From Candidatus Palauibacter polyketidifaciens (lineage in GTDB: Bacteria > Gemmatimonadota > Gemmatimonadetes > Palauibacterales > Palauibacteraceae): 64,000 nt of DNA. The stretch is taken from assembly GCF_947581785.1 (NCBI RefSeq), contig NZ_CANPVO010000013.1:62001-126000 (forward strand), written 5' to 3'. The position numbers and the translations under genes are program-made. Shown here piece by piece: positions 1 to 64,000 of the stretch; the first letter of the stretch is position 1, and every line of letters begins with the position of its first letter. The notes beneath the pieces were generated by a model that was not told the origin of the DNA, ran no database searches, and was given only the letters and a program-made list of their open reading frames with translations.

Positions 1-2018
1 TGGATCTGGCCTTCCACGATCGTCGGGTTGATCACCGTCCCGCAGTCGTGTACGACGATGTAACGCAGGATCTCGACCATCGCCGTCTCGGGGTCCACGG
101 CGACGACAAGGGCATGCGTCCCGTTCGCCGTCGTCCCGTACGGCGGGCCGAAGTACGAGGTCGCCTCCAGCCCCGGCTCGGTCCCCGGCTCCACGGCTCC
201 CCGCAGCGGGTTGGCGCTCGCCGCGAGCGCGCCGAGATCGACGGAGAGGTCCGGGGCGCCCCGTACGCGGGCGGCCCCTTCGGCGAGTTCGAGGTCATCG
301 GGGTCGACCTCGAGCGCCTCCGCAGCGTGTTTCAGGATCTTCTCGCGCACGGAGAGCGCCGCGGCGTGGATCGCGTTGCCGGCCACGACCGCGCCTCGGC
401 TCGCGAAGGTGCCCGTCCCCCAGTGGAAGTCGCTCGTGTCCCCGGTCACCACCCGCACGTCGGACGGCTTCACCCCGACGGCGTCGGCCACGATCTGTGC
501 GAAGGAGGTGAAGTGTCCCTGACCCTGCGTCCCCACGCCGGTCGCGAGGCGGACCGTGCCGCCGGGCTCGACCGTGATCCGGGCCCCCTCGTAGGGGCCG
601 ATCCCCGTCCCCTCCACGTAGTTGACGACGCCGACGCCGACCGACCGCCCGTCCCCCTGCATCCGTTCGCCATCCCGCGGGAACGTCTCGTGGCCGACGA
701 GGCGGACGGCCTCCTCCAGCGTCGCCTCGTAACTCCCGCTGTCGTAGCGGAGCGGGGCGAAGTCCTGGTACATGATCTCGTGGTTGTACGGGAACTCGTC
801 CGGGCCGATCACGTTGCGGCGGCGGATCTCGACCGGATCGAGGCCGAGGCCGCGGGCCGCGAGGTCGAGCAGCCGCTCCATGACGAACACGCCGTGCTGC
901 CGTCCCGCCCCCCGCACCGGCGTGACGATCGGCTTGTTCGTGAACGCAACCCGGAACTCGCTCTCGTAGTTCGGCACCCGGTAGGGCCCGAGAAGCGTGC
1001 ACTGGGTGTTGATGGGGATCGTGAGACCGTACGGGTCGTACGCTCCCGAGTCGTGGATGAAGATGTCCCGCACGCCCAGGATCCGGCCGTCGCGCGCGAC
1101 CGCGATCTCCGCCTCGTGCAGTTGTCCCCGCTCCTGGGTGGTGGCGAAGAAGTTCTCGTACCGGTCCTCGACCCACTTCACGGGCCGTCCCAGCTGGATC
1201 GAGGCCCAGGGGATGAGGATCTCCTCCGCGTAGAACATGATCTTCGGGCCGAAACCGCCGCCCACGAAGGGGGCGATGAACCGGACCTGCGACTCCGACA
1301 GGCCGAGGGCGGCGGCGACGACGTTGCGCACGGGAATGGGGGCCTGCGTCGTGTCCCACACCTCCAGCCGGTCGGCCCGCGCGTCCCACTCCGCCACGAC
1401 GGCCCGGTTCTCGATCGCGCCGCCGATCCCGCGGTCGTAGGAGAAGCGGCGCTCCAGGACGAGATCGGCCCGGGCGCGGGCGGCGGCATAGTTCCCTTTC
1501 GTCTGTCGGACGTACGCGGCGAGGTTCGACGGGAGGTCGTCGTGGATCCGCGGGGCGTCGTCATCGAGCGCCCGCCCGAGATCCACGACGGGATCGAACG
1601 GTTCGATGTCCGCCTCCACGAGTTGGGCCGCATCCTCGGCCACGTAGCGGCTGTCCGCGACGATCATGGCCAGCGCCTCCCCCTGATGCCGGATTCGCTC
1701 GCGGACGAGGGGGAGCGCCGTGCGGGCGTGGAACACCAGGCCTTCGAGCGGCGGCGGAGGCACGAGCACCGCGCCGGGCCGGAGGAGCGGACCGAGGTCG
1801 GCGGCCGTGAAGACGGCGTGGACCCCGGGGTGCCTCCGCGCGCTTTCGACATCGAGCCGGCGGAGCCGCCCGGCCGGCAGGTCGCTCCGCACGAAGGCGA
1901 CGTGCAGCGCGCCCGGCGGTTCGACGTCCTCGACGAACTGCGCGCGGCCGGCCAGCAGGCGCGCGTCCTCGTTGCGCGGCACCCGCGCCCCGACCCACGT
2001 CCCGCCCGCCCGGCTCAA
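1..2018 (-). CDS. Xanthine dehydrogenase/aldehyde oxidase-family molybdopterin-binding large subunit (3' end outside window)
   Basis: This is the catalytic Mo-cofactor subunit of a molybdenum hydroxylase, which oxidises a purine, aldehyde or N-heterocycle with water as oxygen donor. About 672 residues are visible of a family that usually has about 700-800; the C-terminus lies beyond position 1. The start is a TTG at 2018-2016 that overlaps the stop of the small-subunit gene (TTGA), so the two are translationally coupled. Frame continuity was checked down to HDCGTVINP near the left edge. Visible motifs are a GGGFG Mo-pterin loop (PFVGGGFGPK), VRGAGRQHGVFVMERLLD in the substrate region, and GVGTQGQGH. 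The RGAGR sequence, with no CSFR signature, argues against a form I CO dehydrogenase. The FAD medium subunit is not in view and may lie further left. The substrate cannot be told from sequence. Confidence 0.9.
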   Translation of the reverse strand, partial: MSRAGGTWVGARVPRNEDARLLAGRAQFVEDVEPPGALHVAFVRSDLPAGRLRRLDVESARRHPGVHAVFTAADLGPLLRPGAVLVPPPPLEGLVFHARTALPLVRERIRHQGEALAMIVADSRYVAEDAAQLVEADIEPFDPVVDLGRALDDDAPRIHDDLPSNLAAYVRQTKGNYAAARARADLVLERRFSYDRGIGGAIENRAVVAEWDARADRLEVWDTTQAPIPVRNVVAAALGLSESQVRFIAPFVGGGFGPKIMFYAEEILIPWASIQLGRPVKWVEDRYENFFATTQERGQLHEAEIAVARDGRILGVRDIFIHDSGAYDPYGLTIPINTQCTLLGPYRVPNYESEFRVAFTNKPIVTPVRGAGRQHGVFVMERLLDLAARGLGLDPVEIRRRNVIGPDEFPYNHEIMYQDFAPLRYDSGSYEATLEEAVRLVGHETFPRDGERMQGDGRSVGVGVVNYVEGTGIGPYEGARITVEPGGTVRLATGVGTQGQGHFTSFAQIVADAVGVKPSDVRVVTGDTSDFHWGTGTFASRGAVVAGNAIHAAALSVREKILKHAAEALEVDPDDLELAEGAARVRGAPDLSVDLGALAASANPLRGAVEPGTEPGLEATSYFGPPYGTTANGTHALVVAVDPETAMVEILRYIVVHDCGTVINPTIVEGQI

Positions 2019-2545
2019 GGCTCGTCCCCTTCGTCGGCGCCGGCACCGTCCGCCGCGAGGCGCTCGGCGGCGAGCGCTACGCCCTCCACGATGTTGTGGT
2101 AGCCCGTGCAGCGGCACAGGTGCCCGGACACCGCTTCGCGGATCTCCTCACGCGAAGGCGCCGGGTTCTCACGCAGGAAGGCCTCCGCCGTCATCAGGAT
2201 CCCCGGCGTGCAGAAGCCGCACTGCAGGCCGTGCGCCTCGTGAAGCGCCTGCTGGACCGGGTGCAGCTGTTCGACGGAGATCGCTTCCCCGGGCGCCGTC
2301 GCAGCGAGCCCCTCGACGGTCGTCACCTCGTGCCCGTCGATCTGTACCGCGAACATCAGGCAGGCCCGGACCGGTTCCCCGTCCAGTTGCACGGTGCATG
2401 CCCCGCACACCCCGTGCTCGCACCCCACGTGCGTCCCCGTGAGCCCGACCTCCGAGCGCAGGAAGTCCGACAGGAGGAGCCGCGGCTCCACTTCCCCGGA
2501 CCACGCCACGCCGTTGATCCGGGCGGATATTCGTACGGAGATCAA
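2015..2545 (-). CDS. Xanthine dehydrogenase-family (2Fe-2S)-binding small subunit
   Basis: This small subunit carries two [2Fe-2S] clusters and passes electrons from the Mo centre towards FAD. The predicted protein is 176 residues, normal for the family. The plant-type ferredoxin cluster uses C42, C47, C50 (CEHGVCGAC) and C62. The second cluster uses C109 and C112 (CGFC) with C144 and C146 (CRC). The start is taken as TTG at 2545, five bases after the stop of the upstream LVIVD gene, because no ATG or GTG precedes the conserved N-terminus (ISVRISARINGVAW). Its stop overlaps the TTG start of the large subunit, so the two subunits should be made in a fixed ratio. The family call is firm; the start is less certain. 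Confidence 0.9.
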   Translation of the reverse strand: MISVRISARINGVAWSGEVEPRLLLSDFLRSEVGLTGTHVGCEHGVCGACTVQLDGEPVRACLMFAVQIDGHEVTTVEGLAATAPGEAISVEQLHPVQQALHEAHGLQCGFCTPGILMTAEAFLRENPAPSREEIREAVSGHLCRCTGYHNIVEGVALAAERLAADGAGADEGDEP

Positions 2546-2550
2546 CGCTG

Positions 2551-4569
2551 CTACGGGACGAGTTCCTGGCGGGGCTGGAGCTTCACGGCCCACAGCCCGC
2601 TGAAGTACTCCGCGAAGAAGAGGTTCCCTTTGTGGATCTGCGGTCCCCAGGTGAAGGGCGCGTTCGCGACCACGCCGTCCGGATCGTACGCCATGTAGCG
2701 CGCGATCTCCCGGCCCTGCTCTCCCAGGTTCCCCTTCAGTTCCCCGGAGATGTCGAGGACGCGCAGCCCGCCGTTGTAGAACGCCGCGTAGAGCTTGTCG
2801 TCCTCGATCCACATATTGTGAGAGCCCGCCTCGGGGATCTCGTAGCGCGCGACCTCCTCGGGATTGTCGGGATCCGTGAAGTCCACCACGTGGATGTATC
2901 CGGACATGAACTGCGGCGTGCGCTCGGGATCCTGCCCGTCGAAGCCGGGCCGCCCCGCCTCGTCTCCCATGAATACGTAGAAGCGCCCCGTCGGACTCCG
3001 GTACGGGAACGCCGCGTGCGTCCGGCCGCCGATGTCGCGGAAGCGCGCGATCTCCACGGGGTTGGACGGAGACCCGCTGCGGTCGCCGCCTCCCACGTCG
3101 ATGAGCACGACCCCGTCGCCCCAGTTCGAGGTGTAGGCGATCCCGTCCACGATCCAGATGTCGTGGATCGCGTGCCCCGGCGTGTCGAGTTCGAAGCGGC
3201 CCACGCGGTGCGGGCCAGCCGGATCCTCGATGTTGATGACGTCGAAGCGGCGCCCGTTGTTCACCGCGTAGACGTGATCCTCGTGGATGAAGAGGTTGTG
3301 CACGCCGCCCGTGAGTTCGTCGTCGAACACGGAGATCGTCGTCACGTCCCGCGGGTTCCGGCAGTCGAGGATGACGATCCCGTTGCGGCGGTTCGAGGCG
3401 CCCTCGCGCGAGATCACACAGATCTCCCCGTCCTCGCTCACCTTCACGTCGTTCGTCGTGCGCGCATCCACCACGACGGAATCCGTGAGGACGGGGCTCG
3501 CCGGATCCGTCACGTCCCAGAAGTAGACGGCCCCGGCCGCCGCGTGCGTGCCGGTGATCGCGTAGTCGCGCCCGTCGACGCCCTCCCACACCCACAGGTC
3601 CGACGTGCGCTCGTTGTTCACCTGTCCCTGCCCCACGAACGTCACTTCCTGCGAGGCGTGTCGCGCATGGATTTCAAGCGAGGTGCGCGCGGCGCGGCCC
3701 GGCACGTTGGCGACAATCGTGTAGACTCCGGGGAAGTACGCCACGAACCGGCCCTGTTCATCGATCTCCGCCGGGGGGATGTCCGCGGTCGCCTCGATCG
3801 CGGGATCCGACATCACGGTCCAGGTGACCGGCAGGTCGGCCACGGCGCCGCCCATCGCATCCTCGACCATCGCCTCGAAACGCACCACGTCGCCCGTCCG
3901 CGCCCGTTCCGCGCTTCCCGACACCGTCAGGCGCGCGGCGGGGTTCTCCCTGATTTCGTAGGCAACGTCCGCGGAGATGCCCTCCGCTTCCGCCCGCAGC
4001 ACGACCGACCCCGGCGCGTGCGCCGTGAGAATGCCGAAGCGGTCCACGGTTGCGACGCCCTCGTCGGAGGTGGACCAGCGAAGCTCGCCGTCACGCTCGT
4101 CCTCGGCCGTGTCGAGCAGCCTGGCCCGGTGACGCGTCGCGACGCCGACATACGTCGAACCGCCCGAAGGCTTCACATCGATCCGGTCCAGCGGGGGGTA
4201 GGCCACGCTCACCATGGCCTCGCCGCGCAGGCCGCGCGCCGTCGCGACGATGGCGGAGATGAGAAACTCGCCGCCCTTCACTGCTCTCACCCGGCCGGTC
4301 GCGCGGTCCACGTCGATGCTTTGCCGCGCGCTCCCGCTCCGTCCGTCGGCGAAGGCGGGGAAGAAGAGGACCTGGGCGTCGATCACATTGCCTTCCGCAT
4401 CCAGAACGCGGGCTTCCAGGATGGCCTCCTCTCCCAACTCGAGCGACAGGGCACCCGGCACGACCTCGACCGACACCGCCTCCTGCGCGGCAGCGGGAGC
4501 GCCGGTGGTCGAACCGAGAAGAACGAGAAGCGCGAGACGGGGGAGAATCGCCGGGTTGCGGTACATCAT
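2551..4569 (-). CDS. Secreted protein with bacterial Ig-like domains and LVIVD repeats
   Basis: The predicted 672-residue exported protein has a signal peptide (MMYRNPAILPRLALLVLLG, cleavage near APAAAQ). About 300 residues of Ig-like (Big_2 type) segments follow, with phrases such as ARVLDAEGNVIDAQ and WSTSDEGVATVDRFG. A C-terminal LVIVD-type beta-propeller region (YFWDVTDPASPVLTDSV, HVVDFTDPDNPEEVARYEI, LRVLDISGELKG) completes it. The two candidate ATGs are 4569 and 4566; GGTGGAG just upstream fits either. LVIVD proteins are cell-surface or periplasmic with no established activity. It ends five bases before the [2Fe-2S] subunit gene of the molybdenum hydroxylase, so it probably shares that transcript. 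A link to that enzyme is inference from position only. Confidence 0.85.
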   Translation of the reverse strand: MMYRNPAILPRLALLVLLGSTTGAPAAAQEAVSVEVVPGALSLELGEEAILEARVLDAEGNVIDAQVLFFPAFADGRSGSARQSIDVDRATGRVRAVKGGEFLISAIVATARGLRGEAMVSVAYPPLDRIDVKPSGGSTYVGVATRHRARLLDTAEDERDGELRWSTSDEGVATVDRFGILTAHAPGSVVLRAEAEGISADVAYEIRENPAARLTVSGSAERARTGDVVRFEAMVEDAMGGAVADLPVTWTVMSDPAIEATADIPPAEIDEQGRFVAYFPGVYTIVANVPGRAARTSLEIHARHASQEVTFVGQGQVNNERTSDLWVWEGVDGRDYAITGTHAAAGAVYFWDVTDPASPVLTDSVVVDARTTNDVKVSEDGEICVISREGASNRRNGIVILDCRNPRDVTTISVFDDELTGGVHNLFIHEDHVYAVNNGRRFDVINIEDPAGPHRVGRFELDTPGHAIHDIWIVDGIAYTSNWGDGVVLIDVGGGDRSGSPSNPVEIARFRDIGGRTHAAFPYRSPTGRFYVFMGDEAGRPGFDGQDPERTPQFMSGYIHVVDFTDPDNPEEVARYEIPEAGSHNMWIEDDKLYAAFYNGGLRVLDISGELKGNLGEQGREIARYMAYDPDGVVANAPFTWGPQIHKGNLFFAEYFSGLWAVKLQPRQELVP

Positions 4570-4654
4570 CGCTCCACCTTTGCCGTCGGAGTCCTTGCGT
4601 CGCGAGCGGTTGCAAGATGTCCGCCAAACAAGGGACGCCGCAAACAAGGTTGAG

Positions 4655-5251
4655 CTAGACAGCCTGGGCGATCGCTCCAAGTGCACGCTGGCGCTGCTTG
4701 GCGCCATCGTCGAGCACATCTTCCTTCGCTGCCATGATCGCGCCACGCACCAGATCACTCCTGGTGGCGCCCTCCGTAGCGACGGCGACCTCGCGCAACC
4801 AGGCAAGAAGCTCCGGCTGAACTCTCAAACGCAGATTCTTCCGGCACTTTCCCGTCGCCAATCGGCTGTTGGAGAGCGTACACAGCCAACGCACCATGTC
4901 GGCGTCGGAGGAGGCCAGGGTCAGGTAGTATCGAATAACCGCAGGAGCGAACTGCTTGGGCGCCGCGCGATAGTGGTCGGCAACAAGGTGAAGTACGTCG
5001 TCGAGTTCCCTGGGCATCCGGACGCTCATCACCTTCTCCTTCGTGGCGTCCCGCGCCGCTTTGAGTTTCGGCGTCGACTGGGCGGGCACCGTCAGAACTT
5101 CTCCGGTTTCGGCGTCCACGCCGACAAGAACGTTCCTGACCGTGGCGTTCGACTTCTCGAGTTCGACCGTTCGGTACTCGTAAACGATCTCGACGCGCCC
5201 GCGCTCCGGGGCCAGAGCGTATCCGCGGTCTCCCTCCCGCAAGATTTTCAT
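4655..5251 (-). CDS. Putative antitoxin: MqsA-like N-terminal segment plus two ribbon-helix-helix-like repeats
   Basis: The predicted protein has 198 residues. Residues 1-70 (MKILREGDRG..., VLVGVDAETGEVLTV) loosely resemble the YgiT/MqsA N-terminal fold but have no zinc-binding cysteines. After residue 75 there are two segments shaped like ribbon-helix-helix units: VMSVRMPRELDDVLHLVADH, and KNLRLRVQPELLAWLREVA followed by TRSDLVRGAIMAA. It starts one base after the stop of a 74-residue upstream ORF, with a good AGGGGG ribosome site. The toxin-first order fits MqsRA- or HigBA-type modules. Base composition is lower in G+C than the flanks. The role as antitoxin and DNA-binding autorepressor is inferred from architecture and position; it could also be an unrelated RHH regulator. 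Confidence 0.5.
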   Translation of the reverse strand: MKILREGDRGYALAPERGRVEIVYEYRTVELEKSNATVRNVLVGVDAETGEVLTVPAQSTPKLKAARDATKEKVMSVRMPRELDDVLHLVADHYRAAPKQFAPAVIRYYLTLASSDADMVRWLCTLSNSRLATGKCRKNLRLRVQPELLAWLREVAVATEGATRSDLVRGAIMAAKEDVLDDGAKQRQRALGAIAQAV

Positions 5252-5252
5252 G

Positions 5253-5477
5253 TCAGCCCCCTGCTCGATGAACGCTTATGAACATTGCCTTCCGGTCGTC
5301 CCGGTCGATCTCAACGAAGTACACCTTGATGTACCACCGTTCCCCGCGCACGGTTGGCGTAAACGTGTGCACCACCACGGATTGCGCCCAGTGGTGGGGC
5401 GATTCCCGGTAGTCTTCATCAGTGAACGTACTACGTTCGCAGTACGAAACCAAGAGGGCCTGCGGCGCACGCCACAA
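5253..5477 (-). CDS. Small toxin-like protein (possible MqsR/RelE-fold, perhaps N-terminally truncated)
   Basis: The 74-residue ORF directly precedes the putative antitoxin gene. Its C-terminal half (ERWYIKVYFVEIDRDDR, AMFISVHRAGG) resembles the closing beta-strands of MqsR-type mRNA interferases, and FTDEDYRES sits where MqsR has its FYKSM motif. Family members are usually about 95-100 residues. Here the frame is closed by a stop at 5496-5498 and the only upstream start is TTG at 5477, with no convincing ribosome site. The protein may therefore have lost its N-terminus, or start differently. Whether it is active cannot be decided from sequence. Similarity is weak and by eye only. Confidence 0.4.
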   Translation of the reverse strand: MWRAPQALLVSYCERSTFTDEDYRESPHHWAQSVVVHTFTPTVRGERWYIKVYFVEIDRDDRKAMFISVHRAGG

Positions 5478-5671
5478 GCAGAGGAAGAAGCGAGATCAAG
5501 AGTGCGACGTACCTGCAGTCCTGGCGTCAGAAGAAACGAAGGACCTGGCCGGTCGCCCGTGTTCGTACGACGGCCTCGCAGCCGAGGTCACCCGGGTCGC
5601 CGAGTCAGTTCCCCCTTGGTCCGGCACACCTCTCGCCGGTAGACGCCCGCGCTCCCGGCTACGGAGCAGGT

Positions 5672-7351
5672 TCAGTAGCTGTGGGCGTGGACGCCCTGCA
5701 CGGCGCGGCCCGAGGGGTCGGCCATGTCGGCGAAGGCGGGGTCCCAGGCGATCGCGGCGGGCGTGCTGCATGCGATGCTCGGACCCTCCGGGACGCAGCG
5801 CACGGCGGGCTCGCCGGGGAAGTGCGACGTGAAGATCGAGCGGTAGAGGTACGCTTCCTTCGTGAGCGGCGTGTTCGTGGGGAACCTCGCCGCCGCGCGG
5901 GCGAGCTGTCCGTCGCTGATCTCACCCTCGGCGATCTCCTTCAGGCTGTCGATCCAGGAATAGCCCACGCCGTCGGAGAACTGTTCCTTCTGGCGCCAGA
6001 GGATCTCGTCCGGGAGGAGTCCCTCGAACGCCTCGCGCAGGATGTGCTTCTCCATGCGCCCGTCCGCCGGCCGCTTCGACTCGGGGTCGAGCGCCATCGC
6101 GACGTCGAGGAACTCGCGGTCGAGGAAGGGGACCCGCGCCTCGACGCCCCACGCCGCCATCGACTTGTTCGCCCGCAGGCAGTCGTACTTGTGGAGCTGG
6201 TCGAGCTTGCGGACGGTCTCCTCGTGGAACGCCCGCGCGTCGGGAGCCTTGTGGAAGTAGAGGTAGCCCCCGAACACCTCGTCCGCGCCCTCCCCCGAGA
6301 GCACCATCTTGATCCCCATCGCCTTGATGCGGCGTGCCATGAGATACATCGGCGTGGAGGCCCGCACCGTCGTCACGTCGAACGTCTCCAAGTGCCGGAT
6401 CACGTCGGAGACCGCGTCGAGTCCCTCCTGCGGCGTGTAGACGATCTCGTGGTGCACGGTGCCGATCGCGTCCGCCGCGGCGCGCGCCGCCTCCAGATCC
6501 GGGGCCCCCTCGAGTCCGATCGCGAAGGAATGGAGCCGAGGCCACCACGCCTCTTCCGTGTCGTCCGACTCGACCCGGCGGCGGGAGAACTTCATCGCCA
6601 GCGCCGAGATGATCGACGAGTCCAGGCCGCCCGAGAGGAGCACGCCGTACGGCACGTCCGACATGAGCTGCCGGTGGACGGCCTGCTCGAGCGAGTCCCG
6701 CACGAGGGCGGGGTCCGTCGGCCCCTCCGCCACGGCCTCGTATTCCCGCCACCCCGGCCGGTAGTACGGAACGGGCCGGCCATCGCCCTCGCGGCTATCG
6801 AGCATGTGGCCCGGCGGGAAGTCGTGGATCTCCGGGCAGGTGTCGATGAGCGCCTTCATCTCGGAGGCCACGTAAAAGCGCCCCTCCGCGTCGCGACCGG
6901 TGTAGAGCGGCATCACGCCAATGGGGTCGCGCGCGATCAGGTAGCGGTCGCGCGCCTCGTCGTAGAGGGCGAAGGCGAAGATTCCGCTCAGCTCGTTGAG
7001 CCACTCTGCAGGGTCGTCGGGCCGTCCCTCGTATAGCGCGAGGATGACCTCGCAGTCGGAGCGCGTGCGGAACGGATAGCCGCGCACCGCGCCCCGCTCC
7101 AGTTCCGCGTGGTTGTAGATCTCACCGTTGACCGCGAGCACCGCCGTGCGGTCGGGGCCGAACAGGGGCTGAGCCCCGCTCTCGACGTCGACGATAGAGA
7201 GCCGCTCGTGGGCAAGGATGGCCCGCTCGCCCGCATAGATGCCGCTCCAGTCCGGCCCGCGGTGTCGCTGGCGTCGCGAAAGGTCGAGCGCCCGGCGGCG
7301 GAGGCCCGCCGCGCCGGGTTCGATCTCGAAGATGCCGAGGACGGAACACAT
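5672..7351 (-). CDS. asnB: Asparagine synthase (glutamine-hydrolysing), AsnB type
   Basis: This 559-residue cytoplasmic enzyme makes asparagine from aspartate, glutamine and ATP. The N-terminal class II glutaminase domain begins MCSVLGIFEI, with Cys2 as the nucleophile once Met is removed, and includes RHRGPDWSG and NGEIYNH. The synthetase domain carries the pyrophosphate loop SGGLDSS at residues 240-246 and GEGADEVFGGYLYFHKAP. EARVPFLDREF and KHILREAFEGLLP continue the match to E. coli AsnB, and the length is almost the same (554). The start ATG is fixed by the need for Cys at position 2. It lies 61 bases downstream of a secreted LVIVD gene and 194 bases upstream of the toxin-like ORF. Nothing in the sequence suggests special regulation. 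Confidence 0.97.
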   Translation of the reverse strand: MCSVLGIFEIEPGAAGLRRRALDLSRRQRHRGPDWSGIYAGERAILAHERLSIVDVESGAQPLFGPDRTAVLAVNGEIYNHAELERGAVRGYPFRTRSDCEVILALYEGRPDDPAEWLNELSGIFAFALYDEARDRYLIARDPIGVMPLYTGRDAEGRFYVASEMKALIDTCPEIHDFPPGHMLDSREGDGRPVPYYRPGWREYEAVAEGPTDPALVRDSLEQAVHRQLMSDVPYGVLLSGGLDSSIISALAMKFSRRRVESDDTEEAWWPRLHSFAIGLEGAPDLEAARAAADAIGTVHHEIVYTPQEGLDAVSDVIRHLETFDVTTVRASTPMYLMARRIKAMGIKMVLSGEGADEVFGGYLYFHKAPDARAFHEETVRKLDQLHKYDCLRANKSMAAWGVEARVPFLDREFLDVAMALDPESKRPADGRMEKHILREAFEGLLPDEILWRQKEQFSDGVGYSWIDSLKEIAEGEISDGQLARAAARFPTNTPLTKEAYLYRSIFTSHFPGEPAVRCVPEGPSIACSTPAAIAWDPAFADMADPSGRAVQGVHAHSY

Positions 7352-7412
7352 GGCCGAAAGCGCCCGCCCTCAGCTTGAGGGGGGCGCGCCGGCCCGGCGG
7401 TCGGACGGGCTG

Positions 7413-9752
7413 CTAGGGGACAAGTCGTTCTGTCCGCGGCTTCACGAGAAACAGTCCCTCGCGCCGGCTCGAGAGGATGATCGTCCCGCTCTCGAAGTAC
7501 GGATAGACGCTCCACGTCCCGTCGAAGCCGGCCGCGTCCTCGCTCCAGGGCGTGGTGTCGAAGCTTCCTGCCTCCGTCGGGTTCTCGGGGTCGCTGATGT
7601 CGAGCACGCGCAGCCCCGCCCGATTGTTCGACATGTAGAGGCGGTCGCCGCGCACGTAGAGGTTGTGGTCCGTGACGCTCGTCGCGCTGTAGTACTCGCG
7701 GACGAGGAGGGGATCGTCGAGGTCGCGCAGATCCCACACGAGGGTCCGGGTCCGGTCCACCTGCCCGCTCACCTCGTCGAGTTCGTCGTTGGAGTAGAAG
7801 TAGGCGTGATCCTCCGTGAGCCAGCCCTGGTGCGCGTAGGCCACGTTCGGGTACTCCGCCCGCGCCACCGCGACCGGATTCGATTTGTCCGTGACATCCG
7901 CGATCGAGATCGCCGTTTCGTTCGCGTTCACGCAGATCTCGCGGCCCGCATAGTCTTCATCCGGTCCGTGGTAGACGACGCACTGGGTGTCGTGCGAGTT
8001 CCCGGTGTTGCGGCGACCGGTGTTCGGATGGGCGAAACAGCCGACGAACATAGGATTGAGCGGGTCGTTGATGTCGACGATGTGCGATCCGCCGCCACAC
8101 GTCTCACCGCCGCCGGATGCGCCCACCAGGTAGGCGAAGCCCGTCTCCTCATTGATCGCGACGTTGTGGACGGAGGCGACGCCTTCGTACAGCGCGGTGG
8201 GCTCGAACTCTTGCGGCTCCGTGACGTCGCGCAGCTGTGTGAGGTCGAAAATCTGCATCCCGTGCTGTCCCGCCCCGTCGGCGACGACGAACATGTGGTC
8301 CATGAACACCTTCATGTCGCGCCACGTGTTGGACCGGCTCCCCGGCGTCTTGGCGAAGTTGCCGAGATACCGCGGGTTGAACGGATCCGTGACGTCGACG
8401 AACGCGATGCCGTCCATGCGGCCCACGAGCGCGTATTCCATCCCCGTCAAAGGATCGGTCCAGCCCCACACGTCGTTGAGGCGGATGCCGCGGGGGGCGC
8501 CGAGTTCTTCCCGCGGGATGAAGGAGAGGAGGTCCACGCGGTCGCAGTCGAAGCCCTCGGCGAGCCCCTCCTCGCAATCGATCTGGCCACCCGAGATCGA
8601 GGAAAGCCCGACCTGCTCGCTCACGAGCCGGACCAACCCGCTTGACCGGACATCCATGAGCACGGCGGACCCGGCTCCGAAGTCGTCCGCGGGCAGACCC
8701 GCGACCACGTGGCGGCTCCCCGCAGCCACCACGCGTCCCACCTGGACCGGTTCCCGACCCGGCATGTCGAACCCGGTTTCAACGGTCCAGCCGTCCTCGG
8801 AGCGTTCAAGCCGATACACGAGACCCGTGCCGGCGGCCAGGGGCGCGCCGACCCACGCGACATCGCCGTCCACGGCGAGCGCGGCGCCGAACGCGGTGGG
8901 GGCCTCGTTGTCCGGCGCCACGGTCCCTGCGGGCTGCCATTCCCCATCGGCGTTTCTCGCGAACCGGTGGATGGCGCCGAGCCCGGCGTCCTGACCGGCC
9001 GCGCCGACCAGCGCCTCGCCGCCGGCGAACGCGACCGCCGACCCGAAGGCGCGACCGCCCTCGCCGTCATCGCCGCCGAGCTGCGCGACGCGCTGCCAGC
9101 CCGCGCCCGCCTCGAAGCCGAAGAGGTACGCCTCGCCGCGCCGCTCGTCGACGAGCGGCGCGCCGACCAGCGCGAGGTCGCCGTCGAGTGCGATCGAGGC
9201 CCCGAATCCAGCCGGCGCGCCACCCGCAGGCAGATGCGCTTCCTCCTCCCAGCCCCCGTTCACGCGCCGGTAGGCAACGACGACGCCCGTCCCGCCGGGA
9301 CCGTCCGAGGCGGCCACGAGGAGGTGCGTGTCTCCGGCAGCCAGCGCACGCCCGAACGCCTCCAGGCCCGGCGAGGAGATCTCTGCGGCATGCCGCCATT
9401 CGCCCGCCTCGCGCTCGAACACGTGGACGGCGCCCGCCCCTGGCGCGCCCACGAACAGGTGCGGACCGCCGGACGCCAGCGCGGCCCCGAAGCCATCTCG
9501 TACCGCCGCCTCCGGCGCGTACAGCGCCTGGACCTCCGTCCAGCGGCCATCCCGGAAGACGCGCACGCTTCCGGGCTCACGCTCGGAGGCAGGCTCCCCC
9601 ACGAGAACTTCGCCCCCGCCCACGAGCACCGAACTGCCGAATCCCTGCGCGGCGAGCGCCGCGGGACCGACGATCGAGACCAGGACGGTGAAGGCGGCCA
9701 ACGTGGCGGCCAACGTGGCGGCTGACGATCGGATCTTCATGACTGTGACCAT
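7413..9752 (-). CDS. Secreted choice-of-anchor-B/LVIVD protein with N-terminal FG-GAP-like propeller
   Basis: The predicted 779-residue exported protein starts at ATG 9752, with GGAGG nine bases upstream, two bases after the stop of the preceding gene. The signal sequence is MKIRSSAATLAATLAAFTVL and following, with cleavage near ALAAQG. Residues of about 30-380 hold six or so repeats of the form GFGAAL..G..LFVGAP...VHVFER, typical of FG-GAP/integrin-type propeller blades. The C-terminal half has LVIVD-type repeats (IAFVDVTDPFNPRYLGNF, LRVLDISDPENPTEAGSF) and an HNVAINEETGFAYLVG motif seen in choice-of-anchor-B proteins. It is presumably a surface or periplasmic beta-propeller protein. It is coupled to the persulfide dioxygenase gene upstream, but no functional tie is evident. 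Confidence 0.87.
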   Translation of the reverse strand: MVTVMKIRSSAATLAATLAAFTVLVSIVGPAALAAQGFGSSVLVGGGEVLVGEPASEREPGSVRVFRDGRWTEVQALYAPEAAVRDGFGAALASGGPHLFVGAPGAGAVHVFEREAGEWRHAAEISSPGLEAFGRALAAGDTHLLVAASDGPGGTGVVVAYRRVNGGWEEEAHLPAGGAPAGFGASIALDGDLALVGAPLVDERRGEAYLFGFEAGAGWQRVAQLGGDDGEGGRAFGSAVAFAGGEALVGAAGQDAGLGAIHRFARNADGEWQPAGTVAPDNEAPTAFGAALAVDGDVAWVGAPLAAGTGLVYRLERSEDGWTVETGFDMPGREPVQVGRVVAAGSRHVVAGLPADDFGAGSAVLMDVRSSGLVRLVSEQVGLSSISGGQIDCEEGLAEGFDCDRVDLLSFIPREELGAPRGIRLNDVWGWTDPLTGMEYALVGRMDGIAFVDVTDPFNPRYLGNFAKTPGSRSNTWRDMKVFMDHMFVVADGAGQHGMQIFDLTQLRDVTEPQEFEPTALYEGVASVHNVAINEETGFAYLVGASGGGETCGGGSHIVDINDPLNPMFVGCFAHPNTGRRNTGNSHDTQCVVYHGPDEDYAGREICVNANETAISIADVTDKSNPVAVARAEYPNVAYAHQGWLTEDHAYFYSNDELDEVSGQVDRTRTLVWDLRDLDDPLLVREYYSATSVTDHNLYVRGDRLYMSNNRAGLRVLDISDPENPTEAGSFDTTPWSEDAAGFDGTWSVYPYFESGTIILSSRREGLFLVKPRTERLVP

Positions 9753-9754
9753 GA

Positions 9755-11197
9755 TCAAGGTCCTCCGGTTTCCAGCGATCCCGCGTACGCGGTGAACAGA
9801 TCGTTGATGTAGTGGACGTCGCGCCCCTCGCGCGCCAGGTAGCTCGCGGCCACCGCGGCCCGCGCGCCGCTCAGGCAATGTACGAGCAGCGAACTGTTCG
9901 ACGGCAGCCGGTCGGCGTAGTCGGGCAGCCGAGTATAGGACGCGTTCACCGCTCCGGGCAGGTGCGACGCCGCGTACTCCGATGCGTATCTCACGTCGAG
10001 GACATCGCCGGACCCATCTTCCGAGAGCCGGCTCGCCGCGTCGAGGTCGATCTCCGGGATCGCGGCCGCCTCCCCGCCGTCGTCAAAGTACCGTTGGAGC
10101 GTTTCGTGCTCCACAAAGCCCCTCACATCGTCGAACCCGATCCGGACCAGACGCCGCACCGCCCAATCGAGATCCGCTTCATCGATGACGAGCGTGACCG
10201 CCGCGCCCTCCGGCAGGACCGAGCCCGCCGCCGTGCAGAACGACTTCGTGAGCGGAACGTACACCGAGCCCGGGAGATGCCGCGCCATGAACGCCGACCG
10301 GTCCGGCCGCGTGTCGATGATGACATCCCGGGCGTTCGAACCCATCCGGGCGCGGGACGCCGCCTCCCGCGGCGCGACTCGCGGCGGCCGCGGAAGGCCG
10401 CCCAGCACCGGGGCCCCGTCACGGTTGTCCCGCTTCATACGGGCGAAGTACATCGGCGGCTCGGGCTGCCCTTCGAGGATGTGGGAGATGAACGCGTCCT
10501 CCCCTTTCAGCGCCGCCGCGATCGCCGGGCTGAAGCGTCGTTCGTACCCCACAGTTGTCTCCGGGACCGCCCCGAGCGCCTTCCCGCACGAAGATCCGGC
10601 ACCGTGGGCCGGCCACACCTGCAGATAATCGGGCAGGTCGAGGAAGCTCCGCACCGAGCCGTACAGCCGGCGCGCGGCGGGCGTCATCGCTCCCGCGACG
10701 CGCGTCGCCGTCTCGAGCAGATCCGGCCGCCCGAGATCGCCCACGAAGACGAAGTCCCCCGAAAGGAGGCCCATGGGCTCGTCGGCCCCCGCGCCGCGGT
10801 CCGTGACGAGAAACGACAGGTGCTCCGGCGTGTGTCCCGGGGTATGCAGCGCCCGGAACTCGATCTCGCCGATCCGGAAGCCGTCGCCATCCCTGAGCGG
10901 CACGTGGTCGCAGGCCCCGTCGCGGGCCCACTCGTACCGCCACTCCGGGCCGCCCTCATCCGAGAGATAAAGCTGGGTCCCGAAGCCTTCGGCGAACTCC
11001 CTCGCGCCGGAGAGGAAATCGGCGTGAATGTGCGTCTCGGCCACGGCGACGATCCGCAGGTCTTCGCTCGCCGCCAGATCCACGTAGCGGTCGATGTCGC
11101 GCTGCGGATCGAAGAGGATCGCGTCTCCGGTACGCTGGCACCCGATCAGGTACGCGTACTGCGCGAGCGTGTCGTCGAAAACCTGTCGAAAGAACAT
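9755..11197 (-). CDS. Persulfide dioxygenase (ETHE1-like MBL fold) fused to two rhodanese domains
   Basis: The 480-residue fusion probably oxidises glutathione or other low-molecular-weight persulfide to sulfite, with rhodanese domains that move sulfane sulfur. Residues 1-250 form the metallo-beta-lactamase domain: THIHAD gives H56, H58 and D60, HTPGH gives H118 and H122, then D154 and H198, matching the mononuclear iron site of ETHE1/Blh enzymes. Rhodanese 1 (about 285-370) has no catalytic cysteine. Rhodanese 2 (about 380-475) has the active loop CLSGAR with C441. An inactive plus an active tandem rhodanese is known in this family. The gene sits 45 bases after the M20 peptidase and two bases before the LVIVD gene. 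Confidence 0.9.
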   Translation of the reverse strand: MFFRQVFDDTLAQYAYLIGCQRTGDAILFDPQRDIDRYVDLAASEDLRIVAVAETHIHADFLSGAREFAEGFGTQLYLSDEGGPEWRYEWARDGACDHVPLRDGDGFRIGEIEFRALHTPGHTPEHLSFLVTDRGAGADEPMGLLSGDFVFVGDLGRPDLLETATRVAGAMTPAARRLYGSVRSFLDLPDYLQVWPAHGAGSSCGKALGAVPETTVGYERRFSPAIAAALKGEDAFISHILEGQPEPPMYFARMKRDNRDGAPVLGGLPRPPRVAPREAASRARMGSNARDVIIDTRPDRSAFMARHLPGSVYVPLTKSFCTAAGSVLPEGAAVTLVIDEADLDWAVRRLVRIGFDDVRGFVEHETLQRYFDDGGEAAAIPEIDLDAASRLSEDGSGDVLDVRYASEYAASHLPGAVNASYTRLPDYADRLPSNSSLLVHCLSGARAAVAASYLAREGRDVHYINDLFTAYAGSLETGGP

Positions 11198-11242
11198 CTC
11201 GTCGAAGCCGCCTCTCGGAGCCCTCTTTCGGGCCGGTCGCCG

Positions 11243-12439
11243 CTACGGGTCCGCGATGAGCCCCGCCAGCAACGCGACGCGCTCCACGGCCCGGTCGATC
11301 CACACGAACTCGTGTCGTGCATGGGCGCCGTCGCCCACGGCCCCCAGCCCGTCGAGCGTCGCTGTGTACTGGCTCGTCAAGTTACCGTCCGAGCCGCCGC
11401 CCGCCGATCCCTCCCGGAGTTCGAGGCCGATCTCGTCCGCTACCCGGAGCGCCCGCTCCCAGAGCGCGACGTTGCGCGGAGTCCGCTCCAGCGGCCCCCG
11501 GCCCGCCACCTGCGTGACCCTGATCCGCGTCCCCGGCACGGTGGGCTCCAGCCCGAACATCCCCTCGCGGATCCGGTCGGCCTCCGCGGCCGTCCACGCG
11601 CGTACGTCCACCTCGCAGTTCGCGCTCGCGGCGACCACGTTGGGACGCGACCCCCCTCCGATCAGGCCCACGTTCACCGTCGTCCCGGCGGCAGCGTCGC
11701 CCAGCCGGTCGATCTCCCGGACCGTGTGGGCAAGTTGGAGGATGGCCGACGCACCTTCTTCCGGGGCGAGTCCGGCGTGCGAGCTTCGCCCCCCGACCGC
11801 TACGTGGTACTGGCCGATCCCCTTGCGCCGCGTCTTGAGCCGGCCTCGCGGACCCAGCGCGGGTTCGAGCACGAAAGCCCGGGACGCGCCACGCGCCAGG
11901 TCGCGTATGAGCGGCTCGGACTCGGGGCTCCCGATCTCTTCGTCCGAGTTGATGACGAAGACGGGTGAGACGCCCGCGTCGAGCCCGACGTCCCGCAGCG
12001 CCCGCAGCGCGAACACGCCGATCGCGAGTCCGGTCTTCATGTCGAAGGCGCCGGGGCCCGAGAGGCGCCCGCCGGATACCCGCATGGGCATTTCCCGCAG
12101 TGTGCCGATGGGCCACACCGTGTCCATGTGCCCCACGAGAAGCTGTGCCCCGCCCTCCGCGGGCCCATACGCCGCAGCCCGTCCGCCCGCCGCCCCGGGG
12201 CCCCGCGCCAGCAGGTGGCCGCCGCTCGCCTGTCCCGGGATGTGCTCCACCTCCAGGCCGATGTCGTCCAGGGTTTCCGTGAGGATCGCGCGGATCCCGC
12301 GCTGGGCCTCCGGTTCGGTGGAAGGGGATTCCTCGAGCACGAGTTGGGAGATGAAGTCGACGAACTCGTCGCGCAGTTCGGCCATTCGGCCGCTCACGGC
12401 CTGCGCGGGCGTGTTACCGTTCGCGCCGGAGCCGGTCAC
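11243..12439 (-). CDS. M20 family metallopeptidase (CPG2/glutamate carboxypeptidase-like)
   Basis: This 398-residue zinc exopeptidase hydrolyses an acyl-amino acid or peptide bond, with carboxypeptidase G2 and ArgE/DapE as relatives. Conserved residues are visible: HMDTVWP (H104 and D106), GPGAFDMK (bridging D133), DEEIGS (general base E167 and second metal ligand E168), and HARHEFV near the C-terminus for the last histidine ligand. A dimerisation domain occupies roughly 210-320, including GRSSHAG. There is no signal peptide, so it should be cytoplasmic. The ATG overlaps the stop of the Zn-ribbon/TPR gene (ATGA). The substrate is unknown. Confidence 0.9.
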   Translation of the reverse strand: MTGSGANGNTPAQAVSGRMAELRDEFVDFISQLVLEESPSTEPEAQRGIRAILTETLDDIGLEVEHIPGQASGGHLLARGPGAAGGRAAAYGPAEGGAQLLVGHMDTVWPIGTLREMPMRVSGGRLSGPGAFDMKTGLAIGVFALRALRDVGLDAGVSPVFVINSDEEIGSPESEPLIRDLARGASRAFVLEPALGPRGRLKTRRKGIGQYHVAVGGRSSHAGLAPEEGASAILQLAHTVREIDRLGDAAAGTTVNVGLIGGGSRPNVVAASANCEVDVRAWTAAEADRIREGMFGLEPTVPGTRIRVTQVAGRGPLERTPRNVALWERALRVADEIGLELREGSAGGGSDGNLTSQYTATLDGLGAVGDGAHARHEFVWIDRAVERVALLAGLIADP

Positions 12440-13269
12440 GCGCCGCCCTCGCCTTCTCCGTCGTCCGCTTGCAGCACGCCCTCGATCAGCGTCCGATGGG
12501 CCTGGTATTCGGGGAGATCGGGAATTCCTCCCGCCTCCTCCACCCCGGCCCGGATTCGGTCCCTGAACGCCTCCGCCGTGTCCGCGTCCCCCTCGAAGTC
12601 GGCTGCGCGCGCCGCGAGCAGGAGTCCGAGCAGGTGCTCCGGTTCCGCGGCGAGGATCTCATCCGCCATTTCCCGGGCGAGGCCTGACTCTCCCATGAGG
12701 AGACGGAGGAGGCCGACGTGGAACCGGGAGTCCGCATCGGTCTCTTCCGGGGGGACGGCGTCGTACGCCTGCAACGCCATGTCGATGAAGAAGGCGGCGC
12801 GCTCGAAGTCGCCGCCCTCGTGTTCCCGCATCACGCGCTCGAAGAGCCGGTCCGCGACCCCGCGCGGGCCCATGGCGGCGAGTTCCTCCATGCTCGGCAT
12901 GCCGGCTCCCGCCGCAGCGCCCCCCGACGGGGCCGGCGCGGCGGCGCCCGGCACCTCGCCCGGGAGCCCGCCGGTCATCGTCATGTCTCCGATCCGCGTC
13001 ACGCTTCCGCGCTGGACGAGCACCGCGATCATCACCGAGAAGGCCACGAGCGCGAGGCCGGAGAGGACCCACGGGAGCAGGGCCGAGCGCGGCTTGCGCG
13101 GCGGAGCGCCCACGGGCGCACCGCATGCCGTGCAGTAGAGCGCATCCTGCCGGAGCGGCGCCTGGCAGACCGGACAGCGCGCGCGCTGAACGAGCGGGGC
13201 ACCGCACTCTGCGCAGAAATTGCCCGATGCAGGGCTCCCGCAGCGCGGGCACGGCACAGCCCCGCTCAT
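12436..13269 (-). CDS. Zinc-ribbon membrane protein with C-terminal TPR-like helices
   Basis: The predicted protein has 277 residues. The N-terminus carries two double-CxxC zinc ribbons (CPRCG...CAECG, then CPVCQ...CTACG) within about 50 residues. A single transmembrane helix (LLPWVLSGLALVAFSVMIAV) and a Gly/Ala/Pro-rich linker follow, then an alpha-helical region with TPR character (DFERAAFFIDMALQAYDAV, LARMADEILAAEPEHLLGLL-like spacing). The start at ATG 13269 is chosen because it opens directly on the zinc ribbon; the frame continues upstream but without family-like sequence. It lies back-to-back with ccmE across a 307-base spacer. Similar proteins occur beside cytochrome c maturation genes with CcmI-like TPRs, so a role in cytochrome assembly is possible but unproven. 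Confidence 0.75.
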   Translation of the reverse strand: MSGAVPCPRCGSPASGNFCAECGAPLVQRARCPVCQAPLRQDALYCTACGAPVGAPPRKPRSALLPWVLSGLALVAFSVMIAVLVQRGSVTRIGDMTMTGGLPGEVPGAAAPAPSGGAAAGAGMPSMEELAAMGPRGVADRLFERVMREHEGGDFERAAFFIDMALQAYDAVPPEETDADSRFHVGLLRLLMGESGLAREMADEILAAEPEHLLGLLLAARAADFEGDADTAEAFRDRIRAGVEEAGGIPDLPEYQAHRTLIEGVLQADDGEGEGGA

Positions 13270-13576
13270 TGGGACCGGTAGGCCCGGTCGCCGAGCCCCA
13301 TGGTCGTTTCGTGCTCTTCGCCGTCGGCCAGATGGCGCGGCGGCCGCACACATGTCCTCACGTTGCTGTTCCCCGTCTTCAGCGTCGACTTCGGGTTTGC
13401 TGTCGGCTCTGTTCGATGATGGGCGCGCAAGCTCGCCGCGCAACGACGGGATGTCCACCTGCCCGGCCGGAAACGAACCGGCGCGGAACCCGATCGACGC
13501 TTCCCGTGGCAGGGTTGGCGCGGAGGGTGCATCTTGCGGGGCATTCTGCCGGATGGTCTTCGAAGGCGAGGGAACG
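13270..13576. other. Divergent intergenic region between Zn-ribbon gene and ccmE
   Basis: These 307 bases separate the divergent Zn-ribbon/TPR and ccm operons and should hold both promoters. No convincing -35/-10 pair, terminator hairpin or RNA gene was recognised. Open frames cross it on both strands but have no recognisable protein features. Confidence 0.5.
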
Positions 13577-14014
13577 TTGAGACGGAAACTCTGGATGCTG
13601 GCGGGGCTCGGGGCGATCGCCGTGGCGATCACGGTGCTCGCGGCGGGCGGGTTGAACGAGAACATGGTGTTCTTCCTCACGCCCGCGGAGCTCGAGGCCC
13701 GCGGAGTCGAGGTCGTGGATCAGCCGATTCGGCTCGGGGGCCAGGTCAAGCCGGGGAGCGTGGACTGGAACCCGGAGGCCGCCGAACTGCGCTTCGTCAT
13801 CGGCGAAGGGGAGATCGAGATCTCCGTCGAGAGCACGGGTGCGCCCCCCGCCATGTTCCAGCCGGGGATGGGCGTCGTCGTCGAGGGGGCCTACGGGGAG
13901 GATCACGTCTTCCGTGCGACGAACCTGATGGTTAAACACTCGAACGAGTACGCCCCTCCGGAGCACGCGGGCGACGCGGGCCAGGTCTACAAGTCCCTCC
14001 TCGAAAACTCCTGA
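13577..14014 (+). CDS. ccmE: Cytochrome c maturation protein CcmE (heme chaperone)
   Basis: CcmE holds heme covalently in the periplasm and passes it to the CcmF/CcmH lyase. With TTG 13577 as start it has 145 residues, the usual size: a single N-terminal membrane anchor (LWMLAGLGAIAVAITVLAAG), then the OB-fold domain (IRLGGQVKPGSV, VVEGAYGEDHVFRA). The heme-attachment motif HSNEY places His121 and Tyr125 as expected. The TTG is preceded by an AAGG/GAGGGA stretch; an ATG at 13553 would add eight residues and is the alternative. First gene of a ccmEFGH run; ccmABCD are not in the window. Confidence 0.92.
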   Translation: MRRKLWMLAGLGAIAVAITVLAAGGLNENMVFFLTPAELEARGVEVVDQPIRLGGQVKPGSVDWNPEAAELRFVIGEGEIEISVESTGAPPAMFQPGMGVVVEGAYGEDHVFRATNLMVKHSNEYAPPEHAGDAGQVYKSLLENS

Positions 14015-14054
14015 GACCTGGTGATGACCCGGTGAAGCCGCACGGGGCCGCCGT

Positions 14055-16121
14055 ATGCTGAGCACGCTCGGCTACGCGTCCGTCATCGCGGCGCTCCTGG
14101 CTGCCGCGGTGGCCACGGCCGCCGGCGGCTGGGCCGGGCTGTCCCGCTCCGGCGGCGAGGTGTCCGCGGCGCTGGGCCGCCGCGCCGCCTACTTTGCCTT
14201 TTTTGCGATGTTCGGCGGCATGCTCGTGATGGAGATCGCCCTCCTCACGCACGACTTCAGCGTCGAGTACGTGGCGCGCGTGGGGAGCCGCGAGACGCCG
14301 ACCTACTACACCGCGATCTCGCTCTGGAGCAGTCTCGAGGGATCGATCCTCTTCTGGGGCTGGATCCTCGCCGGCTACGGCGCGCTCTTCGCCTTCACCC
14401 GGCGCCGGGAGTTCGGGGCGCTGCGGGCGGCCGGGGAACCGCTGACCGCGCTCGGCGGCGGACTCGCACACGGCCTCCGCACCACCCCGCTCGTCATCGG
14501 CGTCATCGGCGTCGTCCAGCTCTTCTTCTTCGGACTCCTGGCGGGGGCGGCGAACCCGTTCGGCATCGTGGACCCGGCGCCGGCGAACGGCCCCGGACCC
14601 AATCCCCTCCTCCAGAATCACCCGCTCATGGGCCTGCACCCGCCCATGCTCTACTTCGGGTTCGTGGGGATGACGGTCCCCTTCGCCTTCGCGATCGCGG
14701 CGCTGCTCCGGGGGAACGTCGAGGCGCGCTGGCTCCGGGACGCACGCCGCTGGATGGTCGCGGCGTGGGCCTTCCTCACGATGGGGATCATCGGCGGCGG
14801 CTGGTGGTCCTACGAGGTCCTGGGCTGGGGCGGCGCGTGGGCGTGGGATCCGGTGGAGAACGCCTCCTTCCTCCCCTGGCTAACGGCGACCGCCTTCCTG
14901 CACTCCGCGATGGTCCAGGAGCGGCGGGGGATGCTGAAGACGTGGAACCTCACGCTGATGATCGGGACGTTCCTCCTCACCCTGTTCGGGACGTTTCTCA
15001 CCCGGTCGGGCGTCATCGACTCCGTGCACGCCTTCACGGAGGGCGTCATCGGGCCCGTGTTCCTCGCCTTCATCGCCGTCGTGGCGATCGCGTCGCTCGC
15101 GCTCATCGGCTGGCGGGGCAACCGGCTGCGGGCGCCGGGGCAGGTGGAGAGCCCCGCCTCGCGCGAATCCGCCTTCATCCTCAACAACCTCCTCCTCGTC
15201 GGGTTCACCTTCACGGTCCTCCTGGGCACGATGTGGCCGCTCGTCGTGGAGGCGCTCAGGGGGGACCGGATCAGCGTGGGGCCGCCGTATTTCGACCAGG
15301 TCGCGAGTCCGATCGGGCTGGCGCTCATCTTCCTGATGGGGGTGGGGCCGGCGCTCCCGTGGCGGCGCGCGGGGCGGAAGCATCTGGAGCGGTCGTTCGC
15401 GTGGCCGGCCATCATCGGCGCCGCGGCCGGGCTCATCGCCTTCACGCTCGGCATCGGATACTTCCTCCCCATCCTCACGATCGCCTTCGCCGCCTTCGTG
15501 CTCACGACGATCGCGGAGGAGTTCCGGAAGGGGATCGCCGCGCGGAGGAGGATCGCGGAACGGTCGTATCTCGGGGCGCTACGGGATCTCTTTTCGCGCA
15601 CGGGCCAGCGCTACGGCGGCTACGTCGTGCACGTCGGCGTCATCGTCATTGCGCTCGCGATCTCCGTCTCGTGGACGTGGAAGAGCGAACGGGAGATGAC
15701 GCTCCGGCCCGGAGAGCGGCTCGCGATCAAGGACTACGAGGTGGAGCTCATCGAGGTGTGGGCGAGCGAGGAACCGCACCGCTTCGTCATCGGGGCAACC
15801 TTCGCGGCCTACCGCGATGGACGGGGGATCGGGGAGGAACGGCCCCGAATCAACTTCTACAAGGCCACGGGACAGAACATTGCGACACCCGCCGTGAAGA
15901 GTTCGCTCACGAGCGATCTCTATCTCACGCTGATGGCGGTGGACCCGGAGGGCGGGGACCACGCGACGGTACGGGCGATCGTGAACCCGGGGATCGTATG
16001 GCTCTGGATCGGGGGGATGATCATGGGCGTGGGCGCCCTGATCGCGATCTGGCCGTGGGGCCGCAGCCGGGTGCGGGCCGCGGGGGCCGAACTGCTCGCC
16101 GATCCGGCGGCCGCGGCATGA
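14055..16121 (+). CDS. ccmF: Heme lyase CcmF/NrfE family
   Basis: This 688-residue polytopic membrane protein attaches heme to apocytochrome c CxxCH sites on the periplasmic side. The tryptophan-rich signature WGGAWAWDPVENASFLPW is present at about 255-275, with GSILFWGWILAGYGALF and HPLMGLHPPMLYFGFVG preceding it, and at least a dozen hydrophobic helices. The C-terminal periplasmic segment includes GERLAIKDYEVELIEVW. Length matches the family (about 650). Its stop overlaps the ATG of ccmG. Confidence 0.95.
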   Translation: MLSTLGYASVIAALLAAAVATAAGGWAGLSRSGGEVSAALGRRAAYFAFFAMFGGMLVMEIALLTHDFSVEYVARVGSRETPTYYTAISLWSSLEGSILFWGWILAGYGALFAFTRRREFGALRAAGEPLTALGGGLAHGLRTTPLVIGVIGVVQLFFFGLLAGAANPFGIVDPAPANGPGPNPLLQNHPLMGLHPPMLYFGFVGMTVPFAFAIAALLRGNVEARWLRDARRWMVAAWAFLTMGIIGGGWWSYEVLGWGGAWAWDPVENASFLPWLTATAFLHSAMVQERRGMLKTWNLTLMIGTFLLTLFGTFLTRSGVIDSVHAFTEGVIGPVFLAFIAVVAIASLALIGWRGNRLRAPGQVESPASRESAFILNNLLLVGFTFTVLLGTMWPLVVEALRGDRISVGPPYFDQVASPIGLALIFLMGVGPALPWRRAGRKHLERSFAWPAIIGAAAGLIAFTLGIGYFLPILTIAFAAFVLTTIAEEFRKGIAARRRIAERSYLGALRDLFSRTGQRYGGYVVHVGVIVIALAISVSWTWKSEREMTLRPGERLAIKDYEVELIEVWASEEPHRFVIGATFAAYRDGRGIGEERPRINFYKATGQNIATPAVKSSLTSDLYLTLMAVDPEGGDHATVRAIVNPGIVWLWIGGMIMGVGALIAIWPWGRSRVRAAGAELLADPAAAA

Positions 16122-16672
16122 GGGGCTGGTGGCGGTGGGCCCTGCCCGCGGCGGCCCTGCCCGTCCTGGCGCTCCTCTACTGGGGGCTGGGGCAGGACCA
16201 GCGGCGGCTTCCCTCCGCCCTCGAGGGACGCGAGGCGCCCGCGTTCCGGCTCGCGAACCTCTACAGTCCGAGCGATTCGGTGAGCCTGAGCGACTTCGAG
16301 GGCAAGGTGGTCGTGCTCAACTACTGGGCTTCGTGGTGCATCCCGTGCATCAGCGAACACCCGGTGCTCGTCCGGATGCGCGAGACGTACGACCCGGAGG
16401 AGGTCGCGCTGATCGGCGTCCTTTTCCAGGACACGCCGGAGAACGGGATGCGCTTCATCGAGGAACTGGGCGGGGAGTGGCCGCTCGTCACGGATCCGGG
16501 GAGCCTGACCGCGATCGAATACGGCGTGTACGGGGTGCCCGAGACGTATTTCATCGGTGCCGACGGCGTCGTCGCGCTGCGGCACGATCTCGCGGTGACG
16601 TGGGACCTCGTCGAGCGGAACGTGGACTCGCTGCTCGTCGCCCGGCGCAGCGGCATCGGGGCGGGAAGCTGA
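16118..16672 (+). CDS. ccmG: Thiol:disulfide interchange protein CcmG/DsbE-like thioredoxin
   Basis: This 184-residue periplasmic membrane-anchored thioredoxin keeps apocytochrome c thiols reduced. An N-terminal helix (WALPAAALPVLALLYWGL) is followed by a TlpA/DsbE fold (APAFRLANL, GKVVVLNYWASWCIPC). The active CxxC is C74-I-P-C77 and the cis-proline loop is YGVYGVPETYFI. Its ATG overlaps the ccmF stop (ATGA) and its TGA overlaps the ATG of ccmH (TGATG), so all three are co-translated. Confidence 0.93.
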   Translation: MRGWWRWALPAAALPVLALLYWGLGQDQRRLPSALEGREAPAFRLANLYSPSDSVSLSDFEGKVVVLNYWASWCIPCISEHPVLVRMRETYDPEEVALIGVLFQDTPENGMRFIEELGGEWPLVTDPGSLTAIEYGVYGVPETYFIGADGVVALRHDLAVTWDLVERNVDSLLVARRSGIGAGS

Positions 16673-17205
16673 TGCGTCTCGCATACGCCGCGGCCATGCT
16701 CGCCGTGACCGGGATGGCCTCTGGAGCGGCGTCCTCCGCCGCCCAGACCGTCGACGGGGCCCTCGACGGTGTCGAACGCCCGGCCGCCCCGGGGGACCCG
16801 ATCCGCAGCGCCCAAATCGACCAGCAAACGGCGGAGATCGGCGCCACGCTTCGCTGCCCCATCTGCCGCCAGCAGTCCGTCGCGGAGTCCTCGTCCCGTA
16901 TCGCGCGCGAAATGCAGGATGTGATCCGCACGATGCTCATGGAGGGCCGCACCCACGCGGAGATCGAGGCCTACTTCGTGGAGGCGTACGGCCCCTGGAT
17001 CCTCCTCAAGCCCCGGGCCGAGGGGATGAACCTCTTCGTCTACGCCGGGCCCGGTCTGGCCTTCCTGCTCGGCGGGTTAGTCGTCGCGCGCCGCATCCGG
17101 CGAGGCCGGAGTCGTGACGAGGAAGCGCACGAGGAGCCCGCAACGCCGGACCACCTGCGGAAGGCCGACCGCCGCTGGATCGAGGCTGCGATCAAGGAAT
17201 CCTGA
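16672..17205 (+). CDS. ccmH: Cytochrome c maturation protein CcmH (CcmL/Ccl2 type)
   Basis: This 177-residue periplasmic thiol oxidoreductase subunit of the heme lyase has a signal peptide (MRLAYAAAMLAVTGMASGA). The redox motif LRCPICRQQSVAES carries C62 and C65, followed by the three-helix domain (ARMQDVIRTMLMEG-like, AYFVEAYGPWILLKPR). A C-terminal membrane helix (LFVYAGPGLAFLLGGLVVA) comes before a charged tail. It lacks the TPR (CcmI) extension found in some CcmH fusions. It is the last gene of the operon and converges on the aconitase gene with only six bases between the stops; no hairpin terminator is visible there. Confidence 0.93.
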   Translation: MRLAYAAAMLAVTGMASGAASSAAQTVDGALDGVERPAAPGDPIRSAQIDQQTAEIGATLRCPICRQQSVAESSSRIAREMQDVIRTMLMEGRTHAEIEAYFVEAYGPWILLKPRAEGMNLFVYAGPGLAFLLGGLVVARRIRRGRSRDEEAHEEPATPDHLRKADRRWIEAAIKES

Positions 17206-17211
17206 GACGGC

Positions 17212-19995
17212 TCAAGCCTCCAGTTGCTGGCGCAGGACGGTCTGGAGGATGCCGCCGTTGCGGTAGTAGTTCACCTCGACCTCCGTATCCAGCCGCGCGA
17301 TGGCCTCGAAGCGCACCTCCGATCCGTCGTCGGAGACCGCGATCACCGGGATCGGGTCCTTCGGCCGCAGCCCGTCCGCGATCCCCTCGATGCGGAAGGT
17401 CTCGTTGCCGGTGAGTCCCAGCGTCTCGGCCGTCTCCCCTTCCCGGAACTGAAGGGGCAGGATCCCCATCCCGATGAGGTTCGAACGGTGGATGCGCTCG
17501 TAGCTCACGGCGATGACGGCCTGCACGCCCTGCAGGAAGGGGCCCTTGGCCGCCCAATCGCGGCTCGACCCGGATCCGTAGAGCGCGCCGCCGATGACGA
17601 TGGTGGGCGTCCCCTCCTCCCGGTAGCGCGTCGCCGCATCGAAGATCGTCATCTGCTCGCCGCTCGGAACGTGGCGCGTGAAGCCGCCCTCCACCCCCGG
17701 CACCATCAGGTTCCGCAGCCGGATGTTCGCGAACGTCCCCCGCATCATCACTTCGTGGTTTCCGCGGCGGGCCCCGTATGAGTTGAAGTCGCGGAGCGCG
17801 ACGCCGTGCGCCCTCAGGTAGTCCGCGGCCGGCGACGTCGGCGCGATCCCCCCGGCGGGCGAGATGTGGTCCGTGGTCACCGCGTCGCCGAGGAGGGCGA
17901 GACAGCGGGCTCCCTCGATGTCCGCAGGGGCGGCGGCCTCCTTCGACATCCCGGCGAAGAAGGTCGGCTGGCGCACGTAGGTCGAGGCCTCATCCCACGC
18001 GAAGCGGTCGCCCACGGGGATCTCCAGCGCGTTCCAGCGCTCGTCGCCGGCGTACACCTCCGCGTACTTGGCCCGGAACATCTCCGTCTTCACGGCGGTG
18101 CGGACGGCTTCGTTGATCTCGTCCTGGCTCGGCCAGATGTCGCGCAGGAAGATCTCCTCGCCCCGGTCGTTCGTCCCCAGCGGCTCGCTGTACAGGTCGA
18201 TGTCCATCCGGCCCGCGAGCGCGTACGCGACGACGAGGGGGGGCGAGGCGAGGTAGTTGGCTCGCGAATCGGGACTGATGCGGCCCTCGAAGTTCCGGTT
18301 CCCGGAGAGGACGGAGCAGGCGACGAGATCGTTCTCCCGGATCGCGCCCGAGATCTCGGCCGGGAGCGGTCCGGTGTTCCCGATGCAGGTCGTGCAGCCG
18401 TAGCCGACGACGTGGAAGCCGAGCTGCTCGAAGTACGGCATGAGGCCGGCTTCATTGAGGTATTCCGTCACGACCATCGAGCCGGGAGCGAGACTCGTCT
18501 TCACCCACGGACGCTGCCTGAGTCCCGACTCGACGGCCTTCCGGGCCAGGAGGCCCGCTCCGACCATGACGGACGGATTCGACGTGTTCGTGCAACTCGT
18601 GATCGCGGCGATGACCACCGAACCGTCGTGAAGGGAGAACTCGTGCGACTCGCCCTGTTCGTTCGTCAGGCGCACGGCGACGCCGGCCGGCGCTTCGGCC
18701 ACCGCCACGCCGCCGTCCCCCGTATCGCCGGACCAGCCCGTCATCTGCGTGAGGCCGCCGCCCCCGGCGCCCGGCCCCTTCAGCCCGTCGAGCGCCTCCA
18801 GGAAGCGCGGCTTGCTCTCCGACAGCGGCACGCGCTGCTGCGGCAGCTTCGGGCCCGCGATCGCCGGTTCCACCGTGGAGAGGTCCAGCTCCACGTGGTC
18901 GCTGTATTCCGCCGGCGGCGTGTCCGCATCGTGGAAGAGGCTCTGGGCCCGCGCGTAGGCCTCAACGAGCGCCACCTGCTCGCCGGAGCGGCCCGTGAAG
19001 CGAAGGTACGCGAGCGTCTCCGCGTCGATGGGGAAGATCGCGCAGGTGGAGCCGAACTCGGGGGACATGTTGCCGAGCGTCGCCCGGTCCGCGAGCGACA
19101 GGCCGGCGAGGCCCGGTCCGTAGAACTCGACGAATTTGCCGACGACGCCGGCGCTGCGGAGAACCTCTGTCACCCGCAGGACGAGGTCCGTCGCGGTGGC
19201 GCCGTCCGGGAGCCGGCCGCGGAGCCGGAAACCGAGCACGCGCGGGACGAGCATGGAGAGCGCCTGCCCCAGCATCGCCGCCTCCGCCTCGATGCCGCCC
19301 ACGCCCCATCCGAGGACGCCGAGGCCGTTCACCATCGTCGTATGGCTGTCCGTGCCGACGACGGTGTCGGGATAGGCCGCGCGCTCGCCTCCCGTCGCGT
19401 CGTCGAACACGACCCGGGCCAGGTACTCGAGGTTCACCTGGTGCACGATCCCCGTCCCGGGCGGGACGACCTTGAAGTTGTCGAACGCCGTCTGGCCCCA
19501 GCGGAGGAAGGCGTAGCGCTCGTGGTTCCGCTCGAATTCCCGCTCCGCGTTGATGAGGAACGACCGCGCGGAGCCGAACGAGTCCACCTGCACGGAGTGG
19601 TCGATGACGAGTTCGCACGGCATCAGCGGGTTGATCGAGGCGGGGTCGCCGCCCAGTTCCGCCATTGCGTCGCGCATCGCGGCCAGATCCACGACGGCGG
19701 GCACGCCGGTGAAGTCCTGGAGGAGCACGCGCGCGGGCCGGAAGGAGAGTTCCCGCCCCGGCGTGGCCTGCGCATCCCAACCCGCGATGGCGGCGATGTC
19801 CTCCGCCGTCACCGACTGTCCGTCCTCGTGCCGGACCAGGTTCTCCAGCACGATCTTGATCGAGAACGGAAGACGCGACAGGTCGCTCGCGGTGGCGGAG
19901 GCGACGGCTCGCAGATCGCGGATCGCGACGGGGCCGCCGTGAGCGTCCAGTGAAGCGCGGGCGCCGAACGAATCGAGCTGCGGAAGGTTGGACAT
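17212..19995 (-). CDS. acnA: Aconitate hydratase (AcnA type)
   Basis: This cytoplasmic TCA-cycle enzyme interconverts citrate and isocitrate using a [4Fe-4S] cluster. The predicted length is 927 residues (E. coli AcnA has 891). Cluster ligands are C468 (SCTNTSNPS) and C534/C537 ([12 protein letters not shown]). Other signatures are [33 protein letters not shown] and the swivelling-domain [14 protein letters not shown] 19995 is chosen, with GAGG six bases upstream; an in-frame ATG at 20007 is the alternative. It is monocistronic, divergent from the binding-protein operon and convergent with ccmH. Confidence 0.97.
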
Positions 19996-20088
19996 GGTGG
20001 ACCTCATCGAGACCGCGAAGGGTTTGTTCCTCTGTGGGCAACGTATCGAACCCGAGGCCTCGGATCGACCGGAGAGCGGGGCGTCAGG

Positions 20089-20117
20089 TTGAACATGAAT
20101 GTACTTGCGAATAAACT
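20089..20117 (+). promoter_or_regulatory. Candidate sigma70-type promoter for the binding-protein operon
   Basis: TTGAAC (20089-20094) and TAAACT (20112-20117) are separated by exactly 17 bases within an unusually A+T-rich patch between divergent acnA and the binding-protein gene. Each hexamer matches the consensus at four of six positions. The TTG start at 20195 lies about 78 bases downstream. No experimental support; chance occurrence is possible. Confidence 0.4.
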
Positions 20118-20194
20118 CTGATGCCGGTCGGTTGCCCCGCGATGGACCGGCCCTGGCGACGCGGACGGCCACCGACGCAGGCAAGGAGAGGGTA

Positions 20195-21613
20195 TTGTCC
20201 GGAAGTCGAAAAGGGACGGAGCCTTCCGACGGACCGCCGGTCCCGGACCACGATCCGGCCCGGGAGGCGCCGCCGCCGAGCGGACTCCTGACGCGCCGCT
20301 CCGCAATCCGCGCCGGGCTCGCGGGTCTGCTCGGCGCGCCCTTCGCCACATCGCTCGGCGCCTCCACCCGACCGCTCGCTCCGGGACTGCGCTGGAGCGG
20401 CAAGCAGGGCGCACAGCCCGACGACGAGATCCTCCTCGGGGTGTCCGCGGCCTTCTCCGGACCATCCCGGGGACTGGGCACCGAACTGTATCGCGGGGCG
20501 ATGTCCTGTTTCGGGCAGGTCAACGAGCAGGGCGGCGTCAACGGCCGGCGGATCGTCCCCAAGCTCTACGACGACGGCTACCAGCCCGATCCGTGCGTGG
20601 AGAACACGCTCAAGCTGATGCTGGAGGACGAGGTCTTCCTGCTGTTCGGCTACGTCGGCACGCCGACCGTTACCCGCGTCCTGCCGCTTCTGAAGAAGTT
20701 CCAGGACCAGCAGATGTACATCTTCTTCCCCTTCACGGGCGCCCAGCCGCAACGTGAGCCGCCGTACGGGGAGTTCGCCTTCAACCTGCGCGCCTCCTAC
20801 GGCCAGGAGACGGCGGGGCTCGTCGACAACTTCGTCCGCATCGGACGCCGCCGAATCGCGGTCTTCTACCAGGCCGACGCCTACGGCCGCAGCGGCTGGG
20901 CCGGCGTGAGGGCGGCGCTGGCCCGGCACGGAGAGACGATCACCGGCGAGGCGACGTACCGGCGGGGCACCCAGTTCACGAGCGTGATGCGGCCGCAGGT
21001 CGAGATTCTGCAGGAGGCCGCCCCGGACGCCGTGATCTGCGTCGGCGCCTACGCCGCATGCGCCGCCTTCGCCCGCGACGCGATGGATCTGGGCCTGCAC
21101 GTGCCCATTGCCAACCTCTCCTTCGTGGGAAGCGAGAACCTGCTGGCCCTCCTCATGGACGCGAGCAGTGATGAGCCGGCGTACTACACGCCGTGGCTCG
21201 TGAACTCGCAGGTCGTGCCCAGCTACGAGGACACATCGATTCCGGCCGTGCCCGAGTACCGCGACCTGATGACGCGCTACAACCCGCAGGTGCCCGAGGA
21301 ACTCGTGGTGGAACCCTACGACCCGTTCCCGTACAGCTTCACGAGCCTCGAAGGATACCTGGACGCGAAACTGCTCACGGAAATCCTCGGTCGGATCGAC
21401 GGCACCCCTGAGCGCGGCAAGCTGAACGACGCCGTGTTCTCCGTGCGCAACTACGATCTGGGGATCGGCGAACGGGTATCGTTCGGGCCCGACCGGCGTC
21501 AGGGACTCCAGAGCGTCTACTACACCGTCGTGGAGGACGGCCGTTTCGTGACCCTCAGCGACTGGGAAGCCAAGTTCGGCCTGGGCGCGACCACGAGCGA
21601 CGGGGCCCCGTGA
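20195..21613 (+). CDS. Type I periplasmic substrate-binding protein (urea/amide/branched-chain amino acid type)
   Basis: The predicted 472-residue protein starts at TTG 20195, with AAGGAG six bases upstream; the open frame runs back to an ATG at 20099 but without a ribosome site. [16 protein letters not shown] is a Tat-like twin-arginine leader. The mature part reads [25 protein letters not shown] and [11 protein letters not shown], the classic opening of Leu/Ile/Val- and urea-type binding proteins. [21 protein letters not shown] and [17 protein letters not shown] follow later. No ABC permease or ATPase is adjacent. Instead its stop overlaps (GTGA) the gene for a membrane HAMP protein, so it more likely acts as the ligand-binding half of a sensor than as a transporter subunit. 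That role is inferred. Confidence 0.85.
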
Positions 21614-22350
21614 CGCAGCCGGAGCAGCAGGCGATCCGGATCAAGAGGCTCTTCCGGAAGACGCGCTTCGGCATCTTCGTCCTCTTCGGCGCCATCGTAT
21701 TCGCCACCTCCACGCTCTCGATCCGCACGGTCTCCAGCCAGCTGCAGGAGGAATACGAGAGCAACAGCGCGAACATCGCCAAGAACATCGCCGACTCCAG
21801 CGTCGACATCCTTCTCAACCGCAACCTCGCCACGCTGCAGTCGCTCATCGACCAGTTCGTCGAGATCCAGAGCATCCGGTACATCTATATCACGAGCGAC
21901 ACCGGCGAGATCCTGACCCACACGTTCGTGCCCGGCGTCCCCGAGGTGATCCGCAACGGCGACCCGCACGCGACCGAGCCGATCGAACGCAGCCTGCCGG
22001 GGATGGGCGATTTCGTGGAGGTCGGGAGTCCGATCCTGGCCGGTCAGGCCGGCACGGTGCATGTGGGGATGGACCTCGACCTTGTGCGGCTCAAGATCCA
22101 GCGTGCCACGGGACAGCAGATCGCCCTCATCTGCATCATCCTCATCGTCGGCGTCCTCGGTTCGATCTGGTTCGTGAAGCTCGCCGTCACACCGCTCGAG
22201 GAACTGCTCTCCTACGTTGTGGGGCTGGCCCGCCGGGATGCCGATTCGCTGAACGACGCGAGAGTCCTGGCGCGCGACGACGAGATCGGGGAGATGGCGC
22301 GCCTGATGCTGCACGCCGTGAAGGGTGAAACGACGCCGGGAGCGGACTGA
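21610..22350 (+). CDS. Membrane sensor protein: two TM helices, periplasmic domain and HAMP, no output domain
   Basis: The predicted 246-residue protein starts at GTG 21610, overlapping the stop of the binding-protein gene. TM1 is about residues 20-42 (FGIFVLFGAIVFATSTLSI). A periplasmic segment of about 130 residues looks like a single Cache domain (SSVDILLNRNLATLQSLIDQ, IRYIYITSDTGEILTHTF). TM2 (IALICIILIVGVLGSIWFVK) is followed by a HAMP-like tail (VTPLEELLSYVVGLARRD, DEIGEMARLMLHAV) and then ends. Kinase, cyclase or methyl-accepting domains are absent and none are encoded nearby. It may pass signal to a separate partner or be a truncated receptor. Confidence 0.75.
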   Translation: MTQPEQQAIRIKRLFRKTRFGIFVLFGAIVFATSTLSIRTVSSQLQEEYESNSANIAKNIADSSVDILLNRNLATLQSLIDQFVEIQSIRYIYITSDTGEILTHTFVPGVPEVIRNGDPHATEPIERSLPGMGDFVEVGSPILAGQAGTVHVGMDLDLVRLKIQRATGQQIALICIILIVGVLGSIWFVKLAVTPLEELLSYVVGLARRDADSLNDARVLARDDEIGEMARLMLHAVKGETTPGAD

Positions 22351-22351
22351 G

Positions 22352-23644
22352 GTGTCCGCCGAGGGGTGGAAGGCGCCCCGCGTAGCGATCGCCTTCTTCT
22401 GCACGGTGCTGCAGGTCTGCTTCGGTACCGTCTACGCCTGGAGCTTCTTCCAGACGATGCTCGTCCGGCAGGCGGGCTGGACGTTCACGCAGGGGTCGCT
22501 CGCCTTCTGCATCGCGATCTTCTCGCTGGGGACGGCCGCGGCCTGGGCCGGCCAGTTGCTGCCCAAGGTGGGTCCCCGGCGACTCGCCCTCATCGGAAGC
22601 ACGCTGTTCGCGGGCGGCTACATCATCGCGAGCTTCGCGCTCAGAATCGACTCGATCCTCCTCTTCTACGCCGGATACGGGCTCATCGGGGGCATCGGCA
22701 TCGGACTCGGGTACGTGACCCCGGTAACCACGGCCGCGAAGTGGTTCCCGGACCGGAAGGGGCTCGTCACGGGCATCGTCGTCATGGGCTTCGGCATCGG
22801 CGCGCTCATCCTCAGCAAGGGTCTCGCACCGCTGCTGGTGCTGCAGACGGAGGGGGATCTCCCGCAGATCTTCCTGTGGCTGGGGATCGTCTTCGCCTGC
22901 ATCCTGATCCCCAGCAGTTTCGTTATCGACGACCCGCCGGCCGCCCAGGTCGCGCCGTGGAAACAGCCGGCGAAGGTGGGCCAGTACCTGAAGTCCAGCC
23001 AGTTCGTCATCATCTGGATCGTTTTCTTCTTCAACATCGCTGCGGGCATCTCGGTCATCAGCTTCCAGTCCGAACTCCTGCAGGAGGTCTGGGGGCTGGC
23101 CGATCCCTCGGTCGAACCCGCGGTGCTGGCGGAATACGGGGCGACGCTCATCGCGGCGAGTTCCGTGTGCAACGGACTCGGGCGCATCCTGTGGGCCTGG
23201 CTCTCCGACCGTATCGGGCGCGTCGGCGTGTTCCGGATCCTGCTCGCGAGCCAGATGGTCGTGTTCGGCATCCTCATGACCGAGTCCAATCCGTGGATCT
23301 TCTCCGCGCTCGTGTGCTACGTGCTGCTCTGCTTCGGCGGAGGGTTCGCGACCATGCCCTCGTTCATCCTCGAGGTGTACGGCCCCGGGAACATGTCGAA
23401 AGTGTACGGCGCGATCCTCACCGCCTGGGCCGCGGCGGGCATCTGCGGCCCGCTGTACGTCGGATACCTCAAGGACTCCTATCCGGACCGAGCGGTGATG
23501 TACTGCTTCCTCATCGGGATCCTCATGCTCGGCGCGGGCTACCTGTTCTCGTACCTGCTCGACGACGACCGCGTGAGCCTGGGCCGCCCGACCGTAAGAA
23601 AGACGCTGGAGCGCTACGGAATCCCCGTCCCCGACCAGCCCTGA
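22352..23644 (+). CDS. OFA-family MFS transporter (oxalate/formate antiporter-like)
   Basis: The predicted 430-residue, 12-helix carrier starts at GTG 22352 with GGAG nine bases upstream; a GTG at 22325 inside the previous gene is the alternative. Features of the OFA family are the N-terminal FGTVYAWSFFQTML (usual form YaWSvF), YGLIGGIGIGLGYVTPV with TTAAKWFPDRKGLVTG, and GRILWAWLSDRIGR in the second half. A central loop (DDPPAAQVAPWKQPAK) links the two six-helix bundles. Substrates of OFA members include oxalate, formate and other small carboxylates; the one here is unknown. Position behind the binding protein and sensor suggests ligand-linked uptake. Confidence 0.87.
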   Translation: MSAEGWKAPRVAIAFFCTVLQVCFGTVYAWSFFQTMLVRQAGWTFTQGSLAFCIAIFSLGTAAAWAGQLLPKVGPRRLALIGSTLFAGGYIIASFALRIDSILLFYAGYGLIGGIGIGLGYVTPVTTAAKWFPDRKGLVTGIVVMGFGIGALILSKGLAPLLVLQTEGDLPQIFLWLGIVFACILIPSSFVIDDPPAAQVAPWKQPAKVGQYLKSSQFVIIWIVFFFNIAAGISVISFQSELLQEVWGLADPSVEPAVLAEYGATLIAASSVCNGLGRILWAWLSDRIGRVGVFRILLASQMVVFGILMTESNPWIFSALVCYVLLCFGGGFATMPSFILEVYGPGNMSKVYGAILTAWAAAGICGPLYVGYLKDSYPDRAVMYCFLIGILMLGAGYLFSYLLDDDRVSLGRPTVRKTLERYGIPVPDQP

Positions 23645-23647
23645 CCC

Positions 23648-24553
23648 GTGAGCAGGGGATCGGCGGCCTGCGTCGCCGCCCTGACGACGGCGTTGTCGCT
23701 CTGCGCCTCCTGTGACTCGCCCCCGACTCCCCTGCCCCCTCCGGGCATCGCGTGGGCGCCGGTCGAACCCGTGCAGGGTCACCTCTTTGTCGTCGGCGTA
23801 GACGCTCCCTCCGGGTCGGGCGTGATCTCCGCCGCAGGCGAGGTGGGCGGCGAGGCGCTGCACTTCCGGCGCGTCGGACCGGTGCTCGAGAGTCTGGCGG
23901 CAGTCCCGATTACGACGGTGGACACGCTCGACGGGTGGGTGCGGGCGGACTATGCGGACGGCCGCTCCCGGACCGACTCGCTCCGCATCCCCGTGCGGGC
24001 GGGCGAATACGAGCATGAGCGGCTCACGGTGGCGCCGCGCTTCGGGTCGCCGCCGAACGAGGAGGACCGGGCGCGGCTGGCGAGCGATCGGGAGAAGGCC
24101 GCCCGGGCCTCGCGCGAAGCGCACGCCATGCCGCGCATGTGGAGCACGGTGCGGATCCCGCGCGAATCCCGCGTGACGAGCGGCTTCGGCACGGGCCGTG
24201 AGTTCAACGGACAGATCACGAGCCGCCACATGGGACTCGACCTGGCCGGTGCCCGCGGCGCGATCGTGACGGCGGCCGCTGAGGGCGTCGTGGTGATCGT
24301 CGACGGCTTTCTGCTCGGAGGGAACGTCGTCTACCTAAATCACGGCGGCGGCCTGCTCACCGGCTATTTCCACCTGAGCGAGCAACTGGTGTCCGTCGGC
24401 GACACGGTGACGGCCGGGACGCCCATCGGGAGGATCGGGTCCACCGGCCGCGTGACCGGCCCCCACCTGCACTGGGTCGTGCGCTACGGGGGCACGAGCG
24501 TGGATCCGCGCAGTCTGCTCGCGCTCCCGGGGATCAGATCCATCCCGGAATGA
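23648..24553 (+). CDS. M23 family metallopeptidase, probable lipoprotein
   Basis: The predicted 301-residue exported protein has a GTG start and a short hydrophobic leader ending LSLCASC, a possible lipobox. An Ig-like region (residues about 35-120) precedes the LytM/M23 domain from about 175. The zinc site is visible as SRHMGLDLAG (His and Asp) and GPHLHW (HxH), with the usual GNVVYLNHGGGLLTGYFHLS and GDTVTAGTPIGRIGSTG strands. All ligands are present, so it should be an active peptidoglycan endopeptidase. Its last 20 bases overlap the convergent steroid-reductase gene. Confidence 0.9.
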   Translation: MSRGSAACVAALTTALSLCASCDSPPTPLPPPGIAWAPVEPVQGHLFVVGVDAPSGSGVISAAGEVGGEALHFRRVGPVLESLAAVPITTVDTLDGWVRADYADGRSRTDSLRIPVRAGEYEHERLTVAPRFGSPPNEEDRARLASDREKAARASREAHAMPRMWSTVRIPRESRVTSGFGTGREFNGQITSRHMGLDLAGARGAIVTAAAEGVVVIVDGFLLGGNVVYLNHGGGLLTGYFHLSEQLVSVGDTVTAGTPIGRIGSTGRVTGPHLHWVVRYGGTSVDPRSLLALPGIRSIPE

Positions 24554-25307
24554 TCGCCTTCCGCCCCGGCGGATAGTCCTCGAACCGTTCCCGGTACCAG
24601 CGGTGGTGGCTGAGCGCCCTCGGGACGAGGTTCGCCGCGGTGAACAGGAAGAAGGCGAGTCCGGCCAGCGACCACGTCGCGAGCGCCCAGCCGGCCCATT
24701 CCATTACTTCTCCCAGGTAGTTGGGACACGAGACGTAGCGGAACCCCCCGCCGCGGGGGATCGAATAGCCGGTCTCTCCGGGCTTCCGCAGCTTCAGCAG
24801 GGTGTTGTCGGAGTGCAGGTTCAGGGCGAAGCCGGCCGCGAAGACGGACAGGCCGGCCAGGAACCGCGGGTCTCCCAGCCACTGCGGATCGTACCGTCCG
24901 ATCTCTGAGACCCAGCGTGCGTTTATATACGCGTTGACGATATTGAAGGCGAAACCGGAGACGGCCACGACCGCCGGCATGCGCTTCCCCCTGGTCCGGG
25001 TGCGGAGGGGGTAGATGAATGTCCGATTCAGATAGTGGCACTGCCAGATGCCGAGAAAGACGAGCGGCACCGCGCCGCCGGCCGACGGTCCCGCGAAATA
25101 GACCCACGCAAAGAAGATCGGCGCGGGCAGTTCCATCACAATCCACCCAACGCGATCCGGGAGGCCCGGCCCCCAGCGCCGCCCGGAATAGTGGCGGCCG
25201 TAGGGAACCTTCAGGCGAAGCAGCCCGATGAACGTGAGAGGAGCGAGGGCAAAGAGGGTCCATACCAGCGCACTGTGGAGCGCAATGCCACCCGGTGCGG
25301 TCATCAT
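24534..25307 (-). CDS. Steroid 5-alpha-reductase (SRD5A1)-like membrane oxidoreductase
   Basis: The 257-residue, multi-helix membrane protein closely follows eukaryotic 3-oxo-5-alpha-steroid 4-dehydrogenases. It has an early YGRHY motif, LNRTFIYPLR, HSDNTLLKLRKP, and the C-terminal block CPNYLGEVMEWAGWALATWS, HHRWYRERFEDYP and a closing IIPGWI. The asparagine, tyrosine and glutamate of the NADPH/substrate signature (NYLGE) are intact. Bacterial members are scattered and their substrates (sterols, polyprenoids or other enones) are mostly unknown. It begins 30 bases after the ornithine-cyclodeaminase homologue and overlaps the M23 gene tail to tail. Confidence 0.85.
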   Translation of the reverse strand: MMTAPGGIALHSALVWTLFALAPLTFIGLLRLKVPYGRHYSGRRWGPGLPDRVGWIVMELPAPIFFAWVYFAGPSAGGAVPLVFLGIWQCHYLNRTFIYPLRTRTRGKRMPAVVAVSGFAFNIVNAYINARWVSEIGRYDPQWLGDPRFLAGLSVFAAGFALNLHSDNTLLKLRKPGETGYSIPRGGGFRYVSCPNYLGEVMEWAGWALATWSLAGLAFFLFTAANLVPRALSHHRWYRERFEDYPPGRKAIIPGWI

Positions 25308-25337
25308 CGGCGGCGTCCGGCGCGTGTCGACACGGTT

Positions 25338-26345
25338 CTAGAACGAGACGACGGAGCCGAGACCGAGGTCCTCCGCCCGCCTCAGGGCCGCTTCCGCGAT
25401 CGCGACGTCCTGCGCGGCATTCCCGACCGACTTGAAGAGGGTGAAATCGCGGTCGCCGCGCCCGCCCGGAGCCTGGCCGTTGACGATCTCGCCGAGTTCG
25501 GCATCGATCACGTCCCGCCCGACGATCCCCTTCTCCACCGGGATGATGAGGTCGCCGGCCTCCTCCCATATCGCTTCGCGCTGGTCCACGATCACGCGGG
25601 CGCGGGTGACGATCTCCTCGGGTATCTCGCGGGTGTGAGGCTGAAAGGCGCCGATCGCGTTGAGGTGGGCTCCGGGCTCAAGAAGTTCGGGGGAGAAGAC
25701 GGGCGTCTCGCTCGTGGTAGCGGTCACGACGAGGCGCGCGCCATCGAGGGCCTCGGCCGGGGTCGCGGCGGCGCGGATCCGGGGCGGAGCCCCCCCTTCG
25801 GGCGGCACCAGCGCTGCGGCGCGCGCGGTGAGCGCGGCGGCCAGCTCCCCGGCCCCTTCGGGGGGGACGGAGACGATCCGGATCTCGCGCAGCGGCCGGG
25901 AGGCGGCGAGCAGTTCAATGTGCGCCCGGCCCTGGGCGCCGGCCCCGAACACGGCGAGCACATCCGCCGCGGGGTCGGCCAGCAGCTCCGTGGCCAGCCC
26001 GCTGCCCGCCGCCGTCCGGATCTCCGTCAGCGAGGTGCCGTCGAGGAGAGCGCGGGTGCGTCCCGACTCCGCGTCGAGCAGGATGACCGCCCCCTGGATC
26101 GGGGGTTGACCGGCGGAGACGTTCCCTGGGAAGACCGAGACGATCTTGGCCCCGAGCCCCCGGGAGCCGTCGAGGAAGGCGGGCATGAGGAGGGTGATCC
26201 CGCGCCGGCTCTCGAGATGCCCCCGCACGGGCACCACCGCCTGACCGCCGGACAGTTCCGCGAACGCGACCCGCATCGCATCCACAGCCGCTGCCGCGTC
26301 CACAGCGCGTTCGATGTCGACTCTCGAGAGAACCCGGATCTCCAC
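25338..26345 (-). CDS. Ornithine cyclodeaminase/mu-crystallin family protein
   Basis: The predicted 335-residue NAD(P)-binding protein starts at GTG 26345, four bases after the stop of the TSUP gene. Family motifs are MRVAFAELSGGQAVVPVR, the substrate-side GAKIVSVFPGN, IQGAVILLDAESGRTRALLDG, TEIRTAAGSGLAT and the Rossmann glycines AVFGAGAQGRAHIELL. The end, GNAAQDVAIAEAALRRAEDLG, is also typical. Members act as ornithine cyclodeaminases, alanine or lysine-cyclising enzymes, or ketimine reductases. The sequence alone does not decide the substrate. Confidence 0.88.
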   Translation of the reverse strand: MEIRVLSRVDIERAVDAAAAVDAMRVAFAELSGGQAVVPVRGHLESRRGITLLMPAFLDGSRGLGAKIVSVFPGNVSAGQPPIQGAVILLDAESGRTRALLDGTSLTEIRTAAGSGLATELLADPAADVLAVFGAGAQGRAHIELLAASRPLREIRIVSVPPEGAGELAAALTARAAALVPPEGGAPPRIRAAATPAEALDGARLVVTATTSETPVFSPELLEPGAHLNAIGAFQPHTREIPEEIVTRARVIVDQREAIWEEAGDLIIPVEKGIVGRDVIDAELGEIVNGQAPGGRGDRDFTLFKSVGNAAQDVAIAEAALRRAEDLGLGSVVSF

Positions 26346-26349
26346 TCGT

Positions 26350-27270
26350 TCAGCCTCCCGTACTGTCGGCGCCGGCGCGGCGCTCCTGGACGGCGGATCG
26401 CAGCATTGCGACCGCGGCATAGAGGACGACGACCACGACGAGCCAGCGCATGGCGTTCAGGGGAAGCGAGCGGACGATGAGCGCGGCGATCAGCACGGCG
26501 GGGATACCCCCGATCGCCAGGCCGAGCGCCGCGCGGAGTCCGTAGCGTCCCGCCTTCAGGAAACGCAGGCCCGCGACCGGCATGAGGAAGGCGGACGCGC
26601 CCATCATGATGGGAAAGGCGACGGCCGGGTTCAGCCCCATGAGGCTGACGACGATCATCGTCGGGGCGTAGATCCCGATCCCGATCGTCATCAGCGCCCC
26701 GAGGACGAAGAGGCAGCCCGCCGCGAGGGCGAGCGATCCGCCGGACAGGCCGGACGCCGCTCCTCCCACGGCCGCGATCCCGAAGATCGCCATGAGGAAG
26801 GTGGCGGCGGCGATGAGGAGCGCGATCCCCATCCCGATCTGGATCCGGTACCGGGGCAGGCGTGCCACGATCCCCGCGCCCAGCCAGGCCCCGAGGACGG
26901 CAGCTGCGATGAGGACGAAGAGCGTCGTCGGTTCCACGCTGATGATCGCGATGAAGATGAAGGCCTGGATCACGACCGGCGGCGTGTGTCCGATCATCAT
27001 CGTGCCCGGGATCTCCTCGTCGGGCACGACCTTCTTCAGCTTGAACAGCGAGGTCGTCGGGGCGAAGGAGCCGATGCCGAGCGTGTCGAAGAAGTTCGTC
27101 CCGAAGCCCACCAGGAGTTCGAATACGCTGGGGCGGCCCCGCCAGCCGTCACGCTCCCGTCCGGCCCGCGTGGCCGCGGCGGCGGCGCGCACCCACGCCA
27201 CGAGCAGCCCGGCCGTGAAGATCGCCAGGACGGAGAACAGGTAGAGGCGCGGATCGCTCAGGTCAGGCAC
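26350..27270 (-). CDS. TSUP (TauE/SafE) family membrane permease
   Basis: The 306-residue polytopic protein has a GTG start with AAGGAG about 11 bases upstream and eight or so hydrophobic helices. The family's repeated half-domains are recognisable: FGTNFFDTLGIGSFAPTTSL with GTMMIGHTPPVVIQAF in the first, and IGIGIYAPTMIVVSLMGLNP with FPIMMGASAFLMPV in the second. TSUP carriers are predicted to move sulfite, sulfonates or other organosulfur anions. The longer loop between halves and the SVEPTT motif are ordinary. It lies 24 bases downstream of the DUF4175 gene and may share that long transcript. Confidence 0.85.
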   Translation of the reverse strand: MPDLSDPRLYLFSVLAIFTAGLLVAWVRAAAAATRAGRERDGWRGRPSVFELLVGFGTNFFDTLGIGSFAPTTSLFKLKKVVPDEEIPGTMMIGHTPPVVIQAFIFIAIISVEPTTLFVLIAAAVLGAWLGAGIVARLPRYRIQIGMGIALLIAAATFLMAIFGIAAVGGAASGLSGGSLALAAGCLFVLGALMTIGIGIYAPTMIVVSLMGLNPAVAFPIMMGASAFLMPVAGLRFLKAGRYGLRAALGLAIGGIPAVLIAALIVRSLPLNAMRWLVVVVVLYAAVAMLRSAVQERRAGADSTGG

Positions 27271-27294
27271 CCTGTTCGACGCTCCTTGTTGAGG

Positions 27295-30200
27295 TCAGCG
27301 CGGCGGCGGGTCCTCGGACAGCGCCCGGTAGTACGCCTCCACGAGTTCTCGGTATTCCTCCGGTACGTCGTCCGATCCGGAAAGGAAAAAGCGCTCGATC
27401 TGCGACCCCAGTTCACGGCGGAGGGCGAACTCGAAGTCCTTCAGGCCCCGCAGCACGTCCGCCTGGAGCCGGGCCAGCTCCTCGGGATCGTCAAAGTCCT
27501 CCATGGTCCGCAGGCGGTCGAGTCCGGCGATGGCGTCGTCGAGGTCGCCCACATCGACGCCCTCCTGGCCCAGTTCGTCGCGCAGGCGGCGGGCGTCCTG
27601 CCCCCGCTGGCGGAATTCCCGCTGGAACTGCCGGACGTCTTCCGGCGACAACCACGGTCCGCCGCCTCCGCCGCCGCCCCCGCCGGGCGCGAATCCCTGG
27701 CCGCCGCGGGGGGTCTGACCGGGCTCGCCCGGCTGTCCGCCACGACCTCCCTGGCCCTGTCCCTCGCCCTGCTGCTGGCCGCCCTGTCCCTCACCCTGCT
27801 GCTGGCCACCTTCCTGCCCGTCTTGCTGGCCCTGGCCGCCCTGCTGTTGGCCTTGGCCCTCCTGTCCCTCACCCTGTTGCTCGCCCTCGCCCTGCTGTTG
27901 GCCCTGGCCCTCCTGCCCTTCCTGCCCCTGTTGCAGGCGTTCCTGGAGCGACTCGAGGCCGCGGACGAGGTCGCGCGTCTCGTCCAGTTGCCGGCCGAGG
28001 CGGCGCGGGTCCGACTCGCTCAGCGCATCCCGCGCGGCCTGGACCCGCGCCCGCACGTTCTCCGCGTCCCGGGTGATCTGTTCCTCGAAGTTCCGCACAT
28101 AGTCCTCTGACTGGGTGCCGAGGACGCCTCGCGAGAAGAGAAGTTTGTCCCTCAGCCGGCTCTCGCGGATCTCGCCGGCGGCTTCCATCAGGTGGCGCGC
28201 AGCGTCCGGCTGATCCGCACGCGCCTCGCGCGACAGGCGATCCAGGTCGGTCTCCAACTGGTCCACCTCGCGGGCGAGTTCGGCCTTGCGCTCGCGCAGC
28301 CCGGTCACGCGCTCGCCGTCGCCGCCCGTCGGATCCTCGTTCACATCGCTCTGCAGTTCCCGCTGACGCTCCGCGATCCGCTCGGCCCTCCGCGCGGCGT
28401 CCTCGACCTCCCGTTCCACAGCCGCGACCTGTCGGTTCTCAAGCAGACGGCGTGCATCGCGCAGCCGGTCGAGGGCGTTCGACGCCTCCGCCTGTCCCTG
28501 CCCCCGGCGACCCTGCGCCTGGGCCCGCCGCATCTCGTCCGCCGCCTCCTGCAGCCGGCGCGCGGACTCCTCGACGTCCGCCCGATCGCCCTCGCGGCCC
28601 AGGCGCTGCAGTTGCCGGGCCAGCTCCTCCGTCTCCTGGATCATCCGCTGTTGCTGGCCCTGGCCTCCGCCCGCGGCGCCTCGCGGCTGCGCGGCCGCGC
28701 GCTCGTTCATCTGCTGCTGGCGTCTCGCGAGTTCCTCGAGCTTCTGCAGCGCCTCGTCCACCTCCTGATCCTGTTGCTGCTGCTGGCCCCGCTGGACGGT
28801 CTCGTACTGGTTCCGCAGGCGGTCCAGCTCCAGCTCGAACAGGTCCGCGAGCTCCTCGGCCCCTGCCCCGACGCTTCCCGGCGTACCGCCGCCGCCACCG
28901 CCGCCCTGCTGCACCTGGACGTCGCGGAACGCGGCTTCGGCGCGCTGCAGGTGCTGGAGCGAGCGCTGTTCGGGCGCGAGCGCTTCCTTGAGCTGCCGCT
29001 CCCCCAGTCTCGTCTCCGCTTCCAGCATCGCGGGGGGCGCCTGCGGGAGTTCCCTGAACACCGTCTCGAGCGACGGATCGCCCGCCACGCCGCGCTGCTG
29101 CATCTGCGCGATCAGCTCTTCCACCTGCTGTCGCAGTCGTCCCTGCAACAGCGTGAGCGTGGCGAGGTTCTCCGACATCTCCTCTTCTTCGAAATCGTTG
29201 CCGTCGCGATCCAGGCGGAAGGTCGCCGCGACGATCTGCCGCTGCTGTTCGGACAGTTCGCCGCCCATGCCGGCCCCGCCGCCTCCGCCGCCGCCCCCTC
29301 CCCCACCCTGCTCGGCCTGGCGGAAGTTCCGGTCGAAGGGACGGATCTCGACGAAGTAGATGTCCGAGCTTTCGACCCCGCCGCCGGGGCCGCCGGAGCG
29401 CAGATCCGCCGCGCGCGCGTAGTACGAGAGGACGTCGCCCGGCTCGAGCCCGAACTCTTCGAGGAAGAAGGTGTGTCCACCGGAGAGCTGCGTTGTGCCG
29501 CCGCGGTTCGTGCCGTGTAGAACGCGCGACGATTCCTCCCCGCCGTTCACCGAGTAGAGAAGTTCGACCCGCCCGAGCCCGAAGTCGTCCTCCGCTTCGA
29601 CCTCCACGTACAGTTCCTCGATCGGCGAGAGGCGGGTATCCCGTCCCGGCTCGGAGATCCGCACCCCCGGGGGCTGGTCGTCGAGCGGTTCGACGAGGTA
29701 GTCGGGGGAGCCGATGACGAAGCGGTTGCCCGGACCCATGAACTCGATGCGGTAGAAGGTCTCGCCGGTCACCGTGAAGCTCGTCTCGAACGCGCCGTCC
29801 ACGGGTTCGAGCGCCGCACCCTCCTCCTCGCCGTCGAACGCGAGACGCGCCGCCTCCGTGACCATCGTCGGCGTGACGCGAAGACGGACCTCCGTCCCCC
29901 GCAGCACGGCGATGTCGCCGCCATCCTCCACGGTCCGCGGGCTCAGCCCCGTGTAGGCCGGGAAGTGGTACTCGAGGTCGATCCGGTCCACGTAGGGGAG
30001 GTCCGCAACCTCAATGGTGAAGACGGCCGATCGGACGCCCTCGGAACTCACCGTGTAGTCGGTGGGCTCGTCGAGGTCGAAGAGGAGGACCTCGAAGGCG
30101 GCGCCATCCGCGGCCGGCGTCATGAAGTAGCGTTCCCACACGTCCGACTCGCCGCGCCGGACGGAGACCTCGACTTCGTCCGTCTCGAACCCCTGCGGGA

Positions 30201-30852
30201 ACGCGCGCACGAGCTGGTCCGAGCCGCGGGCGATGAGCGCGTCGCCCGGCTCCACCGTGATCGCGTAGGGATTGGCGGCGTCGGCGGTTTTCCAGGGGCT
30301 CAGGAGGAGCGAGCCCGCCGTGCCCTGGAAGGCGGGGCCGAAGAGGGCGATCAGCAGCACGGCCGTGGCGACGCCCGCGAACCAGGCGGTCGAGCGGCGC
30401 AGCCGGTCGCGCTCGACGCGGCGCCCCCGATCCACGCGGCGGGCGCGCCGGGCCGCGACCTCCAGCAGGCGCGCATCGAGGCCGGAGGGGGCGCCCGGCG
30501 ACCCGGCGCGCTCGATGGCCGCGAGGAACGCCGCCTTGAGCGACGGTTCATGCTCCTCCAGGTAGAGCGCGACCTGCGTGTCCGAGACCCGGCGCAGAAG
30601 CGGGCGCACCACGAACCAGGCGAAGAGGCCGACAGCGGCGGCCCAGAGCAGGATGCGGAAGATGAGAACCGCGCCGTCGTCGAAGCGCAGCCGGTCGATC
30701 CCGAACGTCGCGATGAAGAAGACGGCGAAACCGATCCCCAGCGTCACCGCGACGCCCTGGATGAGCTGGCGCATGCGCCACCGGCGTCTCACCCCGCGGA
30801 CGATCTCGAGCAACTGATGCTCCGTGTTCCGCGTCTTCGCCCATCGCTGCAT
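27295..30852 (-). CDS. DUF4175-family membrane-anchored coiled-coil protein with Gln/Gly-rich region
   Basis: The predicted 1185-residue protein starts at ATG 30852, with GGAGG six bases upstream; ATG 30858 is the alternative. Two N-terminal transmembrane helices (QGVAVTLGIGFAVFFIATFG; ILLWAAAVGLFAWFVV) precede LRRVSDTQVALYLEEHEP, typical of DUF4175, and a third helix lies near residue 165. Ig-like periplasmic segments follow to about residue 510. Then comes a very long helical part rich in Glu, Arg and Gln (NQYETVQRGQQQQQDQEVDE; LERREVEDAARRAERIAE-like heptads), a Q/G/E low-complexity tract, a poly-Gly run and a final helical domain. It is the last member of the MoxR/VWA run. Function unknown. 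Confidence 0.8.
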   Translation of the reverse strand: MQRWAKTRNTEHQLLEIVRGVRRRWRMRQLIQGVAVTLGIGFAVFFIATFGIDRLRFDDGAVLIFRILLWAAAVGLFAWFVVRPLLRRVSDTQVALYLEEHEPSLKAAFLAAIERAGSPGAPSGLDARLLEVAARRARRVDRGRRVERDRLRRSTAWFAGVATAVLLIALFGPAFQGTAGSLLLSPWKTADAANPYAITVEPGDALIARGSDQLVRAFPQGFETDEVEVSVRRGESDVWERYFMTPAADGAAFEVLLFDLDEPTDYTVSSEGVRSAVFTIEVADLPYVDRIDLEYHFPAYTGLSPRTVEDGGDIAVLRGTEVRLRVTPTMVTEAARLAFDGEEEGAALEPVDGAFETSFTVTGETFYRIEFMGPGNRFVIGSPDYLVEPLDDQPPGVRISEPGRDTRLSPIEELYVEVEAEDDFGLGRVELLYSVNGGEESSRVLHGTNRGGTTQLSGGHTFFLEEFGLEPGDVLSYYARAADLRSGGPGGGVESSDIYFVEIRPFDRNFRQAEQGGGGGGGGGGGAGMGGELSEQQRQIVAATFRLDRDGNDFEEEEMSENLATLTLLQGRLRQQVEELIAQMQQRGVAGDPSLETVFRELPQAPPAMLEAETRLGERQLKEALAPEQRSLQHLQRAEAAFRDVQVQQGGGGGGGTPGSVGAGAEELADLFELELDRLRNQYETVQRGQQQQQDQEVDEALQKLEELARRQQQMNERAAAQPRGAAGGGQGQQQRMIQETEELARQLQRLGREGDRADVEESARRLQEAADEMRRAQAQGRRGQGQAEASNALDRLRDARRLLENRQVAAVEREVEDAARRAERIAERQRELQSDVNEDPTGGDGERVTGLRERKAELAREVDQLETDLDRLSREARADQPDAARHLMEAAGEIRESRLRDKLLFSRGVLGTQSEDYVRNFEEQITRDAENVRARVQAARDALSESDPRRLGRQLDETRDLVRGLESLQERLQQGQEGQEGQGQQQGEGEQQGEGQEGQGQQQGGQGQQDGQEGGQQQGEGQGGQQQGEGQGQGGRGGQPGEPGQTPRGGQGFAPGGGGGGGGGPWLSPEDVRQFQREFRQRGQDARRLRDELGQEGVDVGDLDDAIAGLDRLRTMEDFDDPEELARLQADVLRGLKDFEFALRRELGSQIERFFLSGSDDVPEEYRELVEAYYRALSEDPPPR
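27690..27950 (-). repeat. Low-complexity Gln/Gly/Glu codon repeat inside the DUF4175 gene
   Basis: Read on the minus strand this stretch encodes many imperfect repeats of the type GQQQGEGQ and GQEGQ followed by a poly-glycine tract. The DNA is a run of related CAG/GGC/GAG triplets, so it is prone to slippage length change. A second poly-Gly run lies near 29280-29310. The repeat is within a coding frame and is not a mobile or intergenic element. Confidence 0.8.
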
Positions 30853-30863
30853 CGTCATCCTCC

Positions 30864-32954
30864 TCAAGCCCCTGCCAGCCCCGACACGGGACGCCGGCGC
30901 GTCCAGCGGTTCGCCAGCACGCTCTCCGCCCCCAGTACGAGCCCCGCGAGCAGCAGGAGCACCCACCAGAGTTCCGCGCGCCGCGGCACCGTTTCCTCGT
31001 CCGCCACCGCGCCGTCCTCCCCGGCGGTTCCCGCCGCCGTCGGCGCGACCCCTGCCACGGCCTCCACCACGCGCTCCGTCGCCACCGACGCCAAGTCAGA
31101 TTCGGTCATCGGAGGGTTGACCGCCACGGTGGTCGCACGGCCGGCGTCGTCCCGGAGCGCCACCTGGTAGAAACCGGCGCGGGGAAACTCGATCCACGTC
31201 GGCCCTTCGCCGACCTCCACCGGCTGCCGGTCGCCGTCCGGATCTACCAGGACCCACTCGGCCTCGGCCCCGGCGAGCCCCGCGGGACCCGCCCCGCCCG
31301 CTCCGACAAGAGCGGTGAGTTCGAGCACGCCCCCGGCTTCGATCCAGCGTTCCGGCTCCCGGTATCCGGTGGCGTGGAGCGCCAGCCGGTGCACGAAGGG
31401 CAGGAAGACGGGCTGCAGAGCGAGGTCGTTCCAGAAACGGTCGAGGGTCGACGTCCAGACCAGCACGCGGCCCTCGCCCACCGGACGGTCGAGCAGGGCG
31501 GGTTCACCGCTGTCGAAGCGGGCCACCACCGCCGTGCCCTCGGCAGGCTCCAGGCTCCAGAATCGTTCGAAGCGCGCACCGGAGAAATCCCCGCTGCGAG
31601 GGCCGGAGAAGAGTTCGAACACGGGGTGGTCGTAGTCGAGCCACGACAGCCTGCGGCCATCGGCCGCATCCACGAGGGAGCCGAGGCCGGCGCCGAGCAG
31701 TTCGAGTCCGGCGTCGGACCACCGATTCATGTTCGCATCCCGCCCGAGGACGATGAGCAGGCCCCCGCCGTCGCTCACCCACTCGCGCAGCCGGCCGGCC
31801 CGGCCCGCGTCGGCGAGGTCCGCATCGTTGAGGATCGCGAAGTCCGCCGACGACAGCGCGGCGGCATCGAGCCCCGTGGCCGGCGTCCGCGAAGTCCCGA
31901 TGCGGGGCGCGTCGCCGATTTCGAGGGCACGCTCAAGAAAGAGACTCCCGTCCGACGCCCTGCGGTTGTTCTCCAGGATGAGCGTGCGCAACCCGGCTTC
32001 GGGCGCCGCCATGAAGCGGAATTCGTTGTCGATGGCCAGCCCGTCCTCCGGGATCGTGAGGCGCCCGCGGCTTCGTCCTTCCGGGAGGGCAAGGTCGTCG
32101 AACACCGCCGTCCCGGTTCCGCGCGGCGGCATGTCCACCGCGATCGTCGCCACCGTCCGCCCGGCGATCTCGAGCGACACCGGGAGCCCCTCCACCGGCG
32201 CGTCGCCCATGTTCGCGAGCCGCGTCAGGAGCCGGACGCGTCCGTCTCCCGCGGCGCGCACCGCCGCCTCCGCGAGCGCGACGTTCGCCGCCTCCTCCGG
32301 CGCGACGCTCGCCGCCCGCAGCGACACCCCATCGGGAAGCCGCACCCGGCCGCCGTCCTCCCACCCCGTGCGCTGGAAGTCCGAGACGAGCGCCACCTCC
32401 CGCCTCCGGTCTTCGGACTCCGCGAGGATCCGTCCGGCAAGCTGGATGCCCGCCTCGAGCCGCGTCCCCAGGTCGGTCGTCGACAGATCCGCCAGGGCGT
32501 CCCGGGCGGCGACGAGGTCGAGCGTCAACGGCACCCGCTCCCGCGCCCGCTCGTCGAACGTCGCCACCGCGACGCGATCCCCCTCCCCGAGACCGTCGAG
32601 TACGGCGCGCGCGGAATCGAGGGCCGCCTCCCAGCGCCCTTCGTAGCCCAGGCTCGCCGACACATCGAGGAGGATGACGATGTCGCGGGCCGAACCGGCC
32701 TCCACCTCCGCCACCGAGTCGAAGAACGGCCGGGAGAAGGCGAGCGCGAGGAGGATGACCGCGATGCTGCGCAGGGCGAAGAGCAGGGGATGCCGGATCC
32801 GCTGCCGGTTCATCGTCTTGAAGGGCAGCTTCCGGAGGAACATCAGCGACGGGAACACCGTCACCCGGCTGCGCTGTCGATGGGTGAGGTGGATGATGAT
32901 CGGGATCGAGAGGAGCCCGAGCCCGGCCAGGAACCACGGGGTCAGGAAACTCAT
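30864..32954 (-). CDS. BatA-like membrane protein with N-terminal double-TM domain and VWA domain
   Basis: The 696-residue protein begins with the BatA N-terminal signature (MSFLTPWFLAGLGLLSIPII, then IHLTHRQ and FPSLMFLRKLPF, RIRHPLLFALRSIAVILLALAFSRPF). The VWA domain follows with a complete MIDAS start DVSAS (VILLDVSASLGYEG) and the TTDLGTRLEAG threonine region. Residues about 370-520 resemble a GATase-like Rossmann domain (DFAILNDADLADAG, GGGLLIVLGRDAN). A last TM helix (LWWVLLLLAGLVLGAESVL) ends it. It overlaps the DUF58 gene by ATGA and sits 11 bases before the DUF4175 start. Bat/MoxR loci are linked to envelope stress or chaperone-like metal insertion; the substrate is unknown. Confidence 0.87.
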   Translation of the reverse strand: MSFLTPWFLAGLGLLSIPIIIHLTHRQRSRVTVFPSLMFLRKLPFKTMNRQRIRHPLLFALRSIAVILLALAFSRPFFDSVAEVEAGSARDIVILLDVSASLGYEGRWEAALDSARAVLDGLGEGDRVAVATFDERARERVPLTLDLVAARDALADLSTTDLGTRLEAGIQLAGRILAESEDRRREVALVSDFQRTGWEDGGRVRLPDGVSLRAASVAPEEAANVALAEAAVRAAGDGRVRLLTRLANMGDAPVEGLPVSLEIAGRTVATIAVDMPPRGTGTAVFDDLALPEGRSRGRLTIPEDGLAIDNEFRFMAAPEAGLRTLILENNRRASDGSLFLERALEIGDAPRIGTSRTPATGLDAAALSSADFAILNDADLADAGRAGRLREWVSDGGGLLIVLGRDANMNRWSDAGLELLGAGLGSLVDAADGRRLSWLDYDHPVFELFSGPRSGDFSGARFERFWSLEPAEGTAVVARFDSGEPALLDRPVGEGRVLVWTSTLDRFWNDLALQPVFLPFVHRLALHATGYREPERWIEAGGVLELTALVGAGGAGPAGLAGAEAEWVLVDPDGDRQPVEVGEGPTWIEFPRAGFYQVALRDDAGRATTVAVNPPMTESDLASVATERVVEAVAGVAPTAAGTAGEDGAVADEETVPRRAELWWVLLLLAGLVLGAESVLANRWTRRRPVSGLAGA

Positions 32955-33877
32955 CGGTCCTTGCCCTTCAGGCGCCGCGACCGGTGCGACAGGTAGCGGA
33001 AGAGCACGGCGTCGAGCGGCGTCGACGTGACGATGAGTTCGTGGTCGATCGCCCGCTCGATCATCCGCTTCGAGATCTCGCCCACGTGCCCCTTCACCAG
33101 GGAGAGGTACTCCTCGCGCATCACGTCGGGCGTCACCGGGAGCCGCTCTCCCGTCTCCAGGTCCTCGAACGAGCGCGCCGCCTCGAACGGGAAGTCGACC
33201 TCGGCCGGGTCCAGGATCTGGAACACGATCACGTCCTGCCCCTTGCTGCGGAGCGCCCCCACCGAGTCGAGGACCGTCTTCGGTTCGGTGTACAGGTCGG
33301 AGACGAGAACGACGATACCCTTCCGGGCCAGGCTCTCGGCCACCTGCGTCAAGGGCCGCGTCAGATCGCCCGCCGTCTCGGCCCGGACGCGGTCGAGCGC
33401 CGCCAGGATCAGGCGTCGGTGCCGGACGGAGGGGGGGATGTACTCGATCAGCTTCTCATCGAAGATCGCCGCGCCCACGCGGTCGCGCTGGCTCGCGGAG
33501 AGATAGGCGAGACAGGCCGTCAGGTAGCGGGCATAGTCGAGCTTCGTGATCCCGCGCGAGCCGTAATCCATGGAACGGGAAGCGTCCACCGCGAAGAAGA
33601 CGTTCGCGTTCGTCTCGGCCTCGTATTCCTTGATGTAGTGGCGGTCCGTGCGTCCGTACACCTTCCAGTCGATCTTGCGGATGTCGTCGCCGGGCAGGTA
33701 CTGGCGGTGCGCCGCGAAGTCGAGCGACAGCCCGAGGAAGGGCGACCCGTGTGCCCCGGCGATGAAGCCCTCGACCACGGAACGCGCCACGAGTTCGAGG
33801 TTCCCGATCCGGGTGAGCACCGCCGGATCGAGGAACTGCGTCCCCGGCACCGTCCTCGAAGCGATTCTCGCCCGCAC
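32951..33877 (-). CDS. DUF58 domain protein (VWA-like, MoxR partner)
   Basis: The 308-residue cytoplasmic protein carries the DUF58 hallmark sequence HRQYLPGDDIRKIDWKVYGR at residues about 57-76, followed by KEYEAETNANVFFAVDASRS and a VWA-type fold with DASRS as MIDAS start. The remaining strands (GIVVLVSDLYTEPKTVL, DVIVFQILDPAEVDFPF) fit the family. DUF58 proteins are encoded beside MoxR AAA+ ATPases almost without exception and probably serve as their adaptor. It starts 16 bases after the MoxR stop and its own stop overlaps the BatA ATG. Confidence 0.92.
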   Translation of the reverse strand: MRARIASRTVPGTQFLDPAVLTRIGNLELVARSVVEGFIAGAHGSPFLGLSLDFAAHRQYLPGDDIRKIDWKVYGRTDRHYIKEYEAETNANVFFAVDASRSMDYGSRGITKLDYARYLTACLAYLSASQRDRVGAAIFDEKLIEYIPPSVRHRRLILAALDRVRAETAGDLTRPLTQVAESLARKGIVVLVSDLYTEPKTVLDSVGALRSKGQDVIVFQILDPAEVDFPFEAARSFEDLETGERLPVTPDVMREEYLSLVKGHVGEISKRMIERAIDHELIVTSTPLDAVLFRYLSHRSRRLKGKDR

Positions 33878-33893
33878 GATCCGGCCCCCTCCC

Positions 33894-34982
<1,089 letters not shown>

Positions 34983-35021
34983 GCCGGCTCCTTCCGGGTT
35001 CGGTGGATTCAGTGCGTCGGT

Positions 35022-35843
35022 TCAGTGTGTGAGGGCGTATACCACGTAGTTGACGCCCAGCTTGTACGCTTCGTTGGAGAGGGCGATGGGGACGAACCCC
35101 CGGTCCGACCACTCCATGTAGTCGCCAATGTCGTTGTCGTGATTCACGATGACCATAAGGCGGCCCTCGGGGTCGTTGTCCTCGAAGACGCCCCAGTAGC
35201 TCGCCACGCCGCCGCGGTAGGGATGCGGCATCTCGATGTTCTCCTGCCTCAGGTGGAAGAACGAGTCGAAGATCGGGTGGCTGTCGTCGAGCCGTTCAAG
35301 CCGGAGTCCCGGGAGCAGGATCTGGAGCCCCTGCCTCGTCCTCTCCAGGTCCCGCCTGCCTCCCATGTCGTCGATGATGAGGAACCCGCCCTTGCGCAGA
35401 TAGTTGCCCAGGTTGTCGGCCTCCACCTGGTTCATCGTCCAGCCGCCGGGTTCCGACAGGTACGCGACGGGGAACTTGAACAGGTCCGGGTCGTCCATGG
35501 CGAGCACGTTGCCACCGCCCTTGCGCGGGCCGATCGTCGTGAGCGCGTCCATGATCTCGGCGAAGTTGCGCTCGGCTATGGGCCAGTCGTGCGACCACCC
35601 CGGGTTCCAGCCCCAGCCGCCGCGGTAGTAGAGGCGGACGAAGGTGAACTCGCCGGTGTAGGGCGTGTTGTACTCCTGGTAGGAGGCGAGGTCGTCCCCG
35701 AACCCGCCGCCTCCCCGTCCGCGCCGGCGCTGGCCCTCGAGGTCGGCGACCGCGAGCAGCGTGAGCAGCGCGGCTAGGCCGCCGGTCGCAAGGGGTCGGG
35801 CGACGGGGGGTCGAGCGACCAGGCGTCGGGAGCGCGCGGTCAT
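35022..35843 (-). CDS. DUF4159 domain protein, exported
   Basis: The predicted 273-residue protein has a long N-terminal leader (ATG 35843, ATGA overlap with the upstream TPR gene) ending near ADLEGQ, then an RG-rich short segment. The DUF4159 domain runs through the rest: GEFTFVRLYYRGGWGWNPGW, DYPIAERNFAEIM-like start, YLSEPGGWTMNQVEADNLGNY, GGFLIIDDMGG, HPIFDSFFHL and VIVNHDNDIGDYMEWSD. The family has a GATase-like fold with no known activity and is regularly found beside MoxR/DUF58 genes. Periplasmic location is inferred from the leader. Confidence 0.87.
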   Translation of the reverse strand: MTARSRRLVARPPVARPLATGGLAALLTLLAVADLEGQRRRGRGGGGFGDDLASYQEYNTPYTGEFTFVRLYYRGGWGWNPGWSHDWPIAERNFAEIMDALTTIGPRKGGGNVLAMDDPDLFKFPVAYLSEPGGWTMNQVEADNLGNYLRKGGFLIIDDMGGRRDLERTRQGLQILLPGLRLERLDDSHPIFDSFFHLRQENIEMPHPYRGGVASYWGVFEDNDPEGRLMVIVNHDNDIGDYMEWSDRGFVPIALSNEAYKLGVNYVVYALTH

Positions 35844-38524
35844 CTCCCGCCCTCCGGGTCGCCGCGGATCTCGAGCAGGAGATCGAGCGCGGCCTCGAAG
35901 TTGGGGGCGATCTCCAGGGCATCGAGGACCGCGCTCCGGGCGCCGCGCGCGTCCCCGCCCCGGTGCAGCGCGAGGGCGAGCCGGTAGTGGGCCTCCGCCG
36001 GATCGGCCGGCGCGAGCGCCAGCAGCGCCCGCCGCTCGCGGACCGCCTCGGGCCACGCTTCGACCGCCTCGTAGCCGGAGGCGAGCCGCGCGTGCACGTC
36101 CAGGTGGAAGGGGTCGATCCAGATCGCGCGCTCCAGCGTCTCGCGGGCGGCCGCATCGTTCCCGAGCGCCTGCTCGAGGTCCGCGAGGGCGAGGTGCGTC
36201 TCGAAGTGGTTCTCGTTGAGGGCGGTATACGTTCGGTAGGCCTCCGCGGCGCCCGCGAAGTCGCCGGCCTCACGGCGGAGATGCCCGAGAATGAGGATCG
36301 GCGCGTCGGCTCCTGCGTACTCGGGGAAGACCTCGTGCGCCCTCTCCAGCGCCCGCATCGCCTCCTCCGTGCGGCCCGCCCGCCGTGCCTCCGCCGCCGC
36401 CATGAGCAGTCCGGCGAAGGTGTCCGGGCCGGGCGGCGTCCCGGCTTCGGGGGTGCCCAGCGCCTTCAGCGTCGGGCCGAAGCGGGTCTCGATGTAGTCC
36501 CGCAACTCACGGTCGAGGCCCGCGAGCGTCGTCCCCAGCGCCCGTTCCACGACCTCCGGCGTCTCCAGCCCGTCGCGGTATCCGGCGAGCATGGCGAGTA
36601 CGGCGTCGAAGCCGCGCGTCGTCTCGATCATCTCGCACAGGAGGGAGGCCATGTAGTAGGCGTGCTGCACCTGCCCGGGGTAGGCGGGCCGCACGAAGCC
36701 GTAGTTGAAGCGCTCGAGCGAGGGCAGCCGCTCGTCCCGGAAGGCGGCGAGGAAGCCGGGGTCCACGTCGGATCCCCACCCCTCGCGCGCGTGCCGCTCG
36801 TCGAGGACCGCGAGCCCCTCGGAGAGCCAGCGGGGGATGCGGTGCTCGGTGTAGCCGAGGGTGAAGGCGTGCGAGATCTCGTGCCACAGCGTCGAGCCCC
36901 AGTTGAAGGCGCCGCCGGGGCGGGCACCGGGGGAGTCCATGGCGAGGACGGAGCCGAAGCTCACGCCGAGCGCGCCGATGCCCGCGAGTCCGACCGTGCG
37001 CACGGAAAAGTCGGCGTGTCGGTCGTAGACCTCGACCGAGATCGGGGTCGGCGGCTCGTACCCGTAGCGGGCGCGCATGGCGTCGTAGGCTTCTTCGGCG
37101 AGCGCCGTGGCGTAGATGGAGAGGGCGCCCGCTTCCTTCGGGTGCATGGAGAAAACGAAGCGCGGGCTTTCCACCGTCTCGAACCCGGCCAGCTCCTCGA
37201 GCAGGTCGAGCGTGTTGAACACCCACACGTTGAAGGGATCGCCCTCGAAGGAGGCCTCGAGCGTCGCGTGCCCCGCCTCCAGGTCGCCGACGCGGAGCTG
37301 GTTAAGGCCGAGTTCCGCCATTCCGGGCCAGGACAGCGGATCGAGGGCCACGGCTTGCCGCGCGAACGCGACCGCATCGGCGTAGCGGTGCGTGCGGTAG
37401 GCAACCTGGGCGAGGGCGACGTAGAGGCCGGCGTGCCGCGGATCCAGCCGCAGGACGCGGTCGCGCGCCTCCGCGAAGGCGGCCGCATCTCCCCGCAGGT
37501 GGGCGGCCGCCGCGATTTCCGTCCACGCGGAGAGGGAGAGGGGGTTCGTCTCCAGCGCGCGCCGGGCCTCCGCTTCGGCCTCATCCACATCCTCGAGTTC
37601 GAGGTAGAGTCGCGCCAGGAAGGCGCGGGCTTCGGTAAGACGGGGGTTCGTTTCCAGCGCCTGCTGCGCGAGTTCAAGCGCTTCGGAGGAGCCGTCGAAC
37701 TTCGCGCGGCGCGCCTTCGCCAGGAGGGCGCGCGCGTGGGCCGGGTTCCGGGCCAGCGCTTCATCGATCAGCGGCCCGGCCTCGAAGCTGTCGTACTTGT
37801 CGAGAAAGAGGAGACCGAGGTCGATGCGCGGCTCGGGGTCGCCGGGATCCGCTTCGATGGCCTCCTCGAAGGCGCGCACGGCGTCGTGGAAGAGGTCGGG
37901 GTCGCGGGCGCCAAGGTACGTGAGGGCGGCTCCGACGGCGCGCAGTTCGTCGGCTTCGAGGCGGCGGGCGCGATTGTAGAAGTCGATGAACCCGTCGAAC
38001 AGGGCGAGGGCTTCCTCGCGCGCGCCGCGGTCGAAGAGAAGGCGTCCCAGGTCGAGCCGCGCGAGTTGCGCGTCGCTGGCCCGGCCTTCGATGGCCCGGC
38101 GGAAGTGCGCTTCCGCTTCGTCGAGGCGTCCGAGCGCGTACAACTGGCGCCCGCGTGCGCGGGCAAGTTCGGTGTCCGCGTTCGCTCCGCCCGGGGCGCG
38201 CGCGGCGGCCCGGTCGAGGGCTTCGAGCGCGGACTCGTACTCGCCGGTCGCGGCGAGCGCGCGCGCCCATCCGCGCGCGGAGGCCGGGAACTCGCCCCCG
38301 GCACGGGCCGCCGACCGATAAGCCGCGACCGCCTGCCCATAGTCGCCGGTCTGGTGCGCCTCGAGCGCCGCGGCGAGCGGTCCGCCGCCCCCCTCCGCAT
38401 CCGAACGCTCCTGCGCGCGCCCCGATGTCGGCGCCAGGAGCACGAGCGCCAGCGCCAGCGCCGGGCGCGCGAACCGCATTCGGCGCGCGGTCGACCGGAC
38501 GGGCGGGCGCGGGGTCAGGCGCAC
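35840..38524 (-). CDS. TPR-repeat protein with embedded peptidase MA-type zinc protease domain
   Basis: The predicted 894-residue exported protein starts at GTG 38524 with GGGAG six bases upstream; the alternative ATG 38479 begins directly on the leader (MRFARPALALALVLLAPTSG). Dozens of TPR-like helix pairs fill residues about 45-430 and again 650-890. Between them is a gluzincin-type domain with HEISH at 548-552 and the third ligand in WLSEGLAV (E569), so the zinc site is complete. The layout TPR-peptidase MA-TPR is seen in other Bat-like operons. It overlaps the pseudo-caspase gene upstream by ten bases and DUF4159 downstream by four. Confidence 0.85.
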   Translation of the reverse strand: MRLTPRPPVRSTARRMRFARPALALALVLLAPTSGRAQERSDAEGGGGPLAAALEAHQTGDYGQAVAAYRSAARAGGEFPASARGWARALAATGEYESALEALDRAAARAPGGANADTELARARGRQLYALGRLDEAEAHFRRAIEGRASDAQLARLDLGRLLFDRGAREEALALFDGFIDFYNRARRLEADELRAVGAALTYLGARDPDLFHDAVRAFEEAIEADPGDPEPRIDLGLLFLDKYDSFEAGPLIDEALARNPAHARALLAKARRAKFDGSSEALELAQQALETNPRLTEARAFLARLYLELEDVDEAEAEARRALETNPLSLSAWTEIAAAAHLRGDAAAFAEARDRVLRLDPRHAGLYVALAQVAYRTHRYADAVAFARQAVALDPLSWPGMAELGLNQLRVGDLEAGHATLEASFEGDPFNVWVFNTLDLLEELAGFETVESPRFVFSMHPKEAGALSIYATALAEEAYDAMRARYGYEPPTPISVEVYDRHADFSVRTVGLAGIGALGVSFGSVLAMDSPGARPGGAFNWGSTLWHEISHAFTLGYTEHRIPRWLSEGLAVLDERHAREGWGSDVDPGFLAAFRDERLPSLERFNYGFVRPAYPGQVQHAYYMASLLCEMIETTRGFDAVLAMLAGYRDGLETPEVVERALGTTLAGLDRELRDYIETRFGPTLKALGTPEAGTPPGPDTFAGLLMAAAEARRAGRTEEAMRALERAHEVFPEYAGADAPILILGHLRREAGDFAGAAEAYRTYTALNENHFETHLALADLEQALGNDAAARETLERAIWIDPFHLDVHARLASGYEAVEAWPEAVRERRALLALAPADPAEAHYRLALALHRGGDARGARSAVLDALEIAPNFEAALDLLLEIRGDPEGGR

Positions 38525-39564
38525 GGGACGCTCCCGCCCTCGCGGATGGCGCGGTTGAGCCGGGCGAGTTCGACGAGGAGCGTCTCGAGTTGCGCGTCGT
38601 ATTCCTCCTCCGCCATCTCGTCGCGACGCGCGCGGAGCGCCGCGATCCCATCCTCCACCTCGCGCTTCCGCGCCAGTAGCGCGGCCACGGCCGGGTCGTC
38701 CGCCGCCGCCCCCGCCAGCGCGGCCGGCGCCTGGGCGAGGAAGAACCGGTTCGCCAGCGCACCATCGGGTCCGTCCGGAGTCGGTTCCAGCGATCCCTCG
38801 CCGTCCCCGTCATCGTCCAGCAGGGCGTGTTCGGTCAGCATCTCGTTGTCCCGCTCGTACCGGCGTCGGACCTCGCCCGTCGCGTAGCGGAACGCCTCAA
38901 GCAGCGACACCCGTTCGTCCTTGTCCACGTCCGCCTCGTCGAGGGCGAAGGCGTCGACGAAGAAGCCGCCGAAGTGGGTTCGCTCGCGCTCGCGGGGGGA
39001 GCGCGTGGCCGTCACGACGATCCGCCGCTCACCGGCGACCGCGGGCACGAACCCGCCGCTGGCGCTCGCCGCGTTCACGACCGCCACGGTCTGCGTCGGG
39101 AACGCGTGGAGCCACATCGAGAGCGCGTCCCCCGACAGGTCCGGGCCGGGCAGGCTGAAGCGCGACTCTTCGCCGCGGCCGCTCCCGTGGCCGAGGAGGA
39201 GGATGAGCGCCACGTCGGAGGGCCCGGCCCGGCTCGCCATGGCGAGCACCTCCCGCTCGACGGCCTCCAGGGTGGCCCGGCCCGCGACGCGGGGGGAGAG
39301 CGCCTCGTCCTCCGCCAGCCACGCGACGGTCTCGCGAACGCCGAGACGCTGGTCGAGTGCGTCGAGAAGCGACTCGGCTTCCGTCCGGAACTGCTCGGAG
39401 TACTCGGGCGCGCCCCCGAGGCCGGTGACGACGAGCACGTGCGTCCGCGGCGCGGCGGTCGCCGCCTGGGGTGCGGCCGGGAGGCCCGCGAGGCCGCCGA
39501 CGCCGAACAGGGCCGCGGGAATCAGCGCCGCGGTGAGCGCGACGGCTCGCACGCCGCGGGTCAC
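38515..39564 (-). CDS. Caspase/C13-like fold protein lacking the catalytic cysteine, with EF-hand-like loop
   Basis: The predicted 349-residue exported protein starts at GTG 39564, overlapping the upstream stop (GTGA), with AAGGA six bases before it. After the leader (VRAVALTAALIPAALFGVGG), the caspase-hemoglobinase core is clear: THVLVVTGLGGAPEYSEQF, DVALILLLGHGSGRGEESRF with the dyad histidine, and TQTVAVVNAASASGGFVPAV. Active C13/caspase enzymes have Cys at the start of the xSG loop; here it is Ala/Ser, so it is probably a pseudo-protease. DEADVDKDERVSLLEAF is a good EF-hand-like calcium loop. The C-terminus is a helical coiled coil. Same-type proteins with the ASASGG loop are, from memory, common in comparable operons. 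Confidence 0.78.
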   Translation of the reverse strand: MTRGVRAVALTAALIPAALFGVGGLAGLPAAPQAATAAPRTHVLVVTGLGGAPEYSEQFRTEAESLLDALDQRLGVRETVAWLAEDEALSPRVAGRATLEAVEREVLAMASRAGPSDVALILLLGHGSGRGEESRFSLPGPDLSGDALSMWLHAFPTQTVAVVNAASASGGFVPAVAGERRIVVTATRSPRERERTHFGGFFVDAFALDEADVDKDERVSLLEAFRYATGEVRRRYERDNEMLTEHALLDDDGDGEGSLEPTPDGPDGALANRFFLAQAPAALAGAAADDPAVAALLARKREVEDGIAALRARRDEMAEEEYDAQLETLLVELARLNRAIREGGSVPCA

Positions 39565-42002
39565 GCGAGATCCTTCCGTCGGCGGTACGCCCACTCCCCA
39601 CCGAGCAGCCCCGCCAGGAGCAGAAAGAGGATGGGCATGTCCCACAGCGAGCGCTCCTCGTACACGGTGTCGCCGCTCTCCGTGTAGCGGATCTCGTCGG
39701 CCAGCACCTGCGCGTCATCCGCCGTGTAGAACCGGCCCCCCGTCTCGTCGGCGATCCGGCGCAGGAGTTCCGTCCGGCGCCCCGCTCCGAACTCCTCGAT
39801 CCGGGGCGTCCCCGCCCGGAAGAAACTCCCGCCTTCCGCGATGTCGCGGCTCGTCTCGGCCCCGGCCCCCGGGCCCCCGGTTCGGGCTCCCGCAGCGCGG
39901 ACCTGCACGCTGTACAGCCCCCGCTCCGGCGGCACGAAACGTCCCTCGTACTCGCCATCGCGCTCGACCGTCCAGTCGAGCCGGACCTCGGACGCGACGC
40001 CGCCCGGCCCGGTCACCGTGGCGACGACGTCCGCCCCGTTCACGCGCAGGTACCGTTCGTCCTCCACCTCGGCCCGGATCCGCAGCGGCTCCCCCATCGG
40101 GACGACATCGTCGCCCGAGTCGAGACGGACGCGCCCGGGCGTGTCGTGCACGAGCCAGCGGAGCAGCTGCCGCCACAGCGTCTCGTGCGTCTCGTCCTCC
40201 AGGGGGATGTCCGCGTGCATCTGCCACAGCCACGAATCCTGGGCGGCGAACACGATCGACGTCCCGCGCCCGTACCTCTGGTGCGCGAGGAGCATGCGCG
40301 GTTCTCCCTCGGCCGGCACGCCCCGGAGGAGGTCGACGGCTCCCGGTTTCAGCTCGAACACCCGGTTCACGGAGGTGAGGGGCGGAAGCTCCGTCCAGCG
40401 CTCGGCGGAAGACTCGGCGGCCTCCGCGATCCTCATCGCCGCGTGCCGGCGGCCGGCCAACGTGAGTTCGGCCGACACCTCGAGCACGTCCGGTTCGCCG
40501 GCTCCTCCGAGCACCACCGGCAGGGCGTCGGCCAGCGGCGTCCCCGTGTAGCCGCCCTCCCCCAGCGACCGCCGCCCGCCCAGTACGAGGAGTCCGCCCC
40601 CTCGCTGTCCCACGAAATCCGCCATCATCTGCAACTGGTCGTGCGTGAAGAAGCTCGCCTCCACGCTTCCTAGGATCAGCCCGTCGTACTCGTACAACTC
40701 CTCGCGCGTGTCCGGGAACCCGCCGGCGAGTTCGCCCGGCCCCTCCACGTCGAGCCGCAGGTATTTCTCGTCGGCTGTCCTCAGGAGCGTGACGACGTGC
40801 AGGTTCTCATCGTCCGCCACGGCGCGGCGCAAAAACTTGTTCTCCGGGCGCGGCGAGCCCTCGAAGTAGAGGATCTTGCGGCGCGTGTCCCCGACCTCCA
40901 CCAGAACCTGGCGCTCGTTGTTGCCGGTCAGGGCCTCTCCCTCCTGCGGATCCACGAAGAAACGGATGGCGCGGGGCCCCGACTCCTCCAGGGTGAACTG
41001 GAGTTGCACCGCTTCCTCGCCGTCCGGCCCGAGCGTGAGATCGCGCGTGCCCACGATGCGCCCTTCGTCCTCCACATCGAGCCGCACCGTGCGTCCGCCC
41101 AGACCCGCGTGGGAGACGATGACGTCGGCCACGATCGTCGTCCCTTCCAGGGCCGCGCGAGGCACTTCCACGCGGCGCACCTCGACGTCGGGGGCGATGC
41201 GCTCCGAACCCATCCCGATCGTGTAGATGGGGATCCCCGCGGCGCGCGCCGAGAGCAGCGCCTCCGAAAGCGGCGGCGTCGCTTCGTCATCGTTGTCCGC
41301 GCCGTCGGAGACGACGACGATCCCGGAGAGCGGGAGTCCGGCCATCTCCTGCTGCACGCGGGTGAGCCCCGCGGCGAGGTTCGTGCGGGGGCCCGTAAAG
41401 GCCATCTCGCCCGCAGCGTCGATGCGGTCCGCATCGGAGTCGAACCCGTACATCCTCAGCCGGAAGCGGTCCTCGAGCGCCTGCCGGAGCGCGCCTTCGC
41501 CCCGCTGCGTCGCGAACGCCTGCCTGTCGGCGGGCTCCGCGGGCGCCGGATCCATGGCCGCGGAACCCGCCACGCCCGGGTCTGCGGCCAGGGGATCGGC
41601 AGGCGGATCGCCCGTCCCTCCCGCCGGATCCTCTTCTTCGCCGCCGAAGAGGTCGAGCATCCGCTGCGCGCGCGTCTCCCCGTCTTCATCCGCCACCCGC
41701 ATGCTCCGGGAATCGTCGAGGAGGATCGCCACGAAGTTCCGCCGCGGGACGACGGTCGAGACGAGGAGAACGGGCCGCATCAGGAGGAAGGCGAGGACTC
41801 CCAGCGCGGTCGCCCTCAGTCCCATCATCACCCAGCGGTCCCGCGCCTCCACCGTGGGTCCGACGCGGCGGTATTCGAGCGCGAACCAGACGACGGCGCC
41901 GACCCCGAGGAAGGCGAGGACCACCCCCCACGAGGGGGCGGCGAGGGAGAGATCGCCGCGTTCGAACACGACGGGTCGGTATTTGAAGAGGAACTCGAAC
42001 AC
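39561..42002 (-). CDS. Membrane VWA protein with GATase-like domain (head of the MoxR operon)
   Basis: The 813-residue protein has a GTG start. Two or three N-terminal TM helices (WGVVLAFLGVGAVVWFALEY; GLRATALGVLAFLLMRPVLL) precede a VWA domain with MIDAS DDSRS, TNLAAGL and VVVSDGADNDDEATPP. A loop of about 70 residues rich in Pro, Ala and Asp is inserted after the first strand. A GATase-like domain follows (YDGLILGSVEASFFTHDQL, RGGGLLVLGGRRSLGEGGY), then an Ig-like part and a C-terminal TM helix (LWDMPILFLLLAGLLGGEWA). It opens an eight-gene run with almost no spacing. The promoter should lie in the 117 bases before it, but none was recognised. Confidence 0.87.
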   Translation of the reverse strand: MFEFLFKYRPVVFERGDLSLAAPSWGVVLAFLGVGAVVWFALEYRRVGPTVEARDRWVMMGLRATALGVLAFLLMRPVLLVSTVVPRRNFVAILLDDSRSMRVADEDGETRAQRMLDLFGGEEEDPAGGTGDPPADPLAADPGVAGSAAMDPAPAEPADRQAFATQRGEGALRQALEDRFRLRMYGFDSDADRIDAAGEMAFTGPRTNLAAGLTRVQQEMAGLPLSGIVVVSDGADNDDEATPPLSEALLSARAAGIPIYTIGMGSERIAPDVEVRRVEVPRAALEGTTIVADVIVSHAGLGGRTVRLDVEDEGRIVGTRDLTLGPDGEEAVQLQFTLEESGPRAIRFFVDPQEGEALTGNNERQVLVEVGDTRRKILYFEGSPRPENKFLRRAVADDENLHVVTLLRTADEKYLRLDVEGPGELAGGFPDTREELYEYDGLILGSVEASFFTHDQLQMMADFVGQRGGGLLVLGGRRSLGEGGYTGTPLADALPVVLGGAGEPDVLEVSAELTLAGRRHAAMRIAEAAESSAERWTELPPLTSVNRVFELKPGAVDLLRGVPAEGEPRMLLAHQRYGRGTSIVFAAQDSWLWQMHADIPLEDETHETLWRQLLRWLVHDTPGRVRLDSGDDVVPMGEPLRIRAEVEDERYLRVNGADVVATVTGPGGVASEVRLDWTVERDGEYEGRFVPPERGLYSVQVRAAGARTGGPGAGAETSRDIAEGGSFFRAGTPRIEEFGAGRRTELLRRIADETGGRFYTADDAQVLADEIRYTESGDTVYEERSLWDMPILFLLLAGLLGGEWAYRRRKDLA

Positions 42003-42119
42003 GCGGTCGCTGACCCTTCCCTTCCGAACGCGGTCTCTGTCGGCGATCCAACCTACCAGTCAGGTATCCCTCTTAGAAACAAGGCCAGCCGGACGATCGT
42101 TGCCCATCTGCCGTCCTCG

Positions 42120-43556
42120 TCACGTTTGCGGCCGCCGACGCGTCTTCTCGTAGGCTTGCAGGGCCCGCTCGCGGGCGGCGGCGTGGTCGACGATGGGGGG
42201 TGGGTAGTCGCGGCCGAGTTCGACGCCGGCTTCGCTGAGCGCGTTCGGTGGGGCTTCCCACGGCTGGTGGAGCCAGCGGTCGGGGAGGCGCGCGATCTCC
42301 GGCACCCAGCGGCGCACGTAGGCGCCGGCCGGATCGAACTTTTCGGCCTGCCTGATGGGGTTGAAGATGCGGAAGAAGGGCTGCGCGTCGGCGCCCGAGC
42401 CGGCGACCCACTGCCAGTTGGCGACGTTGTTGGCGAGGTCGGCGTCGACGAGCGTGTCCCAGAACCACGCCTCGCCGTCCCGCCAGTGGATCAGCAGGTC
42501 CTTCGTCAGGAAGGACGCTGTGATCATGCGCACGCGGTTATGCATCCAGCCGGTGTGCCAGAGTTCGCGCATCCCAGCGTCCACGATCGGGTAGCCGGTG
42601 CGCCCCTGCTGCCAAGCGGCGAGCGCCTGCGGATCGTCGCCCCACGGGAAGCGGTCGAGGGCGGTGCGCCAGTTGTCCGTCTCCATGTGCGGAGAATCGG
42701 ACAGCAGGTGATGGCTGAAGTCGCGCCACGCGAGTTCGCGGAGGAGCGCTTCGTGGCCGCTTGCTCCCGGCGCATCGGCCTCGATCAGGGGCGCCGCGGC
42801 GCGCCACACCTGGTGCGGCCCGATTTCACCCCAGTGCAGGTGCGGTGAGAGGCGTGAACTGCCTTCCAGGTCCGGCCGGTCGCGGTCGATTCCGTATCGT
42901 TCGACGCCGTCCGCCATAAAGTCGGCCAGCCGCCGCCGGGCCGCGGTCTCCCCCACCTCCCAGGTCTCTCGGAGCCCTTCGGCCCAATCGGGCGCCGTGG
43001 GCTGCAGCCCCCAGTCGTCGAGATGGTCGCTGGCGATCGCGGGGCCGGGGGCCAGCCGCTTCGGCGCCGGATGCGGCGGTGGCGCCCGGTAGCACTCTCG
43101 GAGCCGCTTCCAGAATGAGGTGAAGACCTTGTAGGGCGTCCCCTGACCTGTCAGGATCTCGCCCGGCTCGCTGAGGAGCGAACCCGCGTAGCTCTCCGTC
43201 TCCACACCGTCGGCGCGAAGCGTCGTCTTGATCTTCGTGTCGCGCGCAACGGACGCTGGCTCGTAGCACCGGTTCCACACCACGCGGCCGGCACCGGTTT
43301 CCCGCACGACCTTCGGGATGACGTCGGACGCCGGACCCTGCCGCAGGCGGAGGGAGAGGCCCAATCCGGCGAGATCTTCCGCCAGCGCGTGCAGGCTCTG
43401 GTGCAGCCACCAGCGGGACGCCCCGCCGAGAGGCCGGACGCGTGGGCTCTCCTCATCCAGCACGAACAGAGGGACGACGGGCCGCCCCAAGCTGGCGGCT
43501 TCGGCAAGGGCGCGGTTGTCGTGAAGGCGCAGATCCCGCCGAAACCAGACGACCAC
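42120..43556 (-). CDS. phrB: Deoxyribodipyrimidine photolyase (class I CPD type)
   Basis: The predicted 478-residue blue-light DNA-repair flavoprotein splits cyclobutane pyrimidine dimers. GTG 43556 is chosen because translation then opens MVVWFRRDLRLHDNRAL, the standard photolyase N-terminus; the frame continues upstream without similarity and no ribosome site is obvious. The antenna domain fills residues 1-130. The FAD domain shows SRLSPHLHWGEIGPHQVW, ELAWRDFSHHLL, GRTGYPIVDAGMRELWHTGW and the signature MHNRVRMITASFLTKDLLIH, with DADLANNVANWQWVAGSG. The electron-relay tryptophans are in place. The gene starts 50 bases after the hydrolase stop. Confidence 0.95.
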   Translation of the reverse strand: MVVWFRRDLRLHDNRALAEAASLGRPVVPLFVLDEESPRVRPLGGASRWWLHQSLHALAEDLAGLGLSLRLRQGPASDVIPKVVRETGAGRVVWNRCYEPASVARDTKIKTTLRADGVETESYAGSLLSEPGEILTGQGTPYKVFTSFWKRLRECYRAPPPHPAPKRLAPGPAIASDHLDDWGLQPTAPDWAEGLRETWEVGETAARRRLADFMADGVERYGIDRDRPDLEGSSRLSPHLHWGEIGPHQVWRAAAPLIEADAPGASGHEALLRELAWRDFSHHLLSDSPHMETDNWRTALDRFPWGDDPQALAAWQQGRTGYPIVDAGMRELWHTGWMHNRVRMITASFLTKDLLIHWRDGEAWFWDTLVDADLANNVANWQWVAGSGADAQPFFRIFNPIRQAEKFDPAGAYVRRWVPEIARLPDRWLHQPWEAPPNALSEAGVELGRDYPPPIVDHAAARERALQAYEKTRRRPQT

Positions 43557-43606
43557 CGGAGCGGTCTGCGGCGCGCGGCGCCTCGGCTCGGGCGGGGCGG
43601 GGCCGT

Positions 43607-44509
43607 CTACGCGAGGCCCTCGCGTTCGAGGAAGGCGATCATCGTCGAGACGCACTCCTCGGGGTTCTCCAGCTGCAGGAAATGCGTCGTGTGCGGGATG
43701 AAGTCGTAGTCCCACCCGATCAATCCCTCGAGGTCGACGCTGGGCAGCGAGGAGAACTCGACGCTCGGGTCGCCGCCGATCACCTTCACGGGACAGGCAA
43801 AGTTCGTCGTATCCGGCTCGAAGGCGTACGCGAATCCGTAGTCGAACACCTGCGCCTCGAACTCGCGCGGGCAGCGGAGTTCATACCCGTCGCCGTCCGA
43901 CGCGGGCTGGAGCAACACGTCGGCGGCAAGGTGCTCCACGCCGGGCTGCGTGAACTCGAACACCCACGAACGCCGGAACTCTTCGGCGAACTCCTCCCGC
44001 GTGGCGAACCGGGGCTGGCGATGCCGGGCCAGCATGCCCAGCCGCCGCCAGAGCGTGTCGATGCCGTAGTGATCGCCATCGGCCAGGTACATGGGCGGGT
44101 CGAAGAGGACGAGCCCCGCGTACCCGAGCCCCGGCGGATCGTGGTTGAGGGCGACCATCGCCGACAGCGAGTGAAACACGCCGACCGCGGGCTTCGCACC
44201 GAAGTGCTCTTCGATGCTCGCCCGGATGCGCCCTTCGTCGGCCGTGAAGGTCGCGACGTTGTGGTGGGCGAGGTCGGCCGTCGGGTTCCGGCCGTGGCTG
44301 CGGAGGTCGTAGACGATCAACTCGAAGCGAGACACGAGGCGCGACCAGAACGGGTAATAGAGGTCGATCGCGAGCCCATTGTCGTGGCTGAGGATGAGCC
44401 GCGGCCCTTTCACGTCCCCGTGACGCCGAAGCATGATGGGAGCGCCGCCGGTCGCTTCGATTTCGACGGTGTCGAGCGGCTTCGGGACCCGCCATTCCGG
44501 ACTCGTCAT
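43607..44509 (-). CDS. Alpha/beta hydrolase family protein
   Basis: The predicted 300-residue protein starts at ATG 44509, preceded by a strong GGAGGGG site. The fold is shown by LILSHDNGLAIDLYYPFWS (oxyanion region), FELIVYDLRSHGRNP, the nucleophile elbow VFHSLSAMVAL (Ser in H-S-L-S, in place of GxSxG), LVLFDPPMYL, and the late histidine in DFIPHTTHFLQLENPEEC. All members of the catalytic triad seem present. There is no leader, so it is cytoplasmic. It precedes photolyase on the same strand. Substrate unknown. Confidence 0.85.
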   Translation of the reverse strand: MTSPEWRVPKPLDTVEIEATGGAPIMLRRHGDVKGPRLILSHDNGLAIDLYYPFWSRLVSRFELIVYDLRSHGRNPTADLAHHNVATFTADEGRIRASIEEHFGAKPAVGVFHSLSAMVALNHDPPGLGYAGLVLFDPPMYLADGDHYGIDTLWRRLGMLARHRQPRFATREEFAEEFRRSWVFEFTQPGVEHLAADVLLQPASDGDGYELRCPREFEAQVFDYGFAYAFEPDTTNFACPVKVIGGDPSVEFSSLPSVDLEGLIGWDYDFIPHTTHFLQLENPEECVSTMIAFLEREGLA

Positions 44510-44874
44510 CGCACCCCTCCTTTCGCGCCGGATGATACGCGCGCGGCGCACCGATGGCGAGCCAACACCTTCGCGCGCGCCGTCGACGTCCCCCCACCTC
44601 CGAGTCGAATGGCCGGACGCCGGCCCCCTGGCCATCGCGGAGGTCCACCGCGCGGGTGCATCGCACTACGGCGGTCCGCTTCTGACTTTTCCGGGGTCCA
44701 CTCCGCCTGGTTGGTGTCTCAATGCGTCGCGTCGTTGACGGAGGAGAAGACAAGGGAGACCAATACAAGCTTCACTCCCTTCCGATCTTGCCGAGGCAAT
44801 CGCTTTCCGGTACCCTCTCGATCGTCCGACGCGGGAAGAGAACCAGCTATTTCACGAAAGAGAAGACACCCATC
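44510..44874. other. Divergent intergenic region with compositional shift
   Basis: The 365 bases lie between the hydrolase (minus) and the secreted SnoaL-like gene (plus). G+C falls visibly from about 44720 rightwards, marking the boundary of a segment that looks foreign. A TTGACG at 44735-44740 could be a -35 element, but no good -10 follows at normal spacing. No RNA gene, repeat or additional protein gene was recognised. Confidence 0.5.
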
Positions 44875-45411
44875 ATGAAGAATGAACTACACCTTGTTCT
44901 GGCCGCGGCTTCGAGCCTCGCATTTGCCGCCATTGCGACGTCAGCTGCGGCGCAACAGATCTCCGAACAGGCTGTCATTGATGCACAGAATGCCTGGGGC
45001 GCGGGTATTGTCGCGATCGCCAGGACCCATGCCGATGGCGGCGACTATGCCGCCCGTGCAACGGAACACATCAATGATCTTTATGCATATGGCGAGACCA
45101 ACGTCATGTTCAAGCCGACCATGGCAGCGGAAGATCAGTTCCGTGAGACATTTGAGGAAGCTCTGAGCTATTTCATTGGGCAAGACGGAACGGAAGACAA
45201 GGGGTTCGCAATCTCGGGCTGGACCAACGTTCGGTGGGAGAACAACGGCATCTACACCAACGACGCCTCCGCAATGGCCATGGGCAACTACTACTTCACC
45301 GGCCCGGACGGCAACGAGACGAAGGTCGAATACACCTTTGGCTACGTCCTTGTTGGCGGTGATTTGAAGATCAATCTTCATCACTCATCGTTGCCCTACA
45401 GTCCCGAATAG
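44875..45411 (+). CDS. Secreted SnoaL-like/DUF4440-type small protein
   Basis: The predicted 178-residue exported protein has signal peptide MKNELHLVLAAASSLAFAAI ending near AAAQQ. The mature part begins ISEQAVIDAQNAWGAGIVAI and continues HINDLYAYGETNVMFKPTMA, EALSYFIGQDG, AMAMGNYYFTGPDGNETKVE and ends LKINLHHSSLPYSPE. The mix of an alpha/beta cone and the pattern of WxxGI...T.W suggest an SnoaL/NTF2-like fold. From memory, close look-alikes in alphaproteobacteria are often labelled phosphoribosyl-AMP cyclohydrolase, but no such catalytic motifs are present. Parts are below 50% G+C, far from the genome average, so recent acquisition is likely. Function unknown. Confidence 0.72.
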   Translation: MKNELHLVLAAASSLAFAAIATSAAAQQISEQAVIDAQNAWGAGIVAIARTHADGGDYAARATEHINDLYAYGETNVMFKPTMAAEDQFRETFEEALSYFIGQDGTEDKGFAISGWTNVRWENNGIYTNDASAMAMGNYYFTGPDGNETKVEYTFGYVLVGGDLKINLHHSSLPYSPE

Positions 45412-45463
45412 TCGCGAAGCCCGGCCCGGACGGAAGTGGACGGACGAAGGATCGACGCGCCCG

Positions 45464-46385
45464 CTAAGCTGACCAGGTCTCGCGGCCAACCACGACGACT
45501 CCTTCGCGCACGGTGACATCCCGGTAGAGGTCGCCGAGCCGCTTCGTGAGCGGCCCCGGCGACCCGTCTCCGATGATCCGTCCGTCGATTTCCGTCACAC
45601 TCGCGAGTTCTCCCATCGTGCCGGTGCAGAACGCCTCGTCGGCGCGGTAGGCCTCGGTTGAGGGAGAGATCCTTCACCCGGCTCGGGATGTCGTGCTCCG
45701 CGCAGAGTTCGAGCACCGTGGCGCGGGTGATCCCCTCGGGACAGGCGACGGTCCGACTCGTCATCGCGACGCCGTCGCGCACGAAGAAGAGATGGGTGGC
45801 GTTCGTCTCGGCGATGAAGCCGTTGCCGTCGAGCATCAGCGCGTCATCGGCCCCGGCCGCGTTCGCCTCGATCTTGGCCAGGATCGACTGCAGGAGGTTC
45901 GCGTGGTGGATCTTCGGATCCAGCGTGTCGGGCCCGAAGCGGCGCAGCGAACTCGTGATCAGCTTGAGGCCCGCCCGCTCGTATACCGGCGCCTTGTGCT
46001 CGGCGAGCACGATGAGCGTGGGGCCCGACCGGTTGAGGCGCGGATCCATTCCGCTGGTGACCTTCACGCCCCGCGTCAGCGTGAGCCGGATGTGCACCCC
46101 GTCGCGCATGCCGTTCGCGGCGAGCGTCCGGCGGATCTCTTCGATGATCTCCTCGTCCGGGGGGATCTCGGCGAAGGCGAGCGCCAGGGCCGAGGACCGG
46201 AGCCGGGCGAGGTGCTCCCGCAGCTTGAAGATGCGGCCGTCGTACAGGCGCAGCCCCTCCCAGACGGCATCGCCCCCCTGCACCACCGAGTCGAAGGGGC
46301 TGATGCCGGCCTCGTCCCGGTGGACCAGCGTCCCGTTGACGTTGACGATGAGATCGCGGTTTCGTTCGTTGAAGGGTTGCCGCAC
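45464..46385 (-). pseudogene. Class IV aminotransferase (branched-chain/D-amino-acid type) broken by a one-base frameshift
   Basis: PLP-dependent fold-type IV aminotransferase, start near GTG 46385 (MRQPFNERNRDLIVNVNG). The first two thirds are normal: GISPFDSVVQGGDAVWEGLR, the lysine-bearing PKIHHANLLQSILAKIEA, and DGNGFIAETNATHLFFV. At about 45655-45660 an extra base (CTCAACCGAG where CTCACCGAG is expected) throws the frame after VKDLSL. Skipping it restores TEAYRADEAFCTGTMGELAS and continues to a TAG at 45464. Without correction the frame reads nonsense to 45396. It may be a true pseudogene or a sequencing/assembly error. It lies at the edge of the conflict island. Confidence 0.85.
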
Positions 46386-46593
46386 CTCATGTCCCAATCT
46401 GACGGTCCTTGACCCCCGGCTCCTCCGGAGGTCCGCATCAGTCCCCTTGCCGACACCCACCGCAAACTGGACTCGAGGCTCAATGCTCGCCGCTGCACGC
46501 CCGCGAAGCAGACATCTACGTCAAGTCATCGCACCGCTATCGCCGTAGCGAATCCCTCTAATCGAAGCACAACGGATCGCTCAGCCTCATAGT

Positions 46594-47445
46594 TCAACCA
46601 CCCCCGCACACGGCACACGTCCCTCGTTCCCGAACGAACAAGTCCTCTGGCGGCGTCGCTCTCTTCAGGTTCATCCACGCTGACGCGTTGCCGCTTTGAA
46701 TCGCGCAGCACCGCAACCAATGTAGGAGCCGGCCGAGTCGTCGTTCCTGCATTGAACACCAAGAACTGACGGGCGCCGTGCTCTCCTCTACTCTCCTCCT
46801 CCATTCGTCCTGGAAGAGTTCTCCTAAGCAGAATTCCAACGCCCCCATCGGCGTGACGAAATAACTCGGCAGTCGCGGAATCGGCAACCATTTCGGGAAC
46901 GGCGGACTATCACGGTCTCCCAAAGCGTGCATGTGGAAGTACGGCCCGGGCGCTCCTAGCCTGCCGAGTTCGATTCGCCACATCGCGAGACGGCTACATT
47001 TGTTAGTTCCCCGCTCACCCAGATCATCACACGATACCGGTGGAGGCGTCCAATCCTCTTCCGCGTCGTCTTCATAGATGGCGATCCGCAGGGATGCCTT
47101 ACCCGAGAACGAAATTAGACGAACGTTTCGATTCGTACGCTCCCGTTGTCGCCTTCCACGCCGGCTTCCCTCTGATTCTACGCGCGAAATCTCCCAGATC
47201 CCGTCGATACACGCTCGCACTGGCCGCCCCGGACTACGATCGTAGGTGAGAGTCGGCTTCGTCCAGAGGCCTTCCAACTCAAAGGGTCTAATGTGGGCGC
47301 CCGTTGTACTTCGGATTCCCTCGATGTGCGCGGAGAACTGTTCCAGACGCCAGACCGTGTTTCGGTCGAGGACAGGTGCGGCGATTTTCTTGAAATCGTT
47401 CGCTTCTCTGGCAAGCTCCGCGATGTTGAAGTAAAGTCCTGACAT
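46594..47445 (-). CDS. Unknown protein, third member of the kinase-receiver cassette
   Basis: The 283-residue protein starts three bases after the receiver gene stop, so it is part of the same transcript. I do not recognise the family. Visible features: an N-terminal helical stretch (AELAREANDFKKIAAPVLDR), a beta-rich middle (NVRLISFSGKASLRIAIYED; MWRIELGRLGAPGPYFHMH), a distinctive block FPKWLPIPRLPSYFVTPMGA then LEFCLGELFQDEWRR, and a basic helical tail with LLHWLRCCAIQSGNASAWMN. It ends CAVCGGG. No nuclease, TM or toxin motif is evident. Base composition matches the island and differs from the core genome. It could be the effector or a specificity factor of the cassette. Confidence 0.65.
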   Translation of the reverse strand: MSGLYFNIAELAREANDFKKIAAPVLDRNTVWRLEQFSAHIEGIRSTTGAHIRPFELEGLWTKPTLTYDRSPGRPVRACIDGIWEISRVESEGSRRGRRQRERTNRNVRLISFSGKASLRIAIYEDDAEEDWTPPPVSCDDLGERGTNKCSRLAMWRIELGRLGAPGPYFHMHALGDRDSPPFPKWLPIPRLPSYFVTPMGALEFCLGELFQDEWRRRVEESTAPVSSWCSMQERRLGRLLHWLRCCAIQSGNASAWMNLKRATPPEDLFVRERGTCAVCGGG

Positions 47446-47448
47446 GTC

Positions 47449-48624
47449 TTATGCTATTCGATATTCGTCGAGAGGGTCGACGATGGCTCGCATCTCAGGA
47501 ACCTCCTCCACCGTGGATATTCTCATCCATGCCGACTCTGCGAATGCCGGCCAGTGATCTGGGCGTACGTTGACCGCATCCGACGGGGAGGTGAATCGTC
47601 CAGACGGCTGGAGGTTCTCGTCCAAGCATACGACTGGCCGGCTGATTTCAAGCAGATCTAACTCCTTGCCCGCTTTCTCGCGGAGCGCTATTCCGAACTC
47701 GCCTGAGTCTCCGCTGGATCCGGCCGTAAGTTGCCAAACGTAGTCCTCTATAGCGCCCCGCCACCACCGATCGCCGAGAAAATCTGCGAGAAGCCCCGAG
47801 TATCTTCGATCATTGAGATCTCTCCTCAAGGCAGAATCCGACACAAGGAGTTTGCGCAGGTCATCTAGCCTTAACCGAAGGCGGGCGGCCAGCCAATGTT
47901 CATCCCAAAGAAAACTAGGAAATGGAAGAATCTGATGGAGGAGCCATCGAAGGAAAAGAACGCTGCCAGCTCCTCCGGCAAGCTCATGAATGGGAGGCTG
48001 GCATTCCCGCACGTCCCGCCAGCACCGCTCGTACCAGCCGATCCCCTCGGCCAATCCCAATAGGCGTTCCGCTTGAGATTCCGAATCGCGGGGATCACTC
48101 GGCCACTCTGCAGGAAGCTTGCGCGTTGCGCGCGCAAGCTCAAGCATCTGTTCGACCCGCCGTGAGTCCTGCTTCTCAAAGACCCACTCCAAGTTATTCA
48201 GGCGGGCCAAGACATGACGGGCGCTAGAACTGGGAAGCCGAATCCTACCTTTGGCCTCGGCCAAGCGGGCGGTGTGTAGGGCGAATGCCGCCCGTTGCGT
48301 CGATGGCGGCGTGCCTCCCGGGCCCGCGGGCTTCTGGTCAACTAGCTCACGCAAGACGGTGGCTAGCGCCAAGCCTGTCTGGATCCGGAACGGCGCGTCC
48401 TGCCGATCGCGCCCCGACCAGTCGTCGAGCTTGTAGTCGACGAGCACAAGATTGGCTCGTTCAAGGTCGGCGGTATCTATGTCCGACGGATGGAGTACTT
48501 CGATGTCCGCCCGGCCGTCGAAGGCGTTTATCATTTTATTGCGGACATCATCTGGAAAATCGTCAACGATCAGCACAAAGGGCTTGCCGCCGGGATCGTG
48601 CGATGTCTTGGAGCGTTGGATCAT
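47449..48624 (-). CDS. Receiver-domain protein with large uncharacterised C-terminal region
   Basis: The 391-residue protein begins with an atypical two-component receiver: KPFVLIVDDFPDDVRNKMIN gives the acidic pair D21/D22, and ANLVLVDYKLDDWSG gives the phospho-acceptor D63. This matches the 'response receiver' class associated with conflict systems (Response_reg_2 type, from memory) rather than CheY-like regulators. Residues about 120-390 are mostly helical (RVEQMLELARATRKLP, ERLLGLAEGIGWYERCWRDV, LLADFLGDRWWRGAIEDYV) with no DNA-binding motif. Its ATG overlaps the kinase stop (ATGA). It is presumably phosphorylated by the adjacent kinase; the output is unknown. Confidence 0.78.
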   Translation of the reverse strand: MIQRSKTSHDPGGKPFVLIVDDFPDDVRNKMINAFDGRADIEVLHPSDIDTADLERANLVLVDYKLDDWSGRDRQDAPFRIQTGLALATVLRELVDQKPAGPGGTPPSTQRAAFALHTARLAEAKGRIRLPSSSARHVLARLNNLEWVFEKQDSRRVEQMLELARATRKLPAEWPSDPRDSESQAERLLGLAEGIGWYERCWRDVRECQPPIHELAGGAGSVLFLRWLLHQILPFPSFLWDEHWLAARLRLRLDDLRKLLVSDSALRRDLNDRRYSGLLADFLGDRWWRGAIEDYVWQLTAGSSGDSGEFGIALREKAGKELDLLEISRPVVCLDENLQPSGRFTSPSDAVNVRPDHWPAFAESAWMRISTVEEVPEMRAIVDPLDEYRIA

Positions 48625-50906
48625 TTCGAGAACCTGACTTCCACGGCTGTGGCGTAAGGCGGCGAAGGTTCGACAAACTGCACACCTAAGCCGTAATACT
48701 CAAGCATGCTGCGGGTGATGGTGAGGCCCAAGCCCATACCTTGGCCGAGCATTGAATCCGGGCTATCGGTGGTGGACTCGAAGGGTCGGAACCAGCGTTC
48801 AGCCTCAGCGAGGGCGACCGCAACACCCGTATTCTGTACTCGCACGCGCACACCCTTGGAATCGGAAGCGGCCGAAGCGTGGATGCGGCCTTCAGGCTTC
48901 GCCGCCTTCACTGCATTGGTCAATAGATTTGCGAAGATCGTTGACAATTCGGCCGGGAACATCGGCGGTGACTTCAGGGCCGGCGGAATGTCGGAGAGTA
49001 TCTCAACATGGTACCGTTCGGCGGAGTGCCGGACCAACCGAACGGCGGAATCGAATCGTTCAGCGATGGACTGTCGCGACCGTCGCCGTCTGGCGTTCAC
49101 AGACACTACATCCGTCAGATATGAGGCGTGCCGCTCCACGGTCTGCCGAAGATCCACCGCGACACGCCACGCCCCCTGCAGGCGCCTTCGCTCCTCGCCT
49201 AGCAGCGCCCCCTCTTCGAGAATGACCTTGAGCGATTGATCCAAGGTCTGCGCCGTGCCGAGCACGCCATTGACCTCGTGTACGAAGGCGGCCATCTGAG
49301 TTCCGACCGACGCCAAGATGCGGAGCATGGCCCCCTCCCATATGATGGTGTCGGCCCGGTCCCTAACGTGCTCCAGCGCCACGGCTGCCCTATCGATGAG
49401 GGACTCGGCCCCTTCGAGGTCGCGTTGGCTTAGAAGAGAATGGATCTCCTTGATGACCCCCTTGGCGTCCTCGATCTCGACACGGAGGGATCGGGTAGCA
49501 GCTGTGGACAGCTTCGCCTCCCGAGCGGCCGCTCGAATTGCGGCCCGTTTCTGGCGCTCCGCAAGACCGGCGGCTGCTCGCACGCGGGTGCATAAGTCCA
49601 CTCCAGTGCGAACATGATCGACGAGCGCGAGGAACCCTGCCTCCGGCACGAACCCCTCCCGGTTGACCAAGATTCGTAGAGTTGGGGCGTGTTCCTGAGT
49701 CAGGAAGACGCCGCCGAAGTAGTTGTTCTTCGGTAGGCGAGTCAGCCCCGCGTCTACATCCTTATCGCCCCACTCGGCGCTGAAGTCTAGGTCGCGAAGC
49801 AGTTCCAGTTGGCGGGGGCGGCGAGTGTAGTCGGAGTCGATCGATAGCCAGTCGTCATCACCATACGGAAGGACTCGAAACCCCTCGAGGAACACATGAA
49901 CACCACTGGCTCTCGCTGCCCACACTCGCTGATCCTGTCTCGCTCTTAAGTGACCCTCGCGAATCAAGATCCGTGCGTCAAAGCACGGCGATGAGATGGT
50001 ACGGTGCAAGGAGTTGGAGTAGCCCCGCGCGTCGGGATTCTCCTCAAGGGTCCGGCGGGTCGGCGCGATCGCGTAGACGACGTTGCTGCTGCCCGGGGCG
50101 GCACGCATCTCCACAACCCAAGTCGCCAAGTCCGCCACCAGCTCCCAGTAGTCGTCTCCCGTCTCAAAGTCGCCGTCGAGGACCACTCGAAATCCGGCTA
50201 AGGGCGAAGATTCGACCGGTGCGCCGATGTCTCGCACTTCGGGACGTTCGAAGAGAAGCGGCGCAGGAATCACGTTTTCTGGCAAAGGATCTCGGATGAA
50301 ATCCGGAGCCTGAAATGACGAGATCTCCGCCAAGAACCTGGATCGCTCGGACTCAGTCCACTTTCGCCTTAACTGCGACAACGTAAGGGTCGTCCCGGAT
50401 AGGGCATCGGGACGCGCCGCCCGCTCACCGAACAAAATCGTGCCGGGCGGGATGTCATCGAGGGTCTCGAATCCCTCAATCTTGTCCCAGTCAATGACTG
50501 CGTGCAGCGCAGTAGGACTCGTTCCCGAAGTAACGCTCTCGACCTCCAGCCTTCTGGCCAGTTTGTGGGCGGCCAAGCGACCGATCCCCTTCACGCCTGT
50601 GTAGCGTCGTCCAAACCTCGTCGAGCGCCTTGTACCCAGTTCCTTGAACCGGGATGCGACCCTCAGGAAACCGGAGATAAACTGGTCGCGAGTCATGCCG
50701 ACGCCGTTGTCCGTCACTACAATTCGACCGCTGCGAGGATCATCCAAGGACTCGCCATGGACTAGGACCTCGGTGGCGTCGGCATCGTAGGAGTTCTTGA
50801 TGAGTTCGATCAAGGCAGTCGAATCTCGCCCGACGAGGAGTTCTCCGAGTTCCCGGAACAGGTGAGTGTCAACCGTGAACCGCGGGTCTTCCGTGACGCT
50901 AGACAT
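48621..50906 (-). CDS. Dual-GHKL protein: N-terminal Hsp90/MORC-like ATPase plus C-terminal histidine kinase
   Basis: The 761-residue soluble protein carries two GHKL ATPase modules. The N-terminal one resembles Hsp90/MutL/MORC: LIELIKNSYDADA (34-44 with catalytic Glu/Asn), DNGVGM (66-71), TGVKGIGRLAAHKLA (103-117). An S5-like middle region runs to about 430. A coiled coil leads to a kinase H-box FVHEVNGVLG with His near 543, then N-box FANLLTNAVKAA (about 658-669) and G-box GMGLGLTITRSML. There are no TM helices or sensor domains, so input must come from inside the cell, for example from the ATPase clamp. Its start overlaps the methyltransferase stop by eight bases. Role in defence is inferred from context. 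Confidence 0.83.
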   Translation of the reverse strand: MSSVTEDPRFTVDTHLFRELGELLVGRDSTALIELIKNSYDADATEVLVHGESLDDPRSGRIVVTDNGVGMTRDQFISGFLRVASRFKELGTRRSTRFGRRYTGVKGIGRLAAHKLARRLEVESVTSGTSPTALHAVIDWDKIEGFETLDDIPPGTILFGERAARPDALSGTTLTLSQLRRKWTESERSRFLAEISSFQAPDFIRDPLPENVIPAPLLFERPEVRDIGAPVESSPLAGFRVVLDGDFETGDDYWELVADLATWVVEMRAAPGSSNVVYAIAPTRRTLEENPDARGYSNSLHRTISSPCFDARILIREGHLRARQDQRVWAARASGVHVFLEGFRVLPYGDDDWLSIDSDYTRRPRQLELLRDLDFSAEWGDKDVDAGLTRLPKNNYFGGVFLTQEHAPTLRILVNREGFVPEAGFLALVDHVRTGVDLCTRVRAAAGLAERQKRAAIRAAAREAKLSTAATRSLRVEIEDAKGVIKEIHSLLSQRDLEGAESLIDRAAVALEHVRDRADTIIWEGAMLRILASVGTQMAAFVHEVNGVLGTAQTLDQSLKVILEEGALLGEERRRLQGAWRVAVDLRQTVERHASYLTDVVSVNARRRRSRQSIAERFDSAVRLVRHSAERYHVEILSDIPPALKSPPMFPAELSTIFANLLTNAVKAAKPEGRIHASAASDSKGVRVRVQNTGVAVALAEAERWFRPFESTTDSPDSMLGQGMGLGLTITRSMLEYYGLGVQFVEPSPPYATAVEVRFSK

Positions 50907-52617
50907 TCGGATGAATCTCGGAAGCCGGGGCGCGCGTGCGGAAGGGGCGACGCCATTTCATCAACTTCCTGCGCTGTTCTCGAAGAGTGTTGATGTCGGC
51001 TGCACTCAGCCCGAGCCCAGCACGGAGTACATGCTTATCGGCCAAGGACCTTGCCTCCTCCTCACGACCCGCCCGAAGGAGGCGATGGATCGGCTCAAAC
51101 GCGCACTCGGCGCTTGGGACCAATGGGACCGGGAGGCGGTTCAGCGTGCCGGGCTCGATCTTGAGTACACCGCCTCCGTAACGGCGGCCGTAGAGTTCCG
51201 CCCAGAGACCGACGGCACTCGTGAGGAATCCCACGGCTACGGCCTCCGGCTCAACAGGAAGACCCTCTTTCCAGCCGACCCAGTGCATCGTGTTGGTGCA
51301 ATGGAAACCCCCTCGGTTGAGGACCAACAACGGAGGGCCCAATCGTGCGCAGGTAGCGAATGCATCTGGCGGATCGGGGAGATCGATCTGAAACCAGTCG
51401 TCCCGGAGCGCACACTTGTATCTCTGCTCGACACCGTTTTGAACACCCTCGTCGATCCATCGCTCGACCTCGGCACTTCCGCCGTTCTCCGGGGGGCGGA
51501 CCAAGAAGGCCCGACCTCCGTTCTTCGCGAGACGCTCGTGGTCGTCGGCGTCCAAGGCCAAACCTGTAAGCCACCGCGTGCGCGCTACGATGGGATGGCG
51601 CGAGGGTTCCGGCACGCCCAACTCGTCAAGGTTACGCCGAGATCGAATGAAGTGGCCGTTGGCTCCCGTTACGATGCCGACGCGCACGGTGGCGAGTTCC
51701 GAGACACGCCGAAACTCTGGACCCTCTTCAAGCCGACGCAGTAGGGCGAGCACCGCAGAATCGATTCTTCGCCCGCGCACGAGTGCGGACTGCGCTTCGC
51801 GGGATCCGTCCGAACGTGCGAGCGCGGACTCAATTTCTTCGACGGAATCGACTGCCGCTTCTCTCGACTCGCCACACTCTCCGAAACCGGAACATGCCAC
51901 GAGTACGACTGCTTCTTCGGTGCCTTCGAAGAAGCGCTCGCGGATGTGGACCAAGCGAGTGGTCGAAAACCGCTGGCGGAGGACCGCGCGCACCGGCTCG
52001 GCGTAGTCGGCCTGAAGGATCGCCTCCGGCACGAGCATCGCGAGTCGCCCGTTGACGGCGAGGTATTCCAAGGAGTGGAGAAGGAAATAAGCCCAGAGGC
52101 TGGCTGTGGCGGGCAAGTTTAGTGGCGAGGCGGCGGCCACGATCCGTGCGGTCTCGCGCTGCTCCTCCGTCATCCAGTGGTGTCGGACATACGGTGGATT
52201 GCCCACGATGGCCGCGAACGGATCCGGCGACAACTGAGCGGGCGATGTCTTCAGGAAGTCGTTGGTCGTGAAGTTGGCATCGACGAGACGCGCGTCGGAT
52301 TCCACCGCGTCGGCGCAAGCGCCATCAATGTCAACTCCGTACAATTGCTCATATGGGCCTTCGATGCCGCGCTCCGCGAGTACGTGAGCGGCCGCGTCCA
52401 CGAAGGCACAGCCTCCGTAGCTTGGGTCGAGGAGTGGTCCGGTTCGGTCGCCCAAAGCCCACCGAGCCATCGTAGTCGCTACGTCACGGGGCGTGTAGTA
52501 CGCGCCCAAGCGCCGACGACGGCTGACTTGTGAGCCCGCCAAGGTTGACTGCGCATCAGGTGTCGTACCGGACGCAACCTCTGGCGCGGCCTGCTCTTCA
52601 ACCACGGTTGGAGTCAT
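50899..52617 (-). CDS. N6-adenine DNA methyltransferase (Eco57I/class I type) without nuclease domain
   Basis: The predicted 572-residue protein starts at ATG 52617, with GAGGGAGG just upstream. Methyltransferase motifs in gamma order: GAYYTP (motif X, 38-43), LLDPSYGGCAFVDAA (motif I), YGVDID (motif II) and NPPYVRHHW (motif IV catalytic, 140-148). Residues from about 330 form a target-recognition-like region (VRVGIVTGANGHFIRSRRNL; GVLKIEPGTLNRLPVPL). The N-terminus has no PD-(D/E)XK domain, so unlike type IIG enzymes it cannot cut DNA itself. It heads a four-gene coupled cassette with the kinase, receiver and unknown protein, in a restriction-modification neighbourhood. Confidence 0.87.
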   Translation of the reverse strand: MTPTVVEEQAAPEVASGTTPDAQSTLAGSQVSRRRRLGAYYTPRDVATTMARWALGDRTGPLLDPSYGGCAFVDAAAHVLAERGIEGPYEQLYGVDIDGACADAVESDARLVDANFTTNDFLKTSPAQLSPDPFAAIVGNPPYVRHHWMTEEQRETARIVAAASPLNLPATASLWAYFLLHSLEYLAVNGRLAMLVPEAILQADYAEPVRAVLRQRFSTTRLVHIRERFFEGTEEAVVLVACSGFGECGESREAAVDSVEEIESALARSDGSREAQSALVRGRRIDSAVLALLRRLEEGPEFRRVSELATVRVGIVTGANGHFIRSRRNLDELGVPEPSRHPIVARTRWLTGLALDADDHERLAKNGGRAFLVRPPENGGSAEVERWIDEGVQNGVEQRYKCALRDDWFQIDLPDPPDAFATCARLGPPLLVLNRGGFHCTNTMHWVGWKEGLPVEPEAVAVGFLTSAVGLWAELYGRRYGGGVLKIEPGTLNRLPVPLVPSAECAFEPIHRLLRAGREEEARSLADKHVLRAGLGLSAADINTLREQRRKLMKWRRPFRTRAPASEIHPNV

Positions 52618-52666
52618 GGCCTCCCTCGAAGGTCCGTGCGGGGCGGAAGCGGTAAGCCCCGTAACG

Positions 52667-53884
52667 CTACGAGGAATCTGAAGCGGGTGCCAACCCGACC
52701 AAGCCACTTGTCGGACCGGCGGGATCCCTATCGCCGTACAGGATCGAGACGATTTCCGCCGCGGGAAGCGCGCGGACACGCCGGGCCAGTCGGTATCGTC
52801 GCATACCAGCGTGGACGATATCAAGGCGGTCGAGGTTCAGCGTCTCCAGCGCCGACCGCATGGATCGAGTGAGCCGGGGCGCTTCCGAGCGCTTGACCTC
52901 GAAGCCGTAGCGCCGCGCTCCGTCCATCACGAGGAGGTTGAGTTCCGCCCCCGTGTGCGTGGACCAGTGGAAGCACCGCTCCGGCGACGCCCGCAGCAGA
53001 TGGGCGATCTGCTGGATGATAAACCCTTCCCACGAGGCCCCCACCTTGGGATGCGACACGACATCCGTCCGGTTGGTAAGCCCGAGCAGCGCGTGCAGGA
53101 TGCCCGAGTCGCCGATGTAGACCTTCGGGGATCGCACTTGGCGCCTGCTGATGTTCTCGAACCAGGGCTGGAGCTGCCGCACCACGAAGACCGAGGTCAA
53201 GAGGTCAAGGTACCGCCGGACCGTCGCGTGGGAGACGCCGAAGGCGCGCGCGAACTCGGCGCCATTCCAGATCTGTCCGTGCCAGTGCGCGAGCATCGCC
53301 CAGAAGCGGCGGAGCGTCGCCGATGGGATGGTGCTCCCGAGTTCCGGGAGGTCCCGTGCCAAGAGCGTACGGATGAACCCGTCGCGCCAGCGGCGGCTGG
53401 CGGGTTCGGACCGGGCGAGGTACGAGCGCGGGAATCCACCGCGCAGCCAGAGTCGCTCCAAGTCCTCCACCTCGGCGAGGCCGAAGCCGTCGAGTTCGTG
53501 GAACGCGACGCGGCCGGCGAGCGACTCCGACGTCTGCCGCAGAAGTTCGGGCGAAGCGCTTCCCAGCACGAGGAAGCGGGCCGGAGGACCGGGGCGGTCC
53601 GCGAGGACGCGCAGGAGCTGGAAGATGTCGGGCAGCCGGTGGACCTCGTCCAGAACCACGAGGCCCGCGAGCGGCCGCAGTTCTAGCCCGGGATCTTCCA
53701 GCCGTGCTAGATCGGCGGGATCCTCCAGGTCGAACCAAGCCACGGGCTCGGAATACGCCGCCGCCAGTTGCCGGGCGAGCGTGGTCTTCCCCACCTGCCG
53801 CGCGCCCAGCAGGGCGACGACGGGGAACTCTCCCAGCAGCAGCCGGACGCGGCTCAAATCGTGCTCTCGGGTGATTGCCATCAT
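52667..53884 (-). CDS. AAA_14/DUF4143 family ATPase
   Basis: The 405-residue protein has two adjacent start codons (ATG 53884, 53881). N-terminal ATPase domain: Walker A LLGARQVGKTTLARQL, AWFDLEDPADLARLEDP, Walker B GLVVLDEVHRLPDIFQLLR and sensor FLVLGSASPELLRQTSESLA. The middle winged helix (NGAEFARAFGVSHATVRRYL) and C-terminal DUF4143 nuclease-like fold (KVGASWEGFIIQQI, TGAELNLLVMDGARRYGFEVK, with the D/E...E-V-K arrangement) are intact. These orphan ATPases are common in accessory regions and their role is unclear. The start codons fall inside an inverted repeat, and the stop lies 49 bases before the methyltransferase. Confidence 0.9.
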   Translation of the reverse strand: MMAITREHDLSRVRLLLGEFPVVALLGARQVGKTTLARQLAAAYSEPVAWFDLEDPADLARLEDPGLELRPLAGLVVLDEVHRLPDIFQLLRVLADRPGPPARFLVLGSASPELLRQTSESLAGRVAFHELDGFGLAEVEDLERLWLRGGFPRSYLARSEPASRRWRDGFIRTLLARDLPELGSTIPSATLRRFWAMLAHWHGQIWNGAEFARAFGVSHATVRRYLDLLTSVFVVRQLQPWFENISRRQVRSPKVYIGDSGILHALLGLTNRTDVVSHPKVGASWEGFIIQQIAHLLRASPERCFHWSTHTGAELNLLVMDGARRYGFEVKRSEAPRLTRSMRSALETLNLDRLDIVHAGMRRYRLARRVRALPAAEIVSILYGDRDPAGPTSGLVGLAPASDSS

Positions 53885-53921
53885 TGAAATATGACTGGTT
53901 ACCGATCAGATTTCAATGATG
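53879..53921. promoter_or_regulatory. Perfect 12-bp inverted repeat over the DUF4143 ATPase start codons
   Basis: CATCATTGAAAT (53879-53890) and ATTTCAATGATG (53910-53921) are perfect inverted copies separated by 19 bases. The left arm contains both candidate ATG codons of the minus-strand ATPase. At DNA level it could be an operator for autorepression. In the mRNA it would fold into a hairpin that hides the start codons. No Shine-Dalgarno sequence is visible upstream of them. Confidence 0.65.
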
Positions 53922-54088
53922 TGGCATCCGCCCGTTGCATTCTGGAATGCTCGATGGTCTGGGCCGGGGTACGATCGGCTCGCCGAGACGAAAATGTCCC
54001 GCATGACCTCGACCTCGGCCTTGCCGGCGGGAGAGAAATGTGACATTCTGTCGTCACCGTCCAAACTCTCCGCTTGTCGAGGCCAGCC

Positions 54089-55366
54089 ATGTCCGCTCTC
54101 AGCCCGAGAGAACTTCGAGATCTTCGGGAAAGGCTCGGTTTCTCCCAAGGCGAGCTCGCGGACTGGCTCGCAGTAAGCCGACGGACGATTCAGCGATGGG
54201 AGAACGGCGACACGGCTCCGAACCATGCTACGGTGCTTGTTCTCCGCCGAGCCGCTGGCCGATCGGGCTCTCTTGGTATCGACGCACCAAGCTCCTCCGA
54301 CTTCACGTTCATCGATCTATTCGCCGGCATCGGCGGCATGCGCATCGGTTTCGAGGCGAACGGTGGGCGGTGCATCTACACCTCCGAGTGGGACCGGTTC
54401 TGCCGGCAAACGTACACGGCGAACTTCCCCACGACTCACGCGATCACCGGGGACATTCGCGACGTTGGCACATCTGACATCCCCTCTCACAACCTTCTGC
54501 TGGCCGGATTTCCGTGCCAGCCGTTCTCGGTCGCAGGCGTGTCCAAGAAGAATTCGCTTGGTCGACCTCATGGTTTTGCCGACGAGACGCAGGGAACGCT
54601 GTTCTTCGACATCGCACGAATCCTGCGGGATCGCCGACCGACTGCTTTTCTCCTCGAGAATGTGAAACATCTCCGGGGCCACGATCAGGGCCGTACGATG
54701 GACGTGATTCTGAGAACCTTGGAAGATGAGTTGGGTTATGTCGTCACCACTCGCGTAATCGACGCGAAATCGTTCCTGCCGCAGCACCGCGAGAGAATCT
54801 TCATCGCGGGCTTCGCAGAAGACACCGGCTTCTCGCTGGAGGCCCTCGAACTCCCTGACTCGACAAGAGGACCGAAGCTCGAGAGCGTACTGCATTCGGA
54901 GGATGGTACCGAGGAGGCGGAACCGCCGTTCACGGAAGGCGAACTCGCTGCGGTGTCGGGGAAGTACACGCTAAGCGATCACCTCTGGTCCTACCTGCAG
55001 GAGTACGCACGCAAGCATAGGAGCCGCGGCAACGGATTCGGCTTCGGGTTGGTCGGTCCGGCGGACACGGCGAGGACGCTTTCCGCGCGATACTACAAGG
55101 ACGGATCGGAGATTCTCATCCGCCAGAACGGCTCGAACCCGAGACGGTTGACCCCGCGGGAGTGCGCCCGGCTAATGGGCTTCGATGGACCCGGCCAGAA
55201 CGAATTCGAGATTCCAGTGTCGGATACCCAGGCGTACAAGCAGTTCGGCAATGCCGTCGCAGTGCCCGTCGTTTCCGCGATCGCCGCCGCGATGGCCCCC
55301 CACATCGTTTCGCTGGCCACCACTTCCGATCAGCTCGAGTTCATGCCCAGACTCCAGACCGCCTGA
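54089..55366 (+). CDS. DNA (cytosine-5) methyltransferase, EcoRII/Dcm type, with N-terminal HTH
   Basis: The predicted 425-residue enzyme starts at ATG 54089, GAGG six bases upstream. Residues 5-55 form an Xre-type HTH (LGFSQGELADWLAVSRRTIQ), as in several Dcm-like enzymes, where it can autoregulate expression. Catalytic motifs: DLFAGIGG (motif I, 76-83), GFPCQPFS with nucleophile C143, ENV at 190-192, QHRERIFIAG (motif VIII), and motif X FGNAVAVPVV. It protects DNA from the EcoRII-like endonuclease encoded two genes downstream, so the expected target is CCWGG, by inference from those partners. Confidence 0.93.
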   Translation: MSALSPRELRDLRERLGFSQGELADWLAVSRRTIQRWENGDTAPNHATVLVLRRAAGRSGSLGIDAPSSSDFTFIDLFAGIGGMRIGFEANGGRCIYTSEWDRFCRQTYTANFPTTHAITGDIRDVGTSDIPSHNLLLAGFPCQPFSVAGVSKKNSLGRPHGFADETQGTLFFDIARILRDRRPTAFLLENVKHLRGHDQGRTMDVILRTLEDELGYVVTTRVIDAKSFLPQHRERIFIAGFAEDTGFSLEALELPDSTRGPKLESVLHSEDGTEEAEPPFTEGELAAVSGKYTLSDHLWSYLQEYARKHRSRGNGFGFGLVGPADTARTLSARYYKDGSEILIRQNGSNPRRLTPRECARLMGFDGPGQNEFEIPVSDTQAYKQFGNAVAVPVVSAIAAAMAPHIVSLATTSDQLEFMPRLQTA

Positions 55367-55368
55367 AG

Positions 55369-55803
55369 ATGACAGACATCGTAGACGCACGAACCCGTAG
55401 TGCGATGATGGCGGGGATCCGTGGCAAGGACACGAAGCCCGAGATGCTCGTTCGCCGCTTTCTCCATCGCTCCGGCTTCCGCATCCGGCTTCATCACAAG
55501 GATCTGCCGGGACGACCAGACATCGTTTTGTCGAGATTTCGGACGGTCGTCGAAGTAAGGGGCTGCTTCTGGCATCGGCACGAGAACTGCCCTTTCGCCT
55601 ACATGCCGAAGTCGAACCGCGAGTTCTGGGAAGCAAAACTGAATGGGAATCGTGACAGAGATCTGCGTAACCGCCAGCTGCTCAAGGAGTTGGGTTGGAA
55701 GACCATCGAAGTCTGGGAGTGCGAACTTGGGGACGATCAGGTGCTGGAGGAGCTACCCGACCTCATCCGGGCCGGGCCTGTTGGGCTCCGTGGCCCCTCA
55801 TGA
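55369..55803 (+). CDS. vsr: Very short patch repair endonuclease Vsr
   Basis: This 144-residue endonuclease nicks beside T:G mismatches that arise by deamination of 5-methylcytosine. It has GIRGKDTKPEMLVRRFLHRS, GRPDIVL with metal-binding D51, VEVRGCFWHRHENCPF giving C66, H69, H71 and C74 (zinc and active-site residues), and SNREFWEAKLNGNRDRD. Length and residue numbers match E. coli Vsr. It begins two bases after the methyltransferase stop, as expected for its repair role at methylated sites. Confidence 0.95.
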   Translation: MTDIVDARTRSAMMAGIRGKDTKPEMLVRRFLHRSGFRIRLHHKDLPGRPDIVLSRFRTVVEVRGCFWHRHENCPFAYMPKSNREFWEAKLNGNRDRDLRNRQLLKELGWKTIEVWECELGDDQVLEELPDLIRAGPVGLRGPS

Positions 55804-55833
55804 GCGAACACCTCCTGTATTCTGGCTAGCTCC

Positions 55834-57051
55834 ATGAAGCGCGGAGAACTGCGGGACTACTTCCTGGGGATTGGCGCAAAGTACCTGTCCGCGGTCGATG
55901 CTGAACCAAAAAAATCAAACCAGCATGAGATCGGTGTGACAGCGTTAATGCGTGAGCAGTTCCTCGGAAGTGAGCGAAGGCGCTTTGTCGTCCGGTATGT
56001 CTGGCTGGGACAGGGTTCGGAGACGCTCACGGCCTACGACACTGCCACCTACTACGACACCCGAGAAAACCAGCCTCACCGTCGCCCGGAATGGCGGCTC
56101 TATTACCCCGCCAACGCCGTCACGGAATCCATGAACGCGGGCGACACGTTATTCCTCGGGCTGCGCAAGGATGGAGCCCTCTACTTCATCGTGTGCCCAC
56201 GCGGATCGACCAGCGAACAGCAGCTTTCGTGGCTCTTTGGTGTGCGCGCCGACGAGTCCTTCGTATCGCGAGATGTTCGCAGCGGCGAGCCCGAATTGGG
56301 TTTCGCCGCCGGATTCATCTTCGACGAACTCGGGATCGAGTTCGAAGAACCTTATGAGGCCGAACTCGACTCACTTGTCGAGGGATATGGTACCACGTTC
56401 CCGAAGACGGCTGAGTTTTCGGAACTCGCGCGCCGGAGCCTCTTTGATGTCGTGAGTCCCGAGGAAGACCCCGACGCTGCTCTTCTTGCTTGGTTGGATC
56501 ATGAGGAAGCTCTGTTCCGATGTCTCGAGAGGAGAGTCGTTGCCGACCGTATCGAGCGCGGCTTTGTACGAGAAAGTGGAGTCGATGTCGACGGTTTCCT
56601 AGGCTTTTCTCTTAGCGTCCAGAATCGACGGAAGTCACGAATGGGCCATTCCCTAGAGAACCATGTGGAGGCGATTCTCGTGGCGGCCAAGATCTCGTAC
56701 GTCCGCGGAGCCGTGACGGAGCACAATCACAGGCCGGATTTCCTGTTTCCCGACTCGGACGCATACCACGCCGCACCGGCCGGCGGGTCGGCATGCTTGG
56801 CGATGCTCGGAGTCAAGTCGACGTGCAAAGAACGCTGGCGTCAGGTGTTGGCCGAAGCCGAGAAAATCCCTCGAAAACACCTGTTGACGCTGGAGCCAGG
56901 GATATCCGAGCCTCAGACGCACCAGATGGATGCGTCCAACCTGCAACTGGTTGTTCCACGCGCCATCCATGCGAGCTACACCGATGAGCAACAGGGATGG
57001 CTGTGGAGCCTAGGGGAGTTTATTCGACACGTCGAGCGTGCGCCGGGATGA
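55834..57051 (+). CDS. EcoRII-type (type IIE) restriction endonuclease
   Basis: The 405-residue protein is the same size as EcoRII (404). The N-terminal effector-DNA-binding B3-like domain covers about 1-180 (RRRFVVRYVWLGQGSETL; RRPEWRLYYPANAV). The C-terminal PD-(D/E)XK domain shows GHSLENHVEAIL, RPDFLFPDSDAY with D302, and LGVKSTCKERWRQVL with K328 and K332, then KHLLTLEPGIS and LQLVVP. All catalytic residues of EcoRII are present, so it should cut before CCWGG (family knowledge; not tested). It closes a three-gene methyltransferase-Vsr-endonuclease operon, 30 bases after vsr. Confidence 0.93.
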   Translation: MKRGELRDYFLGIGAKYLSAVDAEPKKSNQHEIGVTALMREQFLGSERRRFVVRYVWLGQGSETLTAYDTATYYDTRENQPHRRPEWRLYYPANAVTESMNAGDTLFLGLRKDGALYFIVCPRGSTSEQQLSWLFGVRADESFVSRDVRSGEPELGFAAGFIFDELGIEFEEPYEAELDSLVEGYGTTFPKTAEFSELARRSLFDVVSPEEDPDAALLAWLDHEEALFRCLERRVVADRIERGFVRESGVDVDGFLGFSLSVQNRRKSRMGHSLENHVEAILVAAKISYVRGAVTEHNHRPDFLFPDSDAYHAAPAGGSACLAMLGVKSTCKERWRQVLAEAEKIPRKHLLTLEPGISEPQTHQMDASNLQLVVPRAIHASYTDEQQGWLWSLGEFIRHVERAPG

Positions 57052-57153
57052 TGGCACGTTGACGGGGGTCCGTAGGTTCGGGACGGGTCGAGCAGGCGCC
57101 GGGGCGGGAGCCCTCGCTCGTTCGCGAACCTTCACGGGAGTCTCAGCGACACC

Positions 57154-57414
57154 ATGGGAACGGATCTCATCGCCGACCTCATCCTGTCGGCCACGTTGAT
57201 CGGCGTTTGCGTCATCTTCTGCAGGCTGTCGCGCAACCTGCGCAAGGAACTGCGCGCTGAAATCCGCGGGGTGGACGAGCGCCTGGGCAACCGCATCGAC
57301 GCCGTCCGCGCCGAACTCGTGGAGACGCGGGTGGCCGCGGCGGACCGGGTCGCCCGCGTCGAGGGGCACCTGTTCGGAGTCCACCCGCCCGATCCCGAGA
57401 TCGATTCGAGCTGA
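57154..57414 (+). CDS. Small membrane-anchored coiled-coil protein
   Basis: The 86-residue protein has one N-terminal TM helix (LIADLILSATLIGVCVIFC), a basic stop-transfer (RLSRNLRKELR) and a predicted coiled coil (AEIRGVDERLGNRIDAVRAE; ADRVARVEGHL). It resembles the many short TM-plus-coil proteins of unknown role found across bacteria. The G+C content returns to the genome norm here, marking the right edge of the conflict island. The ribosome site is weak. Confidence 0.6.
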   Translation: MGTDLIADLILSATLIGVCVIFCRLSRNLRKELRAEIRGVDERLGNRIDAVRAELVETRVAAADRVARVEGHLFGVHPPDPEIDSS

Positions 57415-57514
57415 CGGGTTGCCCGCCGCCCGTCCTCGGGCCGACCTTCCCAACCTGCGAATCCCACAGGCGAAACTGCCCGATAGCCACCAGCCACCGG
57501 CACAAGGTGCGATC

Positions 57515-60500
57515 ATGATCGATTTCGAGAGACTCCACGCGAACCGGTACGCCCGCCGCGGCGCCACCTCCCGCTTCCCCGCCCTTCTCCTCGCGGGGAT
57601 GGCGAGTCTCGGCGCACTCGGCGTCCTCGGTACTCCCGGGGTGCTCGCCGCCCAGGACGGCGAGGATGACGAGGACGGCGCGCCCGAACTGAACTCCGGG
57701 TTCATCTCCGGCATCGGGTGGCGCAGCATCGGTCCCGCCATCGCGTCCGGGCGAATCGCGGACATCGCGGTGGATCCCACGGACCGGAGCGTGTGGTACG
57801 TCGCGGCCTCCTCCGGGAACGTGTGGAAGACGACGAACGCGGGAACGACCTGGACGCCGATCTTCGACGACTACGGCTCGTACTCCATCGGGGCTATCGC
57901 GCTCGACCCCAACGACCACCTCACGCTGTGGGTGGGGACGGGGGAGAACAACGGGCAGCGCTCGGTCGGGTACGGGGACGGCGTCTACAAGTCGATCGAC
58001 GGGGGGCGCTCGTTCCGGAACATGGGACTCGAGACCTCCGAGCACATCGGGAAGATCCAGATCCACCCGGACGATTCGGATGTCGTCTTCGTGGCCGCAC
58101 AGGGGCCGCTGTGGAACGCGGGCGGCGAGCGTGGGCTGTACCGAACGACCGACGGGGGCGAGACGTGGGAGCGCGTGCTCGAGATCGACGAGCACACGGG
58201 CGTGAACGAGGTCTATTTCGACGCGAGGAACCCGGACGTGATGTACGCCACGTCGTGGCAGCGGCGGCGCCACCAGTGGACGATGATCGACGGCGGGCCG
58301 GGCTCCGGAATCCACAAGTCGACGGACGGCGGGAATACGTGGCGCGAGATCAACCGCGGCCTTCCCTCGGGGGACAAGGGGCGCATCGGGTTCGCGATCT
58401 CGCCGCAGAGCCCGGACGTCCTGTACGCGATCGTGGAGGCGAGCGGCGACGCCGGGGGGACCTTCCGGTCGGAGAACATGGGGGAGAACTGGTCGCGGAC
58501 GTCGCGCTACCAGTCGGGCGCGCCGATGTACTACCACGAACTGTATGCGGATCCGCACCGCTTCGACCGCATCTACTCGCTCGACACCTTCCTGCAGGTG
58601 TCGGAGGACGGCGGAGAGACGTGGGAGCGGTTCCCGACGCAGGGCGTCCACGTGGACCATCACGCGCTGACGTTCGATCCGGACGACCCGGACCACCTCA
58701 TCCTCGGCAACGACGGGGGACTCTACGAGACGTGGGACTTCGGGGAGAACTGGCACTTCTTCCGCAACCTGCCGCTCACGCAGTTCTACAAGGTCGCGAC
58801 CTCGAACGACGAGCCGTTCTACTACGTGTACGGGGGGACGCAGGACAACAACACGCTCGGCGGCCCCTCGCGGACGGCCGACAACGCGGGGATCCGGAAC
58901 TCGGACTGGTACGTGACGCTGGGGGGCGACGGGTTCGACCCCGTCATCGACCCCGAGAACCCGGACATCATCTACTCCCAGCTTCAGAACGGCGTGCTGT
59001 CGCGCTTCGACCGCGTGTCGAAGGAACGGCTCGACATCCAGCCGCAGGAGGACGCGGACGGGCCGCCGCTGCGCTGGTACTGGGACGCGGCGCTCCACAT
59101 GTCGCCGCACGACAACCACCGCCTCTACTACGGGGCGCAGATCCTCTTCCAGTCCGACGACCAGGCCTCGACCTGGCGGCCGATCTCGGGCGACCTCACG
59201 CGCAACCTCGACCGCAACCAGCTCGAGGTGATGGGGCGGGTGTGGAGCGTGGACGCGGTCGGCAAGAACCGCTCGACGTCCGTGTTCGGGCACATCGTGG
59301 CGGTCTCGGAGTCTCCCTTCGTGGAGGGGCTCATCTACGCGGGCACGGACGACGGGCTCGTGCAGGTGACGGAGGACGGGGGCGAGAACTGGCGCGCGGT
59401 GGAGAGCTTCCCGGGGGTGCCGGACACGAGCTTCGTGCACGACGTGGAGGCGTCGCTGCACGATCCCAACACGGTGTTCGCCGTCATCAACAACTTCAAG
59501 CGCGGCGACTTCCAGCCTTACGTGCTCAAGTCGACGGACCGCGGGGTGACGTGGACCTCGATCTCGGGGGATCTCCCGGAGAATGGACCCGCCTTCTCGA
59601 TCGTGCAGGACCACGTGGAGCCGAACCTGCTCTTCCTGGGGACGGAGTTCTCGGCCTTCACGTCGGTGAACGGGGGCGAGTCGTGGATGGAACTGGGGAC
59701 GGGGCTGCCGACGATCCCGGTGCGCGAGCTGGAGATCCAGAAGCGGGAGGGTGATCTCGTCGCGGCGACCTTCGGGCGCAGCTTCTACGTGGTGGACGAC
59801 TACACGCCGCTGCGGGAACTCGCCGCGCGCTCGGACGAGATCCTCGCCTCGGACGGGCACATCTTCGACGTGAAGGACGGGGAGATGTTCCTGCGCTGGA
59901 GCCCGGGCGGGACGAACGGGGCGGACTTCTACACGGCGGACAACCCGGACTTCGGGGTCACGTTCACCTACTACGTGGGCGAGACGCTGCGGACGCGGGA
60001 GGCTGCGCGGCGGGCCGAGGAGAGGCGGGCGCAGCGGCGGGGGGAAGATACGCCCTATCCGACGTGGGAGGAGCTGGAGGCGGAAGACCGGGAGGAGGCG
60101 CCGAGGGTGTTCCTCACGATCCGGGACGACGACGGGAACATCGTGAACACGGTGAACGGGTCGACCTCGCGCGGCATGCGCCGGGCGACGTGGAACTACC
60201 GGTACCCGGGCTACAACCCGGTCACGGGCGGCGGCGGTGGCGGGGGCGGCTTCGGCGGGTTCGGAGGCGGGGGCGGCAACGGGCCCATGGCGTTGCCCGG
60301 GAGCTACACGGTGTCGCTCTCGCAGCGCGTGGACGGCGAGGTGACCGAGCTGGCCGGGCCGGTGCCGTTCGAGATCGCGCCCATGGGGGGCTCGGCGATC
60401 CCGCTCCAGGACCGGGCGGCGGTGCTCGCCTTCCAGCGACAGACCGGGGAGCTGCTCCGCGCCGTCTCCGGGACGCAGCGTGTGGCGGGGGCCGCGATGG

Positions 60501-60892
60501 CCCGCATCTCGGCCATGAAGCAGGCCCTGGACCGCTGGCCGTCGGCCGATCCGGCCCTCCGGCAGGAGGCCCGCGCGCTCGAGCTGCAGCTCCTCGACCT
60601 GCAGGAGACGCTGAACGGCTCGCGCACGCGGGCCTCCCGCGCCGAGCCCGAGATGCCGGGGATCGTGGCGCGCGTGAACCAGGTCGTGCGCGGCCACTGG
60701 AACGGCCTGCACGGCCCCACGCAGACGCACCGCGAGCAGTACCGGATCGCGAACGACGCATTCACCGCGCTCTATCCCGACATGCAGCAGTTGATCGAGG
60801 CGGACCTGCCGGCGCTCGAGGCGCGGTTGGAGGCGGCCGGCGTGCCGTGGACGACGGGCCGCGCGCTCCCCGACTGGCCGCCGAACGGGTAG
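57515..60892 (+). CDS. Large secreted BNR/Vps10-like beta-propeller protein
   Basis: The predicted 1125-residue exported protein starts at ATG 57515, with AAGGTG seven bases upstream. Leader FPALLLAGMASLGALGVLG ends near VLAAQ. Residues about 45-750 are sortilin/Vps10-type BNR repeats of the form SxDGGxTW (SSGNVWKTTNAGTTWTPIF; KSTDGGNTWREI; VSEDGGETWERF; VTEDGGENWRAV; KSTDRGVTWTSI). A Gly-rich linker (about 905-925) and a helical C-terminal region follow, seen in a common family of Gemmatimonadota, Acidobacteria and Bacteroidetes. It is annotated in databases as glycosyl hydrolase, though activity is unproven and no catalytic pair is obvious. Confidence 0.9.
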   Translation: MIDFERLHANRYARRGATSRFPALLLAGMASLGALGVLGTPGVLAAQDGEDDEDGAPELNSGFISGIGWRSIGPAIASGRIADIAVDPTDRSVWYVAASSGNVWKTTNAGTTWTPIFDDYGSYSIGAIALDPNDHLTLWVGTGENNGQRSVGYGDGVYKSIDGGRSFRNMGLETSEHIGKIQIHPDDSDVVFVAAQGPLWNAGGERGLYRTTDGGETWERVLEIDEHTGVNEVYFDARNPDVMYATSWQRRRHQWTMIDGGPGSGIHKSTDGGNTWREINRGLPSGDKGRIGFAISPQSPDVLYAIVEASGDAGGTFRSENMGENWSRTSRYQSGAPMYYHELYADPHRFDRIYSLDTFLQVSEDGGETWERFPTQGVHVDHHALTFDPDDPDHLILGNDGGLYETWDFGENWHFFRNLPLTQFYKVATSNDEPFYYVYGGTQDNNTLGGPSRTADNAGIRNSDWYVTLGGDGFDPVIDPENPDIIYSQLQNGVLSRFDRVSKERLDIQPQEDADGPPLRWYWDAALHMSPHDNHRLYYGAQILFQSDDQASTWRPISGDLTRNLDRNQLEVMGRVWSVDAVGKNRSTSVFGHIVAVSESPFVEGLIYAGTDDGLVQVTEDGGENWRAVESFPGVPDTSFVHDVEASLHDPNTVFAVINNFKRGDFQPYVLKSTDRGVTWTSISGDLPENGPAFSIVQDHVEPNLLFLGTEFSAFTSVNGGESWMELGTGLPTIPVRELEIQKREGDLVAATFGRSFYVVDDYTPLRELAARSDEILASDGHIFDVKDGEMFLRWSPGGTNGADFYTADNPDFGVTFTYYVGETLRTREAARRAEERRAQRRGEDTPYPTWEELEAEDREEAPRVFLTIRDDDGNIVNTVNGSTSRGMRRATWNYRYPGYNPVTGGGGGGGGFGGFGGGGGNGPMALPGSYTVSLSQRVDGEVTELAGPVPFEIAPMGGSAIPLQDRAAVLAFQRQTGELLRAVSGTQRVAGAAMARISAMKQALDRWPSADPALRQEARALELQLLDLQETLNGSRTRASRAEPEMPGIVARVNQVVRGHWNGLHGPTQTHREQYRIANDAFTALYPDMQQLIEADLPALEARLEAAGVPWTTGRALPDWPPNG

Positions 60893-60948
60893 GTGTCGGC
60901 TTTCGCGCGCGGGGTCGGCTCCGGTAACCCGGCGGGTGGCGGTCCCGC

Positions 60949-61476
60949 GTGAAGATCCTCTCGTACCTGTGGAAGACGATCGGGCCCCGGCGGGTGGGGC
61001 TCGTCGTCATGTGCGTGTACACCGCGTGGCTCGTCTTCTTCTACCGCTACCACTGGGTGGACGGAATCAACCTCCTCAACCACGAGGTCGGCCGCGTCGT
61101 CTTCTCGCCGCTGGCCCGGCTTTCGGCCGGCGGAGAAACGCTCGCCGTCCTGGCCGGACCGCTGCTTCAGCTCGCCGTGCCCCTCTACATCACGTACCGG
61201 CTGTGGCGGCGGGGGGAGGCGACTCCGGCGGCGGTGAGCGCGCTCTGGTCGGCCGAGAGCCTGATGTACGCGGCGGAGTCCATGGCCGGCGCGCACCGCC
61301 TTGCCCTCCCCGTGATCGGCGATCACTCGAACAACTGGCGCCTTCTCCTGGACCGCATCGGCGCCCTGGAGTCCGCCGAGCAGATCGGCCTCGCCCTCCA
61401 CCTCCTCGCCAGCGCCGCCGCCGTCGCCGCCGTCTGGTGGGCCATCCGCCTCGAGAATTTCCGGACCTCTGAGTAG
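60949..61476 (+). CDS. M50B-like membrane protein with degenerate HExxH motif
   Basis: The 175-residue membrane protein has a GTG start. Three or four helices are visible (VGLVVMCVYTAWLVFFYRY; LAVLAGPLLQLAVPLYITY; IGLALHLLASAAAVAAVWWA). The sequence INLLNHEVGRVVFSPLARLS sits where M50B-like proteins have HEAGH; here the last His is Arg, so zinc binding in the usual way is unlikely. GPLLQLAVPL also matches that family. It is probably an inactive or repurposed relative. It stands alone between the BNR gene and a small ORF. Confidence 0.65.
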   Translation: MKILSYLWKTIGPRRVGLVVMCVYTAWLVFFYRYHWVDGINLLNHEVGRVVFSPLARLSAGGETLAVLAGPLLQLAVPLYITYRLWRRGEATPAAVSALWSAESLMYAAESMAGAHRLALPVIGDHSNNWRLLLDRIGALESAEQIGLALHLLASAAAVAAVWWAIRLENFRTSE

Positions 61477-61572
61477 GGGCCACGGTACGGTCTCGAACCG
61501 GTGGGGTGGCGATCGTTCGCTCCGGCACAGATCATCTGGCCGGACTGATCACCCGAGATCGGAGGCACAACC

Positions 61573-61821
61573 TTGAAGCGAAGCAATCCCGAACCGGACT
61601 CCCGGCGATCTCCGGCTACGCTGCATGAACTCCTTTCTCGCTCTCCGCTGAAACACCTCGATTTCGAGGCAGAGGGAGTACGTAGTCCGGTGCGGGAAAC
61701 GTGCGACTGGTTGACGCCCGCGCTCTCGCCCGGTACCGAACCCCCCCGGGGTGGGCCGCCGGTGACTACGCTTCGCGAGTTGCTTCGTGACCTCGACGAT
61801 GCCCGGAGCGATCGGTGGTGA
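61573..61821 (+). CDS. Small hypothetical protein coupled to the GyrI-like gene
   Basis: The 82-residue ORF has a TTG start with a good GGAGG site seven bases upstream. It is rich in Pro, Arg and Ser with a helical end (TTLRELLRDLDDARSDRW). There is no TM segment or recognised domain. Its stop overlaps the GTG start of the downstream gene, which supports real translation. Function unknown; it could be a leader peptide for coupling. Confidence 0.45.
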   Translation: MKRSNPEPDSRRSPATLHELLSRSPLKHLDFEAEGVRSPVRETCDWLTPALSPGTEPPRGGPPVTTLRELLRDLDDARSDRW

Positions 61822-62498
61822 GGGACCACACGTCCTTGCGCTGGGCTGCCGTGTGCCTGGTGTGGGTCCTCTGGGCGGCGGTCCAAGCGACCGAACTCGG
61901 AGCGCAGGGGGTCGATCCCGCGGCGTACGAGCACTTGGTCGAGCCGCGGATCGTGGAGCGGGCGGACGAGCGGGTGTTGGAAGTGGGGGCCGTTGGCGAT
62001 CCGGACGACGTGGGCAGCGCCGCGTTCGGGCTCCTCTTCCAGCTCTACTTCTCGAGCGGAGCGGCGACCGGGTTCACGCCCGCGGTCGCCCGCGCGCGCT
62101 GGCAGGAGGGGCTGGACGAGATTCCGAGGAGCGAATGGATCGGCCGCTACGCGCTACCCGTCCCTGAGGCCGTGGAATCGCTGCCGGAGCACACGCCGCC
62201 GGACGGCGTGACCGCCTCGATCACGACGTGGGAGTACGGAACCGTCGCGGAGATCCTCCACATCGGCCGCTACGACGCCGAGCAGCCCACGATCGAGCGC
62301 CTCAAGGCGTTCGTCGAGGCCGGGGGCTACGAGACGTTCGGCGGACACGAGGAGGAGTACATCGTCGGCCCGAGCATGGCCGGCCCCGGCAACCCCGACG
62401 AATACCGCACGATCCTCAGATACCGCATTCGCAAAGCGGATCTGGGCCGTGGTGGTGGGCCGTCCGGTCAGAGAGGTTTGTCGGGCCGAGAGGGATAG
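61815..62498 (+). CDS. Exported protein with GyrI-like ligand-binding domain
   Basis: The 227-residue protein has tandem GTG starts (61815, 61818), the second overlapping the upstream stop. A leader peptide (LRWAAVCLVWVLWAAVQAT, cleavage near LGAQG) is followed by a SOUL/GyrI-type domain: ITTWEYGTVAEILHIGRYDA, IERLKAFVEAGGYETFGGHE and the final EYIVGP...GNPDEYRTILRYRIR strand pair. GyrI-like domains bind small hydrophobic or cationic molecules and are mostly cytosolic, so an exported one is unusual. Its end overlaps the convergent ABC permease gene by 31 bases. Confidence 0.78.
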   Translation: MVRDHTSLRWAAVCLVWVLWAAVQATELGAQGVDPAAYEHLVEPRIVERADERVLEVGAVGDPDDVGSAAFGLLFQLYFSSGAATGFTPAVARARWQEGLDEIPRSEWIGRYALPVPEAVESLPEHTPPDGVTASITTWEYGTVAEILHIGRYDAEQPTIERLKAFVEAGGYETFGGHEEEYIVGPSMAGPGNPDEYRTILRYRIRKADLGRGGGPSGQRGLSGREG

Positions 62499-63175
62499 CG
62501 TGCCACGCCCCGCTGAGCGATACCGAAGGCGGCGGCGGCGAGCAACGTGAAGATGGCCAGCGTGACCACTCCAATGGCGATGAGGGCGTAGGGATGCTCC
62601 AGGAATGACCGGAGTGCGGCGCCGATGCCTTCGCGTTGCAGCAGGCCGAGCGCCCACGGCGCGACCCAGGCCAGAAGGACGACCATCGCCGCGATCGACC
62701 AACTGATGAGTCTCGTCAGTTCACAGGCCGCAGCGGCCGTCAGGCACCAGGCCGCAAGCGTGAGCAGCGCCCAGTACCCCAGCGCGATCTGAAACGGCGC
62801 CACCCCCACAAGCACCCCCCACTCGGCGGGCGGCTCGACCAGCATGAGCGTCACGCCGGTGGCGATCACGCCGGGCAACAACCCCGCGGCCGCCGCAAGG
62901 AAACGGGCCGCAACGAGATCGGCTACGGTCACCGGAAGGGACAGCAGGAACTCCAATGTCCGATCGAGCTTGTCTCGCATGACGGCGATGGGCACCGCCA
63001 CGACCAACCCCAACGTCACGCCCATGACGACCACCAGGACGTTCTCGTCGGTGGCCCGTCCGATGACGTAGAACAGGACGAGACCGGCCGCCCCGGCAAG
63101 ATACAGGCGCACCAACAGGGGCTTGGCGCGCTGGATTTCCACGCGGGTCAGGTCGCCGACATGCCGCAGGTTCAA
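62468..63175 (-). CDS. ABC-2 type transporter permease
   Basis: The predicted 235-residue protein starts at TTG 63175, overlapping the ATPase stop (TTGA). Six hydrophobic helices are visible (LVRLYLAGAAGLVLFYVIG; VLVVVMGVTLGLVVAVPIAV; FLAAAAGLLPGVIATGVTLM; YALIAIGVVTLAIFTLLAAA). MRDKLDRTLEFLLSLPVTVADLVAARF is typical of ABC-2 exporters. Together with the upstream ATPase it forms an exporter of the YtrA-operon type; the substrate is unknown. Confidence 0.83.
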   Translation of the reverse strand: MNLRHVGDLTRVEIQRAKPLLVRLYLAGAAGLVLFYVIGRATDENVLVVVMGVTLGLVVAVPIAVMRDKLDRTLEFLLSLPVTVADLVAARFLAAAAGLLPGVIATGVTLMLVEPPAEWGVLVGVAPFQIALGYWALLTLAAWCLTAAAACELTRLISWSIAAMVVLLAWVAPWALGLLQREGIGAALRSFLEHPYALIAIGVVTLAIFTLLAAAAFGIAQRGVARYPSRPDKPL

Positions 63176-63894
63176 TGGGCGTCCAGAAGGTCGTAGAGGG
63201 CATCCGCCAGCGACGCGTAGTCGGCGCGCATGTGTCGCACGGCACGGTCGGCGATCATGGTTCCGTCGACGAGGACCAGCACGCGTTCGGCCAGCCATTC
63301 GACATCCTCGAGGATGTGGGTCGAGAACAGCAGGACTCTACCCGGGTCTTCGTCCAGGCTCTCGACGACGACGTCCATTAGGCGCCGGCGCATGACCGGG
63401 TCAAGGCCGGCCGTCGGCTCGTCGAGGAGCAGGACGCGGGGTCGGCAGGCCTCCGCCGACACGAACGCAACCTTCGCCTTGGTACCGCTCGAAAGAGTTC
63501 CCAGACTCGCGGCGTCGGAAATCTCCAGGCGATCCGTCAATCGCGCCTCGTAGTCGCGATCCCAGTTGTCGTAGAAGCGTGCAAGCAGGTCGAAGTGCTG
63601 CCGAACTGTCATTCCGGCGAATCCGAGGAGTCTTTCCGGCATCACGCGAACGTGATTGTGCAAGCCGGGGAGGAGCGTGCGCGTATCGACGCCTCCGAAC
63701 CGCACGTCGCCTTCGTACTCCGGCAGCAACCCCGAGAGCGCCCGCGGGATCGTGGTCTTCCCCGCCCCGTTCGGACCGACGAGGGCCACGCGTTCACCCG
63801 CGGTCAGTTCGATGCTGAGTGGTTCAAGCTCGAACAACGGGTACTTGACCGCGAAGGAGCACAGCTCGATGTCGGGGTCTCGCGTAACGATCAT
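63172..63894 (-). CDS. ABC transporter ATP-binding protein
   Basis: The 240-residue nucleotide-binding subunit has Walker A GPNGAGKTT, an ABC signature LSSGTKAKV (Thr-Lys instead of the usual Gln-like run), Walker B VLLLDEPTAGLD and H-loop STHILEDVE. The AGMTVRQHFDLLARFYDNWD stretch is typical of exporters regulated by GntR-type repressors. Its ATG overlaps the stop of the gene to its right, so both belong to one operon. Confidence 0.95.
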   Translation of the reverse strand: MIVTRDPDIELCSFAVKYPLFELEPLSIELTAGERVALVGPNGAGKTTIPRALSGLLPEYEGDVRFGGVDTRTLLPGLHNHVRVMPERLLGFAGMTVRQHFDLLARFYDNWDRDYEARLTDRLEISDAASLGTLSSGTKAKVAFVSAEACRPRVLLLDEPTAGLDPVMRRRLMDVVVESLDEDPGRVLLFSTHILEDVEWLAERVLVLVDGTMIADRAVRHMRADYASLADALYDLLDAH

Positions 63895-64000
63895 CTCTTA
63901 TGAACCTGGCGTTCATCCATCCACTGCTCTTCCAGCTGCCGGAGGGTCTCGGTGAGTTCCGAGCGCAGTCTGGCGAACTGCTCGCGGCGATCGGGGCGGC
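63891..64000 (-). CDS. C-terminus of a probable GntR/YtrA-type regulator (5' part outside window)
   Basis: Only the last 35 or so residues are visible: a charged helix (REQFARLRSELTETLRQLEE followed by QWMDERQVHKR) and the stop, which overlaps the ATPase ATG. Short GntR regulators of the YtrA class end in such a helix and precede exactly this ATPase-permease pair. The identity is inferred from context; the DNA-binding part is outside the window. Confidence 0.55.
   Translation of the reverse strand, partial: RPDRREQFARLRSELTETLRQLEEQWMDERQVHKR

What the first reader, a model, noticed from the sequence alone, without database searches (positions are those of the whole stretch)
48621..50906. 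One polypeptide with two GHKL ATPase modules
N-terminal ELIKNSYDADA/DNGVGM/TGVKGIGR motifs indicate an Hsp90/MORC-like clamp; C-terminal HEVNG, NLLTNAVKAA and GMGLGLTI motifs indicate a histidine kinase. Such a clamp-plus-kinase fusion with no TM helix suggests the ATPase clamp is the sensor.
Basis: partly seen in the sequence, partly recalled or inferred. Interest (0 to 1): 0.72.

Follow-up and report, generated by a model that had tools for sequence, protein, structure and literature searches.

The report
Clamp-fused histidine kinase in methylase operon
A bacterial gene fuses an Hsp90-like ATP-driven clamp to a soluble histidine kinase; this architecture was already described next to restriction-modification genes, but here it belongs to a divergent branch locked into a four-gene operon with an adenine DNA methylase, a receiver-like protein and a protein of unknown fold, probably a DNA-surveillance and defence module.

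Summary
The 761-aa ORF (48621-50906, minus) has two separate Bergerat/GHKL modules: an N-terminal HATPase_c_3 clamp with an Hsp90-type second domain, and a C-terminal DHp-CA histidine kinase (Pfam E 4.7e-18 and 2.5e-20). AlphaFold2 gives both folds (mean pLDDT 85). All aligned relatives keep both ATP sites and the phospho-acceptor His543.

The architecture is not new. HATPase_c_3 + HEF_HK + HATPase_c proteins, beside a receiver-like gene and R-M systems, were described in 2021 (PMC8011034), which also suggested the clamp as sensor. This protein and its receiver-like neighbour fall outside those Pfam models but are homologous to family members.

New here: a divergent branch in which kinase and receiver-like protein are always adjacent (32/32 loci), nearly always with an Eco57I-type N6A methyltransferase (31/32) and a third gene, either a conserved protein of unknown fold (24) or, in actinobacteria, a PIN-nuclease-like protein. 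The window's copy lies in a ~10.7 kb island absent from relatives.

Best reading: a methylation-linked phosphorelay defence module. The clamp-as-sensor idea and any DNA sensing remain inference.

The parts
48621..50906 (-). clamp-HK gene, 761 aa: Hsp90/paraMORC-like GHKL clamp + S5-like domain + helical linker + DHp + CA
50475..50819 (-). clamp GHKL domain (HATPase_c_3, residues 30-144), N-box E34/N38/D41, G1 D66-G68-G70, G2 G104-K106-G107-G109
49647..50189 (-). S5-like second domain of the clamp (about residues 240-420) with invariant R416 in the NREGF loop (resembles the Hsp90 catalytic-loop Arg; inference)
49104..49418 (-). DHp helices (residues 497-564 and 570-601) with invariant phospho-acceptor H543 (49278-49280)
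48630..48950 (-). HK catalytic domain (HATPase_c, residues 653-759); N-box N660/N664, G2 G723-G727; G1 box is N-T-G instead of D-x-G
47449..48624 (-). receiver-like protein, 391 aa; D21-D22 and D63 invariant, K151 nearly invariant; overlaps the HK gene by 4 bp; own conserved C-terminal domain
46594..47445 (-). 283-aa conserved protein of unknown fold, candidate effector
50899..52620 (-). Eco57I-type gamma-class N6-adenine methyltransferase (NPPY); listed ORF begins 52824, likely start MTPTVV near 52620; overlaps HK by 8 bp
46385..57115 (.). approximate insert (~10.7 kb) absent from congeneric genomes G035 and G029, carrying this operon, an AAA_14/DUF4143 gene and a Dcm-Vsr-EcoRII-C R-M system

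Best explanation
A cytoplasmic two-component module built into a methyltransferase-marked defence (R-M-like) operon. Shown: the protein has a complete Hsp90/paraMORC-type ATP clamp (GHKL + S5-like domain) joined by helices to a complete DHp-CA histidine kinase; the next gene encodes a receiver-like protein with DD/D/K residues; both are encoded with an N6-adenine methyltransferase and a conserved third protein, as one mobile unit. Inferred: the clamp dimer closes with ATP on a cytoplasmic ligand, most likely DNA or a nucleoprotein state linked to the methyltransferase's self-mark. Closure or hydrolysis re-orients the DHp helices, H543 is phosphorylated and passes the phosphate to D63 of the receiver-like protein, whose C-terminal domain switches on the third gene product (the P283 protein here, a PIN-like nuclease in actinobacteria) against foreign DNA or the infected cell.
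For: Two GHKL modules, by HMM, invariants and fold. H543 invariant in 46 proteins and D21/D22/D63 invariant in 33 receiver-like proteins. Receiver-like gene directly 3' of the kinase in 32/32 window-type loci and at least 47/49 other relatives. Receiver profile aligns full length to those of the other relatives, E 3.1e-20, one of whose kinases (L053) passes the HEF_HK cut-off. Eco57I-type methyltransferase beside it in 31/32; P283 in 24, PIN-like protein in the actinobacterial ones. Distances of the four proteins correlate (Mantel r 0.80-0.93). Overlapping genes. Patchy: 2 of 43 genomes of the order, absent at this site in relatives. Published R-M association of HEF_HK/Response_reg_2 pairs (PMC8011034) and of paraMORCs (PMC2292703).
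Against: No experiment on any member was found. P283 has no recognisable nuclease motif or known fold, so the effector step is a guess. The receiver-like protein does not reach the Pfam Response_reg or Response_reg_2 cut-offs, and its structure was not predicted. The G1 box has N instead of D in every window-type kinase, although ThkA, a kinase of known structure, also has NSG there. DNA or methylation sensing is not shown. The Mantel test cannot separate co-inheritance from interaction.
Confidence: 0.5

Rival explanations
1. Regulatory reading: the kinase and receiver-like protein are a transcriptional control circuit that adjusts expression of the methyltransferase and the linked R-M genes, like a C protein, and are not part of the immune machinery.
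For: Receiver plus C-terminal domain is the usual layout of response regulators; weak, non-significant similarities of the C-terminal half to HTH-type families.
Against: No significant DNA-binding domain in 33 homologues. The third gene is as tightly linked as the pair and is replaced by a PIN-like protein in one clade, a pattern of effectors. An ATP clamp is an odd input for expression control.
Confidence: 0.2
2. R-M engine reading (Iyer et al. 2008): the clamp is a paraMORC/MutL-like DNA-looping ATPase of a restriction system, and the kinase-receiver part is a phosphorylation brake on restriction, not a sensor relay.
For: Best sequence match of the clamp is the N-terminus of BbrUII/HgiDII restriction enzymes (E 7.4e-24); paraMORCs occur in R-M operons and were proposed to loop DNA; methyltransferase in 31/32 loci.
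Against: No helicase and no recognised endonuclease in the window's four-gene unit. His and Asp phosphotransfer residues are invariant, so phosphotransfer is not a dispensable add-on.
Confidence: 0.22
3. The kinase half is a pseudo-kinase: two ATPase modules used structurally, without phosphotransfer, since the G1 Asp is replaced by Asn.
For: N[TS]G in place of D-x-G-x-G in all 31 window-type kinases aligned and L034, while the other relatives keep D.
Against: H543, both N-box Asn and the G2 glycines are invariant; ThkA has NSG at the same position; the neighbouring protein keeps its acceptor Asp.
Confidence: 0.08

Closest known systems
HATPase_c_3 + HEF_HK + HATPase_c proteins ('group 1') with Response_reg_2 partners (Bellieny-Rabelo et al. 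2021, PMC8011034; PF19191/PF19192)
   Same: Same order of the two GHKL modules around a DHp, soluble, receiver-like gene adjacent, R-M neighbourhood; a relative (L053) aligned along its whole length passes the HEF_HK cut-off.
   Different: The window kinase has no HEF_HK hit at E<=1 and its partner no Response_reg_2 hit; G1 box N instead of D; linked to an Eco57I-type methyltransferase and P283/PIN-like protein rather than mainly C5 methylase + Vsr.
paraMORC GHKL-S5 ATPases of R-M operons (Iyer et al. 2008, PMC2292703), and the N-terminus of BbrUII/HgiDII restriction enzymes (NF050001)
   Same: N-terminal GHKL + S5-like clamp with intact ATP motifs, next to methyltransferase genes.
   Different: C-terminal kinase instead of a nuclease domain; no SF2 helicase in the operon.
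Hsp90/TRAP1/HtpG
   Same: Fold of N-terminal + middle domains, including an invariant Arg in a (N/S)RE loop.
   Different: No Hsp90 C-terminal dimerisation domain; about 13% identity; fused to a kinase.
Canonical DHp-CA histidine kinases (ZraS, ThkA, HK853)
   Same: DHp-CA fold and catalytic His, N and G2 boxes.
   Different: No membrane or PAS-type sensor; an ATP clamp sits in the input position; G1 box N-T-G (shared with ThkA's NSG).
Detocs (defence two-component system; from my own knowledge, no paper on its mechanism read here)
   Same: Two-component logic recruited for phage defence.
   Different: Detocs as I recall it has no ATP clamp and no methyltransferase; no homology to it was tested.

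Membership tests
HEF_HK / Response_reg_2 two-component-like family (PMC8011034) | N-terminal HATPase_c_3 and C-terminal HATPase_c around a DHp | tested here: met
HEF_HK / Response_reg_2 two-component-like family (PMC8011034) | PF19191 HEF_HK match in the DHp | tested here: not met
   No hit at E<=1; 3 of 46 aligned proteins at E<=0.1; L053 passes the cut-off, L044 just below
HEF_HK / Response_reg_2 two-component-like family (PMC8011034) | Adjacent receiver-like gene matching PF19192 | tested here: inconclusive
   Adjacent receiver-like gene with DD/D/K present, homologous to partners of other relatives; no PF19192 match in the genome at E<=1
HEF_HK / Response_reg_2 two-component-like family (PMC8011034) | R-M genes in the neighbourhood, no TM segments | tested here: met
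paraMORC ATPases | N-terminal GHKL with intact motifs followed by an S5-like domain | tested here: met
paraMORC ATPases | Operon with SF2 helicase and/or nuclease and methylase | tested here: inconclusive
   Methyltransferase yes; no helicase and no recognised nuclease in the four-gene unit
Histidine kinases (DHp-CA) | H box, N box, G1 and G2 boxes | tested here: met
   H, N and G2 invariant; G1 is N[TS]G instead of D, as in ThkA
Histidine kinases (DHp-CA) | Autophosphorylation and phosphotransfer | not testable with these tools
   needs protein assay
Type II restriction-modification system | Methyltransferase plus cognate restriction endonuclease | tested here: inconclusive
   N6A methyltransferase present; no recognised endonuclease in the four-gene unit

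The most novel reading that the evidence does not exclude
A defence system in which DNA-methylation status is read by an Hsp90-like ATP clamp and converted by His-Asp phosphorelay into activation of an exchangeable effector (a protein of a new fold, or a PIN-like nuclease): restriction-modification logic run through two-component signalling.
Probability: 0.25. Interest if true: 0.8.

Novelty: new variant of a known kind. Interest (0 to 1): 0.45.

Why it matters
Clamp-kinase and receiver-like pairs beside DNA methylases are widespread (Proteobacteria, Bacteroidetes, Actinobacteria, Acidobacteria, Planctomycetes, Gemmatimonadota, archaea), yet I found no experimentally assigned function for any of them. 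This branch gives a compact, mobile four-gene version with an exchangeable third gene, which makes the question 'does a two-component relay execute restriction or abortive infection?' directly testable in a laboratory strain. It would also be a case of an ATP clamp serving as the input domain of a histidine kinase.

Tried and rejected
Chance or mis-framed ORF: rejected by E-values, homologues and the model. Membership in a PADLOC-named system: only partial matches to restriction-enzyme N-termini and weak PDC-M43B hits. Recent defence papers (BREX-related, DefensePredictor): no description of this system in the passages read; DefensePredictor's figure legend lists HATPase and REC domains among untested predicted systems. 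P283 as a known nuclease: no Pfam hit, no PDB sequence hit of weight, no fold match (best E 0.12), no similarity to the PIN-like proteins. Using the Enterobacter plasmid receiver (L086, Response_reg E 2.6e-6, just under the cut-off) to bridge to the window's receiver-like protein: profile comparison was too weak. Comparison with the more distant receiver set A5 gave only 48% probability. A second copy in the host genome: only weak hits confined to the kinase half. Pseudo-kinase from the G1 Asn: made less likely by ThkA.

Full report
OBSERVATION. The ORF at 48621..50906 (-) encodes 761 aa. Pfam finds HATPase_c_3 at residues 30-144 (E 4.7e-18) and HATPase_c at 653-759 (E 2.5e-20). All 46 aligned proteins (the window's and 45 homologues, 21-62% identity) hit both families, and the ATP-site residues of both modules are invariant: clamp E34, N38, D41, D66, G68, G70, G104, K106, G107, G109; kinase H543, N660, N664, G694, G723, G725, G727. 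AlphaFold2 on the 46-row alignment gives mean pLDDT 85.1 and shows two GHKL sandwiches, a second alpha/beta (S5-like) domain in the clamp, a run of helices from residue 423, and the two DHp helices 497-564 and 570-601 with H543 in the first. Foldseek against the PDB aligns the model on one side to Hsp90/TRAP1 N+middle domains (E 2.5e-11, about 463 columns) and on the other to DHp-CA kinases such as ZraS and HK853. The profile aligns H543 to the catalytic His of ZraS and ThkA. No TM-like segment. pTM is only 0.63, so the mutual placement of the two halves is not established.

PRIOR KNOWLEDGE. This architecture is published. Bellieny-Rabelo et al. 2021 (PMC8011034) described HATPase_c_3 + HEF_HK + HATPase_c proteins (174 of 222 in their set), soluble, next to Response_reg_2 receiver-like genes (91.6% linkage in 644 regions) and enriched near R-M systems. 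They speculated that HATPase_c_3 sits in the sensor position. Iyer et al. 2008 (PMC2292703) described paraMORC GHKL-S5 ATPases in R-M operons. The window kinase itself has no HEF_HK match at E<=1; 3 of the 46 aligned proteins match at E<=0.1, L053 above the cut-off. The receiver-like neighbour has no PF19192 match. Because the kinase aligns full length to L053 and the receiver-like profile aligns full length to the receiver-like partners of those relatives (E 3.1e-20), I treat the pair as a divergent branch of the same wider family, outside the present Pfam models.

THE OPERON. Directly 3' and overlapping by 4 bp is a 391-aa protein with the receiver signature: D21-D22 and D63 invariant in 33 homologues, K151 nearly so. 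It is adjacent to the kinase in all 32 window-type loci, and a receiver-like ORF follows the kinase in at least 47 of 49 more distant loci, read by eye from the N-terminal Asp-rich start. Upstream, overlapping by 8 bp, is an N6-adenine methyltransferase with NPPY and an M.Eco57I C-terminal domain. Such a methyltransferase is beside the pair in 31 of 32 window-type loci (not L020): upstream in one subclade, and of a more divergent type downstream in another (in one search the window's own 'MT down' label is a coordinate artefact of its minus strand). Downstream of the receiver gene is a 283-aa protein (P283), homologous in 24 window-type loci; L006 ends before that point, and the seven actinobacterial loci have at that place a shorter protein with PIN-like motifs (DTGPLL ... 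E ... GESE ... NE/DE), whose three PDB hits include PIN proteins but below significance. A plasmid of Rhizobium sp. TH2 has a P283 relative plus a GIY-YIG nuclease gene after the pair. Pairwise distances of the four proteins over 22 loci correlate strongly (Mantel r 0.80-0.93, permutation p 0.0005), which shows co-inheritance but not physical interaction.

P283. AlphaFold2 is fairly confident (pLDDT 80.4, pTM 0.83): N-terminal helices, a long antiparallel sheet, C-terminal helices. No PDB fold match (best E 0.12), no Pfam match, no similarity to the PIN-like proteins. Conserved residues (T62, W84, G115, P166-G167, H171, PR-P at 190-193, E209, W215, W229, W243, W257, K261) do not form a nuclease motif that I recognise. 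That it occupies the place taken by a PIN-like protein elsewhere suggests, but does not show, an effector role.

MOBILITY. The window region 44-58 kb is GC-poor (0.60-0.66 against about 0.70). Only 2 of 43 genomes of the order have the kinase, and a same-species genome lacks it. In congeneric G035 and G029 window positions ~46,370-46,384 are followed by ~57,034-57,115 with no copy of the operon between: 126 bp in G035, under 2 kb in G029; so about 10.7 kb is an insert here. In G031 the AAA_14/DUF4143 gene is present at this site without the kinase, and a 61%-identical kinase with its methyltransferase, receiver-like and P283 neighbours lies on another contig; similarity there ends near the edges of the four-gene unit. 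The four genes are thus a separable mobile unit, and the Dcm-Vsr-EcoRII-C system (54074-57051, +) is an independent neighbour.

A BRANCH-SPECIFIC FEATURE. All 31 window-type kinases aligned, and L034, have N[TS]G in the kinase G1 box where the other relatives have D. ThkA, a histidine kinase of known structure, has NSG there, so I do not read this as loss of activity, but it may change nucleotide binding.

MECHANISM. Shown: domain content, conservation, gene linkage, mobility. Inferred: clamp closure on a cytoplasmic ligand, H543 phosphorylation, transfer to D63, activation of the third protein, protection linked to the methyl mark. Rivals are a transcription-control circuit, a DNA-looping restriction ATPase with a phosphorylation brake, and a pseudo-kinase. 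No computation here separates the relay from the first two rivals; the assays under next steps would.

VERDICT. Observation confirmed; interpretation partly supported and partly anticipated in the literature. New variant of a known kind; the operon, with its exchangeable third gene and unknown fold, is the more interesting part.

Noticed in passing
54074-57051 (+): Second, separate R-M system in the same island: HTH-fused C5 cytosine methyltransferase, Vsr nickase, and a restriction enzyme with an EcoRII-C domain.
   Followed up: partly
52667-53884 (-): AAA_14/DUF4143 ATPase matching PADLOC candidate PDC-S01; in congener G031 it is present at this site without the kinase operon.
   Followed up: partly
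46370-57115: Island boundary: congener G035 joins window ~46,370 to ~57,115 with 126 bp between; the left edge falls at the 5' end of an aminotransferase-like ORF, 45396-46460 (-).
   Followed up: partly
46594-47445 (-): Conserved 283-aa protein of unknown fold, confident model with no PDB match; candidate new effector or nuclease family.
   Followed up: partly
L027:11521-12141 and corresponding genes in L025-L031, L085: PIN-like proteins in the place of P283 in actinobacterial operons.
   Followed up: partly
L084:12109-13038: GIY-YIG nuclease family protein with DUF4357 following the clamp-kinase operon on a Rhizobium plasmid.
   Followed up: no
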